Assembly (NCBI RefSeq): GCF_052324685.1
Contig: NW_027506874.1
Span: 340,001 to 404,000, forward strand
Reading direction: 5' to 3'
DNA: 64,000 bases
Origin: Brachyhypopomus gauderio
Taxonomy: Eukaryota > Chordata > Actinopteri > Gymnotiformes > Hypopomidae
Numbering within the stretch: position 1 is the first letter of the stretch; each line of letters starts with the position of its first letter. Positions 1 to 64,000 of the stretch are shown in pieces. The notes beneath the pieces were generated by a model. That model searched no databases. It was given only the letters and a program-made list of their open reading frames with translations, and had not been told where the DNA came from. A program made the position numbers and the translations under genes.

Positions 1-1456
1 TGCTTTCATTTTATAGGGTAAGTGTATTTGGATCTAATAGATTTGTATCTAATGGATTTGGATCTAATGGATTTGGCGTCAGCCTGCTAGGTCACCGAAC
101 CGAGAAGGGCTTGTCATAGGACTCAAGAGCTCTAGTTAAACCTCATCTGAAAAGCAGCAACCCCTCTGCAGAATTCTCAGTAGCTTTCTTTACTGTACAA
201 AACACTTTTAAAAAATCTTATTACCAGTATTACAGAATTAGGTGGAAAGATTCAAATTATGTTATCTGAAGGTGGGTCAGGATTCTACGAGGAAATGAAC
301 TGGAGGGACCCTTTGTTTGCAAATACTAGAAAAAAGGATGTAAGATTAACTTGTGAATAATTGACATACATTGCCAACTGCTCAGAGACATTTGCTGAAT
401 AACACACTAACCTGTACGTTGGTGTTCTTACACACACTGAATGTTCGAATTAAATGTGATACAAAAGTGATGTGTTTCCTGTCGGCTCCTGCACCGTCTC
501 GGTCTCAGTTCCAGCTCAATCTCTGACCCATTTCTCAATCTCTGACCCATTTCTCTCTCTGTATTTAACAGCTCGTGTATTTTGTCACAGTAAAGCTTTT
601 GCCTGCGTTGCTCCCAGTGATTGTTTAACAATGGGATCAATATTTGGGGAAACCCCCATTAGCTGGTTTTCCAATGAAATGAAACATTTCCCAGTGGTTC
701 ACTGATAACTAGGCTAAGACATCATGTGAGATGTATGTGGATTTTTTTTGCAACATTAATAAACCTGAACACCACAAGGGCCATGCAGGTTTACTCTATA
801 GGAGGTGTGGGGTAAGATGATCTGTTTACTTAAATCGACCTACAGCCACAGGAGTGTGAGACAGGAATGAACTTGCTGTATACAACACAAGTCCAGGATG
901 TGTGTGCCATAGACACATCAGCAGTGTACAAACTCAGAGGGCTGAGAAAATATCTAAACAAGCGTTCTTGGGACTCAACTAGCTCATACAGCTGAGGCAT
1001 TAATTTGAACCATCAGAGAAAAGTTACTATTGTACTAACCAGATTTTAAAGTGTAATTTCAAATAATAATTAAATACCCCATTGTACTGATACTACGGGT
1101 GAAAGTAAATAGATTAATAAAATAAATCCAAATCACTAATTTGTCTACAATTCTGAAAGATGATTATTAAGAAACAAACAGGAAGTTTTAAGTTTAATTA
1201 ATCTTTTAAAAAATCTGATTATTTGTTTTTCACTTTATTTCACAATATAGACTCCCAACTGTTTGCCTGATATATTTTTAAAACAAAAAATAGGCCTACT
1301 TGGTGATAAAAGCAATAAGTAATTGGAAATTATAGAAATTATTCGGCATTCCATGTGTGAAGCAGGTTGGATGGAAATATCATGTGTTGCTCTCCAGGGA
1401 TGTGTCTGTGTCTGTTCTACACAGCATGTCAGCTGTGCAGATGTAACTCCTATAAT
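1..1456. other. gene-free leading segment
   Basis: I see no supported gene here. The open frames are short, lack splice context and show no recognisable motif. The sequence is AT-rich and unremarkable, apart from a short near-repeat around 20-75 and a local duplication of a CTCTGACCCATTTCTC motif near 520-555. Confidence 0.6.
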
Positions 1457-1672
1457 CTGGATCAGATTATTACCCACAGGCTCTGGATCAGATTATATCC
1501 CACAGACTCTGGATCAGATTATACCCCACAGACTCTGGATCAGATTATACCCCACAGACTCTGGATCAGATTATACCCCACAGGCTCTGGATCAGATTAT
1601 ACCCCACAGGCTCTGGATCAGATTATACCCCACAGGCTCTGGATCAGATTATACCCCACAAGCTCTGGATTA
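1457..1672. repeat. 26-bp minisatellite, about 8 copies
   Basis: Tandem units begin CTGGATCAGATTATACCCCA and recur every 25-26 bp, with small substitutions such as CAGACT versus CAGGCT. The array keeps reading frames open on the plus strand, which accounts for the 115-160 codon ORFs here. They are repeat artefacts, not genes. Confidence 0.93.
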
Positions 1673-1762
1673 CACCCCAAATATCAAACATGCAAAGATA
1701 GTCAAAGGCACTAGACAAACAGCCAATGATAATGCCTTGATATGCAGACTGGAAACATCTAG

Positions 1763-1868
1763 CAATGCTGAAAACAGTAATACTGAAAATAGTTCGCAAT
1801 ACTGAAAACAGTTAGCAGTATTGAAAACAGCAGTACTGAAAACAGCAATGGTGAAAACAGCAATATTC
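1763..1868. repeat. short degenerate tandem repeat, about 18 bp
   Basis: Degenerate units containing ACTGAAAACAG recur about six times. The array ends about 30 bp before the left inverted repeat of the Tc1 relic at 1900. Confidence 0.7.
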
Positions 1869-1899
1869 TGCAATAAAGGTAAAGACGTGAGCTGAAATA

Positions 1900-2974
1900 C
1901 ATTCACTGGCCACTTTATTAGGTACACCTGTCCAACTGCTCATTAACGCAAATGTTGAATCAGCCGATCACATGGCAGCAACTCAGTGCATTTAGATATG
2001 TAGACATGGCCAAGACGATCTGCTGCAGATCAAACTGAGCATCAGAAACTGCTGATCTACTGGGATTTTCACGCACAACCGTTTCTAGGGTTTACAGAGA
2101 ATGGTCCGAAAAAGAGAAAATATCCAGTGAGTGGCAGTTCTGTGGCCTGAGGTTAGAGGAAAATGTCCAGACTAGTTTGAGCTGATAGAACAGCAACAGT
2201 AACTCAAATAACCAGTTGTTACAACCGAGGTATGTAGAAGAGCATCTCTGAACACACAACACGTTGAACCTTGAGGTGGATGGGCTACAGCAGCAGAAGA
2301 CTACAACAGGGGCCACTCCTGTCAGCTAAGAACAGGAAACTGAGGCTACAATTCTCACAAGCTCACCAAAATTGGACAACAGAAGATTGGAAAAACGTTG
2401 CCTGGTCTGATGAGTCTCGATTTCTGCTGCGACATTTGGGGGTAGGGTCAGAATTTGGCGTCAACAACATGAAAGCATGGATCCATCCTGCCTTGTATCA
2501 ACTGTTCAGGCTGGTGGTGGTGTAGCAATGGTGTAGTATCCATTTGAGCATCGTGTCAACTCCACAGCCTACCTGAGTATTGTTGACCATGTCCATCCCT
2601 TTATGACCACAGTGTACCCATCTTCTGATGGCTACTTCCAGCAGGATAATGTGCCATGTCATAAATTGCAAATTATCTCAGACTGGTTTCTTGAACACAA
2701 CGATGAGTTCACTGTACATGAACGGCCTCCACAATCACCAGATCTCAATCTAATAGAGAACCTCTGGGATCTGGTGGGACGGATCATGATTCATCATGGA
2801 TGTACAGCCGACAAATCTGCAGCAACTGTGTGATGATATCATGTCAATATGGACCAGACTCTCTGAGGAATGTTTCCAGTACCTTGTTGAATCTGCCACG
2901 AAGGATTGAGGCAGTTCTGAAGGCAAAAGGGGGTCCAACACGTTACTAGCAAGATGTACCTAATAAAGTGAGTG
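1900..2974 (+). mobile_element. Tc1-like transposon relic, family 1
   Basis: This is a decayed Tc1/mariner DNA transposon of about 1.07 kb. Its ends are imperfect inverted repeats sharing CACTTTATTAGGTACA, at 1900-1930 and 2946-2974, each flanked by the TA target dinucleotide. Transposase remains are readable in pieces on the plus strand. The piece at about 2271-2525 contains WSDESRF with the first catalytic Asp. The piece at about 2603-2833 contains QDNVPCH with the second Asp and PPQSPDLNLIENLWD with the third acidic residue. Frameshifts and stops separate the pieces, so it cannot encode an active enzyme. Confidence 0.92.
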
Positions 2975-2976
2975 TA

Positions 2977-4397
2977 GGTACACTGATTAGATGGGGAGGG
3001 GGGGATTTGCAGGTGTGGTAGCCATATCTATGATAACGCTAGGTGTAAGCTAGGTGTACTGATATAGAGGGTGGTAAATAATAAAGTGACAAATGTGTGC
3101 TGTCTTTACACAAAATAGAAGCAAAAGCCTTAAAAGTGTCTGGAGTAGGACAGCCAGTACTGGAAACACTATATCACATCTCTGGAGGACATGACTACTC
3201 CTCTAGTCCTGGACACTTCCTCAATATATCACATCTCTGGAGGACATGACTACTTCTCCAGTTGCGTAAACGGAAAGATTAGAGACTCGTGCAGAAATAC
3301 AGTTCTATGTATGAATGACGCATAACCACAAACACACTGCTATTGACAGAAAGGAGCTCCAGACAACGTGTGGGAAAGGCACGCAGGTTGAACAACTTAT
3401 CGTGGAAGTGGTCATAAAGAGGCAGGGGCAGTTTGAGGAGAGGCAGTCCTAGCAGTGGGACACAGACAAAATAGCAGAAAAGACATGAACGATTACCAAG
3501 AAGACAGACAACCAAATCCGAAATGAGAAGAAAAGAAACAGTTATCAGAACTATAACTATACTAACAAACGCTCAGACTTGACATCACTGCCTAGGTGTG
3601 ATGGGAACAACGACCTCTGCTGGCGAGAAGAGGAACCACAACAGCTGATATCATTTGAAACTGACTAATACACTTTGTACAACTAAAACTTAAACACTGA
3701 CAAATATTCTCATAGGTAATCCATTAGAATGCTGACGAGTATTCTCATGAGAACTAATATACTGCTAATAATATACAAAAACACTCAATGGCGTTTTTCA
3801 TAACGTTTGTGTAATAATGTGATGTTTGTGAGTGTGCCCCATGTGTGAATGTTTATGCCTGTTAACAGGTCAGTTCCAAACAGCCTAAGGCTGAAGTGGA
3901 AAATCAAGTGTTTCACTTCATCTCACATTCTGAAACATTTTATTTATATTTTATTGTCCCGACAAGCACAATATTTTGAAAAAAAAAATGTTTTTCATCT
4001 GTAATACATCAGAGAAACTGATCCACTGTGTCCCGCGGGGACAGATGGAGCCGTGCGGGGTAGAGTGGCGGGACGCCTTTAATGTTCACACTGAGCAACT
4101 GCGTAAAAACAGACGTGGACAGGAACTCACTGGGAGGGGAAGATGAATGTGAAGTGTGTAACTCTCCAGCAGTGTGAACGGTAGTCAGACTCTTAGTCTC
4201 TCTATACACACACACACACACACACACACATTTGTGGCTCTGGGCAGAGAGGTGCATGTCCTGAAACCCACGAGTGATCCTGGTGTACTGATCTGTGATG
4301 ACCTGCTGAACTAGAAACGGGTCGTCTGCATCTCTGTGGAGAAGGTTAGTGAAGGTAAAGTCAGGACTGTAAGAACATGCTTTGTTCATTCGTTCAG
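2977..4397. other. gene-free segment
   Basis: No gene is supported. It holds a roughly 58-bp direct duplication at about 3170-3258 (shared core ATCACATCTCTGGAGGACAT) and a (CA)n run at 4203-4230. The 130-codon minus-strand frame at 4009-4401 runs through the (CA)n and has no family resemblance. Confidence 0.6.
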
Positions 4398-4765
4398 ACA
4401 AGTATTATTGTAATCAGTACTACAGTAATTAGTATTAGTGTAATCAGTACTAGTGTGAACAGTATCACTGTGATCAGTATCACTGTAATCAATACTACTG
4501 ATCAGTACTACTGTAATCAGTATTACTGTGATCAGTACTACTGTAATCAGTACTACTGTAATCAGTATTATTGTAATCAGTATTATTGTAATCAGTATCA
4601 GTATTAATGTGATCAGTACTAGTGTACTGATCAGTATAGTGTCACTAATCAATACTACTGTAATCAGTTTTACAGTGATTAGTACTATTGTAATCAGTAC
4701 TACTGTAATCAGTAGTTCTGTGATCAGTACTACTGTAATCAGTATTATTGTAATCAGTGGAGTCA
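4398..4765. repeat. 15-bp minisatellite (ATCAGTACTACTGTA type)
   Basis: About 24 units of a 12-18 bp motif built from ATCAGTACTACTGTA. Because the unit is a multiple of three, frames stay open on both strands and give Ile/Thr/Val-rich pseudo-proteins. No gene. Confidence 0.92.
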
Positions 4766-4842
4766 CTGATAGTTTTGGGACAGTTTATTCTTGTGGGCTG
4801 TCAGGTATAAATCTGTTAGGGGCATTCTTCAAAAAAACGATG

Positions 4843-4912
4843 TGTGTTCTGGTGTGTGTTCTGATGTGTGTTCTGATGTGTGTTCTGGTGTGTGTTCTGG
4901 TGTGTGTTAGCT
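4843..4912. repeat. 12-bp minisatellite
   Basis: Five to six copies of GTGTGTTCTGAT or GTGTGTTCTGGT in tandem. Confidence 0.9.
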
Positions 4913-5369
4913 GCTGTAAAGGGCCCTGTGTTTGGCCGTGACCGGTCTGCACTGCTGAAACCGGGAGTGATCGTGCTCTCGTGGGTTTGGAGCAGTGGGA
5001 GAACATCTCACATACTTCAGCAGTCACCACCAGAGGGCGTAGATGTTCTGCTAGTGATGGTCTGATATTCTGAAGATTTTTTATTAAGGAAACTTCAGAG
5101 TACTATAGAAGAGTAGTGATGAGAACACACTTACTCTAACAGATTTGCAAACAATGTGTGTAAGGCAACAGTAACCTAGCCAAACATTGTTACTGTAATA
5201 AAACATTTACAAATCCTAACAGTACATTAAACAACCACTGAAACAGTTTAATCTTTCATTTCCAATGTAATATACTATATAACAATTTGTAACAATGCAG
5301 TATATTACTCTGCAATATACAGCATACTTACAATGTAACAATGTGGAGAACTTATGCGAATTACTGTGT

Positions 5370-5442
5370 TTGTGTGTGTGTGAGAGAGAGAGAGAGGGGG
5401 AGAGAGAGAGACAGACAGAGAGAGAGGGAGAGAGAGAGAATA
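5370..5442. repeat. purine-rich (GA)n tract
   Basis: A GT run followed by about 65 bp of almost pure GA/GGGA purines. Such tracts can form triplexes, but nothing else here suggests function. Confidence 0.85.
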
Positions 5443-5560
5443 AGTATGCACGTGTCTGTACACATGTGGGAAATGAATAAGAGGGGGTCCCAGGAAATTT
5501 ACTGAAGGCTGAAAATGCTCTGAAAGTTGCCAGGGTGATGCTTTAAGGGTTTAAGAGGTA

Positions 5561-6931
5561 ATCACTCTTCAGTAAGTATTAAGATAGTATAGTAGCTGAA
5601 AATTGAGTAAGTATTAAGAAAGTATAGAAGCTGAGTCTTCAGTAAGTATTAAGATAGTATAGTAGCTGAATATTGAGTAAGTATTAAGAAAGTATAGAAG
5701 CTGAGTCTTCAGTAAGTATTAAGATAGTATAGTAGCTGAATCTTGAGTAAGTATTACAGTTTTTATGATTGCTAAAATGCGTTTGTCCAATCTGTAGTCA
5801 CATTTTCAAAACTCTAAACACAGTGAACACAACATCAGTCTTCAGTGGCTATACAATTAGTACAATTCATGTTGTTTTTGCACAAAATGCAGTCAGTTAT
5901 TTTACATGTTTTTATAATGCTTACATTGGTTAGCCAATAACAAAATTCTGGATAATTTTTCCTTCTTTACATTTGCTTGCACACAGCATGTCAAAAATGA
6001 AAACCTAAGGTTCAAAACCTTAAATAGGGTATAAAATGCAAAGTTCTCTTCCTGGATGCAATGGCCAACTGCTGAAGACTGTTTAGATTACACGTAACAA
6101 GACTGTTCAGTTTTGTATCCTGTTTTTTCCCCCCTTGTTGTATATTTTTACACATATGGGACCATGACTAATTATGTTTACAATTATGGTAATTATTTTT
6201 TGGGTTAGGCCATAATTTACAATAATGTCCCTAATACAGTAAAATATAAACTTTACTGCAAAACTGTTACTGACTCCTTTTTTGTCTAATCTACATCCCA
6301 TATATAGTACCTAACAGTAAATATCACTCATTGTGTAGACAGTATGTTGCCAAAAATGTCCATTAAAAAAAGTCCAAATGAAGCGGATTACAGTAAAAAT
6401 GAACTGACTAAGAAAACAACAGATGTTACTGTAAAATGTCTGTTGTTTGCTGGGAGAGAGTAAAATTTTACATGTAATACTGTTTCTGTATTGCCATCAA
6501 ATGTTAGTTTTTTTACAGTGGTTGTGCAGTGATTGACTGTTCATCTCGAATAGAGAATCTGTGCCAGTGTTTGAAAGAATCATTGGATACTGAACCAGGT
6601 TTGCTGTGTTTTAACAAAGTTGGTGTATAAAGAGAAAACTTTGTGTTGTGAAATGCAGAGTTGGTATTTAGTTTAGAAAATGCGCTTTAGAACAGGATAT
6701 TACCTATTTGGCTATTTGTATGAGGTAAATGTGTTGCTGTGTTTAGAGTTTTGAAAATGTATCCCAAGTATTGGGAAATGTATGTTAGCAGTCGTAAAAA
6801 ACTGTAAGATAGTATAGTAGCTAAGTCTTCAGTAAGTATTAAGATAGTATAGTAGCTAAGTCTTCAGTAAGTATTAAGAGAGTATAGTAACTGAGTCTTC
6901 AGTAAGTATTAAGATAGTATAGTAGCTGAGT
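5561..6931. repeat. 35-36 bp minisatellite split by a transposon
   Basis: Units containing AGTAAGTATTAAGATAGTAT and TAGTAGCTGA lie at 5561-5756 and resume in the same orientation and phase at 6805-6931. The 1,048-bp gap between the two halves is the TIR element at 5757-6804. Variants with AAGAAAGTATAGAAG alternate with the main unit in the left half only. Confidence 0.9.
5757..6804. mobile_element. non-autonomous mariner-type TIR element, about 1.05 kb
   Basis: The ends are imperfect inverted repeats of about 70 bp. The left begins CAGTTTTTATGATTGCTAAA. The right, reverse-complemented, begins CAGTTTTTTACGACTGCTAA. Both share CATTTTCAAAACTCTAAACA further in. A TA flanks each side at 5755-5756 and 6805-6806. 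Removing the element plus one TA restores the minisatellite string AGTATTAAGATAG, so the insertion is exact. There is no transposase frame inside. TA target and CAGT termini fit the Tc1/mariner superfamily; I do not recognise the family. Confidence 0.85.
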
Positions 6932-7046
6932 ACAGCAGGAGCCTGTATTGACCCAGTTTAATGAGAAGACAGGTTCTTTTAGAAATATCATTTTGTCTGC
7001 ATTATTACCACGTATTATTTCTGCATCAAATTACTTTGATTTGGAC

Positions 7047-7417
7047 TTCAAGAGCACTGACGGTCTAAAGGTCAGGGCCTTCAGTTCACGTAAAGAAGAG
7101 GAGGACTGATATGGAAATACTTCAAGAGCACTGACGGTCTAAAGGTCAGGGCCTTCAGTTCACGTAAAGAAGAGGAGGACTGATATGGAAATACTTCAAG
7201 AGCACTGACGGTCTAAAGGTCAGGGCCTTCAGTTCACGTAAAGAAGAGGAGGACTGATATGGAAATACTTCAAGAGCACTGACGGTCTAAAGGTCAGGGC
7301 CTTCAGTTCACGTAAAGAAGAGGAGGACTGATATGGAAATACTTCAAGAGCACTGACGGTCTAAAGGTCAGAGCCTTCAGTTCACGTAAAGAAGAGGAGG
7401 ACTGATATGGAAATACT
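7047..7417. repeat. 74-bp tandem repeat, 5 nearly identical copies
   Basis: Units start at 7047, 7121, 7195, 7269 and 7343 with ACTTCAAGAGCACTGACGGT. I see one substitution (GGGCC to GAGCC in the fifth copy), which points to recent expansion. Confidence 0.95.
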
Positions 7418-7916
7418 TCTCAGCCTGATGTCTCTCAGTGAAAGTTTCTCACACTAAAATGAAAGTCCCTTTTATGAGTTGGGGGTAAAAATAGAATATG
7501 CTACGTGCCCGCTACCATGCTGGAGCTGTTCAGAGTGCCCCGGGGCATCTTCTTGACTTCCTGTTAGAGGGTTGAACATCCGAGAGACTCATGCTGTCTA
7601 AGCACGCCTCACTGTAATTATGTTCCTTCCCAGACCCCTGAGACCTTCTCTGGGTGGGCAGATAATGTACCTGGAGACTAAGCAGCCTGAAGATGGAGAG
7701 ACACAGTGATTACATCAGTCCCTGTCGCCACCAGCTCTGGCAAATCCCGGCCTATTAAAGGACACGTCACCTGTTTCACTGACAGCTTGTACCTGCAGAC
7801 GTGCCCCTGCTGTTACGCCCTGTGAATCTGGGCTGAGTGATGAAACCTTCAGACCTTACAATGCAGCTGTGCAAGAGAAAAAAACCTCGAGAACAGAACT
7901 GACATGAGATGAGAGT
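7418..7916. other. gene-free spacer
   Basis: Unique-looking, moderately GC-rich sequence between two tandem arrays. No ORF, splice-flanked exon or repeat recognised. Confidence 0.5.
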
Positions 7917-7921
7917 GTACA

Positions 7922-8862
7922 GTGTTAACGAAAAAGATGAGAGTGTGAAGGAAAGTGTTAACGTAAAAGATGAGAGTGTGAAGTGTTAACGTAAAAGATG
8001 AGAGTGTGAAGTAAAGTGTTAACGTAAAAGATGAGAGTGTGAAGTAAAGTGTTAATGTAAAATATGAAAGTGTGAAGTAAAGTGTTAAAGTAAAAGACGT
8101 GAGTGAAGTAGTGTTAAAGTAAAAGATGAGAGTGTGAAGTAAAGTATTAAAGTAAAAGACGAGTGAGAAGTGTTAAAGTAAAAGATGAGAGTGTGAAGTA
8201 ATGTATTAAAGTAAAAGATGAGTGAGAAGTGTTAAAGTAAAAGATGAGAGTGTGAAGTAAAGTATTAAAGTAAAAGACGAGTGAGAAGTGTTAAAGTAAA
8301 AGATGAGAGTGTGAAGTAAAGTATTAAAGTAAAAGACGAGTGAGAAGTGTTAAAGTAAAAGATGAGAGTGTGAAGTAAAGTGTTAACGTAAAAGATGAGT
8401 GAGAAGTGTTAAAGTAAAAGCTGAGAGTGTGAAGTAAAGTATTAAAGTAAAAGATGAGTGAGAAGTGTTAAAGTAAAAGATGAGAGTATGAAGTAAAGTG
8501 TTAACGTAAAAGATGAGTGAGAAGTGTTAAAGTAAAAGATGAGAGTGTGAAGTAAAGTATTAAAGTAAAAGACGAGTGAGAAGTGTTAAAGTAAAAGATG
8601 AGAGTGTGAAGTAATGTATTAAAGTAAAAGACGAGTGAGAAGTGTTAAAGTAAAAGATGAGAGTGTGAAGTAAAGTATTAAAGTAAAAGACGAGTGAGAA
8701 GTGTTAAAGTAAAAGATGAGAGTGTGAAGTAAAGTATTAAAGTAAAAGACGAGTGAGAAGTGTTAAAGTAAAAGATGAGAGTGTGAAGTAAAGTGTAAAC
8801 GTAAAAGATGAGTGAGAAGTGTTAAAGTAAAAGATGAGAGTGTGAAGTATTAAAGTAAAAGC
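7922..8862. repeat. composite minisatellite, about 59-bp higher-order unit
   Basis: Built from two related subunits of 27-31 bp, one containing AAAGATGAGAGTGTGAAGTA and the other AAAGACGAGTGAGAAGTGTT, which alternate for most of the array. The first part (7922-8100) uses mainly one subunit with GTTAACGTAAAAG. The regular A-B alternation shows that amplification later proceeded by doublets. Confidence 0.93.
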
Positions 8863-9193
8863 AGAACACTGAAAGAAACGTGTACACAATCATGTCAGAA
8901 TTTCAAATGTCAGGACAAGGACTTCTTCATACTTCCTTTTTTTAACTTTCTTGTAAACAAAAACTAGATTTGGTTAAAATGACTTATTTTGGTCTGTTTG
9001 TATGTTGCTGAAAGAGAGAATTACTTTGCCTTTTGGGGACAGAAGTAAATATGGCTCTGTAATTCTCCACAGACACAAACAGACACTGCAGGGCAGACAG
9101 GGCCATGTGTTGGGTGGGACGATAGACTGTTTATCTGTGATCTTGCTGGCAGCCCCGTGGGACATGGTGCTACGTGCAGTTTCAAGCTTTCTG

Positions 9194-9248
<55 letters not shown>

Positions 9249-9895
9249 GCAAAGCTGAAAGGATACAAAACACAGATATAAAGATATCACAGGGAAAGGC
9301 TGCCTCTGAGAGAGAAGGACTCAGAGCAGTTAGACACCCTAACCTAGCATGTGCTGTTAGGTTAGAAAGAAAGTGTAAAGTCATAATGTACCTGCACAGA
9401 CTGCTTCTGATTTAACAATCAAGGCATTATTTTCAACAAATCTATTATACCTCTTACCTCACTTTTACCCACAATTCAATGTCTTAACTGTTAAGTCCTG
9501 CAGCTGGACATCACATCATTCACACTAACTGGGGCATAAGCGCTACAGTTAGCATGTGTACAATAGAACCTGATTACAGAGTTCAGAGCCACATGGTGCC
9601 TTGATGACCTGATTCAGGGTAACAGTGGGTGGAGACGTGCAGGAGGTGACGGGGCTACGTGAGCACACTGTGGTACTGTAGCTGACACAAAGCATGTTTA
9701 TGTCTCCCATTCTGAGTGGGACTCAGAGCTGCGTTTGTGGACACAGCCTGTGTCCCACGGTGCTGCTTATTTGTTCTTGGTCCTTACTGCACGTTCTCCT
9801 TCATCTGTCCTGCAGTGTTGGCCAAATATGGGTGTAACTGCTCACTGGGATTAGCTCTCTGAAGTCGGAGTGAGGTGGTTTAGGGGTGGGGGGTA
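8863..9895. other. gene-free segment with (CA)n
   Basis: Contains a (CA)n microsatellite at 9200-9246. The 136-137 codon frames on both strands run through this dinucleotide repeat and are not genes. I see nothing else. Confidence 0.6.
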
Positions 9896-10374
9896 CAGTA
9901 CACCATGTTCCAAATTAAGCAAATTCAATTTGTGTCATAAAGATTTTGTTTTTTGTTTTACCATTAAACTCTTGAATCTCAGGGCTCTTTTGATCACTGA
10001 AATTAATCTCAGACACCTGCGATAATTAGTTCGGCAGGTGAACCCAATTAAAGAAAAACTACTTAAGAATGATCCTCCACATTATTAAGCCGGCCGCTGG
10101 TTTCAAGCAATATGGGGAAAAAAAAGAAAGGATCTCGCTGTTGAAAAGCATCAAACAGTAACTTGGACAAGATAGGAAAACATTGGATGTTTCATGAAAA
10201 CTGGAGCGTGACCACCGCACTGTGAAGAGATGTGTGGCTGATCCAGAGCACAGACGGGTTCGTGATAAAGGCATCGAGGAAGGGTTCTGACAGATTTAGA
10301 CAGCAGCTGCTGAAATGCCATTACAAACAGTTAGTTGCTGGTGCTTCTGGAGTGCTGTGAATCTCAAGGTATAT

Positions 10375-10470
10375 AATCCACCTCCAGATGTTTGTATGAT
10401 CCTCCAGAGGTTTGTATGATCCTCCAGATGTTTGTATGATCCTCCAGATGTTTGTAGGATCCTCCAGAGG
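10375..10470 (+). repeat. about 20-bp tandem array inside Tc1 transposase
   Basis: Five units of GATCCTCCAGAGGTTTGTAT type. In related Tc1 elements the segment ATCCTCCAGAGGTTTGCA occurs once in the transposase; here it is amplified in place, with the last unit continuing into transposase sequence. Confidence 0.85.
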
Positions 10471-10798
10471 TTTGCAGTTGTGCATAAACCTGTTCAGCCC
10501 CCCCTAACCAGTGTTGACAAGCAGAAACGCAGTGGGTCCAGATGGAACCATGGAAGATCCAGTTGGAGTAGTAGATGGTTGGGACGGCATCGTGGAGAGA
10601 GAGCTGGTAGGCCCCTTTAGGGCCTGAAAATGTCCTTTGCAAAAAATAACGTCTTTCTGACTGAACAATTCCTTCCATGGTACAAGAAGCAGACCCGTGC
10701 CTTCCACAGCAAAATCATCTTCATGCATGACAACGCACCATCTCATGCTGCAAAGAATACCTCTGTGTCGCTGCTATGGGCATAAAAAGAGAGAAACT

Positions 10799-11248
10799 CA
10801 TGGTGTGGCCACCACCCTTCCCTGACCTCCACCCTACTGGTGTGACCACCACCCTTCCCTGACCTCCACACTACTGGTGTGACCACCACCCTTCCCTGAC
10901 CTCCACCCTACTGGTGTGACCACCACCCTTCCCTGACCTCCACCCTACTGGTGTGACCACCACCCTTCCCTGACCTCCACCCTACTGGTGTGACCACCAC
11001 CCTTCCTTGACCTCCACCCTACTGGTGTGACCACCACCCTTCCCTGACCTCCACCCTACTGGTGTGACCATCACCCTTCCCTGACCTCCACCCTACTGGT
11101 GTGACCACCACCCTTCCCTGACCTCCACCCTACTGGTGTGACCATCACCCTTCCCTGACCTCCACCCTACTGGTGTGACCACCACCCTTCCCTGACCTCC
11201 GCCCTACTGGTGTGACCACCACCCTTCCCTGACCTCCACACTACTGAG
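10799..11248 (+). repeat. 36-bp minisatellite derived from the transposase DDE motif
   Basis: About 12 units containing CCACCCTTCCCTGACCTCCA and CTACTGGTGTGACCA. The first unit follows GGTGTGG and the last runs into GAGAACCTTTTGGAG, so the array interrupts the normally single coding segment for W-P-P-P-F-P-D-L-N-P-I-E-N-L-W. The unit is the coding segment itself, duplicated in tandem. Confidence 0.9.
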
Positions 11249-11956
11249 AACCTTTTGGAGTCCCCAAACAAAAGATCTATGAGGGTGGGATGCAGTTCAC
11301 ATCACCACAGCTGCTCTGGGAGGCAATTCTGACATCCTGCAATGAAATTCAAGAAGGAACTCTCCAAAATCTCACAAGATCAATGGATGCAAGAATTGTG
11401 AAGGTGATATTAAACAAGGGGTCCTGTGGTGACTGATATTAAACAAGAGTTGCTATGCTAACAAGTAACTTGAAATAGTAATCAATTGTAACCAATTATT
11501 TTTGAATTCAGAAAATGACCATTTGCACTTTACAACCTCTAAAATGTTTTGAAACTCTGTTGTGCATAAGAATTTTTTGCATTAATTCGTGCATTTTGGG
11601 TTTTTTATTTTTTTATATACTGTTATCATTGCGAGGTTTGTTCAATAAAATTTGATTTATATAATGGTATAAAATTATACTGGCCCGCACAAGACTGTGT
11701 TGAGCTCTGAAAGTGAATTTGACATTTGTCGTGAGAGAGATACGGGATAATGGTGTAACTGACGAACATGAGCAGTACAGATCTGTGTGTTTGTGTCTGT
11801 TCTCAAGCAGCAGAGATCTGAATGTACTGAGTTCTGAATGTACTGAAGTCTGTTCAGATATTTAAAAGGAAAACCTGAGAAACTTGGGAAGCACTAGCAC
11901 AATTTCAATTTGACCTCCCAGACAGCAATAAATGTTTGGCCCAAATGTGGCCCACA

Positions 11957-12345
11957 TCTACAGTTCTCCTCAGATCAACATCTACAGTTCTCCTCAGATC
12001 AACATCTACAGTTCTCCTCAGATCAACATCTACAGTTCTCCTCTGACCAACATCTACAGTTCTCCTCTGATCAACATCTACAGTTCTCCTCTGATCAACA
12101 TCTACAGTTCTCCTCAGATCAACATCTACAGTTCTCCTCTGATCAACATCTACAGTTCTCCTCAGATCAACATCTACAGTTCTCCTCTGACCCACATCTA
12201 CAGTTCTCCTCTGATCAACATCTACAGTTCTCCTCTGACCAACATCTAGTTCTCCTCTGATCAACATCTACAGTTCTCCTCTGATCAACATCTACAGTTC
12301 TCCTCTGATCAACATCTACAGTTCTCCTCTGACCCATATTTGGCA
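11957..12345. repeat. 24-bp minisatellite
   Basis: About 16 units of CATCTACAGTTCTCCTCTGA plus TCAA or CCAA; one unit is truncated near 12247. Frames of 105-120 codons on both strands are artefacts. Flanks contain TTTGGCCCAAATGTGGCCCA and CCATATTTGGCATTACA, suggesting that the array grew inside an older dispersed repeat. Confidence 0.92.
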
Positions 12346-13651
12346 TTACATTCATTCTATTTAATAAATTATCAATATGTGTAAGATGCTCTTATCCAAA
12401 GTAACGTACCTACTCACTAATATGACAATATGTGTGCCCCCTGGATATGAGTCCATATGGCACATATTCCAGTGAGGTTGTATCTGCATAACAATCACAG
12501 CTAACATGATTATGGCTCACTTGTCCAATGGGCAATATGTAAATATCATACACAGAGCCTACATGGGATCCTACACATGTTAACACTCCTGTTGGGTAAC
12601 TGAAACTCTTGAATGTGTGTTTAAAAGCATTGGTTATTGCTTATGATATTATTTTTGTTATAGAGCTAATCCTGTAGCTGTTTTTATTCTGTGGTATCCT
12701 TACTGCTGTTTTTAACAGCTGAATTTCCACCCAAGGGGATCAAAAAGAATCTTATTCCTGTTTCGCACATGTAGATATCAGCACTGATTCCTTATTTCAG
12801 CAGAATCTTGATGCTATATGTGCAGATGAAATGTCAGTGTTTATCTGGGTGTCAGACGTGAACTCATTAAACCATTTAGAAATTAAAAGGTGCCATAGTT
12901 CAATTTCAAGGCTCTCGCTATGAATTGCTTTATCTAAATGTGATCCAAACTCATTCTCCAATTATCCCTCTGCCGCTCACATCCTTCACAATGGTTTGGT
13001 TAGTGAGTTAAATGTCAGCACTGATTACTGTATATTTATAATCATGAGTGAGTGAGAACCAGACTGTGAATTAGAGTCTGAATGAGTATCTTGAAAGGGT
13101 TTCACTCAGGATCTGGGCCAGGGGAACAGACAGGCACAGCACACAGTGTCCTGGAGGACAAGAAGTCCAAACAGAGAGTGTGCATGAGAGAAAAGGACTC
13201 ATGTTTGGGACAGTCGTTCTGTGAAAACAGCACGTGTGCTATTGTGACTAATGACTGCTAAATAGTGCAGGCCACACCAATTATGTTTCTTTGATGATTT
13301 ACTTGGAAGGGGTGTGACCAGTGATCCACTCAGAACATCCTGAAGATCCCTCCATGTTTATGGAGAAACATCTGCCTGCTGACATAAAGCTCATGGATGA
13401 CCAGAAACACAATCAGTAACTAAGCACATAACCAGCACATAACCATTTGCATGTTTAACTGGTCTTTACTGGTCTTTACTGGTTTGTGCTGGTCTTGTCG
13501 TGGGCTGGGGGAGCTCCAGTCCGTCCAGCAGCTAATGACCCGGCCAGCGCAGGACCATGTCCTCATGGGTGGTTGTGGGAGGTGGGACCGGTTCTTATCC
13601 AGCTCCTCATCAACACCAGTCCACTATAAGAGATGGAGACAGAACACATGT

Positions 13652-13682
<31 letters not shown>

Positions 13683-16409
13683 GCCACTATGTGACACACA
13701 GGAACATGACACACAGGAACATGACCCACAGAAACATGACCCGTCTGCTGGACACTCACTCTCACCGTTGGAACCGTCTGCCACATAATTCAAAACAACA
13801 CGCGTGTCATATAGAACACGAACACTTAAAATAGACACAAACTAAAAATGATCAATTATAAATACTGAAGATAAAGATTTAGTGGCTCCACGGTTGGTCC
13901 TACTGAGCTACGTCAGACCAGCAGTGGACTGGAGAATAATGTTCAATAAGTAGATCTATATTACTGTCTTTATTTTCCTTTAATGTTCAGCCGGAAATGT
14001 AAAATGTTGTCTTTGTTTCTACATTGTTTTTTGGAAATAGTTCAGCCATAATGATCTTCTGAGAAACATTTAATTTTAGACACAACGGTGTGTAATTACT
14101 GGATAAATGGTCCATCTCTTCTAAATGAACACTTTTGATTCTTTAGTTTAAAGAACATTGTTCTCAGTGCTCTCTGTGTTCTTGACAAAATATTGCTAGA
14201 GCCACTACTTTTGTGAAGTGAAATTGGTTTTAAAATTGAATTGTATACAGGTGCTTGATTAACTAACCTTATAAGTTTAAGTTGTTTTCAGTTTCACATT
14301 TTTTCAACAGTATTTTTTTTGTCATTTCTTCTTTTCCTGTGTCACGGTGCAGTTTGATTATATTCTCAGTAACATCACCACCATCACCTCAGACTATTGC
14401 CTAAATTCAATAGTCTTTACATGAGAACATGTCAGACACACTGCTGGAGTCTTGATGCTGTCACTGTGGATTAAACAATAACTCTACCTCAGAAACAACC
14501 TCAGCCCACAACAAGTCTTAACAACCACAGTACCAACCTCAACCACAGCACCAACCTCAAGCTGGGCTATGGGCTATTCCCTCTTTAATCCATCATCCAT
14601 CACGCAGGTAGAAGGCCTGGAGGTGATTCCAGGTATGAGATTTGCATTTGGAAACTGTTGCTGTGTTAAACCCGAAAGTCCACACTTCAAATGCATCTTA
14701 TAAATCCAACGGGGTAGTGTGTACAGCACGAATCATGACAATTGTGTCACTATCCAAACATTTTTGGGCCTATCTGTGATATATATTGTAGAAATCAGTT
14801 TTTACTAACCAGAACAATCTTGTGGTTTATATCTGATTTATACCAAGAAGAAACAGGTCATTGTGTTCTTAATTCCCACTGTTCACATCTGTGCAGCTGG
14901 ACCTCTCACTGTAAGAAGAGTCCAGTAAGTGCACCATGTTTACATTACCCACACTGCCCAGCTGTCGGTCAGTTTCAGGAGCACGGTGGTGTCTTTCTGC
15001 CTCTGCTGTGGGTGCTGCAGTTGTCACACCTCAGTGTTCAATGAAGGACATTTTTAGGTGCGTTTTGTAACGTCAGACACTCTAACCTTTACCTCACCAG
15101 TTTTAACCACAGGACAGCTGACAGCTGACTGCATCTCGGCACACAGCACGAACACTGAATCAGTACTGACCTGTAGCTGCAGGCTTATCAGACACTGAAT
15201 CAGTACTGACCTGTAGCTGCAGGCTTATCAGATTGTTGCTAGTTTTACAGATGAGTTACTGCTAGCTTGAGAGTGAACTGCAGAAAACATCCTGCCAAGT
15301 ACTAAACCACAAATGGACAGTAGATCTACCTGCACACCAATACGGTGTTTGTCAGTGCCCAAAAATGGATATGAACAATTCTACACTCAGTTCCTTAAAA
15401 CTGGCCCGTTTGAGAGTGGAAGGCGGCTGAAAGATGACGGAGCAGAGAAGGGTGGAGGGCCTCCGTCACCAGGACAGACAGAGCAGTGTGTGCCCAGCGG
15501 TGTGGAGGTGTGTGTGTGCCCAGCGGTGTGGAGGTGTGAACGTAGGTGTTAAAGGGCAAGATGTGTGGGGCTGAATCACAAACATCTCACTCAGCTTCCC
15601 TGAAGGAAACATCACTGACCAAAACTCTCCTCTCATACTGCCGGGTTATTATAGTACAATAGTGATGATCACAGATGCCTATTAATCATAATATTCTTAC
15701 TGTATCTGCCCACTGTTTTGTTCTATTCCATACCCAACACGTAACCACACATTCATCCATTGTGCAAACACCAATTTGAAGTAAATATATATGTTCATAA
15801 GTGTTCTCCTTCCCCAAGAAGAGCATTACAATAAAAATAATTCACTTTTTATATATTTATTTTACTCACATTAAATTAAAAAAAACGCACCACAAATACA
15901 TTTTTCCAACAAAAACACAGTTCAAATTTTTTAGACAGTTATGTGAAAATCACATGAATAAGTGTGTTGTTCATAAGCAATTCACTCTTTTCATAATCTA
16001 TAATAGTTCTTCGGTACACAAATGATTTATATAGCAATTCAGTTCGTACAAACAGATGAATTACACACCATTTTATCAATTGTCCACATTCTTCTTAGAT
16101 CCTCCAAAAGCTCAAACCTTTCAGTATTTCTGAACCTCGTCCTCTCTTTGTCCATGTAGGATGGTAACGCGGTTCTGGAGCGGACGGACTGAGTCTCCAT
16201 CCTCAGACATGTAGGCTGTAGACTACACTACGCACGGTGAAAACACCCCAACATCTTAAAGAACTTTCACATGGGCCTTTAACTTACAAAACCAGCCTGA
16301 CTCCTACACGTGGCCTCGTCCTTTCAGATCACGTCCTTCCTGGACCTTCTTCTGTCGTGGGACCGAGGGGGTTTTAGTAGACCGACACCACGTTGGTGTG
16401 TAAACGGAG
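12346..16409. other. 4-kb gene-free segment
   Basis: No supported gene. It holds a short SINE-tail-like stretch (GATGCTCTTATCCAAAGTAA near 12390), a (CA)n run at 13656-13680 with small ACATGACACACAGGA repeats to about 13735, and a 37-bp direct duplication at about 15150-15230. The ORFs at 14742-15044 and 15313-15552 have no motif or splice support. The part near 15850 carries TTTATT, which could serve as polyadenylation signal for the minus-strand GTPase gene. Confidence 0.55.
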
Positions 16410-17392
16410 CTACTCCCGTTTCTTCCCAAAGACAGCAGACACACTCCTCACGATGCCTTTAATTCCAATCGCTCCTTTCTTCACGGATCTGGACTCTTTG
16501 ATAAGCTCCAAGAGTTCGTGAAACACGAGGAGGACACCGTGATACGTCTCAGCTGCGGAGATCTCGTAGAAAGCGCAGTCGGCGGAGAGGGCGAAGAGTC
16601 GACCCTCCTCGCTGGACACGACCCTCTGGTGCTGGAGGTCCCGTTTGTTCCCCACTATAATGATGGGCACGTGTGCGCAGGTCTTCCCCGCCTGCCGGAT
16701 CAGCTGCACCTGGTGCCGGACCACCTCGAAGCTGGAGCGGTCACAGATGCTGTAGACCAGGATGACACCGTCAGCCCACAGCAGCTGCTTCTCACTCACT
16801 GAATCTGGGCTCTCGCAGCTCTGTAGACGTTCAGAAGGACGTTACTCTCACATTAAACCGCTTATGGAAAGGTGACATTATTGTGCGTTTTAACCGTCCT
16901 AAAGTATACTGGACATCTGGACTGTTATACTGGACATCTGTGTCTCACCTGCGGGTACAGAGAGTCCCAGATGTTGAAGGAGATCTCTCGGCCATCGATT
17001 TTGTCGGTATGGTTGTATATTGATTCTGTTAAGAAATAATTAAATGTAAATTTATTACGTTGTCATAAAAAGTATGTTGTAAAACGGTCATACAGAACAT
17101 TTTGAACATTCCCAAAGAAACTTACCAATTTCACCATATTCGCCAATGAAGCGTCTGGTAAGGAACCGCACCGTGAGAGCTGTTGAAACAGAACATTTAT
17201 TATTAATATCTTATACAAACTTCAGAAACTGTCTTAAAAGTACAGATGCGTCCTTATTTTAAAGGAATATAAACACATACCTGATTTCCCGACATTTAGC
17301 GCTCCGAGTAGCAGGACGTTTGCTTCAGCTTTATGCTGGTTTCCTTCCATGGTTTTGTACTGGTGTGAGTTGGTTTTATCTTGAACAACCAT
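16410..17392 (-). CDS. rergl: RERGL-like Ras-family small GTPase, 4 exons, 217 aa
   Basis: Exons on the minus strand are 17281-17392, 17126-17179, 16949-17025 and 16410-16820, all with GT-AG introns and agreeing phases, giving 217 codons. Visible motifs are a P-loop GALNVGKSAL (G1), LTRRFIGEY after it, NKRDL (G4) and a SAAE segment (G5). The DxxG switch-II motif is replaced by WDSLYPQ, so the usual Gly is missing. From memory human RERGL (about 205 aa) also lacks it and also ends in a basic VFGK-type tail; here the tail is VSAVFGKKRE. There is no CAAX box, so no prenylation is expected. RERG/RERGL relatives are divergent Ras proteins linked to growth restraint, but the role of this one is unknown. 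The start is the first ATG (17392); a second in-frame ATG at 17350 is possible. A RASL11 or RERG paralogue is the main alternative. Confidence 0.87.
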
Positions 17393-17454
17393 CGTACTGG
17401 TGCACAGATCTCAAACTTCTCCAGTGCAGCCTCGCAGAATGATCCCAGCACGCG

Positions 17455-17500
17455 CGCCGCTCCTTAAATACACGCGGTGGGCGGGGCCAAGGGAAGGCGG
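17455..17500 (-). promoter_or_regulatory. candidate core promoter of the GTPase gene
   Basis: On the minus strand a GC box (CCCCGCCC) lies just upstream of GTGTATTTAAGGAGC, a TATA-like element about 70-80 bp before the ATG at 17392. The surrounding 100 bp is GC-rich with several CpGs. Inferred from sequence only. Confidence 0.5.
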
Positions 17501-17644
17501 GGCTCTGCGCAGCTGCCTGGGATCAAACTGCTTGTTTGGTCTTTTTTAGTTTATTTGCTTTGGGCAAGGCAGCTTCTGCACAGTTTAAATATTGATAAAC
17601 TAAGCTACGCTCACTGGCGGTTAATTGCGTTTTAGAGCAGCGGC

Positions 17645-17960
17645 CCTGCTGTAGTGTGTACAGATGTGTGTGTGTGTGTGTGCTGCTGTAGTGTGTACAG
17701 ATGTGTGTGTGCTGCTGTAGTGTGTACAGATGTGTGTGTGTGCTGCTGTAGTGTGTACAGATGTGCGTGTGTGCTGCTGTAGTGTGTACAGATGTGCATG
17801 TGTGTGCTGCTGTAGTGTGTACAGATGTGTGTGTGTGTGTGTGCTGCTGTAGTGTGTACAGATGTGTGTGTGTGTGTGTGCTGCTGTAGTGTGTACAGAT
17901 GTGTGTGTGTGTGTGCTGCTGTAGTGTGTACAGATGTGTGTGTGTGCTGCTGTGCACGTG
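17645..17960. repeat. about 30-bp minisatellite
   Basis: About ten units of GCTGCTGTAGTGTGTACAGA followed by a variable (TG)n. It lies between the GTPase promoter and the 3' end of the TIF1-family gene. The His/Thr-rich minus-strand frame of 158 codons is an artefact. Confidence 0.93.
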
Positions 17961-18840
17961 CAGAACTGAACCCTTCAGTTTTACACCAGTGCGCTGCAAA
18001 GCAGTAACGACCCGATACTGTTAACTGCCAACGAGTTGGTATTTAATGCGCATTGGCAAAATGGCTAATGCAGATGAAATGATTCATCATATGATACCGA
18101 GTTATATAACTGCGATTCTTAATCTATCATTTACATCTATCATAGGTTAACGATCCCATATCTGATTTAAGATAGGACAGAAGCTGGCATTAAACACTCA
18201 GTACGTACACTAGAGGACCAGGCAACGGGATTCAACACGACCTGCTGATGCAAGTACCAGAGAAACTGCACATGACGTTGTTCTTGGTAAATGATACATC
18301 CCCAGATTCAGTTAGACACTTTCCAAATAGTGCGCAGGTATTTACATTATATCACACACATACATTGTGCTGCGTGGAAACATGTAAACACAACAAATTT
18401 CGATTGTCTTTTAATGCAAAACGTTTTCAATGCAATACAACAAAAACGAAATGTTCACAAAAAGAATAACAGAAAATAAATACAAAAAAAAAAAAAAACA
18501 TATCTGACTGTCACAAAATTGCTTTGCGTGTGGGCCTCCATGCACCAAACAGTTTTGACAATATTCACTTATGAAAAATTTCTTGCAGGCGGACAGTTAA
18601 GACTACAGTCCATTAACTGCCAAACAAATACACACGAATAACAGTCTTCCAGTCAGATAATATCAGAGACAGAAATGGTCCAGTGGTCATAGACCACTGA
18701 TGAGAAGGATACGTGTATGTGAGGTCTAGAGCACCTAACTCGACAAAACACAAGCACGGCGGTCCTGGAGGGTCCAGTGAGTGGAGGGTTTCTAATAAAG
18801 CTGTAGGTCAGTACATTAGTGTTGGCCCAGTCAGACAGGC
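17961..18840. other. intergenic segment
   Basis: Between the divergent upstream end of the GTPase gene and the 3' end of the TIF1-family gene. It includes an A-rich run at about 18480-18500. No exon or RNA gene recognised; it probably includes the 3' UTR of the minus-strand TIF1 gene. Confidence 0.5.
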
Positions 18841-19368
18841 CTAGTCTTGGTTTGAACTCTCAAATCGAGGTTTCTTTGCACTACAGTTTGCAGCAAAAAA
18901 AGCTTTCATCCGCTTCAGAGTATTTTTGGCATGGTTTCTGTTGGCCTCGGTCCGTGGCGCCCCCTTGTGGTCTTCACTGGAAAGAGGCTTCAAGAGAGAG
19001 GCGTGGAGACTCTCCCCAAATGTTGTATTCAGGCGCTCCTGAAACGATCTCTGAAGTTTGAAAACCAAGTCCCTCTTCTGTACAGACACACAGACAAACA
19101 TTTGGATTGTAACACCTGTTACTTGTGAAGAGCTGCCGTCAGAGGTTGATTCAACGTGCTTTTTAGCATCACAACTCTGTACGTGTTCTTGGTCATTTTT
19201 CATTTCCTAAACCTATAATTGAAATCTGTTACCTTGGAGCTTGTAAATAAGATGTGAAAAAGCGCCCATAGATCTGAGACCAGTTCAGCTGCTGAGCGAT
19301 ATGGCGGGTTGCGTTTCCCCAGAAGCCGCCTGACAATAAACTCAAAGCCCACACATCTCTGACTCTGC

Positions 19369-19404
<36 letters not shown>

Positions 19405-20927
19405 AAGCAACAGTGTGAAGTTAACACACACTATCCCACCACAGCCTGACACCTGTGACAGCAGGTGAATGCGTACCTTGGTCTTCCTGTAGAGGAGGTA
19501 GCCATGTTCTTCACACATCAGAGTGAGCAAGAGCTGTTCACACCTCTGTTAAACACACACAACCAAACACAAGACTTCTGAACTGACCAAGGCCCTTCAG
19601 AAAACACGACGGTGTGTTCAGAGGAACTGAGCTTTATCCTGGGGGCCAGCGTACACTTGAGCAGTGTGTGGAGTGTGTGGTGTGTTTCGTACAGGTGTGT
19701 GTGGCTCGTGTGGATCCTGCAGGGTGTGCAGCAGGTACGTCTGTGTGAATCATATATAGGTTGTAGGTGTATTAGAAGACAAACAGTGAGTGGATCCTGT
19801 AGGCGGGTCTGTAGGCAGGTCTGTAGGCAGGACAACATGAGGTGGGGGGGGGGGGGGGGGGGGGGCTGGCATGACCTGATAGTATATTGTGAAGTAACTG
19901 TAGAGATTTCATACCAAACTGGTGCCTGAACACCAAATTAACATTATTACAAACATTAGGAGTATCAGAATTAGTGGTGGGCCATTATCGGAGTTCGATA
20001 ATGTGATACTCTTATCGGGCGATATAAAAATATTGCCATTAATCTATTCTTAAAGTTGGGTTGGGAACTGGGTCAAAATGGGTAAGCAAACTATGATGAC
20101 TTTCACCTTGATAGTTTAGCTCGGCTGTATTCCTAACCAAATTGGACAGTAGGGGCGAGAACGAGTTTTCAAACCTGTGAATTACAAATCGTTCGTGTGT
20201 TTACATGGATGCAGCCACGAAGCTGCCAGGTTTGCTTCATGGAAAATAAATTTTTAAGAAGCTTCCTAATGGAGACATTGACAAGACTAAAGTTGTTTGC
20301 AGCTTATGCAAAGCGAAATTAGTTTATTGTAGGAGTTCTACCAGTCTGAAGTACCATGTATTAAGAAACCCTATCTCAAAGACATGCATATTCTGAATGA
20401 GCCATTTTAATCTAGATTAATTTCAAGATTTCAGTGAGATTAATCTAGATTAAAAAAATTAATCTATGCCCACCCCTAATCAGAATACATACTTACAAAG
20501 CCCACACTTACAAAACAAACTTATAAACACACACAAATACACACTGACTTTAGCTGTCCTGCTAAATGTCCCTGCTGCTGCTACTGATGTGGATACACTG
20601 CACTCCATACGTCTACACTGAATTAAGCATTCACTCATCTTGTTGGCCTTGTCAAGCTAGGACTTTTGAAATCCAGATGCATTTAGCTTCGATCCTTGTC
20701 TTCAGCACTTGTAAAATGACCACGGTCTGAATGTCTGACCGCGTAGCCGTCTGTGGGCGTGGCTCTAGGTGAGTGTGTCCCCGTGTGGGAGGAGTTGGGT
20801 GAGGGCGGGGCACAAAACTTACTCTTTGGTCCTGGATACTGAGGTAGGGCTCCTTTAACCTGCTGTGGCTGTATGGGTCTGTGTCAAACACATTGTGACA
20901 CAGAGAACACATCCAATCCTCACTGTA

Positions 20928-20971
<44 letters not shown>

Positions 20972-23900
20972 GCTGAATTACCCCTCTAAGAGGACTTTAA
21001 AAATTAAACTTCTGTTCTTAAACTGTTATAAGCCCATGACACAGAATTTTCTCAGAAGTTGATGTCTAACTACAAATAATGTCCCTTTCAATACGTCACA
21101 TTCAGATGACAGAATGCTAGAAAGTAGAAACAAACACCTGTCTTGTGTCTTCAAGCATTTCCTGAGCTCTATGTCAATGACAAACATTAAGAATGACCCA
21201 AGAATTCACCCAAGATGTTTCCAGACCTCCTGAGATGTTTGCTTTAACTCAACACAATATAGAGGAGCAACTGGCTTACGAGGGTTTGAAGACTGGCGGC
21301 ACATGGCATTCGGGATGAAAACTTCTTCCACATTCTGCACACAGCAGCAAGGTTCCTGCAGACAGACAGACGGCGCACTCCAGCGCCTCGTCCTGCAGGG
21401 GGCACTGTGGGCTCGGGGACGGCAACAGTGAGACGGCCTCGGGTGGTGCAGGGATCCTGAAACTTCTCTGGGTTGGCTGGAACAATAGGAGGAGAGGTAA
21501 GCCAAGCTCAGACGACGGACCACACGACAGTGGCCAACGTTTGTGGAAGTGTTGGACGAACTGCAGTCTGTACTGCCCTTCACTGTCACCACCATCAAAC
21601 TCCGAATGATGCCGGCCTGATTCCCAAACTCCAGCGACACTGGAGGGGTAACACGAGTCCTCACGGAGGAGGTGTGGCAGCAGCCTGGGGAGACCAGTGT
21701 GTGGAAGTAAAGCTCAGCACACACCTGGCCATCCTGGAGCTCCTGGAGCAGAATTTCAGCCGTGTGGCCATCGGCAACAACGTGAAACTGAGGGAGAGGA
21801 GATCCTGAGTGAGGAAGAGAGATGGGTAACCGTGGCAACGACACACGCAGAGACCTGCAGAAGGACGGAAACAATCAGATGTTCACACATCGTGGTAGTG
21901 AGATGTTCGTCGTACTTCATAAACCATATGCAAACGTACTTATTGGTGTCCGCTGTTCGTTTAGAGGTCCCTGAAAGAGGAGGAGAAATTATGAATAAAC
22001 GCAAGTGTGGTTTTAAAAAGGTTTGAAATGAGTGAAAAAACGTGAGTCTCACCCTCAGATCTGATGGGTTCATAAGCCTCGTCCAGTGGTTCAGAATCAC
22101 TAATATCAGTCTCGTCCTCCTCTACCTCCTCCTCCTCTTCCTCCTCCTCTTGATCCTGCTAGGAACATGCAAACGGTGACCTCACAGAGTTAAATGACCA
22201 ATCAAAAGTCCAGATGAGTCTAAACCAGGGGTGTCCAAACGTTTTGCAGTGAGGGCTAGATTTGGTGAGGTGAACATGTGTGGGGGCCAAACAGGCAGCC
22301 TGGCATTCTGGGGAGGGACATCCAAACATTCAGTCTGGCATTCGTGAGGAGGGGGGGTATAGTATACACTGCCATCTGCCGCTATAGTATAGTATATTAT
22401 AGTATAGTTTATACTTCCCCCTTCTGGTGAAATACAAAATGCTGCAAATCTCACGTTCTGAAATCTTGCACTTTTTCCGGGCACATTATTTCTGTGACTT
22501 TGATGAGCTGTGACTCTGTGACTGTGAGCTGTGACTACTTTATCAAATCACCGTCTAAGAACGCTTTGCCGTGCTGGGCTACAAGTTTAGCGACTTCATA
22601 GCTTGCTGTTGTGGCGTTTTCCTGTATTTTGTTAGTACGTAAAAAAAACGTTTGAGCTTGCAGGCTAGCTGCCATTTGCTAGAGTTTCTGTGTTCGTTCG
22701 GGACTGGTGTACGATGTGTAGAACTGATGTTTGGTCTCATAATGCCGACGAACATTTATACTCTCATCACAGAGACAGCTTCATTGCAAATTAAACAGAT
22801 ACACTTTCCGTTGATTTATTTTCCACCGTGTTTGAGTTTTTTCGGTGCTGCAATTTCTGGTGACTCGCGATATATATTTTTTTCTTAGCTTAATTTAGTT
22901 TAGTGGAGAAGCACCGGTTCCATGACTGGCTCCATCTAGTGTTGAAACTGAGAAGTGCAACAGAGTTGAGCTCAAGTTTCTTGTGCAGGACATATTCAAT
23001 TGTATTTTCAGAATTTGCTGCGGGCCAATGACAACTGGAGATTGGGCAGCAGTTGACCCGAGGCCCGTAGTTTGGACACCCCTGGTCTAAACAATCTGCT
23101 ATAATGAAAATGACGCAGTGTTGTAAACTCAGCATAAAACCTGAACAATTTTCCAACCTGCATCCTGCATGGAGATGACAACGCCGTCTCAGATCTGGGG
23201 TCAGCGTCAGCAGGGGAGTCTCTGTCCACCTGACTGGTAGGAGAGGCCAGCAGCTCTAATATCTGCTGGAGGGACACTGGGATGTCAAAGCTCTTTGGAT
23301 TTAATATGGAGGTGTTTTCTGTGGCTGTGGGGATCAGTTCACTTTTGACTTGCACTTTGGAGGGAGAGAGAGCGCTCAGGTTAGAAGGGCAGTCCTGCAC
23401 TGTGGCGATGACAGGAATATCTGGCAAGGGGGAGGCGGGGCCTTGTTGGGAGGAGGGCGGGGCTGTGTCGGGATCCGTCTCAGGCACAGTGGAAGTGGGC
23501 AGGTTACCGTCCGGGTCATCATCACGAGGTGAAGCCCTGCCCTCCACATTAACTGATCCTTCACCCAACGAATCAGCTGGTGCCTTCACCGCCACCTCGC
23601 ACTTCGCCATTTTAGTCATCTGGGCAACGTGCTCACTTTGGCTTTGGTTACTGGTTTGGTTACCATTGAGTGTTTGAGTAGCATTACCCGTGAACATGAT
23701 GGACACAGGCGGAGTTGGTTCACTATTATTGGTGACTGGTACATGAATGAGCCGTGTCTCCACAGGCAGAGCAGAGCCAGGTGCCCTGCTGGACGCAGCC
23801 TGCCATGTCACGACCTCGCTGACGTGTGGGAGACCACCTACAGCACCGGGGGTAGAAGCAGGACCTACGGCCGGGCCAGAAGACGGCGCTCTGACCAGAG

Positions 23901-26900
23901 TAGCACAGGGGACTCCGATGGCCTGATTCACAGTGGGAACAGGAGTGTAATAGTGGAATTTCCAAGATCCTTTAGACTTGCGAGAACTGGAGCTGTCTGG
24001 GTCTTTGAGAAGGTTGAACAGGAGGGGGTGGGCTTTAGCTACGACCGCGTCCACAGGGCGCAAGGCAACAGGCAGAGTGTTGGAGGAAGCCTGGGTGAGA
24101 GGGAGAGGTTCACCGCCGGGAACCCCAGGGTGGAGGCCGCTCGACTGGGAGCACGGAGGGAGAAAAGCCTGAACAGGGGCCAGCTGACTCGGGTGACCAC
24201 TGGTCTGCCAGTGGTCAGATAAGAGTTTGAGAGTAGAGGGCTTAAGACCAGACAAATCCTGGCCGGTGAGAGCAGCAGGAGACGGACCGGCAGACGGAGC
24301 GGAGTGAGACCTGGTGGGGTTGACGGGGAGGTGCTGGGACGAGGACGCGCTCTTGGAGCAGAAGGTGGAGGAGACGGTGCGGTTGCAGACGGAGGGCGGA
24401 GCTGTGGGACGATGGAGGGCGATGGACACAGTGGCGAGGCCTCCGCTGGCGTATGGAGGCGGAGCTAAAGTGGCCTGAGGCGGGGGCGTGTCCAGCGTAA
24501 CCGGACGCGAGGAAGACGAAGGCACGCGGCGGAGGATATTAGGAAAATGGCTCTGAACAGGCTGTGGCCACTGAGAGGAGGCAGGGATCGAAAAGGCAGC
24601 GGGAGGCAGGGTGGAGATCGCTCCAGCTGCAGGGAACTGTGTGATGGTGCCCTGAGGGTGGAGGACATGGGAGAAGCCGGCAGGAACGGAGAAGCCGGCA
24701 GGAACGGAGAACCCGCCGGTCTGGCCCTGGCCCACACCAGGAGCGTCCGGGTGGCTGTGGGCTGACATCAACAGCAGAGACGAAGACATTTGTGGGAGTG
24801 GCACAGGATTGGGTGGGGCAGACACTGGATTGGGTGGGGCAGACACTGGATTGGGCGGGGCAGACACTGGATTGGGCGGGGCAGACACTGGATTGGGCGG
24901 GGCAGACACTGGATTGGGCGGGGCAGACACGTGCTCGATGAAGCAGGGTAGATCAACGTCCATCTCTGTGCTGGTGGACGGAGTGTGTGCAGCTCCTGAA
25001 GGGCCACTGTCTGCTTCTCTGGGGTCTTCTGTAGGATTACTGCTGCTCCTGGATTTTCTTCTGGTTTCAAGAGGAACTCTTTGAACCTTAATTGAACCTG
25101 GGTAAAAAAAAAGTAATGACAAAAACTCAATGTGTGTTTGTTGTTAGAATAAAATAATGGTAATAAACTCGCGCTTATTTTCAACGATGCAGCACTGAAG
25201 ATTACTACATAACTACTGTGGGTTGTATAGGCCAAGTGACACCATATCTCAAGTAGAGCTTGAAAACCTATACAGGAGGTCCTCGGGTTACGTCAGTCCC
25301 GAGTTACGATGTTTCGTGGTTACGACACATCTCCCATTTACTATATGAAGCCTTGTTTCGACTTAATGCGAACTTTGTGTTTGGTGTGCGCGGTATAAGA
25401 ATACGTGGCTCGGGACCAAGGCGGCCGGCGTCACCCCAATTGCATTGTACGCCATTTTAGCTTGCTGCTACGTCATTCTCTCTCTCTCGTATGTTATTTA
25501 TGTACTGTACGTATGTTCCAACTTACACCGAAAATAGGTTTACGACGCGATGTAGGAACGGATCAATGTTGTAGGACCCCCTGTACCCGTATTTGTACCC
25601 CATAATTGTAAATGTAAAATACTGAACCAAACGTCCACTAACCAAACGTTTTGATGATGTTGCAGAATTCATGGCTTAACAGTAGCGTAGGCCGAATCAT
25701 GGATTCACTCAGACATGTCTTCTGAGACAAAAGCCCCTCTACCTGTTTCTCAATCTGACAGGGAATTAAAGTTGTTTTAGTGTCATTCAAAACACAAAAC
25801 ACACCACAACTGCACTTTATTACATCCAAATTGAATGGTAGTTCACACAGATTAAAAAGGAATAAAAACTGAACGTACTAGTTTTTTGTGCTGCAGGACG
25901 TGCTGGCTGTCTGTCCTCAGAACCTTCTGGATAAACGCGGTGATGTACTCCTGTCTCTCCCCCAGCTGCTTCAGACTGCTCTTTCTCTCGAGGAGACTCT
26001 TCTCTTCCTCGTCATATAGGGCCTTCAGGCAAACAAACGTCATGGAGGTTTAGGTGACCACTGTCTACAAATCCAACCCTCCTGAAGGCTATGATCGGGC
26101 TCCTCTTCACACAGAGCTTACAGCCAATTGGCACGGTAGAGACAAGCATGTAGGATCTGGGGTCTTTAGGAGAACTCTTGAATGACCTACTTCTAGAACA
26201 ATCTAGAGCCCCCATACTCGAATAGCGGCCCGCTATTTTTTTTTTATGATTTCCACTCTTATTTTGAAATTGCGCACCGCGATCTCAAGACGAGGCTGGG
26301 GATTGCCTCCATGGCAACAATAAACAGCAGATGCCCAAATACGTTCACTTTATTTCACCGTAACATATTTCAAGCATGGTCATTATTTAGCCTAACACAT
26401 TTTTTGCATGTCATAAAAATGCTAAAATAATATAAATAAAATAAATATTCTACATTAGATTAAAAAACCCTAAAGTGAATATGCATATTCACAATTTGTA
26501 CTGGCAAGAAAAGTGAAATCTATGGAAAAGGCTACATTACTGTATGAAGATATTTTGAGATCAGTTTTGTGATCATGGCACGCCAACTTTAACCTCCCTA
26601 CACTAAAAATAAATCCCTCTGCCCCTGAACATTGATCTAGGTCAGTGCGCTTCTAATGGTGCACACTAGCAGAGCGTTAGCAGTCTGCTCCAGGACTGTA
26701 GACACTTGATTCCATGTCATGCACACACACTGGTCTAAAATGCTCAGTCCTGGGCAGTTTAAGAGATGGATCACTATACTGAACACCATAACCACAACTA
26801 CTGCAACACCATAACCACAACTACTGCAACACCATAACCACAACTACTGCAACACCATAACCTCAATTACTTTAACACTATCGTCCTGAACTGGTAATTG

Positions 26901-29900
26901 GCCGCAGTTGGGGGGGGGGAACTAGCAATTTGAACTTTGTGTACAAAGTTGTGCTAAGTTCAGTTTGTAGTGAAAAGAGCAAAAGAATATGATAATCACA
27001 GCACTGATTTAGTTCAGAAAAAGTTTGATTACCTCCACCTGCCTAAACAGCTCTCTGCCCCTGAACACCAAACACAGGTACATGTGGCGCACCAACTCCG
27101 TCAGCTTCTTCTTTGAGGCGAGTTTCAACACCTTGATGTCCTGTAACCTACCACACAAGAAATGCCAGTTACTCATCAGGGAAACACAGGGCACTCAGGA
27201 GCACATAACCCACACATTCTGTGCAATAAAATAATGTAGAAGATGATGTTGTATGTAAGGATGCTGCTGGTTACATTGCTGCAGTAATTTATTACATATT
27301 CATATACCATTTTTCTTCATTTACCTCAGGGTTAGGGTCAGGTTAATTTAAAGGTGATACATGAATTCCACCACCTAATTATCAAAAAATGAGGATGCTA
27401 CATAATGATATAAAAATAATGAATTTGAGCTTGATTCAATAGCAAAACAAAATACCTGGTACAGATTACAAACCCCAAGTCAATCCCTAATATACCATAA
27501 TACATCACACATCCACCAAAATGCATTATATCCATATATAACATATCCATATACACCATAACTGACATCTTAAGACATTTCCCAGACTGGCGCAGGAAAT
27601 GTCCTTGAAACTTCTAAAACTTCAAAGGTTTTTCTCTACCATCTGAATGTTTCTAGTATGCCAAGTGTGCTGAAACCTTCAGCCACGGAGCCATCCCCAT
27701 GACCTACACTCCCTCACACACTCGGGCTGTGGTTCACACTCCCTCACACACTCGGGCTGTGGTTCACACTCCCTCACACACTCGGGCTGTGGTTCACACT
27801 CCCTCACACACTCGGGCTGTAGTTCACACTCCCTCACACACTCGGGCTGTAGTTCACACTCCCTCACACACTCGGGCTGTGGTTCACACTCCCTCACACA
27901 CTCGGGCTGTGGTTCACACTCCCTCACACACTCGGGCTGTAGTTCACACTCCCTCACACACTCGGGCTGTAGTTCACACTCCCTCACACACTCGGGCTGT
28001 GGTTCACACTCCCTCACACACTCGGGCTGTAGTTCACACTCCCTCACACACTCCGCTGTAGTTCACACTCCCTCACACACTCGGGCTGTAGTTCACACTC
28101 CCTCACACACTCGGGCTGTGGTTCACACTCCCTCACACACTCGGGCTGTGGTTCACACTCCCTCACACACTCCGCTGTAGTTCACACTCCCTCACACACT
28201 CCGCTGTAGTTCACACTCCCTCACACACTCGGGCTGTAGTTCACACTCCCTCACACACTCGGGCTGTAGTTCACACTCCCTCACACACTCGGGCTGTGGT
28301 TCACACTCCCTCACACACTCCGCTGTAGTTCACACTCCCTCCCACAGTCACTGACATTTATCAAAATACTACATCAAAATTCTGCACAAAGCTACAAAAA
28401 TAATTGTAGTTTTGTTAACTGTATTGTTTAACCTGTTGCCTTTATATATTCTAAACACGTCTTAGCTTATAGCCTGATGTTGTTGTATTTTGTTGATCCT
28501 TGCCGTGTTTGATAACGTTATAACAAGTATCAAGTATCTTGAATATGTAGTAAATATACCCGAGGTGGTACATTTAAAGGAAACAACCCCCCTGATACTG
28601 AAGACCATTCAATGGACTCTAACAGGAACCGTGTTACTAACTAAAGACTTAGCAACAGAACCCTAGCATTGCCCAAGGAAGGACATTACAGTTGTGTGCA
28701 AATCTTTGACCCTAGATATAAAAGATTTCACGTTCCGTTTGTGCAGTACGTAGCACGTATGTCCTATGTGATGGTTTTGTGAAGCAATCAGTGTTTTAGG
28801 ACACCAGTAATGGACCGTTGTGGTGAGACTACTGTGTGCACAGGTCCGTGGGGTCAGGGGCTCTGCGGTGGGGTCGGTCACCTCCCGTCCATGGTCAGCA
28901 GGTTTTCCTTCACGCTGCTCCTCTGTGCGCGGACGCGGTGTAGCGTGTGCCGAAGCTGCTCCTTCAGGGACACCACCGCTTCCTCCAACATCAGGAAACT
29001 GACAGGAAACATCACAACATCAGCCTGAACCGAGAGGCGACCACAGCACGTGCAGCACAGGGCCATTTATATCTGATCTGAGAACTGCTGATATGGCATG
29101 ATTTGTGCAATGATCGTTACGCTCCTCACAACTGAATGTCTGACAGTGATTTGACTCCATAAACCTCAGACCCTTTTGAAAGGTCTTGACTACATAAACC
29201 TCAGACCCTTTTGAAAGGTCTTGACTCCATAAACCTCAGACCCTTTTGAAAGGTCTTGACTACATAAACCTCAGACCCTTTTGAAAGGTCTTGCTTTTTT
29301 AAATATTTTATCTTCAGCACATTTTACATTATTGCACAGCAGTGACCTCTGACCCTGAATGCCTGTCCGCTCTGCCGCTCTCTCGTGTGTTTGTGTGTGT
29401 GAACCACAGACACTTTCACAATGCCCTCTTGTATTTGTCTGCTATATATTTCATGCTAATGATTGTTTATTTAAAGGCACAGGAGCCACAGGTGCAGTGA
29501 TGATGACTCAAACACCTGCAGGGGCACAAACGTGACTAAGAATGAGCTTCGTAACTCACGCTAGTTACACTGAACCGTCGCACAGGACAGTCTCATCATT
29601 TTCAGGTACAGTTCTGCATTAATAATTATGATCATGATGATTTAATTCGTGTGTAAATAATGTATAAACAATGCAGCCTCTTATTTGTAATTAAGGAAGT
29701 TCATCGTTAATATTTATGCTGGACATGTTTTTAACAGTTTAAAGCTCCTCACTCAAGCATTCATTTGGCTGTTATGTTTCATCTCATGAGATGGTTTTTC
29801 TTGCGTATTTTTGCATAACTGAAGTGAGGCTACAGGTTTACATTTTTATCTCTTAGTGGCACAAACATAAGTTCACCCTCTCTGACAACACGGAGGCCTT

Positions 29901-30976
29901 TCTGGCCCAGTTTAACGTACATCATTCACCTACGTATGAACTAAACCCTTGGTGAGAGTGTGTGTGTGTGTGTGTGTGTGTGTGGTGTACCTGTGTCCTC
30001 TGTGCAGAAGGAGCTGACAGTCTCTGCAGGTGAGCTCATTACAGGTGTTGCAGAAGAACTTGAGCCACTCCTGCCTGTGTGAAGAACAGCGCAGCGTAGC
30101 TGCTGAACCTGAAGATGAGACGTGTGTTTAAGGTCTCCTGCCTCTGCTCACGGGCCCAAGCACACACACCAGCTCATTCCGAGTCTCACAGGATGAACTA
30201 TGACCCACAGCAGCTCTGACTTCACATAAAGTTACTTCAATTTCATGGTGTCTCACCACCTAACAAAACCGTTAGTTCTAGATGCGTTTGTGTCTTGACA
30301 CTATTACTCTAATCTTTCACCACAAATTCAGCAGCTCTGACAACACGAGATGTACCACTAATACCCCCCAGGAACTGACGAGTCACCCTATGAGCTCAGC
30401 ACAGTGATTCCAAGTCACATCTCTCTTCTATTGCATTTACTGAGCTGTGAAGCGTTTGTTTTGCCTTCAATGGAGTAGAATCCACAGCCAAACATTACTA
30501 GGGGGAAATTAATCTGACTTATATTCACGCTGCCAACTCTTATGAGCATCCAGTGATAAACAAGCTGTTCGTGATCACAATACTACCACTAAAATAAATG
30601 ATCATCATCATGAACACCATAATTACTAGGACATCTGGACACTTTTTTAAACATCAGGTATAAGATCTTGCAAAAACGTTTGGTTCTGTGTTGGAGAACA
30701 TCTCAGGGCAATAGAAGCATTCAGCAGAGACTCCTACACACGGCCGTGTCAGCGCCATAGCAGAGGACACGTAGACCTGTCTGCAGCAGAGACTCAGCCA
30801 GACATCACACCGCATGTCTGTGTCCCCCAGCACTGACCTGAAGACGCATTCATGGGGGTGACGGTATGATCGCGGGTCACCTTCACTCGCTGATGGGCTG
30901 AGACACACTCTGAGCACAGAGCCTCCTCACACTGCGTACACCAGCCGCTTAGCACGGACTCGTCACACCCTCCACA

Positions 30977-31024
<48 letters not shown>

Positions 31025-32525
31025 TAGAACTACACTACATATTTCCTGTTAAAAAGTAACTGTCTCCAGCTCAAAAAGTTTCGGGATCCTCCAACAGGGT
31101 CAGTGGTTTTACCTTGGGAGCAGAGTCCATAAACATGAAGCAATCTGTAACTTCTGACAGGTTGAACGCCAGTCCACACACAGGGCATTCTATAGTCCAA
31201 GAAAAAAAACACCTATATACATAAATAACATACTGACCCACTGGTTTTTGCTCTATTAGTTAGATATCATCTTGCCTTCAAGTTCATTTAATTATCTTAA
31301 AGACATTGTGCCTAGAAAATTCCATCTAACTATTACAAACTGTCTAGAACTTTCTACCATGCACACGACTGAGAAAGAAAACAGATCTGAATGATTTCAT
31401 ATTTGGTATCACTAAACAGGCGTGACTGGATCATGCTTGTATATAAATGTTAAATCTGAGTATCTTGGCCTAAATTTAACACTGAACCTTCTTTAAGTGC
31501 GCTCCACTACACCGAGTAAGGTTTTCTTCTCAAACGTGGATGTGAAAAGGTAATGCCTGATTTATTTAACTCGAGCTCTCATATGGGACTGATCCATGTT
31601 AAGGGACAGTGTTAGTGCGACCACAGGAGACGTGAGATCTCTTAAACTGGGACCACAGGAGACGTGAGATCTCTTAAACTGGGACCACAGGAGACGTGAG
31701 ACCTCCTAAACTGGGACCACAGGAGACGTGAGCTCTCCTAAACTGGGACCACAGGAGACGTGAGCTCTCCTAAACTGGGACCACAGGAGACGTGAGATCT
31801 CTTAAACTGGGACCACAGGAGACGTGAGATCTCCTAAACTGGGACCACAGGAGACGTGAGACCTCCTAAACTGGGACCACAGGAGACGTGAGACCTCCTA
31901 AACTGGGACCACAGGAGACGTGAGACCTCCTAAACTGGGACCACAGGAGACGTGAGACCTCTTAAACTGGGACCACAGGAGACGTGAGATCTCTTAAACT
32001 GGGACCACAGGAGACGTGAGCGCTCCTAAACTGGGACCACAGGAGACGTGAGATCTCCTAAACTGGGACCACAGGAGACGTGAGATCTCTTAAACTGGGA
32101 CCACAGGAGACGTGAGATCTCCTAAACTGGGACCACAGGAGACGTGAGATCTCTTAAACTGGGACCACAGGAGACGTGAGCTCTCCTAAACTGGGACCAC
32201 AGGAGACGTGAGATCTCCTAAACTGGGACCACAGGAGACGTGAACTCTCCTAAACTGGGACCAGCGCCTGTTCTGGCGGACATACTGGAGCTGGAAAGTT
32301 GTGCCTTTAAAAAAAACACTTGTTCACACGACCATGTTTGTTACCTGTGGCGTCGCCGACATGGTTGTTTGTAAGGCAGGCGGTGCACACAGCGTGCAGA
32401 CACGGAAGGAGTTTAGGGGGAGAGCAGGAACTCAGTTTGGTCCTGCAGCGAACGCAGATCTCGCCTGGTTCTCCACGAGTTTCTCCACCAACCTCTCCTC
32501 CCTGCTCGCGCACACCCACAAACAT
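18841..32525 (-). CDS. TIF1-family RING/B-box/coiled-coil/PHD/bromodomain protein (TRIM24/28/33-like)
   Basis: Exons, 5' to 3': 32345-32525 (RING start, CVRC to [13 protein letters not shown]), 31113-31189 (RING end, ECPVCG), 30838-30976 (B-box 1), 29991-30102 (B-box 2, [17 protein letters not shown]), 28882-28998, 27033-27147, 25879-26022 (coiled coil), 25743-25754 (12-nt micro-exon, IEKQ), 23158-25086 (643-codon linker), 22053-22158 (acidic Glu run), 21280-21476 and 20823-20922 (PHD, CAVC to WMCSLC), 19477-19545, 19233-19364 and 18841-19077 (bromodomain and basic tail). Roughly 1,230 aa. TIF1 proteins are nuclear cofactors and E3 ligases that read histone tails; TRIM28 members silence transposons. 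The linker has VQVKSE, a SUMO-site consensus, and an SAPPNPV repeat. PHD and bromodomain spacing look closer to TRIM28 than TRIM33, but this needs a tree. Uncertain: the joins between 21477 and 22052 (a 31-nt exon at 21940-21970 is possible) and the linker acceptor (25086 or 25097). Confidence 0.88.
19844..19865. repeat. 22-base G homopolymer
   Basis: An uninterrupted G run in a TIF1-gene intron, between exons 20823-20922 and 19477-19545. It could form a G-quadruplex; its true length is also hard to assemble. Confidence 0.9.
19972..20478 (+). mobile_element. internally deleted hAT element with BED-finger remnant
   Basis: The termini are imperfect inverted repeats, TAGTGGTGGGC at the left and GCCCACCCCTA at the right, flanked by a perfect 8-bp duplication ATCAGAAT (19964-19971 and 20479-20486). 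Eight-base duplications are the hAT signature. On the plus strand, about 20278-20365, the frame reads [20 protein letters not shown] then KYHV. This is a BED-type zinc finger (C-x2-C, then H) typical of hAT transposase N-termini. The catalytic part is missing. It lies in an intron of the TIF1-family gene. Confidence 0.9.
22226..23084. mobile_element. non-autonomous hAT (Charlie-type) element, 859 bp
   Basis: The termini are a perfect 15-bp inverted repeat, CAGGGGTGTCCAAAC and GTTTGGACACCCCTG. An exact 8-bp target duplication GTCTAAAC lies at 22218-22225 and 23085-23092. No transposase frame remains. It is inserted in the TIF1-gene intron immediately after the long linker exon; the exon's donor is only about 65 bp from the element. 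Confidence 0.95.
24801..24932 (-). repeat. in-frame 21-bp coding repeat (SAPPNPV x6)
   Basis: Six copies of a 21-bp unit lie inside the linker exon of the TIF1-family gene and encode tandem SAPPNPV heptapeptides. The units differ at one main position (GGTGGGGC versus GGCGGGGC). Because 21 is a multiple of three, copy-number change would keep the frame. Confidence 0.93.
25273..25583. mobile_element. 311-bp TIR element, pogo/Tigger-like
   Basis: The left end CAGGAGGTCCTCGGGTTACG and the right end, reverse-complemented CAGGGGGTCCTACAAC, form short inverted repeats bounded by TA on both sides (25271-25272 and 25584-25585). No coding capacity. The CAG terminus with a CCTCG-type start resembles pogo/Tigger elements; family assignment is tentative. 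It lies in a TIF1-gene intron. Confidence 0.7.
26205..26350. repeat. dispersed repeat, copy A
   Basis: Shares an ordered set of blocks with 36402-36690: CCCCCATACTC, AATAGCGGCCCGC, CTCTTATTTTGAAAT, GAGGCTGGGGATTG, CTCCATGGCAACAATAAACA and CCCAAATACGTTC. Copy B has extra sequence between blocks. Probably the end of a hAT-type or other DNA transposon; not identified. Confidence 0.75.
26784..26875. repeat. 23-bp tandem repeat, 4 copies
   Basis: Four units of CACCATAACCACAACTACTG plus CAA in a TIF1-gene intron. Confidence 0.9.
27700..28345. repeat. 30-bp minisatellite, about 21 copies
   Basis: Units of TTCACACTCCCTCACACACT followed by CGGGCTGTGG or CGGGCTGTAG, or the shorter CCGCTGTAG. The 120-codon open frames on both strands come from the multiple-of-three unit. 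It lies in a TIF1-gene intron. Confidence 0.95.
29158..29297. repeat. 35-bp tandem repeat, 4 copies
   Basis: Four units of CATAAACCTCAGACCCTTTT followed by GAAAGGTCTTGACTC or GACTA, in a TIF1-gene intron. Confidence 0.93.
29958..31020. repeat. microsatellites beside the B-box exons
   Basis: A (GT)n run at about 29958-29984 lies three bases from the donor of the B-box 2 exon. A (CA)n(TA)n run at about 30977-31022 abuts the acceptor of the B-box 1 exon on the minus strand. The exons between them belong to the TIF1-family gene. Confidence 0.8.
31609..32262. repeat. 32-bp minisatellite, about 20 copies
   Basis: Units of GGGACCACAGGAGACGTGAG followed by ATCTCTTAAACT or variants. The array fills most of the first intron of the TIF1-family gene, ending about 80 bp from the donor of exon 1. 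Confidence 0.95.
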
Positions 32526-32710
32526 CTCTCGTCCAAACTAAATTATTTGCCAGGCGTAAAACTAGCTGACCCCGCTGGGATTGACATCGGTTATAGTTCC
32601 TGTGCTTCTTTCGTTAGCAAAGTTCCTCTCGACCTCTTCGCGCAGTAGTTCTGTAGTCTCGCGTGGAGTTCTGAAGTCTCGCGTGGTCTAGACGCGCGCG
32701 GCTGCATTTC
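32526..32710 (-). promoter_or_regulatory. CpG-rich candidate promoter of the TIF1-family gene
   Basis: Immediately upstream of the minus-strand ATG. The CpG-dense tract includes TCTCGCGTGG twice, 20 bp apart (32657 and 32677), and GACGCGCGCGG. TCTCGCG is half of the known TCTCGCGAGA promoter element of broadly expressed genes. No TATA box is visible. Confidence 0.5.
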
Positions 32711-33708
32711 ACAATAGAAGTCTTACGTTATTAGAGTTATTAGAGTCTTAGAGTTATTACGGCTCGTTGCAGTTTCAGTTCACAAAAGGTAAAGTAAGCG
32801 TGGTTGTTTTATTTGATCATTTCTTCAAACTGTATATATATGACATATGGAGGTGCATTTTTTAAAACAATACTAACTTTTACAAGAATTGTGAAATTCT
32901 AATGTTCAGAGTCTGACCTTTTTTTTTTAACTGCTAATGTTCACCAGATATGTTTTTCTTTTCCCACCATTTTATAGGTCTTTATCATAGTATATATGTA
33001 TAATATATAATAATAATTTTAAGTATAGATCAGTTGTATTCACAGTTCAAGTGTCCCTTTATGCAACCAGTGAATAATACTTTGCATATGTATATTTTTA
33101 TAGCTGTTTTTCAATTCCATTCTTTTACTTGTAGATGTCACGTTACAGCACCGGACCCCTCACTTGGGGCCTGTGTATACGTAGTCCACGTCCATATATG
33201 TACTTCCTGTGGGTGTGGTTGTTTGTGTACATGTTCACACGTGTTGTCATGTGTTGGGTATATATTGTGTGTTGTAGTCCTGTCCCGTGTTCGTCGTTGT
33301 GAGTCGTTAACTGTTCATATGTGTGCTAAGTGCTACTCACGCAGGCAGCCACTGTTTGTCAATAAGCCGTTTATCTTTGTTCATCTCCGCAATGTTCTTA
33401 GACAATGTTTATATTAGCAAACTGCAACTTTTGCAACTTTCCAATACAAAACAATCTTGGCAACTGTATCAGAAGTGTACAGAGATATTCAAAGGGTAAT
33501 AAAAGTTGTGTAGTGCTGTGTGTTGTTCTCATTATTAAGTTGCGGACATTAAAGAATACACAGCCCAACCATCACCTCCTGCCGGTACAAGTTCATGATC
33601 AACAGTGTCAAATGTGGTGCCTAAATCCACCAGAAGGACTGAGAGTTTGCCTGCATCTTTATTCAGTCTTATTTACTACATTAACTAGTGCTGTGGAGGC
33701 TCTGAAAC
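32711..33708. other. gene-free segment
   Basis: AT-rich up to about 33120, then a TG-rich stretch (33130-33300). Open frames here have no family resemblance. Nothing firm seen. Confidence 0.5.
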
Positions 33709-33913
33709 CATTTACATTTATGTCATTTGGCAGATGCCCTTATCCAGAGTGATTTACATTTTTAAATCTCATTTTTATACAAGTGAGCAATTGAGGGTTA
33801 AGAGTCTTGCTCAGGGGTACCTCAGTCATGGCTTCATGACTGGGAATCAAACTCACGACCTTCCGGTCACAAGACTAATTCCCTAACCACCCGGCCAGAC
33901 TGTCCAGACCAGA
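33709..33913 (-). mobile_element. tRNA-derived SINE
   Basis: Read on the minus strand, a tRNA-like head (GTGGTTAGGGAATTAG, then a B-box-like GAGTTTGATTCCC) is followed by GAGCAAGACTCTTAACCCTC. It ends in the conserved fish tail ACTCTGGATAAGGGCATCTG then CCAAATGACATAAATG. CTGAAAC at 33702-33708 and 33914-33920 is a plausible short target duplication. It is not a tRNA gene: the cloverleaf is degenerate and the tail is retroposon-like. Confidence 0.82.
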
Positions 33914-33920
33914 CTGAAAC

Positions 33921-34243
33921 GTGTCATTTTTTTGGATTGCTTTAACATAATCATTCAACTGGGTTGACACAACATTTTCAATGTTTTAGCCAAGGAAAGG
34001 AACGTTCAATATAGGACGTGTCAGGGTGGGGATCGAGGCCGGGTCGCCACCAGAGGGCGCATGTATCCTCTCACACTGCTTCTCAACACACGCCCCCGAG
34101 CACCGAACCACTCCTACCGTCCCGATCACCTGAGTACTAGCAGCTGTTGCCCGTTTAACGTCTTCACGTTCTCTCATGTTTCGTCCTGGAATTACAAGAG
34201 GCTCGTATTTGTTAACGTATCGTTTCGGACAACACTGCAAAGC
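33921..34243. other. unidentified segment left of the L1-like insertion
   Basis: Moderately GC-rich from about 34018. It was continuous with 35711 onwards before the L1-like element landed. TATCGTTTCGGACAACACTG at 34218 nearly repeats at 35804, hinting at an internally repeated older element. No gene recognised. Confidence 0.4.
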
Positions 34244-35710
34244 CATAATTACGTTTTTTATTTTTTATTTTATTTATTTTTTATTGAAGAATAACAAGTA
34301 AATACACATCACTCGTAGAGGTAGGAGAAAACAAAGTACAGAAATGTCAAGAAAACAAAAAGGGGATAGGGGGCCAAGAAATAAAAAAAAACAAGAAAAA
34401 GAGCAGATAACTAAAACAAAAGAAATTTAGAAACATCAAGAGCCACTTTTTTTGCATACTCAGATCTTACACATTTTAATGAGGAGAAGTACCGCCTAAA
34501 GTCAACTAAGAAGCCGGCAAGGCATGGGGCTGAGCGTCTCCATTTACAGCAGTGTATGTGGTATTTAGCAAGCAGGAAAACAACATTCACCAAATCAGAT
34601 ATTTTGTGATCAAGATTGTTGAAAAAGTACAACACATGGTTAAGATTAAAGTCCGGAATGTTCTCAAGTTTTAATGATAGCCAATTTCTCATGTCACTCC
34701 AAAAAATTTTAGTGATGGGGCAAGTAAAGAAAAGATGTTCCAAGGATTCACCTGGACTATCACAAAAAGAACAACCTTCCACTTCGAATTTAAACCGTCT
34801 TTGTAGAAAATCCGCAACTGGGTAAAAGTTATGACAAATTTTTAAATGGGTTTCTTTCACCTTAGGTGAGACAGGATATCTCAAATACTTAGAGTTGGAC
34901 TTTAATACTGTAGCTGAGTCTGCCAGGATTGATGTCCTTCTATTATAATCATAGAACAATTTAGATTTAAAGGCAGACGTAAGAACAGCATTATTACACC
35001 TTTTGTCCATTATGTTGCAAGTACTTATTACCAAATTAGGAAGGGTTGAAGAGACTTTAGAATACAGAAGGGTGTTTTGTATGAGACGGACTAGAGCATC
35101 TGGAATAGCTTTACACATTTTCAAATAATCTTTACGATTACAAACCAAATTATATTTGTCCATAAAATCTCTGTGGTCCAACAGACAACCACTGGCATCC
35201 ATCAAATCAGTTACAAACAAAACACCCTTCTCGTACCAATCAGCTTTAAAAACTGATTTCCTGTTGACCAGTATTGTTCTATTATTCCACAATAAAGAAC
35301 CATGAGGTGAAAAGTTGTGAGAGAAAATCATTTTCCAGTAGTGCAAGACTTGCGTGTGGAATTTAGATAACTTAACCGGAATCTTACTAATCTCAAAATC
35401 ACACCGTAGGAAAAAATCCATGCCACCAATCTTTTAAAATAAAGCTCTAGGAATGTGAAACCACATAGAGTTCGGAGAAGACAGGAGGGACCTTAACCAG
35501 TTAACTCTACAAGAACCAAGTAATGCTTCAAAATGGCTTTGATACCACCCTTGTTATAATCATTAATCAGTTGAGATCGCCTCAAGTAGTGAGTTTTATT
35601 CTTCCAAATGAAATGAAAAAATATTGAATTTGCCTTTTGAATAGATTTCTTAGAAGTAAAAACCGACTGGCAAGGATAAATCAATTTAGACACTCCTCAT
35701 AATTACGTTT
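34244..35710 (-). mobile_element. 5'-truncated L1-like retrotransposon with 13-bp target duplication
   Basis: The element spans 34257-35697 and is flanked by the 13-bp duplication CATAATTACGTTT (34244-34256 and 35698-35710). On the minus strand it keeps the C-terminal part of ORF2. FIWKNKTHYLRR lies at about 35580-35620, followed after a break by a 336-codon frame (35421-34411) with a cysteine motif, CSFCDSPGESLEHLFFTCP, usual at the end of L1/Tx1-type proteins. The 3' end is an A/T-rich tail. Endonuclease and most of the reverse transcriptase are absent because of 5' truncation. A nearly intact long frame and clean duplication suggest a fairly young copy. Confidence 0.92.
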
Positions 35711-36235
35711 GATGCCTGATATACGGTCTCTGGTCAGGTAAAAATGTTCTTTCACCGGTTTTGCAGGGTTTTTTTATTCTCCACTGCCACCTATCGCCAC
35801 CTATCGTTTCGGAGAACACTGGGTCGCGCGAGGTGGGCGGAGCCGCGCGCTACGGTCGTTTGCGAAAGTATTGGTTTAACGTGCTGGGAAATATTGAAAT
35901 GGACCTTTAAAGTGACGTACAAGTGCTTTAATTCCACCATGTATAGGTGTATGAACCCTGCAAACATGACTTTGTCCATCGCGCTGAAGCGCGGCGCGCG
36001 CGCGAAGTACAAAATTCGAGAGGTGCACGACCTCGCGCACGGGCGGAGCCACAGCGATTACGTCATTTTCGCCGCGCGGACCCTCGCGCCGCTTGCGACG
36101 CGTCAAGTATAACTGTGCCATTAATTGGAAGTTTGCTAAGCTGACTGCTTTGCAGTCTCTCTTTTGGTTTATTTGAATATGGACAATAAAGATCACTTGT
36201 TGCAACCCTCGCCTTCGGCTGCCTCTGTCATAGGA
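35711..36235. other. CpG-rich segment, possible solo LTR or old element
   Basis: About 300 bp (35815-36110) is strikingly CpG-rich (GGTCGCGCGAGGTGGGCGG, GCGCGGCGCGCGCG) in AT-rich surroundings, followed by AATAAAG at about 36187. Short frames on both strands are unrecognised. A CpG island of an unseen gene or a solo LTR are both possible. Confidence 0.4.
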
Positions 36236-36401
36236 TGATAATTATTGACAATTGTGGGATCAAGATTTCTTTTTTTAGAAGTGGTTTAACCACTGCAGTT
36301 TTAAGAATAGGGAATAGTTTTAAGATTAGGGAATTCTCCCAGTCGCAGAGACTGACCTGAGCTCTGAACCTGCTTTAAGAAGATATGCTGGTAAAGGGTC
36401 T

Positions 36402-36690
36402 AGTACCCCCATACTCAAATAGCGGCCCGCGAGCTGTTTTGAAAAGTTTTTTTTTTTTTTATGGTTTTTTTTTTTTCAGTCGCGCTATCCGCTCTTATTT
36501 TGAAATCGCGCACCTCAACATCAAGAGGCTGGGGATTGGCTCCATGGCAACAATAAACAGATAGTAGCAGCAACATGTTTACCGACCGGAGCAATAATGA
36601 CATACCCGAAATTTGCCCCCCCCCCAAAAAAAAAAAAACCGGACAGCGCAAATTTATACCCAAATACGTTCGCCACCCCCCCCCCCCCAC
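36402..36690. repeat. dispersed repeat, copy B
   Basis: Second copy of the repeat at 26205-26350, with the same ordered blocks, plus T-rich, C-rich and A-rich homopolymers between them (including about 10 C at 36617 and 14 C at 36676). Confidence 0.75.
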
Positions 36691-36738
36691 CCCCGTCAAC
36701 AATTTGCGTTCTTAATCTTAATTTTACCAGAGATTATT

Positions 36739-37640
36739 TTATTTTGGTGCCACAGCATCAATACAGTTCCTAACTCTGTGTGCGAAAGTTTCAACTAGCT
36801 CATTCCCATTTTCTGAAAGAGGGAGGGACTGTATCATGTCTGTGAAGGCCACGGCACTGCCAGCACTGAGATAACGCTTGGTTATTGTGCGCTTTTCACT
36901 GAGTGTTCTAGTAGATAATGACATATTGAAAAATACACCAAAATGGTCAGAGATTGTAACATCAGTAATTTCAGTATTATTAACTTCTATACGTTTAAAA
37001 ATATGGCCATGCTTATGAGTTTGGCCTGATACATGCTGTATGAGATCAAAAGAGTTAAGCATCCTCATGAATTCTGAAGTGATTGGATTTGTGGATATAT
37101 CCATGTGAATATTAAAATCCCCAGCAATTAAAACACAATCAAAATCAATTAAAATCTTAGAAAGCATTTCTGCTATATCTTCAAGAAAATCTGCATGTAA
37201 TCTGGGAGGATGATAGATAACAATCAAAAGAACTGAATAAGTACTGTTGAGTTGTACTGCCAGATATTCAAACGTAGGATGTTCCCCTAATGAGATCTGC
37301 TTACAGCGGAATGCTTTATGGTAAAAACATGCAACACCACCACCTCTCATTTACCCTGGAGACATTAAAATAGTTAAAGTCGGGAGGCGAAGCTTCATTT
37401 AGCACTATTGCTCAATTGCTATCAAGTCTCTGTTAGACAAAGAAAGTCCAGACAATAATCTTCAATTAATTTAGCTGTTATAAAAGACTTGTTTGTGAGT
37501 AAGCAGACATTTAGTAAGGCGACTTTGAAGACCTGATGTGATTGATTGGCGTAGCTTACATTACTCATCAAATTTTGTTTGTTACAATGTTTGGTACTAT
37601 TATGTTTTCTTCTGACCAGTCCAGCTTGTTGTCCAGCCAC
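36739..37640 (-). mobile_element. L2-like LINE endonuclease fragment
   Basis: Minus-strand frames encode an apurinic-type endonuclease. KVALLNVCLLTNKSF and LDFLCLTET lie at about 37422-37540. A broken join leads into 37350-36739 with VIYHPPR, LIAGDFNIH (catalytic GDFN) and VTISDHFGVF (terminal SDH motif). This is the endonuclease arrangement of L2/CR1-type LINEs. No reverse transcriptase follows on its 3' side, so it is a fragment. Confidence 0.88.
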
Positions 37641-37945
37641 AGCCTGTGGTACTTGTATGAGTCCACAGTCTCCACCTCAACATCCTCTATTAGTACTGGT
37701 TGTGACTTTTGTCTGGACTTCCCAAAGTCAATGACCAGCTCCTTGGTCTTTGAGGAGTTGAGCTGCAGGTGGCTGCTGTGGCACCAGACAGTGAAGTCCC
37801 TCACCAGGCTCCTGTACTCCTCCTCTTCATCACCCCTGATACACCCCACAATAGCTGTGTCATCAGCAAACCTCTGAATATGACACAACTCAGAGTTGTT
37901 GCAGAAGTCCGCGGTGTACAGGGTGAAAAGAAGAGGGCACAGCAC
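37641..37945 (-). mobile_element. LINE reverse-transcriptase fragment
   Basis: The minus-strand frame contains LCPLLFTLYTADF, FADDTAIVG (the catalytic ADD box) and LWLDNKLDW, the core of a non-LTR reverse transcriptase. It lies 5' of the endonuclease fragment on the same strand, the reverse of normal LINE order, so the two come from different insertions. Confidence 0.88.
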
Positions 37946-38323
37946 TGGCTGAATTGCTGAACGATTTCCTATCTACACATCAAGGAACACGTGTAGTGAG
38001 CAGCACGTGAACTCTCCTCTGAAGCAGACTGGGTCATGCTTGTGGTTCTTGATGTCCTGGAGAGGGAGGCAGCATGTTGTGGTGAGACTGCTCGATTTCT
38101 GCTACTCCAGTTGGGGCGAGAGCTTCATATCTGTTATCTAAGAGAATGTTCTTGTGTTCTGGAGATGGCTGCTTGCCACCGCTGCTGTGCTGGTTTCTGC
38201 TGCGTTCCTTCCCCCGTACGAGAGTCTAGTCCTTATTGTTCTTCACTGGATGGGGAGTGGAGGCCCTGGTGAAATTGGCTTTGCCCCCAATACATCCTAG
38301 CAACAATGCAGAGAGACGTTGCT

Positions 38324-38569
38324 TTATGTGCCAGTCGCCGGGACGGTTTTATCAGCAGTTTGCGTGGCAAGAATCAAGTCCAGATATTCTTCATCCTCCC
38401 TTATAGAATGTAAGGTATGGATTCTTTCCTGAAGTTCAGCGACCCTCTGAGACAGTTTGACATACTCTGAACAAGTAGATGACGGTGCAGCAAGAACCAT
38501 AATCAAAACAACATCAAAAGCACCAGACACACCAGGGCTCAAATACCCAAATTTAAATTTTAAATGCAC
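38324..38569 (-). mobile_element. possible LINE ORF1 coiled-coil fragment
   Basis: The minus-strand frame contains CSEYVKLSQRVAELQERIH and a short heptad pattern, resembling the coiled-coil start of fish L2-type ORF1 proteins. No start or end is defined and it neighbours other LINE debris. Weak call. Confidence 0.4.
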
Positions 38570-38907
38570 CTATTGACACTCTGGCAGGTGTTTCACAGTT
38601 GGGGACACCACTAGTTGCAGACAGAAACAGTTCACAAAACGGCTCACTCACAATGTCGAGGAACAGTCAGCCCATCAGAATGTCAAGAGTGCAAAATGAT
38701 CCCGAGTAAGGAATCCTTTTAACTTTAAAATAAAAAACTTTTTAACTTGTAAAAATAACTTAAGCAGAGCTAGCAGAGAAGTGTCTGAACTGCAGGAAAG
38801 CAGGAAGTGTAGTCTCAGTTATTTCACTGTTATCCATATTATACTGTATAAAATCTACTTTGTTTATACTGTGTTATAAAATGTAACTAGGAGGGAAGAT
38901 TGAATTG

Positions 38908-39016
38908 AGCTGCACAAGTGTGTGTAACGTCACAAGTGTGTAACATCACAAGTGTGTGTAACATCACAAGTGTGTAACATCACAAGTGTGTAACATCACA
39001 AGTGTGTGTAACGTCA
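38908..39016. repeat. short TG-type tandem repeat
   Basis: Six to seven copies of CACAAGTGTGTGTAACATCA or its shorter form without one TG. Confidence 0.85.
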
Positions 39017-39394
39017 GTTCTCCTTGGGCACCAGGACTGTGTCTTTCTGAACTTTCTGAACTCCTCTCGATCAGGAAGAGGTGAAGTAAACACATTCTAA
39101 GACAAAAATAGAAGCCGGTAAAGCTGATGAACAGATTGAGCTGGTCCAAAGCCAATACCGAACTCACAGTACACAAGAGCTATACGCATCCATGCTGATG
39201 AAGGGAGAAAATAGGGCAAACCAACCAGAATAGACGGTGAGTCAGGGAAATTAGAGCAAGCCAATCATAGAAGAGCATGTGTCCCCAGCATTTACAGAAT
39301 TAAAGTTTATTCACCACCAATAATACTCCAACAATACTCATCTCCTTTACTGCTCACATTGATTCTTTGTACAAAAGTTAATTTTGATTTGATT

Positions 39395-39525
39395 TGATTT
39401 CTTACTGTCGCCCTTGGCTTGCTCACTGGGGGCTAGGACTCGGCACTTGTAAAGCTGCTTTGTGACAACAACTGTTGTAAAAAGCGCTATATAAATAAAA
39501 TTTGATTGATTGATTGATTTTTGGT
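39395..39525 (+). mobile_element. L2-type LINE 3' tail
   Basis: Contains GGCTTGCTCACTGGGG, GTAAAGCTGCTTTGTGACAA and AAAAAGCGCTATATAAATAA, ending in (TTGA)n. The same tail occurs at 60337-60524. Short 3' remnants of this kind are common debris of fish L2-like LINEs. Confidence 0.85.
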
Positions 39526-41815
39526 GATTTTCTTATCCCTGAACTTATACTGGAGATAGAAGAGAATCTTCCATGATAAAATCAATTAAATCAGAATTGT
39601 ACATCTGAGACCTATAGACTATAACTAGTGATATTCATGGAACCCTGTTCAGAGCTAAACAGAGACACTCAAAGGATATGACTGCTTGCACTGAACAGAA
39701 AACATTTAAACTAGCTATGAGCTAAATGGATTAGAACATTTATTTTCGTTTCAGATGATGTGTTGTTAAAAGTGTTGGTCTTCTACTGATATGATAGTGT
39801 TGGAAGGATCTTGAGGAGAAGGTGGTCCTACAGTGCGTGAGGAGCATCAGAGTGTCAGCAGCAGACCGCTAAGCAGGAGATTAACCACGCAACCGGCAGC
39901 AGAGACCTGAACTTTATTCACTTTAATCTGTTTTTTGGGAAGAGAGAATATTTAGATGCTATGGACTGTACACAAATATGGAGGGTGCGAAATCTCTGAG
40001 AACACAGAACTGCTCCAACCGCCGTATCTGAGTGTAGGTAAGCTGAGAAGTGTGTGAACAATCTAATCTAACTCGGAAATACACTAAAGCTACTGAATCT
40101 CTTTCAGTGACAATGCAACCTGCATAACTGTACCAGCTTCATGTATTAATGTGTGAGTAGTTCAAGTAATTAATCCTGTGCCATTTTAGCATGGGATATT
40201 TCTCTATAAGGAACTTTAGTAAGGATGAGTCCCATGCTAATTTTCATCATACGATCTCAGCATCTCTGCTCCACAGTGTAATTCAGAAGTGTTTCAGATG
40301 TGGCCCTGTAGACTTTAAATCATTTTCAGCACCATAATCTTGTGTTCGAATCAGAAGAATATGAAAGCGTCCTCGCTCTAAATTTGCTCTGCTCTAAGTG
40401 AAAAGACAGCATTGCTTCTTTTAAATCATCACATCTGCTGATCTGAACTGATCTGAAAACAAAAGAATTCATATGCATGCATTCCAAGGTCAGACAGCTT
40501 CAGAGGCCAGAGAAGCGCTCTGCTGCCCCCTGCTGGCTGACATGTGCTATGACGCAGAACCCTGAGTAGGTCTAATGGTTGAAGGGGGTAAATATGACAC
40601 AACAGAGCAGAAAAGGAGGATACCACTAACAACGTCTTAGACGTGTAGGACGTAGCATTCAGCTAGCCTGATGTAGAAGGGTAACAACACGACTAACAGT
40701 CCCATAATATATGATAATGTAGAGTATATTGTAAATAGCCTGTCCTGTTTTAGGGTTCAATACACTGACACACCATGAACATTTTCAGGTGAACCCAAAA
40801 CTGGTATAGTTCTGTACAGTATATATTATTATTAGTAGTATTATTGTTAATATTGTCACGTTTTTATAATCTGTTTTTTACTCATCTGAGGCTGCGGGTT
40901 CACCTAAATTTCCTTCTGTGGGACAATAAAGGCTGTTTCTAACCAATTCTATTCTATTCTAACATGTCTAGCATAAACTGAACATAAACATTGTTACATA
41001 AACTTGCTTTTTGACTTTAGTGCTTTTGGCACTTTAGTTCTCAGCACACAGAATTGCAACACAACAACTGGCAGTTGTTAATCATGTTAGTCATTTGTTG
41101 CAGTGACTTGAATGGGGCAGGTGACACTCTAGTGCCCTTGAAAGCAGTCAGAGGCATTTCACAGTCCTGCTCAGTCTGTTGACTTGTCCAGGTTATTGTA
41201 CTAGAACTGAGGAAGCATTTGTTTACAGTGGTTTAAACAAACGTTCCAGCCGAGCCAATGCTGAACCTACCTGAGGGTTTTCACCATGAAGAAGTCACAT
41301 TACTGGATTCCAAAACACAATTATATGTTTATTATGTCACATCATCATTTACACCGAGAAATCTGAGTGTAACTTGGAATAATTACTTTTCTCATTGCAC
41401 AAGAATGTTTTTTTTTTACATCTCACTGCTAAGGAGACACTTAACCAAAATAATTGTCATGAAACACAAGCCACATTATACATCGTAATGCCTCAGTCTA
41501 TATCGCAAATGCCAATATTATTATACAAAAATATCACATACGGCAGGCTGATGGAAACATGCCAAAGCTAAAACCTGCAGCACCAGAGAACGTCAGCCAG
41601 TCCAAACAGAGTCGAGCCCACGTGCCCTTATGACTACACTGTCACTGCTTAACACTTCAGAGTTATAAGTGGGGTGTCTAAAAAATGTGATAAGAAGGGG
41701 ATGATCAGGCACAAAGGTCTGTATGGAGCGCCTACGGGGTTTCCGCCCAGTACACGTACTGGGAGGGGCTCATTTGAATAGACAGTCCTAGAGTCGTGCT
41801 ATTTGCTATTGGGTC
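39526..41815. other. gene-free segment upstream of S100 stop
   Basis: No gene supported. A LINE-like tail lies at 40861-40962. TTTATT at about 41326 is AATAAA on the minus strand and could end the S100 transcript about 490 bases after its stop. A perfect 8-bp hairpin (CCCAGTAC/GTACTGGG) lies at 41746-41763. Confidence 0.5.
40861..40962 (+). mobile_element. LINE-like 3' tail with (ATTCT)n end
   Basis: TTTCCTTCTGTGGGACAATA then AAGGCTGTTTCT and an ATTCTATTCTATTCT end. This is the pattern of CR1/Rex-type retroposon 3' ends with simple-repeat termini. No coding sequence remains. Confidence 0.55.
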
Positions 41816-43773
41816 TCACAGTAACAGGCAATTACATCTGACGGTTTTGTTTTTCTGAAGCTGCCCAAACTGGGTGGTGGCCAGTGTATTCACAAGCTTC
41901 CAAAAGTTCTTGAAGGTGACGCCCTGGTCCTCGTGCACCTCCATCTCCTTCAGGAGCTGCTTTAATCCCTCCTGATCCCCGGCAGCCTGTAAAACAAGTG
42001 CATAAAACTTTAGCCATCATAAACTCATAAAACGGCTCACATTCACACCATCAACACCAGATACTAAAGCACGCCCATTTTAACTGCTGTAATTTGTATT
42101 GTTTTCCCGTAAATATTTATTAGGAAATACTGAGTGAAAACACTGCAAAGCTTATGACATATTTTCTAATCCCTTCCCTTTGAAACATGTGAAGTAGTCA
42201 GTGTAGGATATGCATGTTCACAGTAGATTCACTGTGACTGCAGACTTGTGCAGTCGTACTGACGCCGTCCACTGTGTCTCCACCATCACACATCAAATAA
42301 ACGTGAAGGTCAGAAGCGTGTGAGGTCTTCTGTTAGGAGGTGGGTTACCTTCGCCGCAGTGGGCAGCTCTTTGGAGATCATGGTCTGGAACTCCTCCACA
42401 GTCAGTGTGGGACCCTCGTTAGGAGAAGCCTTGTGAAATTGTGTCACCAGGGTGTTGATGGCTAACTCTAGCTCTGTGTACTACAGAAAGGAGTTACATC
42501 TAGTGAAGCTATGATCAATACCACTTCACTTCATCCTAATTAATGTCTTTATTTTAACTTTATTATCTGAGTTGGTAAAAAGATTTACAACAACCTGCGA
42601 TTTTTCTAAAGTGTACCACATATAAAAAACACACATCTCTGCGCACGCCACAATGAAACAAAACAATCATGGATTTGCTTTAGAAACCTTATAAGCATGA
42701 TCAGTTTTAGGATGTAGCTGGGACTCCGATTACATTTAGACTACACTGAAAACATCCAGACGAGAGTCACGGGTTCCAAATGCCAGACAATTGAGTGAGA
42801 TTATGCGTTTACAAGCACTGTGATGATTTGAATCTCAGATGCAGGGATTTCTAGATTGCGTAATTCCAAAGGGTGTAACAGTGGCTCTGGTGTCTAAGAA
42901 CAAATTCTTTACACTTGAAGAGTAACAAAAAAGATGCCAAAAATGTGATTCAGAACAAGCCTGAACCTGAACTACTGACACCAGTTTACTGACCGGTTGA
43001 CCCTTTACTCCTCAAAAGGCAAACAACCGCTACAGCTGCTCACACAAGGTAAGAATTTGATTGCCGACGAGAACTTGGTGCCGACGAGAATCTTAACTAC
43101 TCAATGCTTTGTGTCCCTATGGTGTTGAACTGGGCTCCCCACGACTGGTCCTATGAAGTGTGTCCTATAGAGTAAGACCCCTCTGACTACGCCAGGTAAG
43201 AACAGACAAGCAGGCACAGGAAGTGCTTATGGGATCACTGTGCACGCTGCTTGCAACACACAAAGCACTACTATTTGCTTTTTGGGCGTTGGCCAGCAGA
43301 AAAGCAAACTATTTTGACTATGGTGTGGACAAATCCATGAAAATATGCCCTTAAGTGATGACAGTAATTTGGACAATTAAACAAGTTTTGTGATCTGATA
43401 TTCCAGAATTTGTGATTCTGAATTGTATGCTCTCCAAGTTAATATATTATAGTGAATAAGAATCTAAGGTAGTGACAATGCAGAGGACTGTTCATAGTTT
43501 AGCTGAATTACTATCAAATAATTGGCTTAGATATGAAATAACTACGTCACCGTCTGTGTAGCTTAAACGAAACTTACAAATTAATTCGCAATAGTTTTTT
43601 TTAGTAAACTGGCGCACTCCCGGTTGAACCAACTAAGCTGAACCAACAGAACCGATTAATTCAAACGTCAAAGTTATTGCATTACATTTACTTTTTTCGT
43701 AACAATTTTAAATAGTTAGATCTACAAATAAACCGACACAGTATAAAAGACTCACGCTCACCTGCGATGCCAT
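41816..43773 (-). CDS. S100-family calcium-binding-type protein, 3 exons, 104 aa
   Basis: Minus-strand exons are 43762-43773 (MASQ), 42349-42480 and 41816-41986, all phase 0 with GT-AG introns. The 104 codons match the usual S100 size. The N-terminal half reads YTELELAINTLVTQFHK then LTVEEFQTMISKELP, the S100 pseudo-EF-hand helix pattern. The second half, QLLKEMEVHEDQGVTFKNFW, corresponds to the canonical EF-hand, but loop position 1 is Glu instead of Asp, position 3 is His and position 12 is Asn instead of Glu. Ca2+ binding there is probably weak or lost. Sequence feel is closest to the S100A13/A14/A16 group, several of which have a degenerate site. S100 proteins act as dimers modulating intracellular targets. 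I cannot name the orthologue. Confidence 0.87.
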
Positions 43774-44618
<845 letters not shown>

Positions 44619-44709
44619 CTTTAAAACAATAAAGAAATATGAATGTTTAAATATAAATGTAGAAATCTTACAGCAGATCCTATGACTAGCCAGCTAGAAC
44701 ACTGAGTGC

Positions 44710-47111
44710 TCAACTCTGGTACCTGAGGTCTGAACCGCTGGACTCCTCCGTTTCCACAGACCTGCTCCTGCCGACTCTGACTGGCCTCCCTACAGACACA
44801 CACCTCCTCCTCCTCTTCCTCATCACCTTCCTCCCGTCTGATCTCTGACTGAAGTGTGGTGATGTCATAGGTGTCTCCTGAAGATTCACCAGCTCCTCAT
44901 CGCTGGAGTCACTGAAGCATATGTGTTTATGTGTGTGTGTGTGTGTGTGTATACACATACCAATATATATATTAGAATGTAATGAAGAAAAAGTGTTTAT
45001 TTCATTTAATTTGATTATTATAACTGACAACTAATGAAAACCCCAAATTCAGTATCTTACAGAATTTAAATATTGTGAAATGGTTCAGTATTGAAGACAC
45101 CTGGTGCTACACGCTCAACACATAATGAACTCAAAACACCCACAAAGGCCTTTAAATGGTCTCAGTCTAGTTCTGGAACACAATCATGGGGATGACTGCT
45201 GACTTGACAGTTGTCTAAAAGATGACTGACACCTTACACAAGCAGGGAAAGATATAAAAGGTCATTGATAAAGAGGCTGTTCACAGAGCTGTGTGTCCAA
45301 GCACATTAACAGAGAGGAGAAGGAAGGAAAAGATGTGGTAGAAAAAGGGTACAAGCAATAGTGATAACTGCACCTGGAGAGGACTGTGAAACAAAACCCA
45401 TTCAAAAATGTGGGGGAGATTCACAAAGACTGGACTGCAGCTGGGGTCAGTGCATCAAGAACCAGCACACACAGACGTATGAAGACGTGGGTTTCAGCTG
45501 TCACCACACACAGACGTATGAAGACACGGGTTTCAGCTGTCATCACACACAGACGTATGAAGACACCACACACAGACGTATGAAGACATGGGTTTCAGCT
45601 GTCACCACACACAGACGTATGAAGATGTGGGTTTCAGCTGTCATCACACACAGATGTATGAAGACATCCGTATGAAGGTTTCAGCTGTCACATTCCTTGA
45701 GTCAAGCCACTCGTGGTCAAGAGATGCGTCAGAAGCGTCTCTCCTGGGCTAAAGACAAACAGGACTGGACTGCTGCTGAGTTATATTCTAAAGTTATGTT
45801 GATGAAAGCACATTTTGCCCAGATCCCAGAGTCTGGAGGAAGAGAGGAGAGGCACAGAACCCACGTGGCTTGAGGTCCAGTGTTTGGGGTTTGGGGTTCC
45901 ATGTCATCTGCTGGTGTTGGTCCACTGTGACCAACTTATGGAGATGCAGATTTCATTTTCCAACAGGACGTGGCACCTGCACACAGTGCCAAAGCTTCCA
46001 GTACCTGGTTTAAGGACCATGGTGTCCCTGTTCTTAATTGGCCACCAAACTCACCTGACCTTCACCACATCTATGGGGTATTGTGAAGAGGAAGATGCAA
46101 CACACCAGACCCTACGATGCAGAAGAACTGAAGGCCACGATCAGAACAACCTGGACTCTCAGAACACCTGAGCAGCACCACAGACTGATGGACTCTCAGA
46201 ACACCTGAGCAGCACCACAGACTGATGGACTCTCATAACACCTGAGCAGCACCACAGACTGATGGACTCTCAGAACACCTGAGCAGTACCACAGACTGAT
46301 GGACTCTCAGAACACCTGAGCAGCACCACAGACTGATGGACTCTCAGAACACCTGAGCAGTACCACAGACTGATGGACTCTCAGAACACCTGAGCAGCAC
46401 CACAGACTGATGGACTCTCAGAACACCTGAGCAGCACCACAGACTGATGGACTCTCAGAACACCTGAGCAGCACCACAGACTGATGGACTCTCAGAACAC
46501 CTGAGCAGCACCACAGACTGATGGGCTCCACGCTGCACTGCTGTAGTGTGCGTGTTATGAATGGAATTACTGAATCTACTTTTCATGATATTCAAATTGT
46601 ATGACCAGCACCTATGTGTGTGTGTGTGTGTGTTGTTGATGTATTCTGTGTTGATGTATTCTCTTCCTGGCATTGCAGCACAGCTACATGAGGCTGCAGG
46701 TATCTCCATAACGTGACTCACATCTCCTGCTCCGAGTTCTGGCCTGGAGGCCCCGCACAACCAGCACAGACGCTCCCCATCACTCTGAAGCACTTCATGC
46801 AGAAACACCCTGCAGAAACATACTGACATTTACACTGGAACTGTATGCACCAAGTATACAGTTCACATCTTGGTACAACTTGTGTTTTCAGCAGCAGCGG
46901 AACATATGGAGATATCTGGAGATATGAAACATTCATGCAGATGTAGATATGGAACAGACAGGAGTGTGTAACCTGTGCAGTGTGGCGTCGGGCAGATAAA
47001 CACATCTGGACTGTCTTTGCTTTTAATCACCTGGCCACAGGCCAAGCAACACTTTTCACACACCCCCAGGAGTCTGGCTATGGTGGCCCCACCAGGAAGA
47101 CTGCACACACA

Positions 47112-47176
<65 letters not shown>

Positions 47177-48096
47177 AGTTCTAGTGGGTCTCTCGCATGT
47201 TTCCTCCTCTGTAATGTGTTTGACAGGCGTCATAAGTAATCCATTACCAGTAAACTTTAGAGTGTGGTGCTATTTAATGGAGGATCTTACTGTCAGATAT
47301 GTTATTTACTGTTAATGTTAATGTTATTATTGCTCTGTCTGACTTCATTAACCACATGTCATTAAACCATGCCTAGAGCAGACCATCCACCAAACCATGG
47401 GCAAACTAACATGTGTGTGACTCACTGCAGTGCCAGTGTGTGCAGTGTGCTGCCAGCGTGACTCACCGCAGTGCCAGTGTGTGCAGTGTGCTGCCAGCGT
47501 GACTCACTGCAGTGCCAGTGTGTGCAGTGTGCTGCCAGCGTGACTCACCGCAGTGCCAGTGTGTGCAGTGTGCTGCCTGCATGACTCACTGTGGTGCCAG
47601 TGTGTGCAGTGTGCTGCCAGCGTGACTCGCCGAAGTGCCAGTGTGTGCAGTGTGCTGCCAGCGTGACTCACTGCAGTGCCAGTGTGTGCAGTGTGCTGCC
47701 AGCGTGACTCGCCGAAGTGCCAGTGTGTGCAGTGTGCTGCCTGCGTGACTCGCCGAAGTGCCAGTGTGTGCAGTGTGCTGCCTGCATGACTCACTGCAGT
47801 GCCAGTGTGTGCAGTGTGCTGCCAGTGTGACTCACTGCAGTGCCAGTGTGTGCAGTGTGCTGCCAGTGTGACTCACCGCAGTGCCAGTGTGTGCAGTGTG
47901 CTGCCAGTGTGACTCACCGCAGTGCCCGTGTGTGCAGTGTGCTGCTAGTGTGACTCACCGCAGTGCCAGTGTGTACAGTGTGCTACCAGTGTGACCTTCG
48001 TCCTCCCTTGCCCGGGCCAGCGCTCTGAGCACAGCTCTGCCCACACAGCGACGATGAGAGAGGATACGTCCACGGAGCCACAGGACTCTCTCCTGC

Positions 48097-48131
<35 letters not shown>

Positions 48132-48164
48132 ACCCACACGTACCCACACACACACACACACACG

Positions 48165-48214
<50 letters not shown>

Positions 48215-50663
48215 AAGAGAAATACGATGCAGTTTCAGTTATGTACAGAAAATCTCATAAGCCTCTTTTTAAATTATGAAAAATAAAACAGACAATTTGA
48301 GAAACAGCACAAACGTAAGTGAACACTCTACCATTTTGGTTTAATCCTCTGGTACATTGGATACTAAATGAAACAATTACTCTAAGAATATCTACATTCA
48401 TCTGAAGATGTTTACATATTTATTGGCTGAATTATATAGAAATCACAGTTTGTTTCATCCATGGAGCCCCTCCCTCTTCCTGGGGCCCAGAATGAACATG
48501 ACACAAACTGAAATCGCCATGTTCATTAGTTTGCCGCATTCATTAGTTCACTAGTTTCGTTTAGTGTGTGATCTATAGATGTCTGGTTTCTTACGCACTG
48601 CATGGTGTCTACACAGGCACGTGTAAATGTGTAACATTCTTTGAATAGTTCCAATTCCACGTGTCTCCCTTCCTGTCTGTGAGGACGCAGTACACACTTT
48701 CACTTTCCCAGTGGCAGGAATGATGGACAACAATTGAATTAAGTGGGAGGGAGTCTCCCAACACACTGCAGTGGCAGGACCGAGACGCCCCGGTGACGCA
48801 CGTAGACACCGTGACCCCAACTGTCACCTCACTGGCCGTGTACTGCACCTCTGAACATTGTAGATGTGAAGTTGGGTTACAAACTGTAAAGCCCAGAACC
48901 ATGTAAAGAAACCTTCCCGTGTGTGAGGGGTGTGGAGACCAACCCTGGACCTCATGTGGGCGTGTGTGGTCTTACTTGTTCCCGTTGAGGATGGTAACGG
49001 CTGCACACAAACCTCTGCAGCCGTCGGGCGTAATGTCCAGCAAGAACCAGGAAACAGGAGAGGCCATAAAGCAGTCCTGCAGGCACAAGGTCAAAGGTCA
49101 GCTACAGCCCATTAAGCAGTCCTGCAGGCACAAGGTCAAAGGTCAGCCACAGCCCATAAAGCAGGGCAAAGACTTACCAGAGTCCGGCTGCATGGTACCA
49201 GTTCACCAGCAAATTGTTAACAAGATCTACCATAAAACTAGAACTACATGTGTAATCTCACCATATAATTTGACAGTTGACAGCACAACTGAGTTACAGA
49301 TTAAAGGTTTATGGTAGTTAACAAAACCAAGGATTTTTCATCATATAATTGGCCAACCCTATTTATAAAATGACTCAAAAGGCTTCAGATCCTGCAGAAA
49401 TCTCTCTATACTGCTCTGTGTGTTTAATGAATCATATGTCAACAATTATAAACCAAATGCAAACTACTATTGTAAAACAATGACAGGGTCTGTTGTTTTC
49501 ATTGGTGGCTGATTTACTGATGTATTTACACCTACACTGTATACCTGACAGATCTCACAGAATTGTGACACAGATAACAAATATTTCATTGTGCCAATAT
49601 TGTCCACTAGATGTCACCAGAGTGCTGTTTAATTGTAAGCATCATCACCAATGATTAGGTAGGCTGTGTATTCTGGTTCCAGAGGCTTCATCAGACACTT
49701 CCTGCTCAGCACTGTGATGTTCCCCCTTTGCAGGATGTCAAACGAGGCCACAATGTCCTTATAAATGTCTGCTGCATAGCCTGATCCATTCACCTCAACG
49801 TCAATGACTACAGGAGCTGCAGAAATACACAGCAAACGCCTCAAAGTTACACGCACACATTTATACATGCCCAGAAAATGACAATAAATATTTTGCAATA
49901 CAAAACGTGAAATGAAGAATTTCGATTGTGCATTGACAGACAGTTTGGTAGAAGCTCTTTTTTGATGAAAATGACATTGTGTGTGTCCTTGATCAACAGA
50001 AGTGATGACAGAGTGTTTCTGGATGCGCTGTTTCAGGGCAATGGGGAGTATCGATTCTTATTTTTACTGAATAAGCCAAATGCCGAGCTAATACTGAAGC
50101 ATTTTTTAACAGAAATATTCCTGTCTGGAGACTTGAGTACGCCAGTGTTATAGTAATATCATAAACGAAACGGAACTTGACATGCATCTAAATGGAAATT
50201 GTACTAATGATTCCCCAAGAAAGCATTAAAGCTCCCACACGTCTCACCTCTGGCTACTATCACACGTCTCACCACACGTCTCACCTCTGGTTACTATCAC
50301 ACGTCTCACCACACGTCTCACCACACGTCTCACCTCTGGCTACTATCACACGTCTCACCACACGTCTCACCTCTGGCTACTATCTCTCCCTGTGCTTGGT
50401 GATGCAGTATGTCAAACACCCAGAACACCATGAGGTCGAGGGCCATCACCACACCACCCATGGCCACGTGTCTGAGCAACGACACCAGGCCGGCCGCCAT
50501 GGCCCGCCTCTCTCGAGCAGTCAGACGCACGGAGCCTGGGGGGGGGGGGGGGGGGGGGGGGGCACAGACAACATGGCTGTCTAGATCCAGATATCCACTG
50601 TTTTGATTCCATCTTGTTATCAGATTAATTTTCTCTTCTACTATCGAATACACATGCAAACAC

Positions 50664-50739
<76 letters not shown>

Positions 50740-53700
50740 CGGATCTTGGGGATACAGTTTCCTCACAGGGAATGATATATGTTCGGGCTTCTTTGTCATT
50801 GAGCGGTAATACTGCCGGTCTTCCCTGTCTGGAGAACTTGCGGTCCAACTCCACAAACTGCTCCGTAATGTAGAAGTTCTCAAAATCATCCACGTGGAGG
50901 TAACGGTGTTTGTACAGGACGGCCCTGTTCACAAGTGCCAAACACACACCCTCACTATCACTGTATTACAGTGCACTCACTATCACTGTATTACAGTGCA
51001 CTTACTACCACTGTATTACAGTGCACTCACTACCACTGTGTTACAGTGCACTTACTACCACTGTATTACAGTGCACTTACTACCACTGTATTACAGTGCA
51101 CTCACTACCACTGTATTACAGTGCACTCACTACCACTGTATTACAGTGCACTTACTGCCACTGTATTACAGTGCACTCACTACCACTGTATTACAGTACA
51201 CTTACTACCACTGTATTACAGTGCACTTACTACCACTGTATTACAGTGCACTCACTACCACTGTATTACAGTGCACTCACTACCACTGTATTACAGTGCA
51301 CTTACTACCACTGTATTACAGTGCACTCACTACCACTGTGCTGTAACTGAGACTGTGGGCTGGACTCACTGCAGGTACATGAGGAGCAGTACAAACAGGC
51401 CCACGTAGGTCAGCAGAGCGGTGAGCTGGTGGAAGTGTCTCCGGGCCTCCGTCACCTCCTCCAGGATCTTCTGTGTCGTGTCCCGCACGGACTGACTGCT
51501 GTCCAGACTCATGTTGAAGTGCACAGAGGCGGACATGTTGAACTCAAACTCCTTTCTCATGCGCTCGAATGCTGCAATGGTGGCTGGAATTAAATTAGCC
51601 AAGTCAAAAAAGTGGATCAAAAGGAACCCAGCAGTTAATGTAGCGGTGCGGCTGACACATGAAAGGACGAGACTGGGACAGAAACACCTCAGAGGAGGCG
51701 ACGGCACTTACGCAGGGCCAACTCAGCCTTTAGATGGTTACCAATATATGAAGGAATGATACAGAAGAACTCGCCAACTGTTGAGATGGGGAGAAATATG
51801 AGATAGGAAATAGTTACTGATATAAACAAAACATAAATAAAACACACGCTACTCACAGCATCCAAAACACCTTTTACATTTGTAGCTTTTAAATGTGTTC
51901 AAACACTTAAACGTTTGGCTAAGGATATTGATATTGGGTTTTGTGAATTTCAAAGTCATAAAACTTCATAGAGCATGTGGCAATGTGGACTGTAGCATCC
52001 TGCGGGACGGTCCACTGTAGCTCTGTCCTGCGAGACGACCCACTGTAGCTCTGTCCTGCGGGACGGCCCACTGTAGCTCTGTCCTGCGGGACGGCCCACT
52101 GTAGCTCTGTCCTGCGGGACGGCCCACTGTAGCTCCGTCCTGCGGGACGACCCACTGTAGCTCTGTCCTGCGGGACGGCCCAACACAGCGTCCTGCAGCA
52201 CAGTCTTCTGTTCCAACCTCCTGTGCTTTGCTTGTCTTATGTTGCGTGTGCAGTGTGAGGTAACGTTTGGACTCTGTGGCGGGCACGTGAGAAGGACCCT
52301 GGTGAGGAAGCGAGTCAGTGGCGTAAAAAGGGGGTATGCAGCGTATGCGACGCATAGGGGCGCTGCACTAGAGGGGGCGCTGCACTAGAGGGGGCGCTGC
52401 ACTAGAGGGGGCGCTGCACTAGAGGGGGCGCTGCACTAGAGGGGGCGCCAAATCGATGCCAGAAAATTATTTGCCGAGTTGGTGGGGGTGGGGGGGGGCG
52501 CCGATAGTATGTTTGCATACACCTCAGAAAGTATGTAGTTGCAACCCTGAAGTGAGTGACGCACGCTTGCGCAGGTACACGCAGGTACACGCAGGCACAC
52601 GCGGGCACACGCAGGCACACGCGGGCACACGTGGGGCGAGAGAAAAGCACAGTGCAGGCTCAGCACTCCCAGCACATCATAAGCAGCTTTCACTGCACAA
52701 TGCAGATGCCTGAAGGGGATAAACACTTGATACTGACACTTAATCATTACTCACAGAAGCAGAGCTCACTGCTGCTATTTTTACACATAAACTACACTAC
52801 AGTCTCAAGTAACACAGGGGAAACGTCATTCTGAGTCACACAGCCCCGCCACAGTCTTCCAGTGAAGATGCCAATCACATGACTCAAAACTACATGAATT
52901 ACAAAGTGGCAGCGAGTCTGACCGCGTGTGAGTCCACAGAGAGGCCGGAACCCGTCGGCGATGCGGCACAGGAAGGAGAAGACGGACAGCAGCGCCATGC
53001 AGCTCGCGCGGCCCTCGTCGAACACCGCGTTGCACTTTTTATACGGCGTGCCCAGTTTGTCGTTACAGATGTCGCCGATGCTGGCCAGGAAGTGCAGCAC
53101 GTTTCTCAGAGAGCGAGCTGAAGGCAGAGAGAGAACAGCGTGTTAGTGCCACCACAGTCCCGGTGTGTGTGTCTGTAGGTGCCGTTAACGGACACTCACC
53201 TGTGTGGCGCACGGTGTGCGCGAGGGCTTGGATGAAGTTCTGGACCCTGCCGGCCAGTGAGTGCGCGCGCCGGCCCACGTCCTTTATCTTATCCAGCACC
53301 GCTACATCACACCACACACACACCACACACACGGTCATTTACGGAGACACGTGGCTGTTACAGTTCAGGTGCACGTAGAAGGCGCGCGCGAGACTGTAGC
53401 GCGTGGGGCTGCAGCGCGTGGAACTCACGCAGCAGTGGAGAGGCCGCGCGCTGCAGCAGCTGCTGTGTTTGGTTCCTGGTCAACTCCGCTCCGCACACCA
53501 CGCTGCCCGCCGCGCGCTCCACGTTGGCCAGCGTGTTGGTGAAGGGGCCCTGGATGAGCAGGGTGAGGGTGAGGAAGAGCACCACCCGTTTACCCTCCCC
53601 TACACACGGAGAAACACAACACGGGGTGGGTGGATGTGAGAACACCACCCGTTTACCTTCCCCTACACACGGAGCAACACAACACGGTTGGGGGGCTATG

Positions 53701-54272
53701 AGTGCATCTGGAAACATGATTTAAATGTTGCACACTGGCCTGCTGGTGAATGTAGAAATGTAAGAACACGCATCAGGACATCTTAGCAGAACATAAGAAC
53801 CATCTTGTTTTAACTGGTTAAGTTTGATGTGTTTTTAATAAACACCGGAGAAAATCTTACTAGAACAAAACATGGGCAGCGTCAGCATGACGTTGCAGCG
53901 CACGCGCGCGGACAGGGCCATCCCGAACGACGTGCACGCGGCGACGGACACGGTGAGCGCGAGACAGTACCACAGGGCCTGGTTCTGGACGTACAGGGCC
54001 GTCAGGCCCAGTATGAACGCCAAGAGCAGACCAGCGATAAACCAGCCGAGACTGCGCCTGGCGCGACGCATCGCTGTGACCCACGATGACTGTGTACAAA
54101 TGGGTTTGAAACGTCTCCTAGGTTTCAGCCTGTACAAGACAAAATATATATATAATTATATGTGTAATATGTGTATATTTAATTATAACGGTAATTACAG
54201 TTAAATTAGTGTTGTATGTTCTCCACAGTCATACCTTCTTATGAAAGATCCCAAAGCTCTTGTAGAACACAT
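44710..54272 (-). CDS. dcst2: DC-STAMP domain-containing protein 2, complete, 15 exons, 728 aa
   Basis: Exons 5' to 3': 54235-54272, 53861-54129, 53429-53599, 53200-53301, 52923-53117, 51712-51777, 51370-51571, 50767-50924, 50371-50535, 49649-49816, 48976-49076, 47959-48092, 46973-47100, 46722-46809, 44710-44911. All junctions are GT-AG with matching phase. Family marks: helices in exon 2 (about residues 40-100), [10 protein letters not shown] (exon 3), [16 protein letters not shown] (exon 5), [12 protein letters not shown] (exon 7), [11 protein letters not shown] (exon 9) and the DC-STAMP core with [18 protein letters not shown] (exon 11). A C4C4 RING-like tail follows (CCLACG, PTPHC, CFCMKC, CAGC, exons 13-14), then an acidic DSSDEE tail, as in human DCST2. 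DCST2 is a sperm membrane protein acting with DCST1 in sperm-egg interaction (relatives: Sneaky, SPE-42/SPE-49). Exon 12 could also stop at 47996, but the extended form keeps [14 protein letters not shown], resembling human DQGH-SAFLVLA, and uses stronger sites. Confidence 0.94.
45463..45665 (+). repeat. about 39-45 bp array inside Tc1 transposase
   Basis: Units of CACACACAGACGTATGAAGA followed by CGTGGGTTTCAGCTGTCAC; one unit is shortened. The same words occur once in intact relatives of this transposon, so the array grew from transposase sequence. Confidence 0.88.
46155..46525 (+). repeat. 37-bp array inside Tc1 transposase, 10 copies
   Basis: Units of GGACTCTCAGAACACCTGAG followed by CAGCACCACAGACTGAT. 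The last unit runs into the normal transposase end (GGGCTCCACGCTGCACTGCT). Spacing is 37 bp throughout and copies are nearly identical. Confidence 0.93.
47112..47172. repeat. (CA)n microsatellite at a dcst2 acceptor
   Basis: An uninterrupted CA run (TG on the coding strand) directly upstream of the dcst2 exon 13 acceptor at 47100. Confidence 0.95.
47430..47985 (-). repeat. 41-bp minisatellite carrying dcst2 exon 12 end and 5' splice site
   Basis: About 13 units of 41 bp. On the coding strand each contains CACACTGGCACTGCGGTGAG or a close variant, that is, the last codons of exon 12 followed by a GTGAGT donor. The unit nearest exon 12 supplies the actual exon end (47959) and its splice site. 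The others lie in intron 12 as tandem copies. Variation includes GCGGTGAGT, GCAGTGAGT and GGCGAGT. Confidence 0.92.
48098..48212. repeat. compound (CA)n microsatellite
   Basis: CA repeats interrupted by CCCACACGTAC blocks, starting about 6 bases upstream of the dcst2 exon 12 acceptor. Translated frames (VCVCVC) are artefacts. Confidence 0.95.
49066..49160 (-). repeat. 45-bp duplication of the dcst2 exon 11 acceptor
   Basis: The block containing GCAGTCCTGCAGGCACAAGG then TCAAAGGTCAG occurs twice in tandem. It covers the 3' splice site and first six bases of exon 11, so a second CTGCAG-GACTGC acceptor exists 45 bases upstream. Used in frame, it would reach a stop soon after. Confidence 0.85.
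50236..50385 (-). repeat. minisatellite carrying the dcst2 exon 9 donor
   Basis: On the coding strand, copies of ATAGTAGCCAGAGGTGAGAC alternate with GTGTGGTGAGACGTGTG. The true exon 9 end is at 50371. Further copies of the same exon-end plus donor lie with boundaries near 50334, 50284 and 50248. One copy reads GTAACC instead of GTAGCC. Confidence 0.9.
50538..50562. repeat. 25-base G run abutting a dcst2 acceptor
   Basis: On the coding strand this is 25 C directly followed by AG and exon 9 (50535). It serves as the polypyrimidine tract of that acceptor. Confidence 0.93.
50661..50733. repeat. (CA)n microsatellite in dcst2 intron 8
   Basis: A long CA run preceded by CACACCCACCCACAC, between exons 8 and 9. 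It accounts for VCVCVC frames. Confidence 0.95.
50950..51345 (-). repeat. 25-bp minisatellite with palindromic core filling dcst2 intron 7
   Basis: About 16 units of 25 bp. Most include CACTGTATTACAGTG, a 15-bp perfect palindrome around a central base. On the coding strand many units read GGTAGTGAGTGCACTG, including a GTGAGT donor hexamer. The array occupies nearly all of the 445-bp intron (50925-51369). Confidence 0.94.
52004..52190. repeat. 28-bp minisatellite in dcst2 intron 5
   Basis: Six to seven units of GTCCTGCGGGACGGCCCACT followed by GTAGCTCT. Each unit starts with the inverted repeat GTCC-TGCG-GGAC. Confidence 0.93.
52366..52640. repeat. 18-bp and 10-bp tandem repeats in dcst2 intron 5
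   Basis: Five copies of GGGGGCGCTGCACTAGAG (52366-52447), then, after a short G-rich stretch, repeated CACGCAGGTA and CACGCGGGCA decamers at about 52570-52635. Confidence 0.9.
53584..53687 (-). repeat. 58-bp duplication of the dcst2 exon 3 acceptor
   Basis: ACCACCCGTTTACCCTCCCC then TACACACGGAGAAACACAAC appears at 53584 and, with few changes, at 53642. The block contains the exon 3 3' splice site and first coding bases (EGKRVV). The upstream copy would make an alternative exon start, reading [14 protein letters not shown] before rejoining. Confidence 0.87.
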
Positions 54273-54541
54273 TGCCCTCAGTCAGTTCACCCAAACGTAT
54301 AAATGTCTCTGTCTTATTTTAAAAGGCAGCTTTCAGTTTCTGTAGTCCATTTCTAATCTTATTACAGTTTAACAATCTGATTACAGTTTAAACAAGGAAC
54401 ATTATGTCTGGAAACCAGTATTGATTTTTTTTCAAATTAAACCCATGACCTCATAGAACATTCCTGCCAGTAATTACTGCATCATTTAAAACATCTCCAA
54501 CATGTGCATTTAAATCTCTGTGGAAGACGAGGCACCCGGAC
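54273..54541. promoter_or_regulatory. bidirectional dcst2/dcst1 promoter interval
   Basis: Only 269 bp separate the dcst2 ATG (54272, minus) and the dcst1 ATG (54542, plus). The interval is AT-rich, without TATA box or CpG island that I can place, so shared control in the same tissue is an inference from the head-to-head layout. The same arrangement exists for human DCST1/DCST2. Confidence 0.65.
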
Positions 54542-57500
54542 ATGGAGGATCTCGGTGGGACAAAGCAGAAAAAAACTCCCCATTCAAGTATGTTTTCCTG
54601 TGAGATGACACTATTTCTGGCCTTGGTCAACTTTTCTGAAAAGAAAAACAAAACAGAAAAACAAACCTGTGATTTTGTGTTTCACGTGAGCTTTGGGGAA
54701 GATCGGTGAACACATACTGCCTGGTGTAGCTCGTCGGTTTCTGTTCCACACGACGGTCCAGTTCCCCGTGGCCAGACTCCTCCTGGGGGCTGCGTTTGGT
54801 GCCATCTGTGGGGCGGGTGAGCGTGTACGGTTGTATTTGTCTCAGCGATATCAGCTCAAGCTGAATCGTAGAAAGGGGCTTATGTAGCTACTGTCTTGTG
54901 TTCTTACTGTCTTGTGTTCTTACTGTCTTGTGTTCTTACTGTCTTATATTCTCACTGTCTTGTGTTCTTACTGTCTTGTGTTCTTACTGTCTTGTGTTCT
55001 CACTGTCTTGTGTTCTTACTGTCTTGTGTTCTCACTGTCTTGTGTTCTCACTGTCTTGTGTTCTCACTGTCTTGTGTTCTTACTGTCTTATGTTCTTACT
55101 GTCTTATATTCTCACTTGTCTTTCTTGTAGCTCTGTTCTTTGGACTCATGCAAAATCTTCCCATCACCCCCTTCCACAGAGTTACTGCTGGATACGTGTT
55201 TGTAGGTATGGGTCTGCTGTGTTGGTTTCAGTGTGTGTTAGAGTACGGTGTGTTACACATGGCCATATGTGATACATAATATGTTCTTCATGGTGCCTTC
55301 ACAGCACTGTGTGTCCTGGGCAGCATGTTTTCTTCATACTTTCGCTGCTCAGTCCTCCTGGTGTTTCCCAGCATGCTCGGCTCCCGTGGACGGGCTTACA
55401 TCATGATCTTTGTCCTGCATTGCCTCTATCAAGGTATACACCAGTAGTGCCACAACTACTGAACTGTCCAAAACCAGTAACACCAGGAGGGAAAGCATTT
55501 AATAGAAGACTTAGTCAATTTATTAATCAATTATTTAAATCAACTAACTGATTCTTGATTAATTTTTTCATTTGGCATTCAACAGAATTTAGTGCTTTAG
55601 GTTCTAAACCTGTATTTAATGTTCTGGTACATATTTGTGTTGTTTATCAAACCAAGCTCACTACATCACTACATTTAAGCTCACTACATTTAAGCTCACT
55701 ACATTTAAGTTCAGTGTAATAGTAATGAAACCATCATATTAATGTAGGGATAAGTTAATCAGGAATATATGATCATTCAATACATGCAATTTCTCTTATG
55801 ATTACTATGATATTGCTTATGATGATAACAAACATGGTGATAATCAAACATCATGGTGGTGATGAGGGTGGGGGCCCTGCTGAAACATGGTGGTGATGAG
55901 GGTGGGGGCCCTGCTGAAACATGGTGGTGATGATGGTGGGGGCCCTGCTGAAACATGGTGGTGATGATGGTGGGGGCCCTGCTGAAACATGGTGGTGATG
56001 ATGGTGGGGGCCCTGCGATCCAGCTTGATTTATAACATCTGTCTGGGGACTATTATACTTTCGAGCAGATACTGGAACAGTAATAGGACTAGGTTCAGTA
56101 CTTGGACTAGGTTCAGGCCTGTGTTACAAACAAAACAAAGTTCATACCTGCAGTAATGTATTGTCTTAGGTCCAATCTCCAACATCCAGCGTAATGTCCA
56201 GGATGTGGCCTTCTCCATGGGCTGCAACATAGACCAGCAGATCGGTCACAGTAAGATCATGTGGAGGGTGGTGACCGAGCCTTTCGTTCAGGTGCTTCAA
56301 GAAATAGTGGTGAGTTCAGTAGTGTATTAATGGCACATTCAGGATATACCCCGCCAACATGACTAGTACAAGAACACAAAAAGACTCATTTACTAGCCAC
56401 TTAAGTTCATAAGGCTCAGATAATTGGCAACAGTTTGTACATATATAAACAAACAGAAGATCATCAAGTTAATAAATTAGATTTTAGTTACAAAGACACT
56501 CCGAAATAAATTTGCACAGTGAGCCCCCATCTACATGGAAACACCTGTGGACCCTCAGCACTCTGCTATATGCCAGTGCAGACCACACGCGTCTTCTGTC
56601 CTTCAGGAGGACAGCGTGAAGCTCCAGAGGGAGGCACACAATGTGAGCAGGACGTTCCAGAAGATCAGGGAGGAGGTGATGGGCCAGTACGGGTACGACG
56701 CTTTGGGCCAGAGCTCTGCAGATCTCGGGAGCAGCACCCAGGAACAGTATGCTGCCAAGACCATGATGCGCTGTGACTGTGAGTAGCACTGCCCTCCTCC
56801 AGAATAACTCAAATATCACTATAATCAAATATCACTCACATATCACTCAAATATCACTATAATCAAATATCACTCACATATCACTCAAATATCACTATCA
56901 TCAAATATCACTCACATATCACTCAAATATCACTATCATCAAATATCACTCAAATATCACTATAATCAAATAACGCTCACATATCACTCAAATATCACTA
57001 TCATCAAATATCACTCAAATATCACTATAATCAAATAACGCTCACATATCACTCAAATATCACTATCATCAAATATCACTCAAATATCACTATAATCAAA
57101 TAACACATATCACTCAAATATCACTATAATCAAATATCGCTCACATATCACTCAAATATCACTATCGTCAGATAATGGAGAGTCTAGGCTCATCTCCTCA
57201 TATTTGTGACGGCAGTAAGTCAGTGTGTTGTTGTGATGAAGTAAGTCACAGTGTGTTGTTGTGATGAAGTAAGTCACGGTGTGTTGTTGTGATGGAGTAA
57301 GTCACAGTGTGTTGTTGTGATGAAGTAAGTCACAGTGTGTTGTTGTGATGGAGTAAGTCACAGTGTGTTGTTGTGATGGAGTAAGTCACAGTGTGTTGTT
57401 GTGATGAAGTAAGTCACAGTGTGTTGTTGTGATGAAGTAAGTCACAGTGTGTTGTTGTGATGGAGTAAGTCACAGTGTGTTGTTGTGATGGAGTAAGTCA

Positions 57501-59813
57501 GTGTGTTGTTGTGATGGAGTAAGTCCTGTGTGCAGACATCGTGAACGAGGGTGCCACACGCTGCCAGGACTGGTTTGGTGCTAAGTGGCAAGACTGCATG
57601 GACACCATTAAATCACCCGTCATCAGTCACTTCCTCTGTGTGCCTATGAAATTCACATTTCTGTGTAATGTGATGCGAGGTAAGTGTGGGCGGGGCAAGA
57701 GTAACACTGCATGTGTGGGCGGGGCAAGAGTAACACTGCATGTGTGGGCGGGGCAAGAGTAACACTGCATGTGTGGGCGGGGCAAGAGTAACACTGCATG
57801 TGTGGGCGGGGCAGCTCCCTCGTCATTTTGATTCGATTTAGAAATGTAACCTTTTGTCAAGGCAGAAAAGTTTCCAAAAAACTTTAAACTAATTCCTCGA
57901 TTTTAAAATGTACTTTCATCATAATTATCATAATTATAAAATTAGTTACGGTAATTCCAGTTTGTGCTGATTCAAGGTTGTGTTGGTCTCAGTAATGATC
58001 CCATGGTGTAAGGAGCACATTCCAGTGGAGGGGAACTTTGGACGCACATTTGACAAGCTGGACTCCTCTATCAGTAGTCTGGGAGAACGCTTCACCTCCA
58101 GTCTGGTGTTTCAGGTGCAGTGGCCCGGTTTGACCTGCTCTATCTCCCCTACCTGTATCTCCCCTACCTGTCTCTGTGCATCTCTTAAAACACACAATAA
58201 ATAGGAAAAATTTTCAGGATCTTATCTGTTTGCTAGGATGGGTGAGCTTTAGGGATAATCTGTAATCAATAATCTATAGCCTAATTGATTTAATCAGCAC
58301 CATATTCTTGGTCAACTAATGTAATATTACGTCCATGCTGAAATCTATAACAAAGCAGGTTTTGTATGTGCTGAATGTGTGTGGCTGGGTGTGCAGAAAC
58401 TAGAGCAGGATGCCATGATTGGTGTCACGCTTCTACAGGAGGAATTTCGTAAGGAGCTCATGAGGTCGTTTCAGGAGAAGAGAGCCGTTGTTGAGCAGAT
58501 CGCACATTTTGTGCAGGTTCTTCTCACCTTCACGTTCATCACTTTTTTCACCTCGTAAGTGCACAAACCCTCGTATAGATTTCCACTGTCCACCGTGTGC
58601 TCCTTGTGTGACGCACTGGCAGTATTGAATACATACACACTGGATCTTGCACGCTATGCTCTTAGATGTTCTTGTTTTTCATGTTTCTGAAGTGCCGTTG
58701 GATACGCACGGCAGTTCACGGGAGACATTCGCTTCGACAACGTCTACATCACAACGTACTTCAGACAGATCGATGAACGGAGACGGAGAGCAGTGAGGAT
58801 GTTGTCCTTTACCTCTAACATGTCTGCGTCTTGTCGCAAGCTGACTGAAACTACGTGTTTTAGGGCAGGAGATATCTGCTGCCCTTGAAGAAGACAGAGA
58901 GGAGTAGTTTCATCAACCCCTGGAGTCTGGTGATCCATCCCAAAGAGCTTCAACTAGTGGTGTGGTCTTCAGAGCTACACTGTTGAATCACTGCTAGCCT
59001 CCGCGTACTGTAAGAGGGTCTGAAACGCTGTCCATGTCTCTAGACAGGTGGCTTGGTGCAGGTGTTTTCACTCACACTCTTTGTATGTGCTCTGCTGGCC
59101 ACGGATGGCATTCTCTACCACATCTTTGACATCATCCATAGGCATACCTTCACCGAGTACTCCCTTACCAGTGAGAACACACACAAATACAAAGAATGTT
59201 TCCTCCTTTACTGTAATAAACACCCATTTACTCTGGTAGCAGAAACATTAGCAAAATGTCCTGACCTCTGTGGCCATTTATGTTGTTGTGTTCACAGGTA
59301 GTCATGACGTCCATATTGATATTGGAGGAACATCCATGATAGCCAGTCTCCTGCGGAAAACGATCGGTGCCTTCAACACCTCCTCCAGCCTGGACATGCA
59401 GTCCAGTAACCAGCGTAGGTGGTGCAAACGCTGACTCATGGTGTTATATGAGGTCCAGAGCATCCATCTTAGAAATGCTACACACCATTCAGTCTCACTG
59501 CGTTGTCAAAGACACCACGGCACTGTCAAAATGACCTTCCTCTACTGCTAGACATCATAACCACTCGGTGTTATAATAACAATAATAACCACTCAGTGTT
59601 ATAATAACAATAATAACCACTCGGTGAGGTCAGTGAAGAGTACGGTGGTCTTGTCTGTACATTTGACAGCAGTGTTTGTTCAGGTGGCTCACAGGTGAAG
59701 TATTTTAGATTAGATTAGATTCAACTTAGTCATTTCACATGTCACAAGTACAAAGCAACGAAATGCAGAAATGTGATATAATGCTAGACATCTGTCTAAT
59801 GTTGAGACGTGTG

Positions 59814-59863
<50 letters not shown>

Positions 59864-60012
59864 TCCTAGACTGTCTCCCACAGCCCCGTGCTCTAAGCCA
59901 GGAGGAGTATCTGTGGAGTGTGCTCCCCCTGCTGGTGATGAGTCTCATGTGCGGTCTGCAGGTCTACACCAACCGTCTGCGCAGGGTCATCGGTGCCTTC
60001 TACTTCCCCAAG
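54542..60012 (+). CDS. dcst1: DC-STAMP domain-containing protein 1, 3'-partial, 14 exons seen
   Basis: Plus-strand exons: 54542-54587, 54691-54816, 55131-55205, 55305-55433, 56170-56309, 56607-56778, 57536-57679, 57993-58114, 58397-58554, 58693-58792, 58864-58959, 59044-59170, 59298-59414, 59870-60012. All phases agree, giving 565 codons. Family marks: FPVARLLLGAAFGAICG (exon 2), IPVEGNFGRTFD (exon 8), GDIRFDNVYITTYFRQIDER (exon 10), LLRKTIGAFNTSS (exon 13), then HCLPQP and NRLRRVIGAFYFPK (exon 14). All closely resemble human DCST1 (about 706 aa), in which roughly 120 further residues with a C-terminal RING-type finger follow. Those exons must lie beyond 64000, after the giant tandem array. 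DCST1 is a multipass sperm membrane protein required with DCST2 for fertilisation; the human protein is also reported as a ubiquitin ligase. The start rests on a short first exon (MEDLGGTKQKK) and is less certain than the rest. Confidence 0.94.
54890..55120 (+). repeat. 16-bp pyrimidine-rich minisatellite in dcst1 intron 2
   Basis: About 14 units of TCTTACTGTCTTGTGT or TCTCACTGTCTTGTGT, filling most of the 314-bp intron. The units resemble the acceptor region (TTTCTTGTAG) of exon 3 at 55131 and so form a long polypyrimidine tract. Confidence 0.93.
55850..56022 (+). repeat. 34-bp tandem repeat, 5 copies, dcst1 intron 4
   Basis: Units of AAACATGGTGGTGATGATGG followed by TGGGGGCCCTGCTG; nearly identical copies. 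Confidence 0.93.
56805..57172 (+). repeat. composite AT-rich minisatellite, dcst1 intron 6
   Basis: Alternating AAATATCACTATAATCA and AATATCACTCACATATCACTC-type subunits, starting shortly after the exon 6 donor. Confidence 0.9.
57190..57530 (+). repeat. 28-bp minisatellite, about 12 copies, dcst1 intron 6
   Basis: Units of GTGTTGTTGTGATGAAGTAA followed by GTCACA or similar. Each contains GTAAGT, a donor-like hexamer, in the sense direction. The array ends a few bases before the exon 7 acceptor at 57536. Confidence 0.93.
57683..57815 (+). repeat. 29-bp tandem repeat after dcst1 exon 7
   Basis: Four to five copies of GTGTGGGCGGGGCAAGAGTA followed by ACACTGCAT, beginning immediately after the exon 7 donor (GAG-GTAAGT). 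GGGCGGGGC is a GC-box-like word repeated in each unit. Confidence 0.92.
59807..59862 (+). repeat. (GT)n microsatellite at the dcst1 exon 14 acceptor
   Basis: A GT run ends about 8 bases before the exon 14 start (59870). Confidence 0.95.
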
Positions 60013-60184
60013 GTAACACAGCTTCCAGCGTAGCCATGGAGACCAGGGAAGAGGGGCTGCGGTCAAATTATTATGGTCAACATACAGTATTGTGCATATC
60101 ACATATCAGTATTGTGCATATTGTGCATATCAGCCATAACCCTTTCATGTTGTTATAATAATCACGGAGTAAGAAAATAGATGT

Positions 60185-63100
60185 GGCTTGAGTGAACAGG
60201 TCTAGGGACTGTAGTTGAGTGAACAGGTCTAGGGACTGTAGTTGAGTGAACAGGTCTAGGGGCTGTAGTTGGGTGAGCAGGTCTAGGGGCTGTAGTTGAG
60301 TGCGCAGGTCTAGGGGCTGTAGTTGAGTGAACTGGGCTCCCCCCTGAGTCTTGGTTCCTCTCAAGGTTTCTTCCTCATGCAAAAACTAGGGAGTTTTTCC
60401 TTGCCACTGTCGCCTTTGGCTTGCTCACTGGGGCCTAGGACTTGGCACTTGTAAAGCTGCTTTGTGACAACAACTGTTGTAAAAAGCGCTATATAAATAA
60501 AATTTGATTTGATTTTTGATTTGAACATGTCTAGGGGCTGTAGTTGAGTGAACAGGTCTAGGGGCTGTAGTTGAGTGAACAGGTCTAGGGGCTGTAGTTG
60601 AGTAAGCAGGTCTAGGGGCTGTAGTTGAGTGAGCAGGTCTAGGGGCTGTAGTTGAGTGAACAGGTCTAGGGGCTGTAGTTGAGTGAACATGTCTAGGGGC
60701 TGTAGTTGAGTGCACAGGTCTAGGGGCTGTAGTTGAGTGAACAGGTCTAGGGGCTGTAGTTGAGTGAGCAGGTCTAGGGGCTGTAGTTGAGTGAACAGGT
60801 CTAGGGGCTGTAGTTGAGTGAACAGGTCTAGGGGCTGTAGTTGAGTGAGCAGGTCTAGGGGCTGTAGTTGAGTGAACAGGTCTTGGGGCTGTAGTTGAGT
60901 GAGCAGGTCTAGGGGCTGTAGTTGAGTGAACATGTCTAGGGGCTGTAGTTGAGTGCACAGGTCTAGGGGCTGTAGTTGAGTGAACAGGTCTAGGGGCTGT
61001 AGTTGAGTGAGCAGGTCTAGGGGCTGTAGTTGAGTGAACAGGTCTAGGGGCTGTAGTTGAGTGAACAGGTCTAGGGGCTGTAGTTGAGTGAACAGGTCTA
61101 GCGGCTGTAGTTGAGTGAACAGGTCTAGGGGCTGTAGTTGAGTGAACAGGTCTAGCGGCTGTAGTTGAGTGAACAGGTCTAGGGTCTGTAGTTGAGTGAA
61201 CAGGTCTAGGGGCTGTAGTTGAGTGAACAGGTCTAGGGGCTGTAGTTGAGTAGGGGCTGTAGTTGAGTAAACAGGTCTAGGGGCTGTAGTTGAGTGAACA
61301 GGTCTAGGGGCTGTAGTTGAGTAAACAGGTCTAGGGGCTGTAGTTGAGTGAACAGGTCTAGGGGCTGTAGTTGAGTAAACAGGTCTAGCGGCTGTAGTTG
61401 AGTGAGCAGGTCTAGGGGCTGTAGTTGAGTAAACAGGTCTAGCGGCTGTAGTTGAGTGAGCAGGTCTAGGGGCTGTAGTTGAGTGAACAGGTCTAGGGGC
61501 TGTAGTTGAGTGAACAGGTCTAGGGACTGTAGTTGAGTAGGGGCTGTAGTTGAGTAAACAGGTCTAGGGGCTGTAGTTGAGTAAACAGGTCTAGGGGCTG
61601 TAGTTGAGTGAACAGGTCTAGGGGCTGTAGTTGATTTGAACATGTCTAGGGGCTGTAGTTGAGTGAACAGGTCTAGGGGCTGTAGTTGAGTGAACAGGTC
61701 TAGGGGCTGTAGTTGAGTAAGCAGGTCTAGGGGCTGTAGTTGAGTGAGCAGGTCTAGGGGCTGTAGTTGAGTGAACAGGTCTAGGGGCTGTAGTTGAGTG
61801 AACATGTCTAGGGGCTGTAGTTGAGTGCACAGGTCTAGGGGCTGTAGTTGAGTGAACAGGTCTAGGGGCTGTAGTTGAGTGAGCAGGTCTAGGGGCTGTA
61901 GTTGAGTGAACAGGTCTAGGGGCTGTAGTTGAGTGAACAGGTCTAGGGGCTGTAGTTGAGTGAACAGGTCTAGCGGCTGTAGTTGAGTGAACAGGTCTAG
62001 GGGCTGTAGTTGAGTGAACAGGTCTAGCGGCTGTAGTTGAGTGAACAGGTCTAGGGTCTGTAGTTGAGTGAACAGGTCTAGGGGCTGTAGTTGAGTGAAC
62101 AGGTCTAGGGGCTGTAGTTGAGTAGGGGCTGTAGTTGAGTAAACAGGTCTAGGGGCTGTAGTTGAGTGAACAGGTCTAGGGGCTGTAGTTGAGTAAACAG
62201 GTCTAGGGGCTGTAGTTGAGTGAACAGGTCTAGGGGCTGTAGTTGAGTAAACAGGTCTAGCGGCTGTAGTTGAGTGAGCAGGTCTAGGGGCTGTAGTTGA
62301 GTAAACAGGTCTAGCGGCTGTAGTTGAGTGAGCAGGTCTAGGGGCTGTAGTTGAGTGAACAGGTCTAGGGGCTGTAGTTGAGTGAACAGGTCTAGGGACT
62401 GTAGTTGAGTAGGGGCTGTAGTTGAGTAAACAGGTCTAGGGGCTGTAGTTGAGTAAACAGGTCTAGGGGCTGTAGTTGAGTGAACAGGTCTAGGGGCTGT
62501 AGTTGATTTGAACATGTCTAGGGGCTGTAGTTGAGTGAACAGGTCTAGGGGCTGTAGTTGAGTGAACAGGTCTAGGGGCTGTAGTTGAGTAAGCAGGTCT
62601 AGGGGCTGTAGTTGAGTGAGCAGGTCTAGGGGCTGTAGTTGAGTGAACAGGTCTAGGGGCTGTAGTTGAGTGAACATGTCTAGGGGCTGTAGTTGAGTGC
62701 ACAGGTCTAGGGGCTGTAGTTGAGTGAACAGGTCTAGGGGCTGTAGTTGAGTGAGCAGGTCTAGGGGCTGTAGTTGAGTGAACAGGTCTAGGGGCTGTAG
62801 TTGAGTGAACAGGTCTAGGGGCTGTAGTTGAGTGAGCAGGTCTAGGGGCTGTAGTTGAGTGAACAGGTCTTGGGGCTGTAGTTGAGTGAGCAGGTCTAGG
62901 GGCTGTAGTTGAGTGAACATGTCTAGGGGCTGTAGTTGAGTGCACAGGTCTAGGGGCTGTAGTTGAGTGAACAGGTCTAGGGGCTGTAGTTGAGTGAGCA
63001 GGTCTAGGGGCTGTAGTTGAGTGAACAGGTCTAGGGGCTGTAGTTGAGTGAACAGGTCTAGGGGCTGTAGTTGAGTGAACAGGTCTAGCGGCTGTAGTTG

Positions 63101-64000
63101 AGTGAACAGGTCTAGGGGCTGTAGTTGAGTGAACAGGTCTAGCGGCTGTAGTTGAGTGAACAGGTCTAGGGTCTGTAGTTGAGTGAACAGGTCTAGGGGC
63201 TGTAGTTGAGTGAACAGGTCTAGGGGCTGTAGTTGAGTAGGGGCTGTAGTTGAGTAAACAGGTCTAGGGGCTGTAGTTGAGTGAACAGGTCTAGGGGCTG
63301 TAGTTGAGTGAACAGGTCTAGGGGCTGTAGTTGAGTAAACAGGTCTAGGGGCTGTAGTTGAGTGAACAGGTCTAGGGGCTGTAGTTGAGTAAACAGGTCT
63401 AGGGGCTGTAGTTGAGTGAACAGGTCTAGGGGCTGTAGTTGAGTGAACAGGTCTAGGGGCTGTAGTTGAGTGAACATGTCTAGGGGCTGTAGTTGAGTGC
63501 ACAGGTCTAGGGGCTGTAGTTGAGTGAACAGGTCTAGGGGCTGTAGTTGAGTGAGCAGGTCTAGGGGCTGTAGTTGAGTGAACAGGTCTAGGGGCTGTAG
63601 TTGAGTGAACAGGTCTAGGGGCTGTAGTTGAGTGAGCAGGTCTAGGGGCTGTAGTTGAGTGAACAGGTCTTGGGGCTGTAGTTGAGTGAGCAGGTCTAGG
63701 GGCTGTAGTTGAGTGAACATGTCTAGGGGCTGTAGTTGAGTGCACAGGTCTAGGGGCTGTAGTTGAGTGAACAGGTCTAGGGGCTGTAGTTGAGTGAGCA
63801 GGTCTAGGGGCTGTAGTTGAGTGAACAGGTCTAGGGGCTGTAGTTGAGTGAACAGGTCTAGGGGCTGTAGTTGAGTGAACAGGTCTAGCGGCTGTAGTTG
63901 AGTGAACAGGTCTAGGGGCTGTAGTTGAGTGAACAGGTCTAGCGGCTGTAGTTGAGTGAACAGGTCTAGGGTCTGTAGTTGAGTGAACAGGTCTAGGGGC
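60185..64000 (+). repeat. 27-bp minisatellite megaarray with higher-order duplication
   Basis: About 130 units of AACAGGTCTAGGGGCTGTAG followed by TTGAGTG run to the window edge inside dcst1 intron 14. Variants (GAGCAGG, GTAAACAGG, CATGTCT, CTTGGGG, CTAGCGG, a truncated GAGTAGGGGC) occur in a fixed order that repeats with offsets of 872 and 1,115 bp. The 27-bp unit keeps minus-strand frames open, giving ORFs of up to 546 codons of FTQLQPLDL and HSTTAPRPV repeats. These are not genes. Confidence 0.96.
60337..60524 (+). mobile_element. L2-type LINE 3' fragment inside the megaarray
   Basis: From CTCCCCCCTGAGTCTTGG through GGCTTGCTCACTGGGG, GTAAAGCTGCTTTGTGACAA and AAAAAGCGCTATATAAATAA to a (TTGAT)n-like end. 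Array units lie on both sides, and GAAC at each junction may be a remnant of target duplication. It is the same family as the tail at 39395-39525 but longer. Confidence 0.88.

Follow-up and report, generated by a model that had tools for sequence, protein, structure and literature searches.

The closest known counterparts of the repeat described here are the amphioxus 'mirages' and the VNTR in intron 18 of human ABCA7. Mirages, as reported for the amphioxus genes Adh3, globins, TnC and PGBD5, have unit lengths of 10-72 bp in Adh3 and 150-160 bp in the globins, and copies at the boundaries were reported without disturbance of splicing (PMC3087553; PMC3902484). The ABCA7 VNTR, in the published account, has a 25-bp unit and starts with the donor of exon 18, and a frameshift and a premature stop result when the donor of the following unit is used (PMC5954066). 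For human genes within segmental duplications, it has been stated that tandem repeats at exon-intron boundaries can create alternative splice patterns; these repeats were detected through comparison of recent paralogues, with transcripts serving as a check (PMC2812944). A donor-copying array in teleosts or in dcst2 was not named in any of the titles and abstract openings returned by a literature search. Within those titles and openings, nothing contradicted the claim of the first-pass annotation that a 5′-splice-site minisatellite was undescribed for DCST2, but the kind has been described in other genes.

The window, the whole stretch of 64,000 nt of Brachyhypopomus gauderio DNA that was analysed (C30:340001-404000, part of a 797-Mb assembly), carries a DC-STAMP-family gene on its minus strand. 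Joined through splice signals and phase, exons 2 to 15 gave a single open frame of 709 codons; the exon numbering agrees with the exon 12 of the first-pass annotation, and the model begins at exon 2. The DC_STAMP profile PF07782 matched the joined frame over its full length (profile positions 1-191 of 191, E = 2e-59, 201.1 bits). A second DC-STAMP gene, on the plus strand, gave a PF07782 match above the cut-off at C30:399869-400018 (36.9 bits) and a further match below the cut-off at C30:398733-398792 (22.9 bits), and additional exons of this gene were recognised by eye. According to the profile matches and their strands, the two genes are arranged head-to-head. The names dcst2 for the minus-strand gene and dcst1 for the plus-strand gene were adopted from the first-pass annotation and are provisional. 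The DC-STAMP family to which dcst1 and dcst2 belong is needed for sperm-egg fusion. The head-to-head order of Dcst1 and Dcst2 has been reported in mouse as well (PMC8989947).

In the dcst2 model, exon 11 ended in phase 0, and the donor of exon 12 and the acceptor of exon 13 were both phase 2, the frame being continuous from exon 11 through exon 13 (Table 1). Cysteines of a C-terminal tail were apparent in the translation of exons 13 and 14. No Pfam match to a RING was obtained in this cysteine-rich tail, and comparison of the exon 12-14 segment with the PDB gave nothing useful, the single match being at chance level (E = 0.16).

The end of dcst2 exon 12 lies within a 41-bp minisatellite, for which TRF gave a period of 41, 14.1 copies, 93% matches and a score of 962. 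Parsed from the exon, the array consisted of 14 complete units (37 nt plus GTGA), each with 0 to 5 differences from the sequence of unit 3, which served as reference; the first unit was made up of the 37 nt that end exon 12 and of the GTGA of the donor. The first-pass annotation had given about 13 units of 41 bp, of which the period was correct and the count has been replaced by 14 complete units. The array starts in the exon with GTCACAC and closes at its intron end with a 7-nt partial unit, GTCACAC, beyond which ordinary intron follows. Because of this partial unit, the position of the duplicated 41 bp is uncertain by up to 7 nt, and the duplicated segment comprises 30-37 exon nt and 4-11 intron nt.

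In this arrangement, the array resembles the mirages in that tandem units span the exon-intron boundary and carry splice signals (14 donors), and it shares the position at such a boundary with the repeats of human segmental duplications (PMC2812944). It resembles the ABCA7 VNTR in starting at the exon end, with the predicted real donor in the first unit; as described, however, the ABCA7 array begins at the donor GT and includes no exon bases, whereas the dcst2 unit includes up to 37.

The 41-bp array is real. Tandem arrays are prone to misassembly, but the units are non-identical, both flanks reach sequence outside the array, and similar copies were present at four other junctions of the dcst1/dcst2 pair, which makes an assembly error in copy number or at the junction very improbable. 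The 663-bp region had one full-identity occurrence in the 797-Mb assembly; the four other matches listed showed 68-73% identity. Homology of the array elsewhere was considered and rejected, the one of these four at C15:5.35M having long arrays of other periods, 22 and 16 bp (TRF).

Table 1. Features of the dcst2 gene and of its copied splice junctions (positions in the window; a slash marks the exon-intron boundary)
Feature	Position	Strand	Description
Exon 3 acceptor duplicate	53587..53687	-	Second copy 63 bp upstream, 23/24 bases alike across the junction
Exon 9 donor array	50235..50384	-	Exon end ATAGTAGCCAGAG and donor GTGAGACGTGTG; mixed 12/25/37/49-bp periods
Exon 11 acceptor tandem duplication	49064..49164	-	45-bp unit, 2.2 copies
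dcst2 exon 12	47959..48092	-	134 nt, starts in phase 0 and ends in phase 2; frame runs on from exon 11 and into exon 13
41-bp minisatellite	47417..47995	-	14 complete units; intronic beyond the exon part of the first unit; TRF and unit alignment
Exon 12 donor GCG/GTGAGT	47953..47961	-	Exon ends at 47959, intron begins at 47958
In-frame TGA within the first donor (CG/G TGA GT)	47957-47955	-	Met by any transcript spliced at a later donor
13 further donors	47420..47920	-	First intron bases from 47917 down to 47425, 41 bp apart; 10 GTGAGT, 3 GCGAGT
dcst2 exon 13	46973..47100	-	128 nt, starts in phase 2; first tail cysteines
dcst2 exon 14	46722..46809	-	88 nt; more tail cysteines
dcst2 exon 15	44710..44911	-	Last coding exon, through the stop

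As the first-pass annotation had stated, the array consists of multiple copies of the exon 12 coding end with its 5′ splice site, 14 donors being found in 14 units at a spacing of 41 bp (47958 to 47425; 11 GTGAGT and 3 GCGAGT). Its view that the exon-proximal unit provides the exon end agreed with phase and sequence, the donor of this unit being phase-compatible with exon 13. Scored with a matrix of vertebrate frequencies taken from general knowledge, which was also applied to the dcst1 and myosin donors, the first donor reached 9.1 bits; four distal donors were equal to it and nine scored below. Strong selection for the first dcst2 donor is expected.

It had further been proposed that donor choice, and with it copy number, sets a family of alternative C-termini in which every third unit stays in frame and adds 41 residues, with the RING tail changed or removed through later donors. 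Several donors are indeed present. However, the TGA lies inside the first donor and in frame, and every later donor therefore yields the same truncated product: for all 13 distal donors, including that at +123 (three units), an identical product of 571 residues ending in STLYTLALR and the stop was predicted in silico (this length, and that of 600 residues given below, were counted from exon 2). This product is without the cysteine-rich tail; hence removal of the tail was borne out as the sole predicted outcome of distal donors, whereas its change was not. The proposal is refuted for the assembled sequence by the TGA at 47957-47955, and hardly any credence is left to it. Besides residing in a fish gene, the dcst2 array differs from the mirages in that each extra donor copy runs into a stop inside the donor itself.

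With the second donor, the stop is located 37 nt ahead of the exon 12/13 junction, and the distance is greater for later donors. By the usual rule, a stop upstream of later exon junctions makes an mRNA a candidate for decay. As the stop precedes later junctions, exons 13 and 14 following it, the distal-donor dcst2 mRNAs are candidates for nonsense-mediated decay.

At the exonic edge of the array, there is a weak donor-like sequence, AAG/GTCACA, with last exon base 47996, first intron base 47995 and a score of 2.8 bits. The exon might thus earlier have ended near 47996, the last 37 nt of the present exon 12 being an exonised repeat unit and the donor having shifted into the array. Alignment by eye, with residues counted by hand, showed dcst2 to be about 10 residues longer than dcst1 between two motifs, as such a shift would predict, although motif spacing counts little here because the two genes are distant paralogues. 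Moreover, the donor at 47995 is in phase 1 and, when joined to the exon 13 acceptor, gives ...VFLVGPP followed by a stop, so that the acceptor must also have moved. Exonisation is therefore considered rather unlikely.

Copied junctions were also found elsewhere in dcst2. A junction was scored as copied when its surrounding 24 bases recurred within 800 bp with at least 19 of the 24 alike. By this test, a local tandem copy was present for 4 of the 27 dcst2 junctions: 2 of 13 donors (exons 9 and 12) and 2 of 14 acceptors (exons 3 and 11). As far as the mirages have been described, they too affect 5′ as well as 3′ boundaries (PMC3087553; PMC3902484). The exon 9 array contained eight GTGAGA donors; in silico, the donor 12 nt downstream would add GETC in frame, and six other later donors would truncate the product. 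The upstream copy of the exon 11 acceptor would, if used, lead to a stop. Use of the upstream exon 3 copy would keep an open frame and lengthen the protein by 21 residues; judged from its sequence, this copy is a candidate for an alternative 21-residue insertion. Intron 7 of dcst2 (445 bp) consists almost entirely of a 25-bp array at 50951-51339, and 94% of its tested positions had a local copy.

Minisatellites, counted when the period was at least 9 and the copy number at least 2.5, made up 19.7% of the window; their share in the C30 flank (54.5 kb) was 22.8%. Coverage was 2.8% of 99.9 kb at 30 myosin loci, which partly overlap so that some bases were counted twice, and 0.8% and 0.6% in two 10-kb stretches around DC-STAMP relatives; two other 10-kb stretches, which had been fetched for their resemblance to the array, gave 13.0% and 6.5%. 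At the myosin loci, a copy was seen for none of 24 donors and for 39 of 3566 flank positions; these donors, selected on score in the vicinity of the profile match and possibly wrong in some cases, remained after 6 of the 30 loci had been dropped as near-duplicates or as being without an acceptable donor. The myosin genes are a narrow control for minisatellites. Within dcst2, a local copy was found for 1846 of 6311 intron positions (29%; 458 low-complexity positions excluded) and for 22 of 1584 exon positions. Special targeting of dcst2 splice sites by minisatellites was rejected on these figures, since the proportion of copied junctions (4/27) was below that of intron positions, which indicates that the dcst2 junctions are not preferred.

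Among the dcst1 junctions, for which anchors were picked by eye, a copy was found for one of 12 donors and for none of 13 acceptors. The copied donor, CCG/GTGTGT at 66733 (window numbering; on L014, past the window end), belongs to an exon that corresponds by eye to dcst2 exon 12, the next exon being cysteine-rich. Directly 3′ of that exon, TRF identified a 31-bp array of 43.3 copies (L014:2723-4063; window numbering 66723-68063), in which a donor-like motif, CNG/GTGTGT or AGTGTGT, recurs with 42 pattern matches. Of the 13 later dcst1 donors listed, only the third (+93 nt) preserves both frame and tail, with 31 residues added. The rule of every third unit, put forward by the first-pass annotation, holds in the dcst1 array and fails in that of dcst2. 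Elsewhere in dcst1, an intron contains a 27-bp array of about 4.6 kb (window 60522-64000 and L014:38-1122), and the exon at 57536-57679 lies between the minisatellites 57204-57532 and 57684-57813, the former ending 3 bases before the exon and the latter beginning 4 bases into the intron.

A purely random model leaves unexplained the coincidence that dcst1 was hit at the corresponding exon, which, with few hits and one case, is weak evidence. A joint role of the two arrays, whose lengths, perhaps variable among males, would together set the amounts of tail-bearing Dcst1 and Dcst2, in dcst2 through truncation and decay and in dcst1 through either truncation or the insertion of 31 residues in frame, appears quite improbable.

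The dcst2 array is probably the result of a hotspot tandem duplication straddling the exon 12 junction, the growth of which has been tolerated since the donor nearest the exon is intact, presumably still in use and no weaker than any later copy. A 41-bp stretch across the exon 12/intron 12 boundary would have been duplicated in tandem and expanded to 14 units, the array belonging to a local hotspot that has many minisatellites. The later units would be intronic copies, with normal mRNA still made from the first donor, and occasional use of a later donor would produce only one kind of message, whose frame would close before the cysteine-rich tail and which would be a candidate for decay. We infer this order of events, the use of the first donor and the near-neutrality of the array from the features described above; most likely, the array is a harmless repeat expansion of a type already known.

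By analogy, ABCA7 counts against such a neutral reading, as a similar array is described there to alter splicing when long (PMC5954066). In dcst2, array length could likewise lower the level of normal mRNA through later donors or skipping of exon 13, and copy number would then tune the amount of full-length Dcst2. For ABCA7, splicing at the donor of the next unit along was given as about 2%, and skipping of exon 19 rises with array length (PMC5954066); the 128 nt of dcst2 exon 13 are such that its skipping would shift the frame and give a 600-residue product with a different end. Against this, retention of one unit in ABCA7 was unchanged by array length, and the dcst2 array is short, about 0.58 kb versus 315 to 9711 bp for the named ABCA7 alleles (PMC5954066). 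A dose effect of this type is accordingly unlikely in dcst2. Length polymorphism and splicing effects have been proven for the ABCA7 VNTR (PMC5954066), and undisturbed splicing and instability of allele length are traits of the mirages, whereas the dcst2 array is described from the sequence of one assembly. The preferred reading stays that of a tolerated hotspot duplication.

Copying of splice junctions reaches further across the locus than the first-pass annotation recognised, and the consequence of the dcst2 array is simpler than it proposed. With five copied junctions at the dcst1/dcst2 locus, the range of boundary-spanning minisatellites now takes in the two members of a fish gene pair with fertilisation-essential relatives. 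One of the three reading frames of GTGAGT contains TGA, which is one reason why copies of this donor often cannot create new protein ends. The locus provides a countable natural test of the choice of the spliceosome among up to 14 near-identical donors, and if array length varied among males and altered the tail, it would have a bearing on male fertility.
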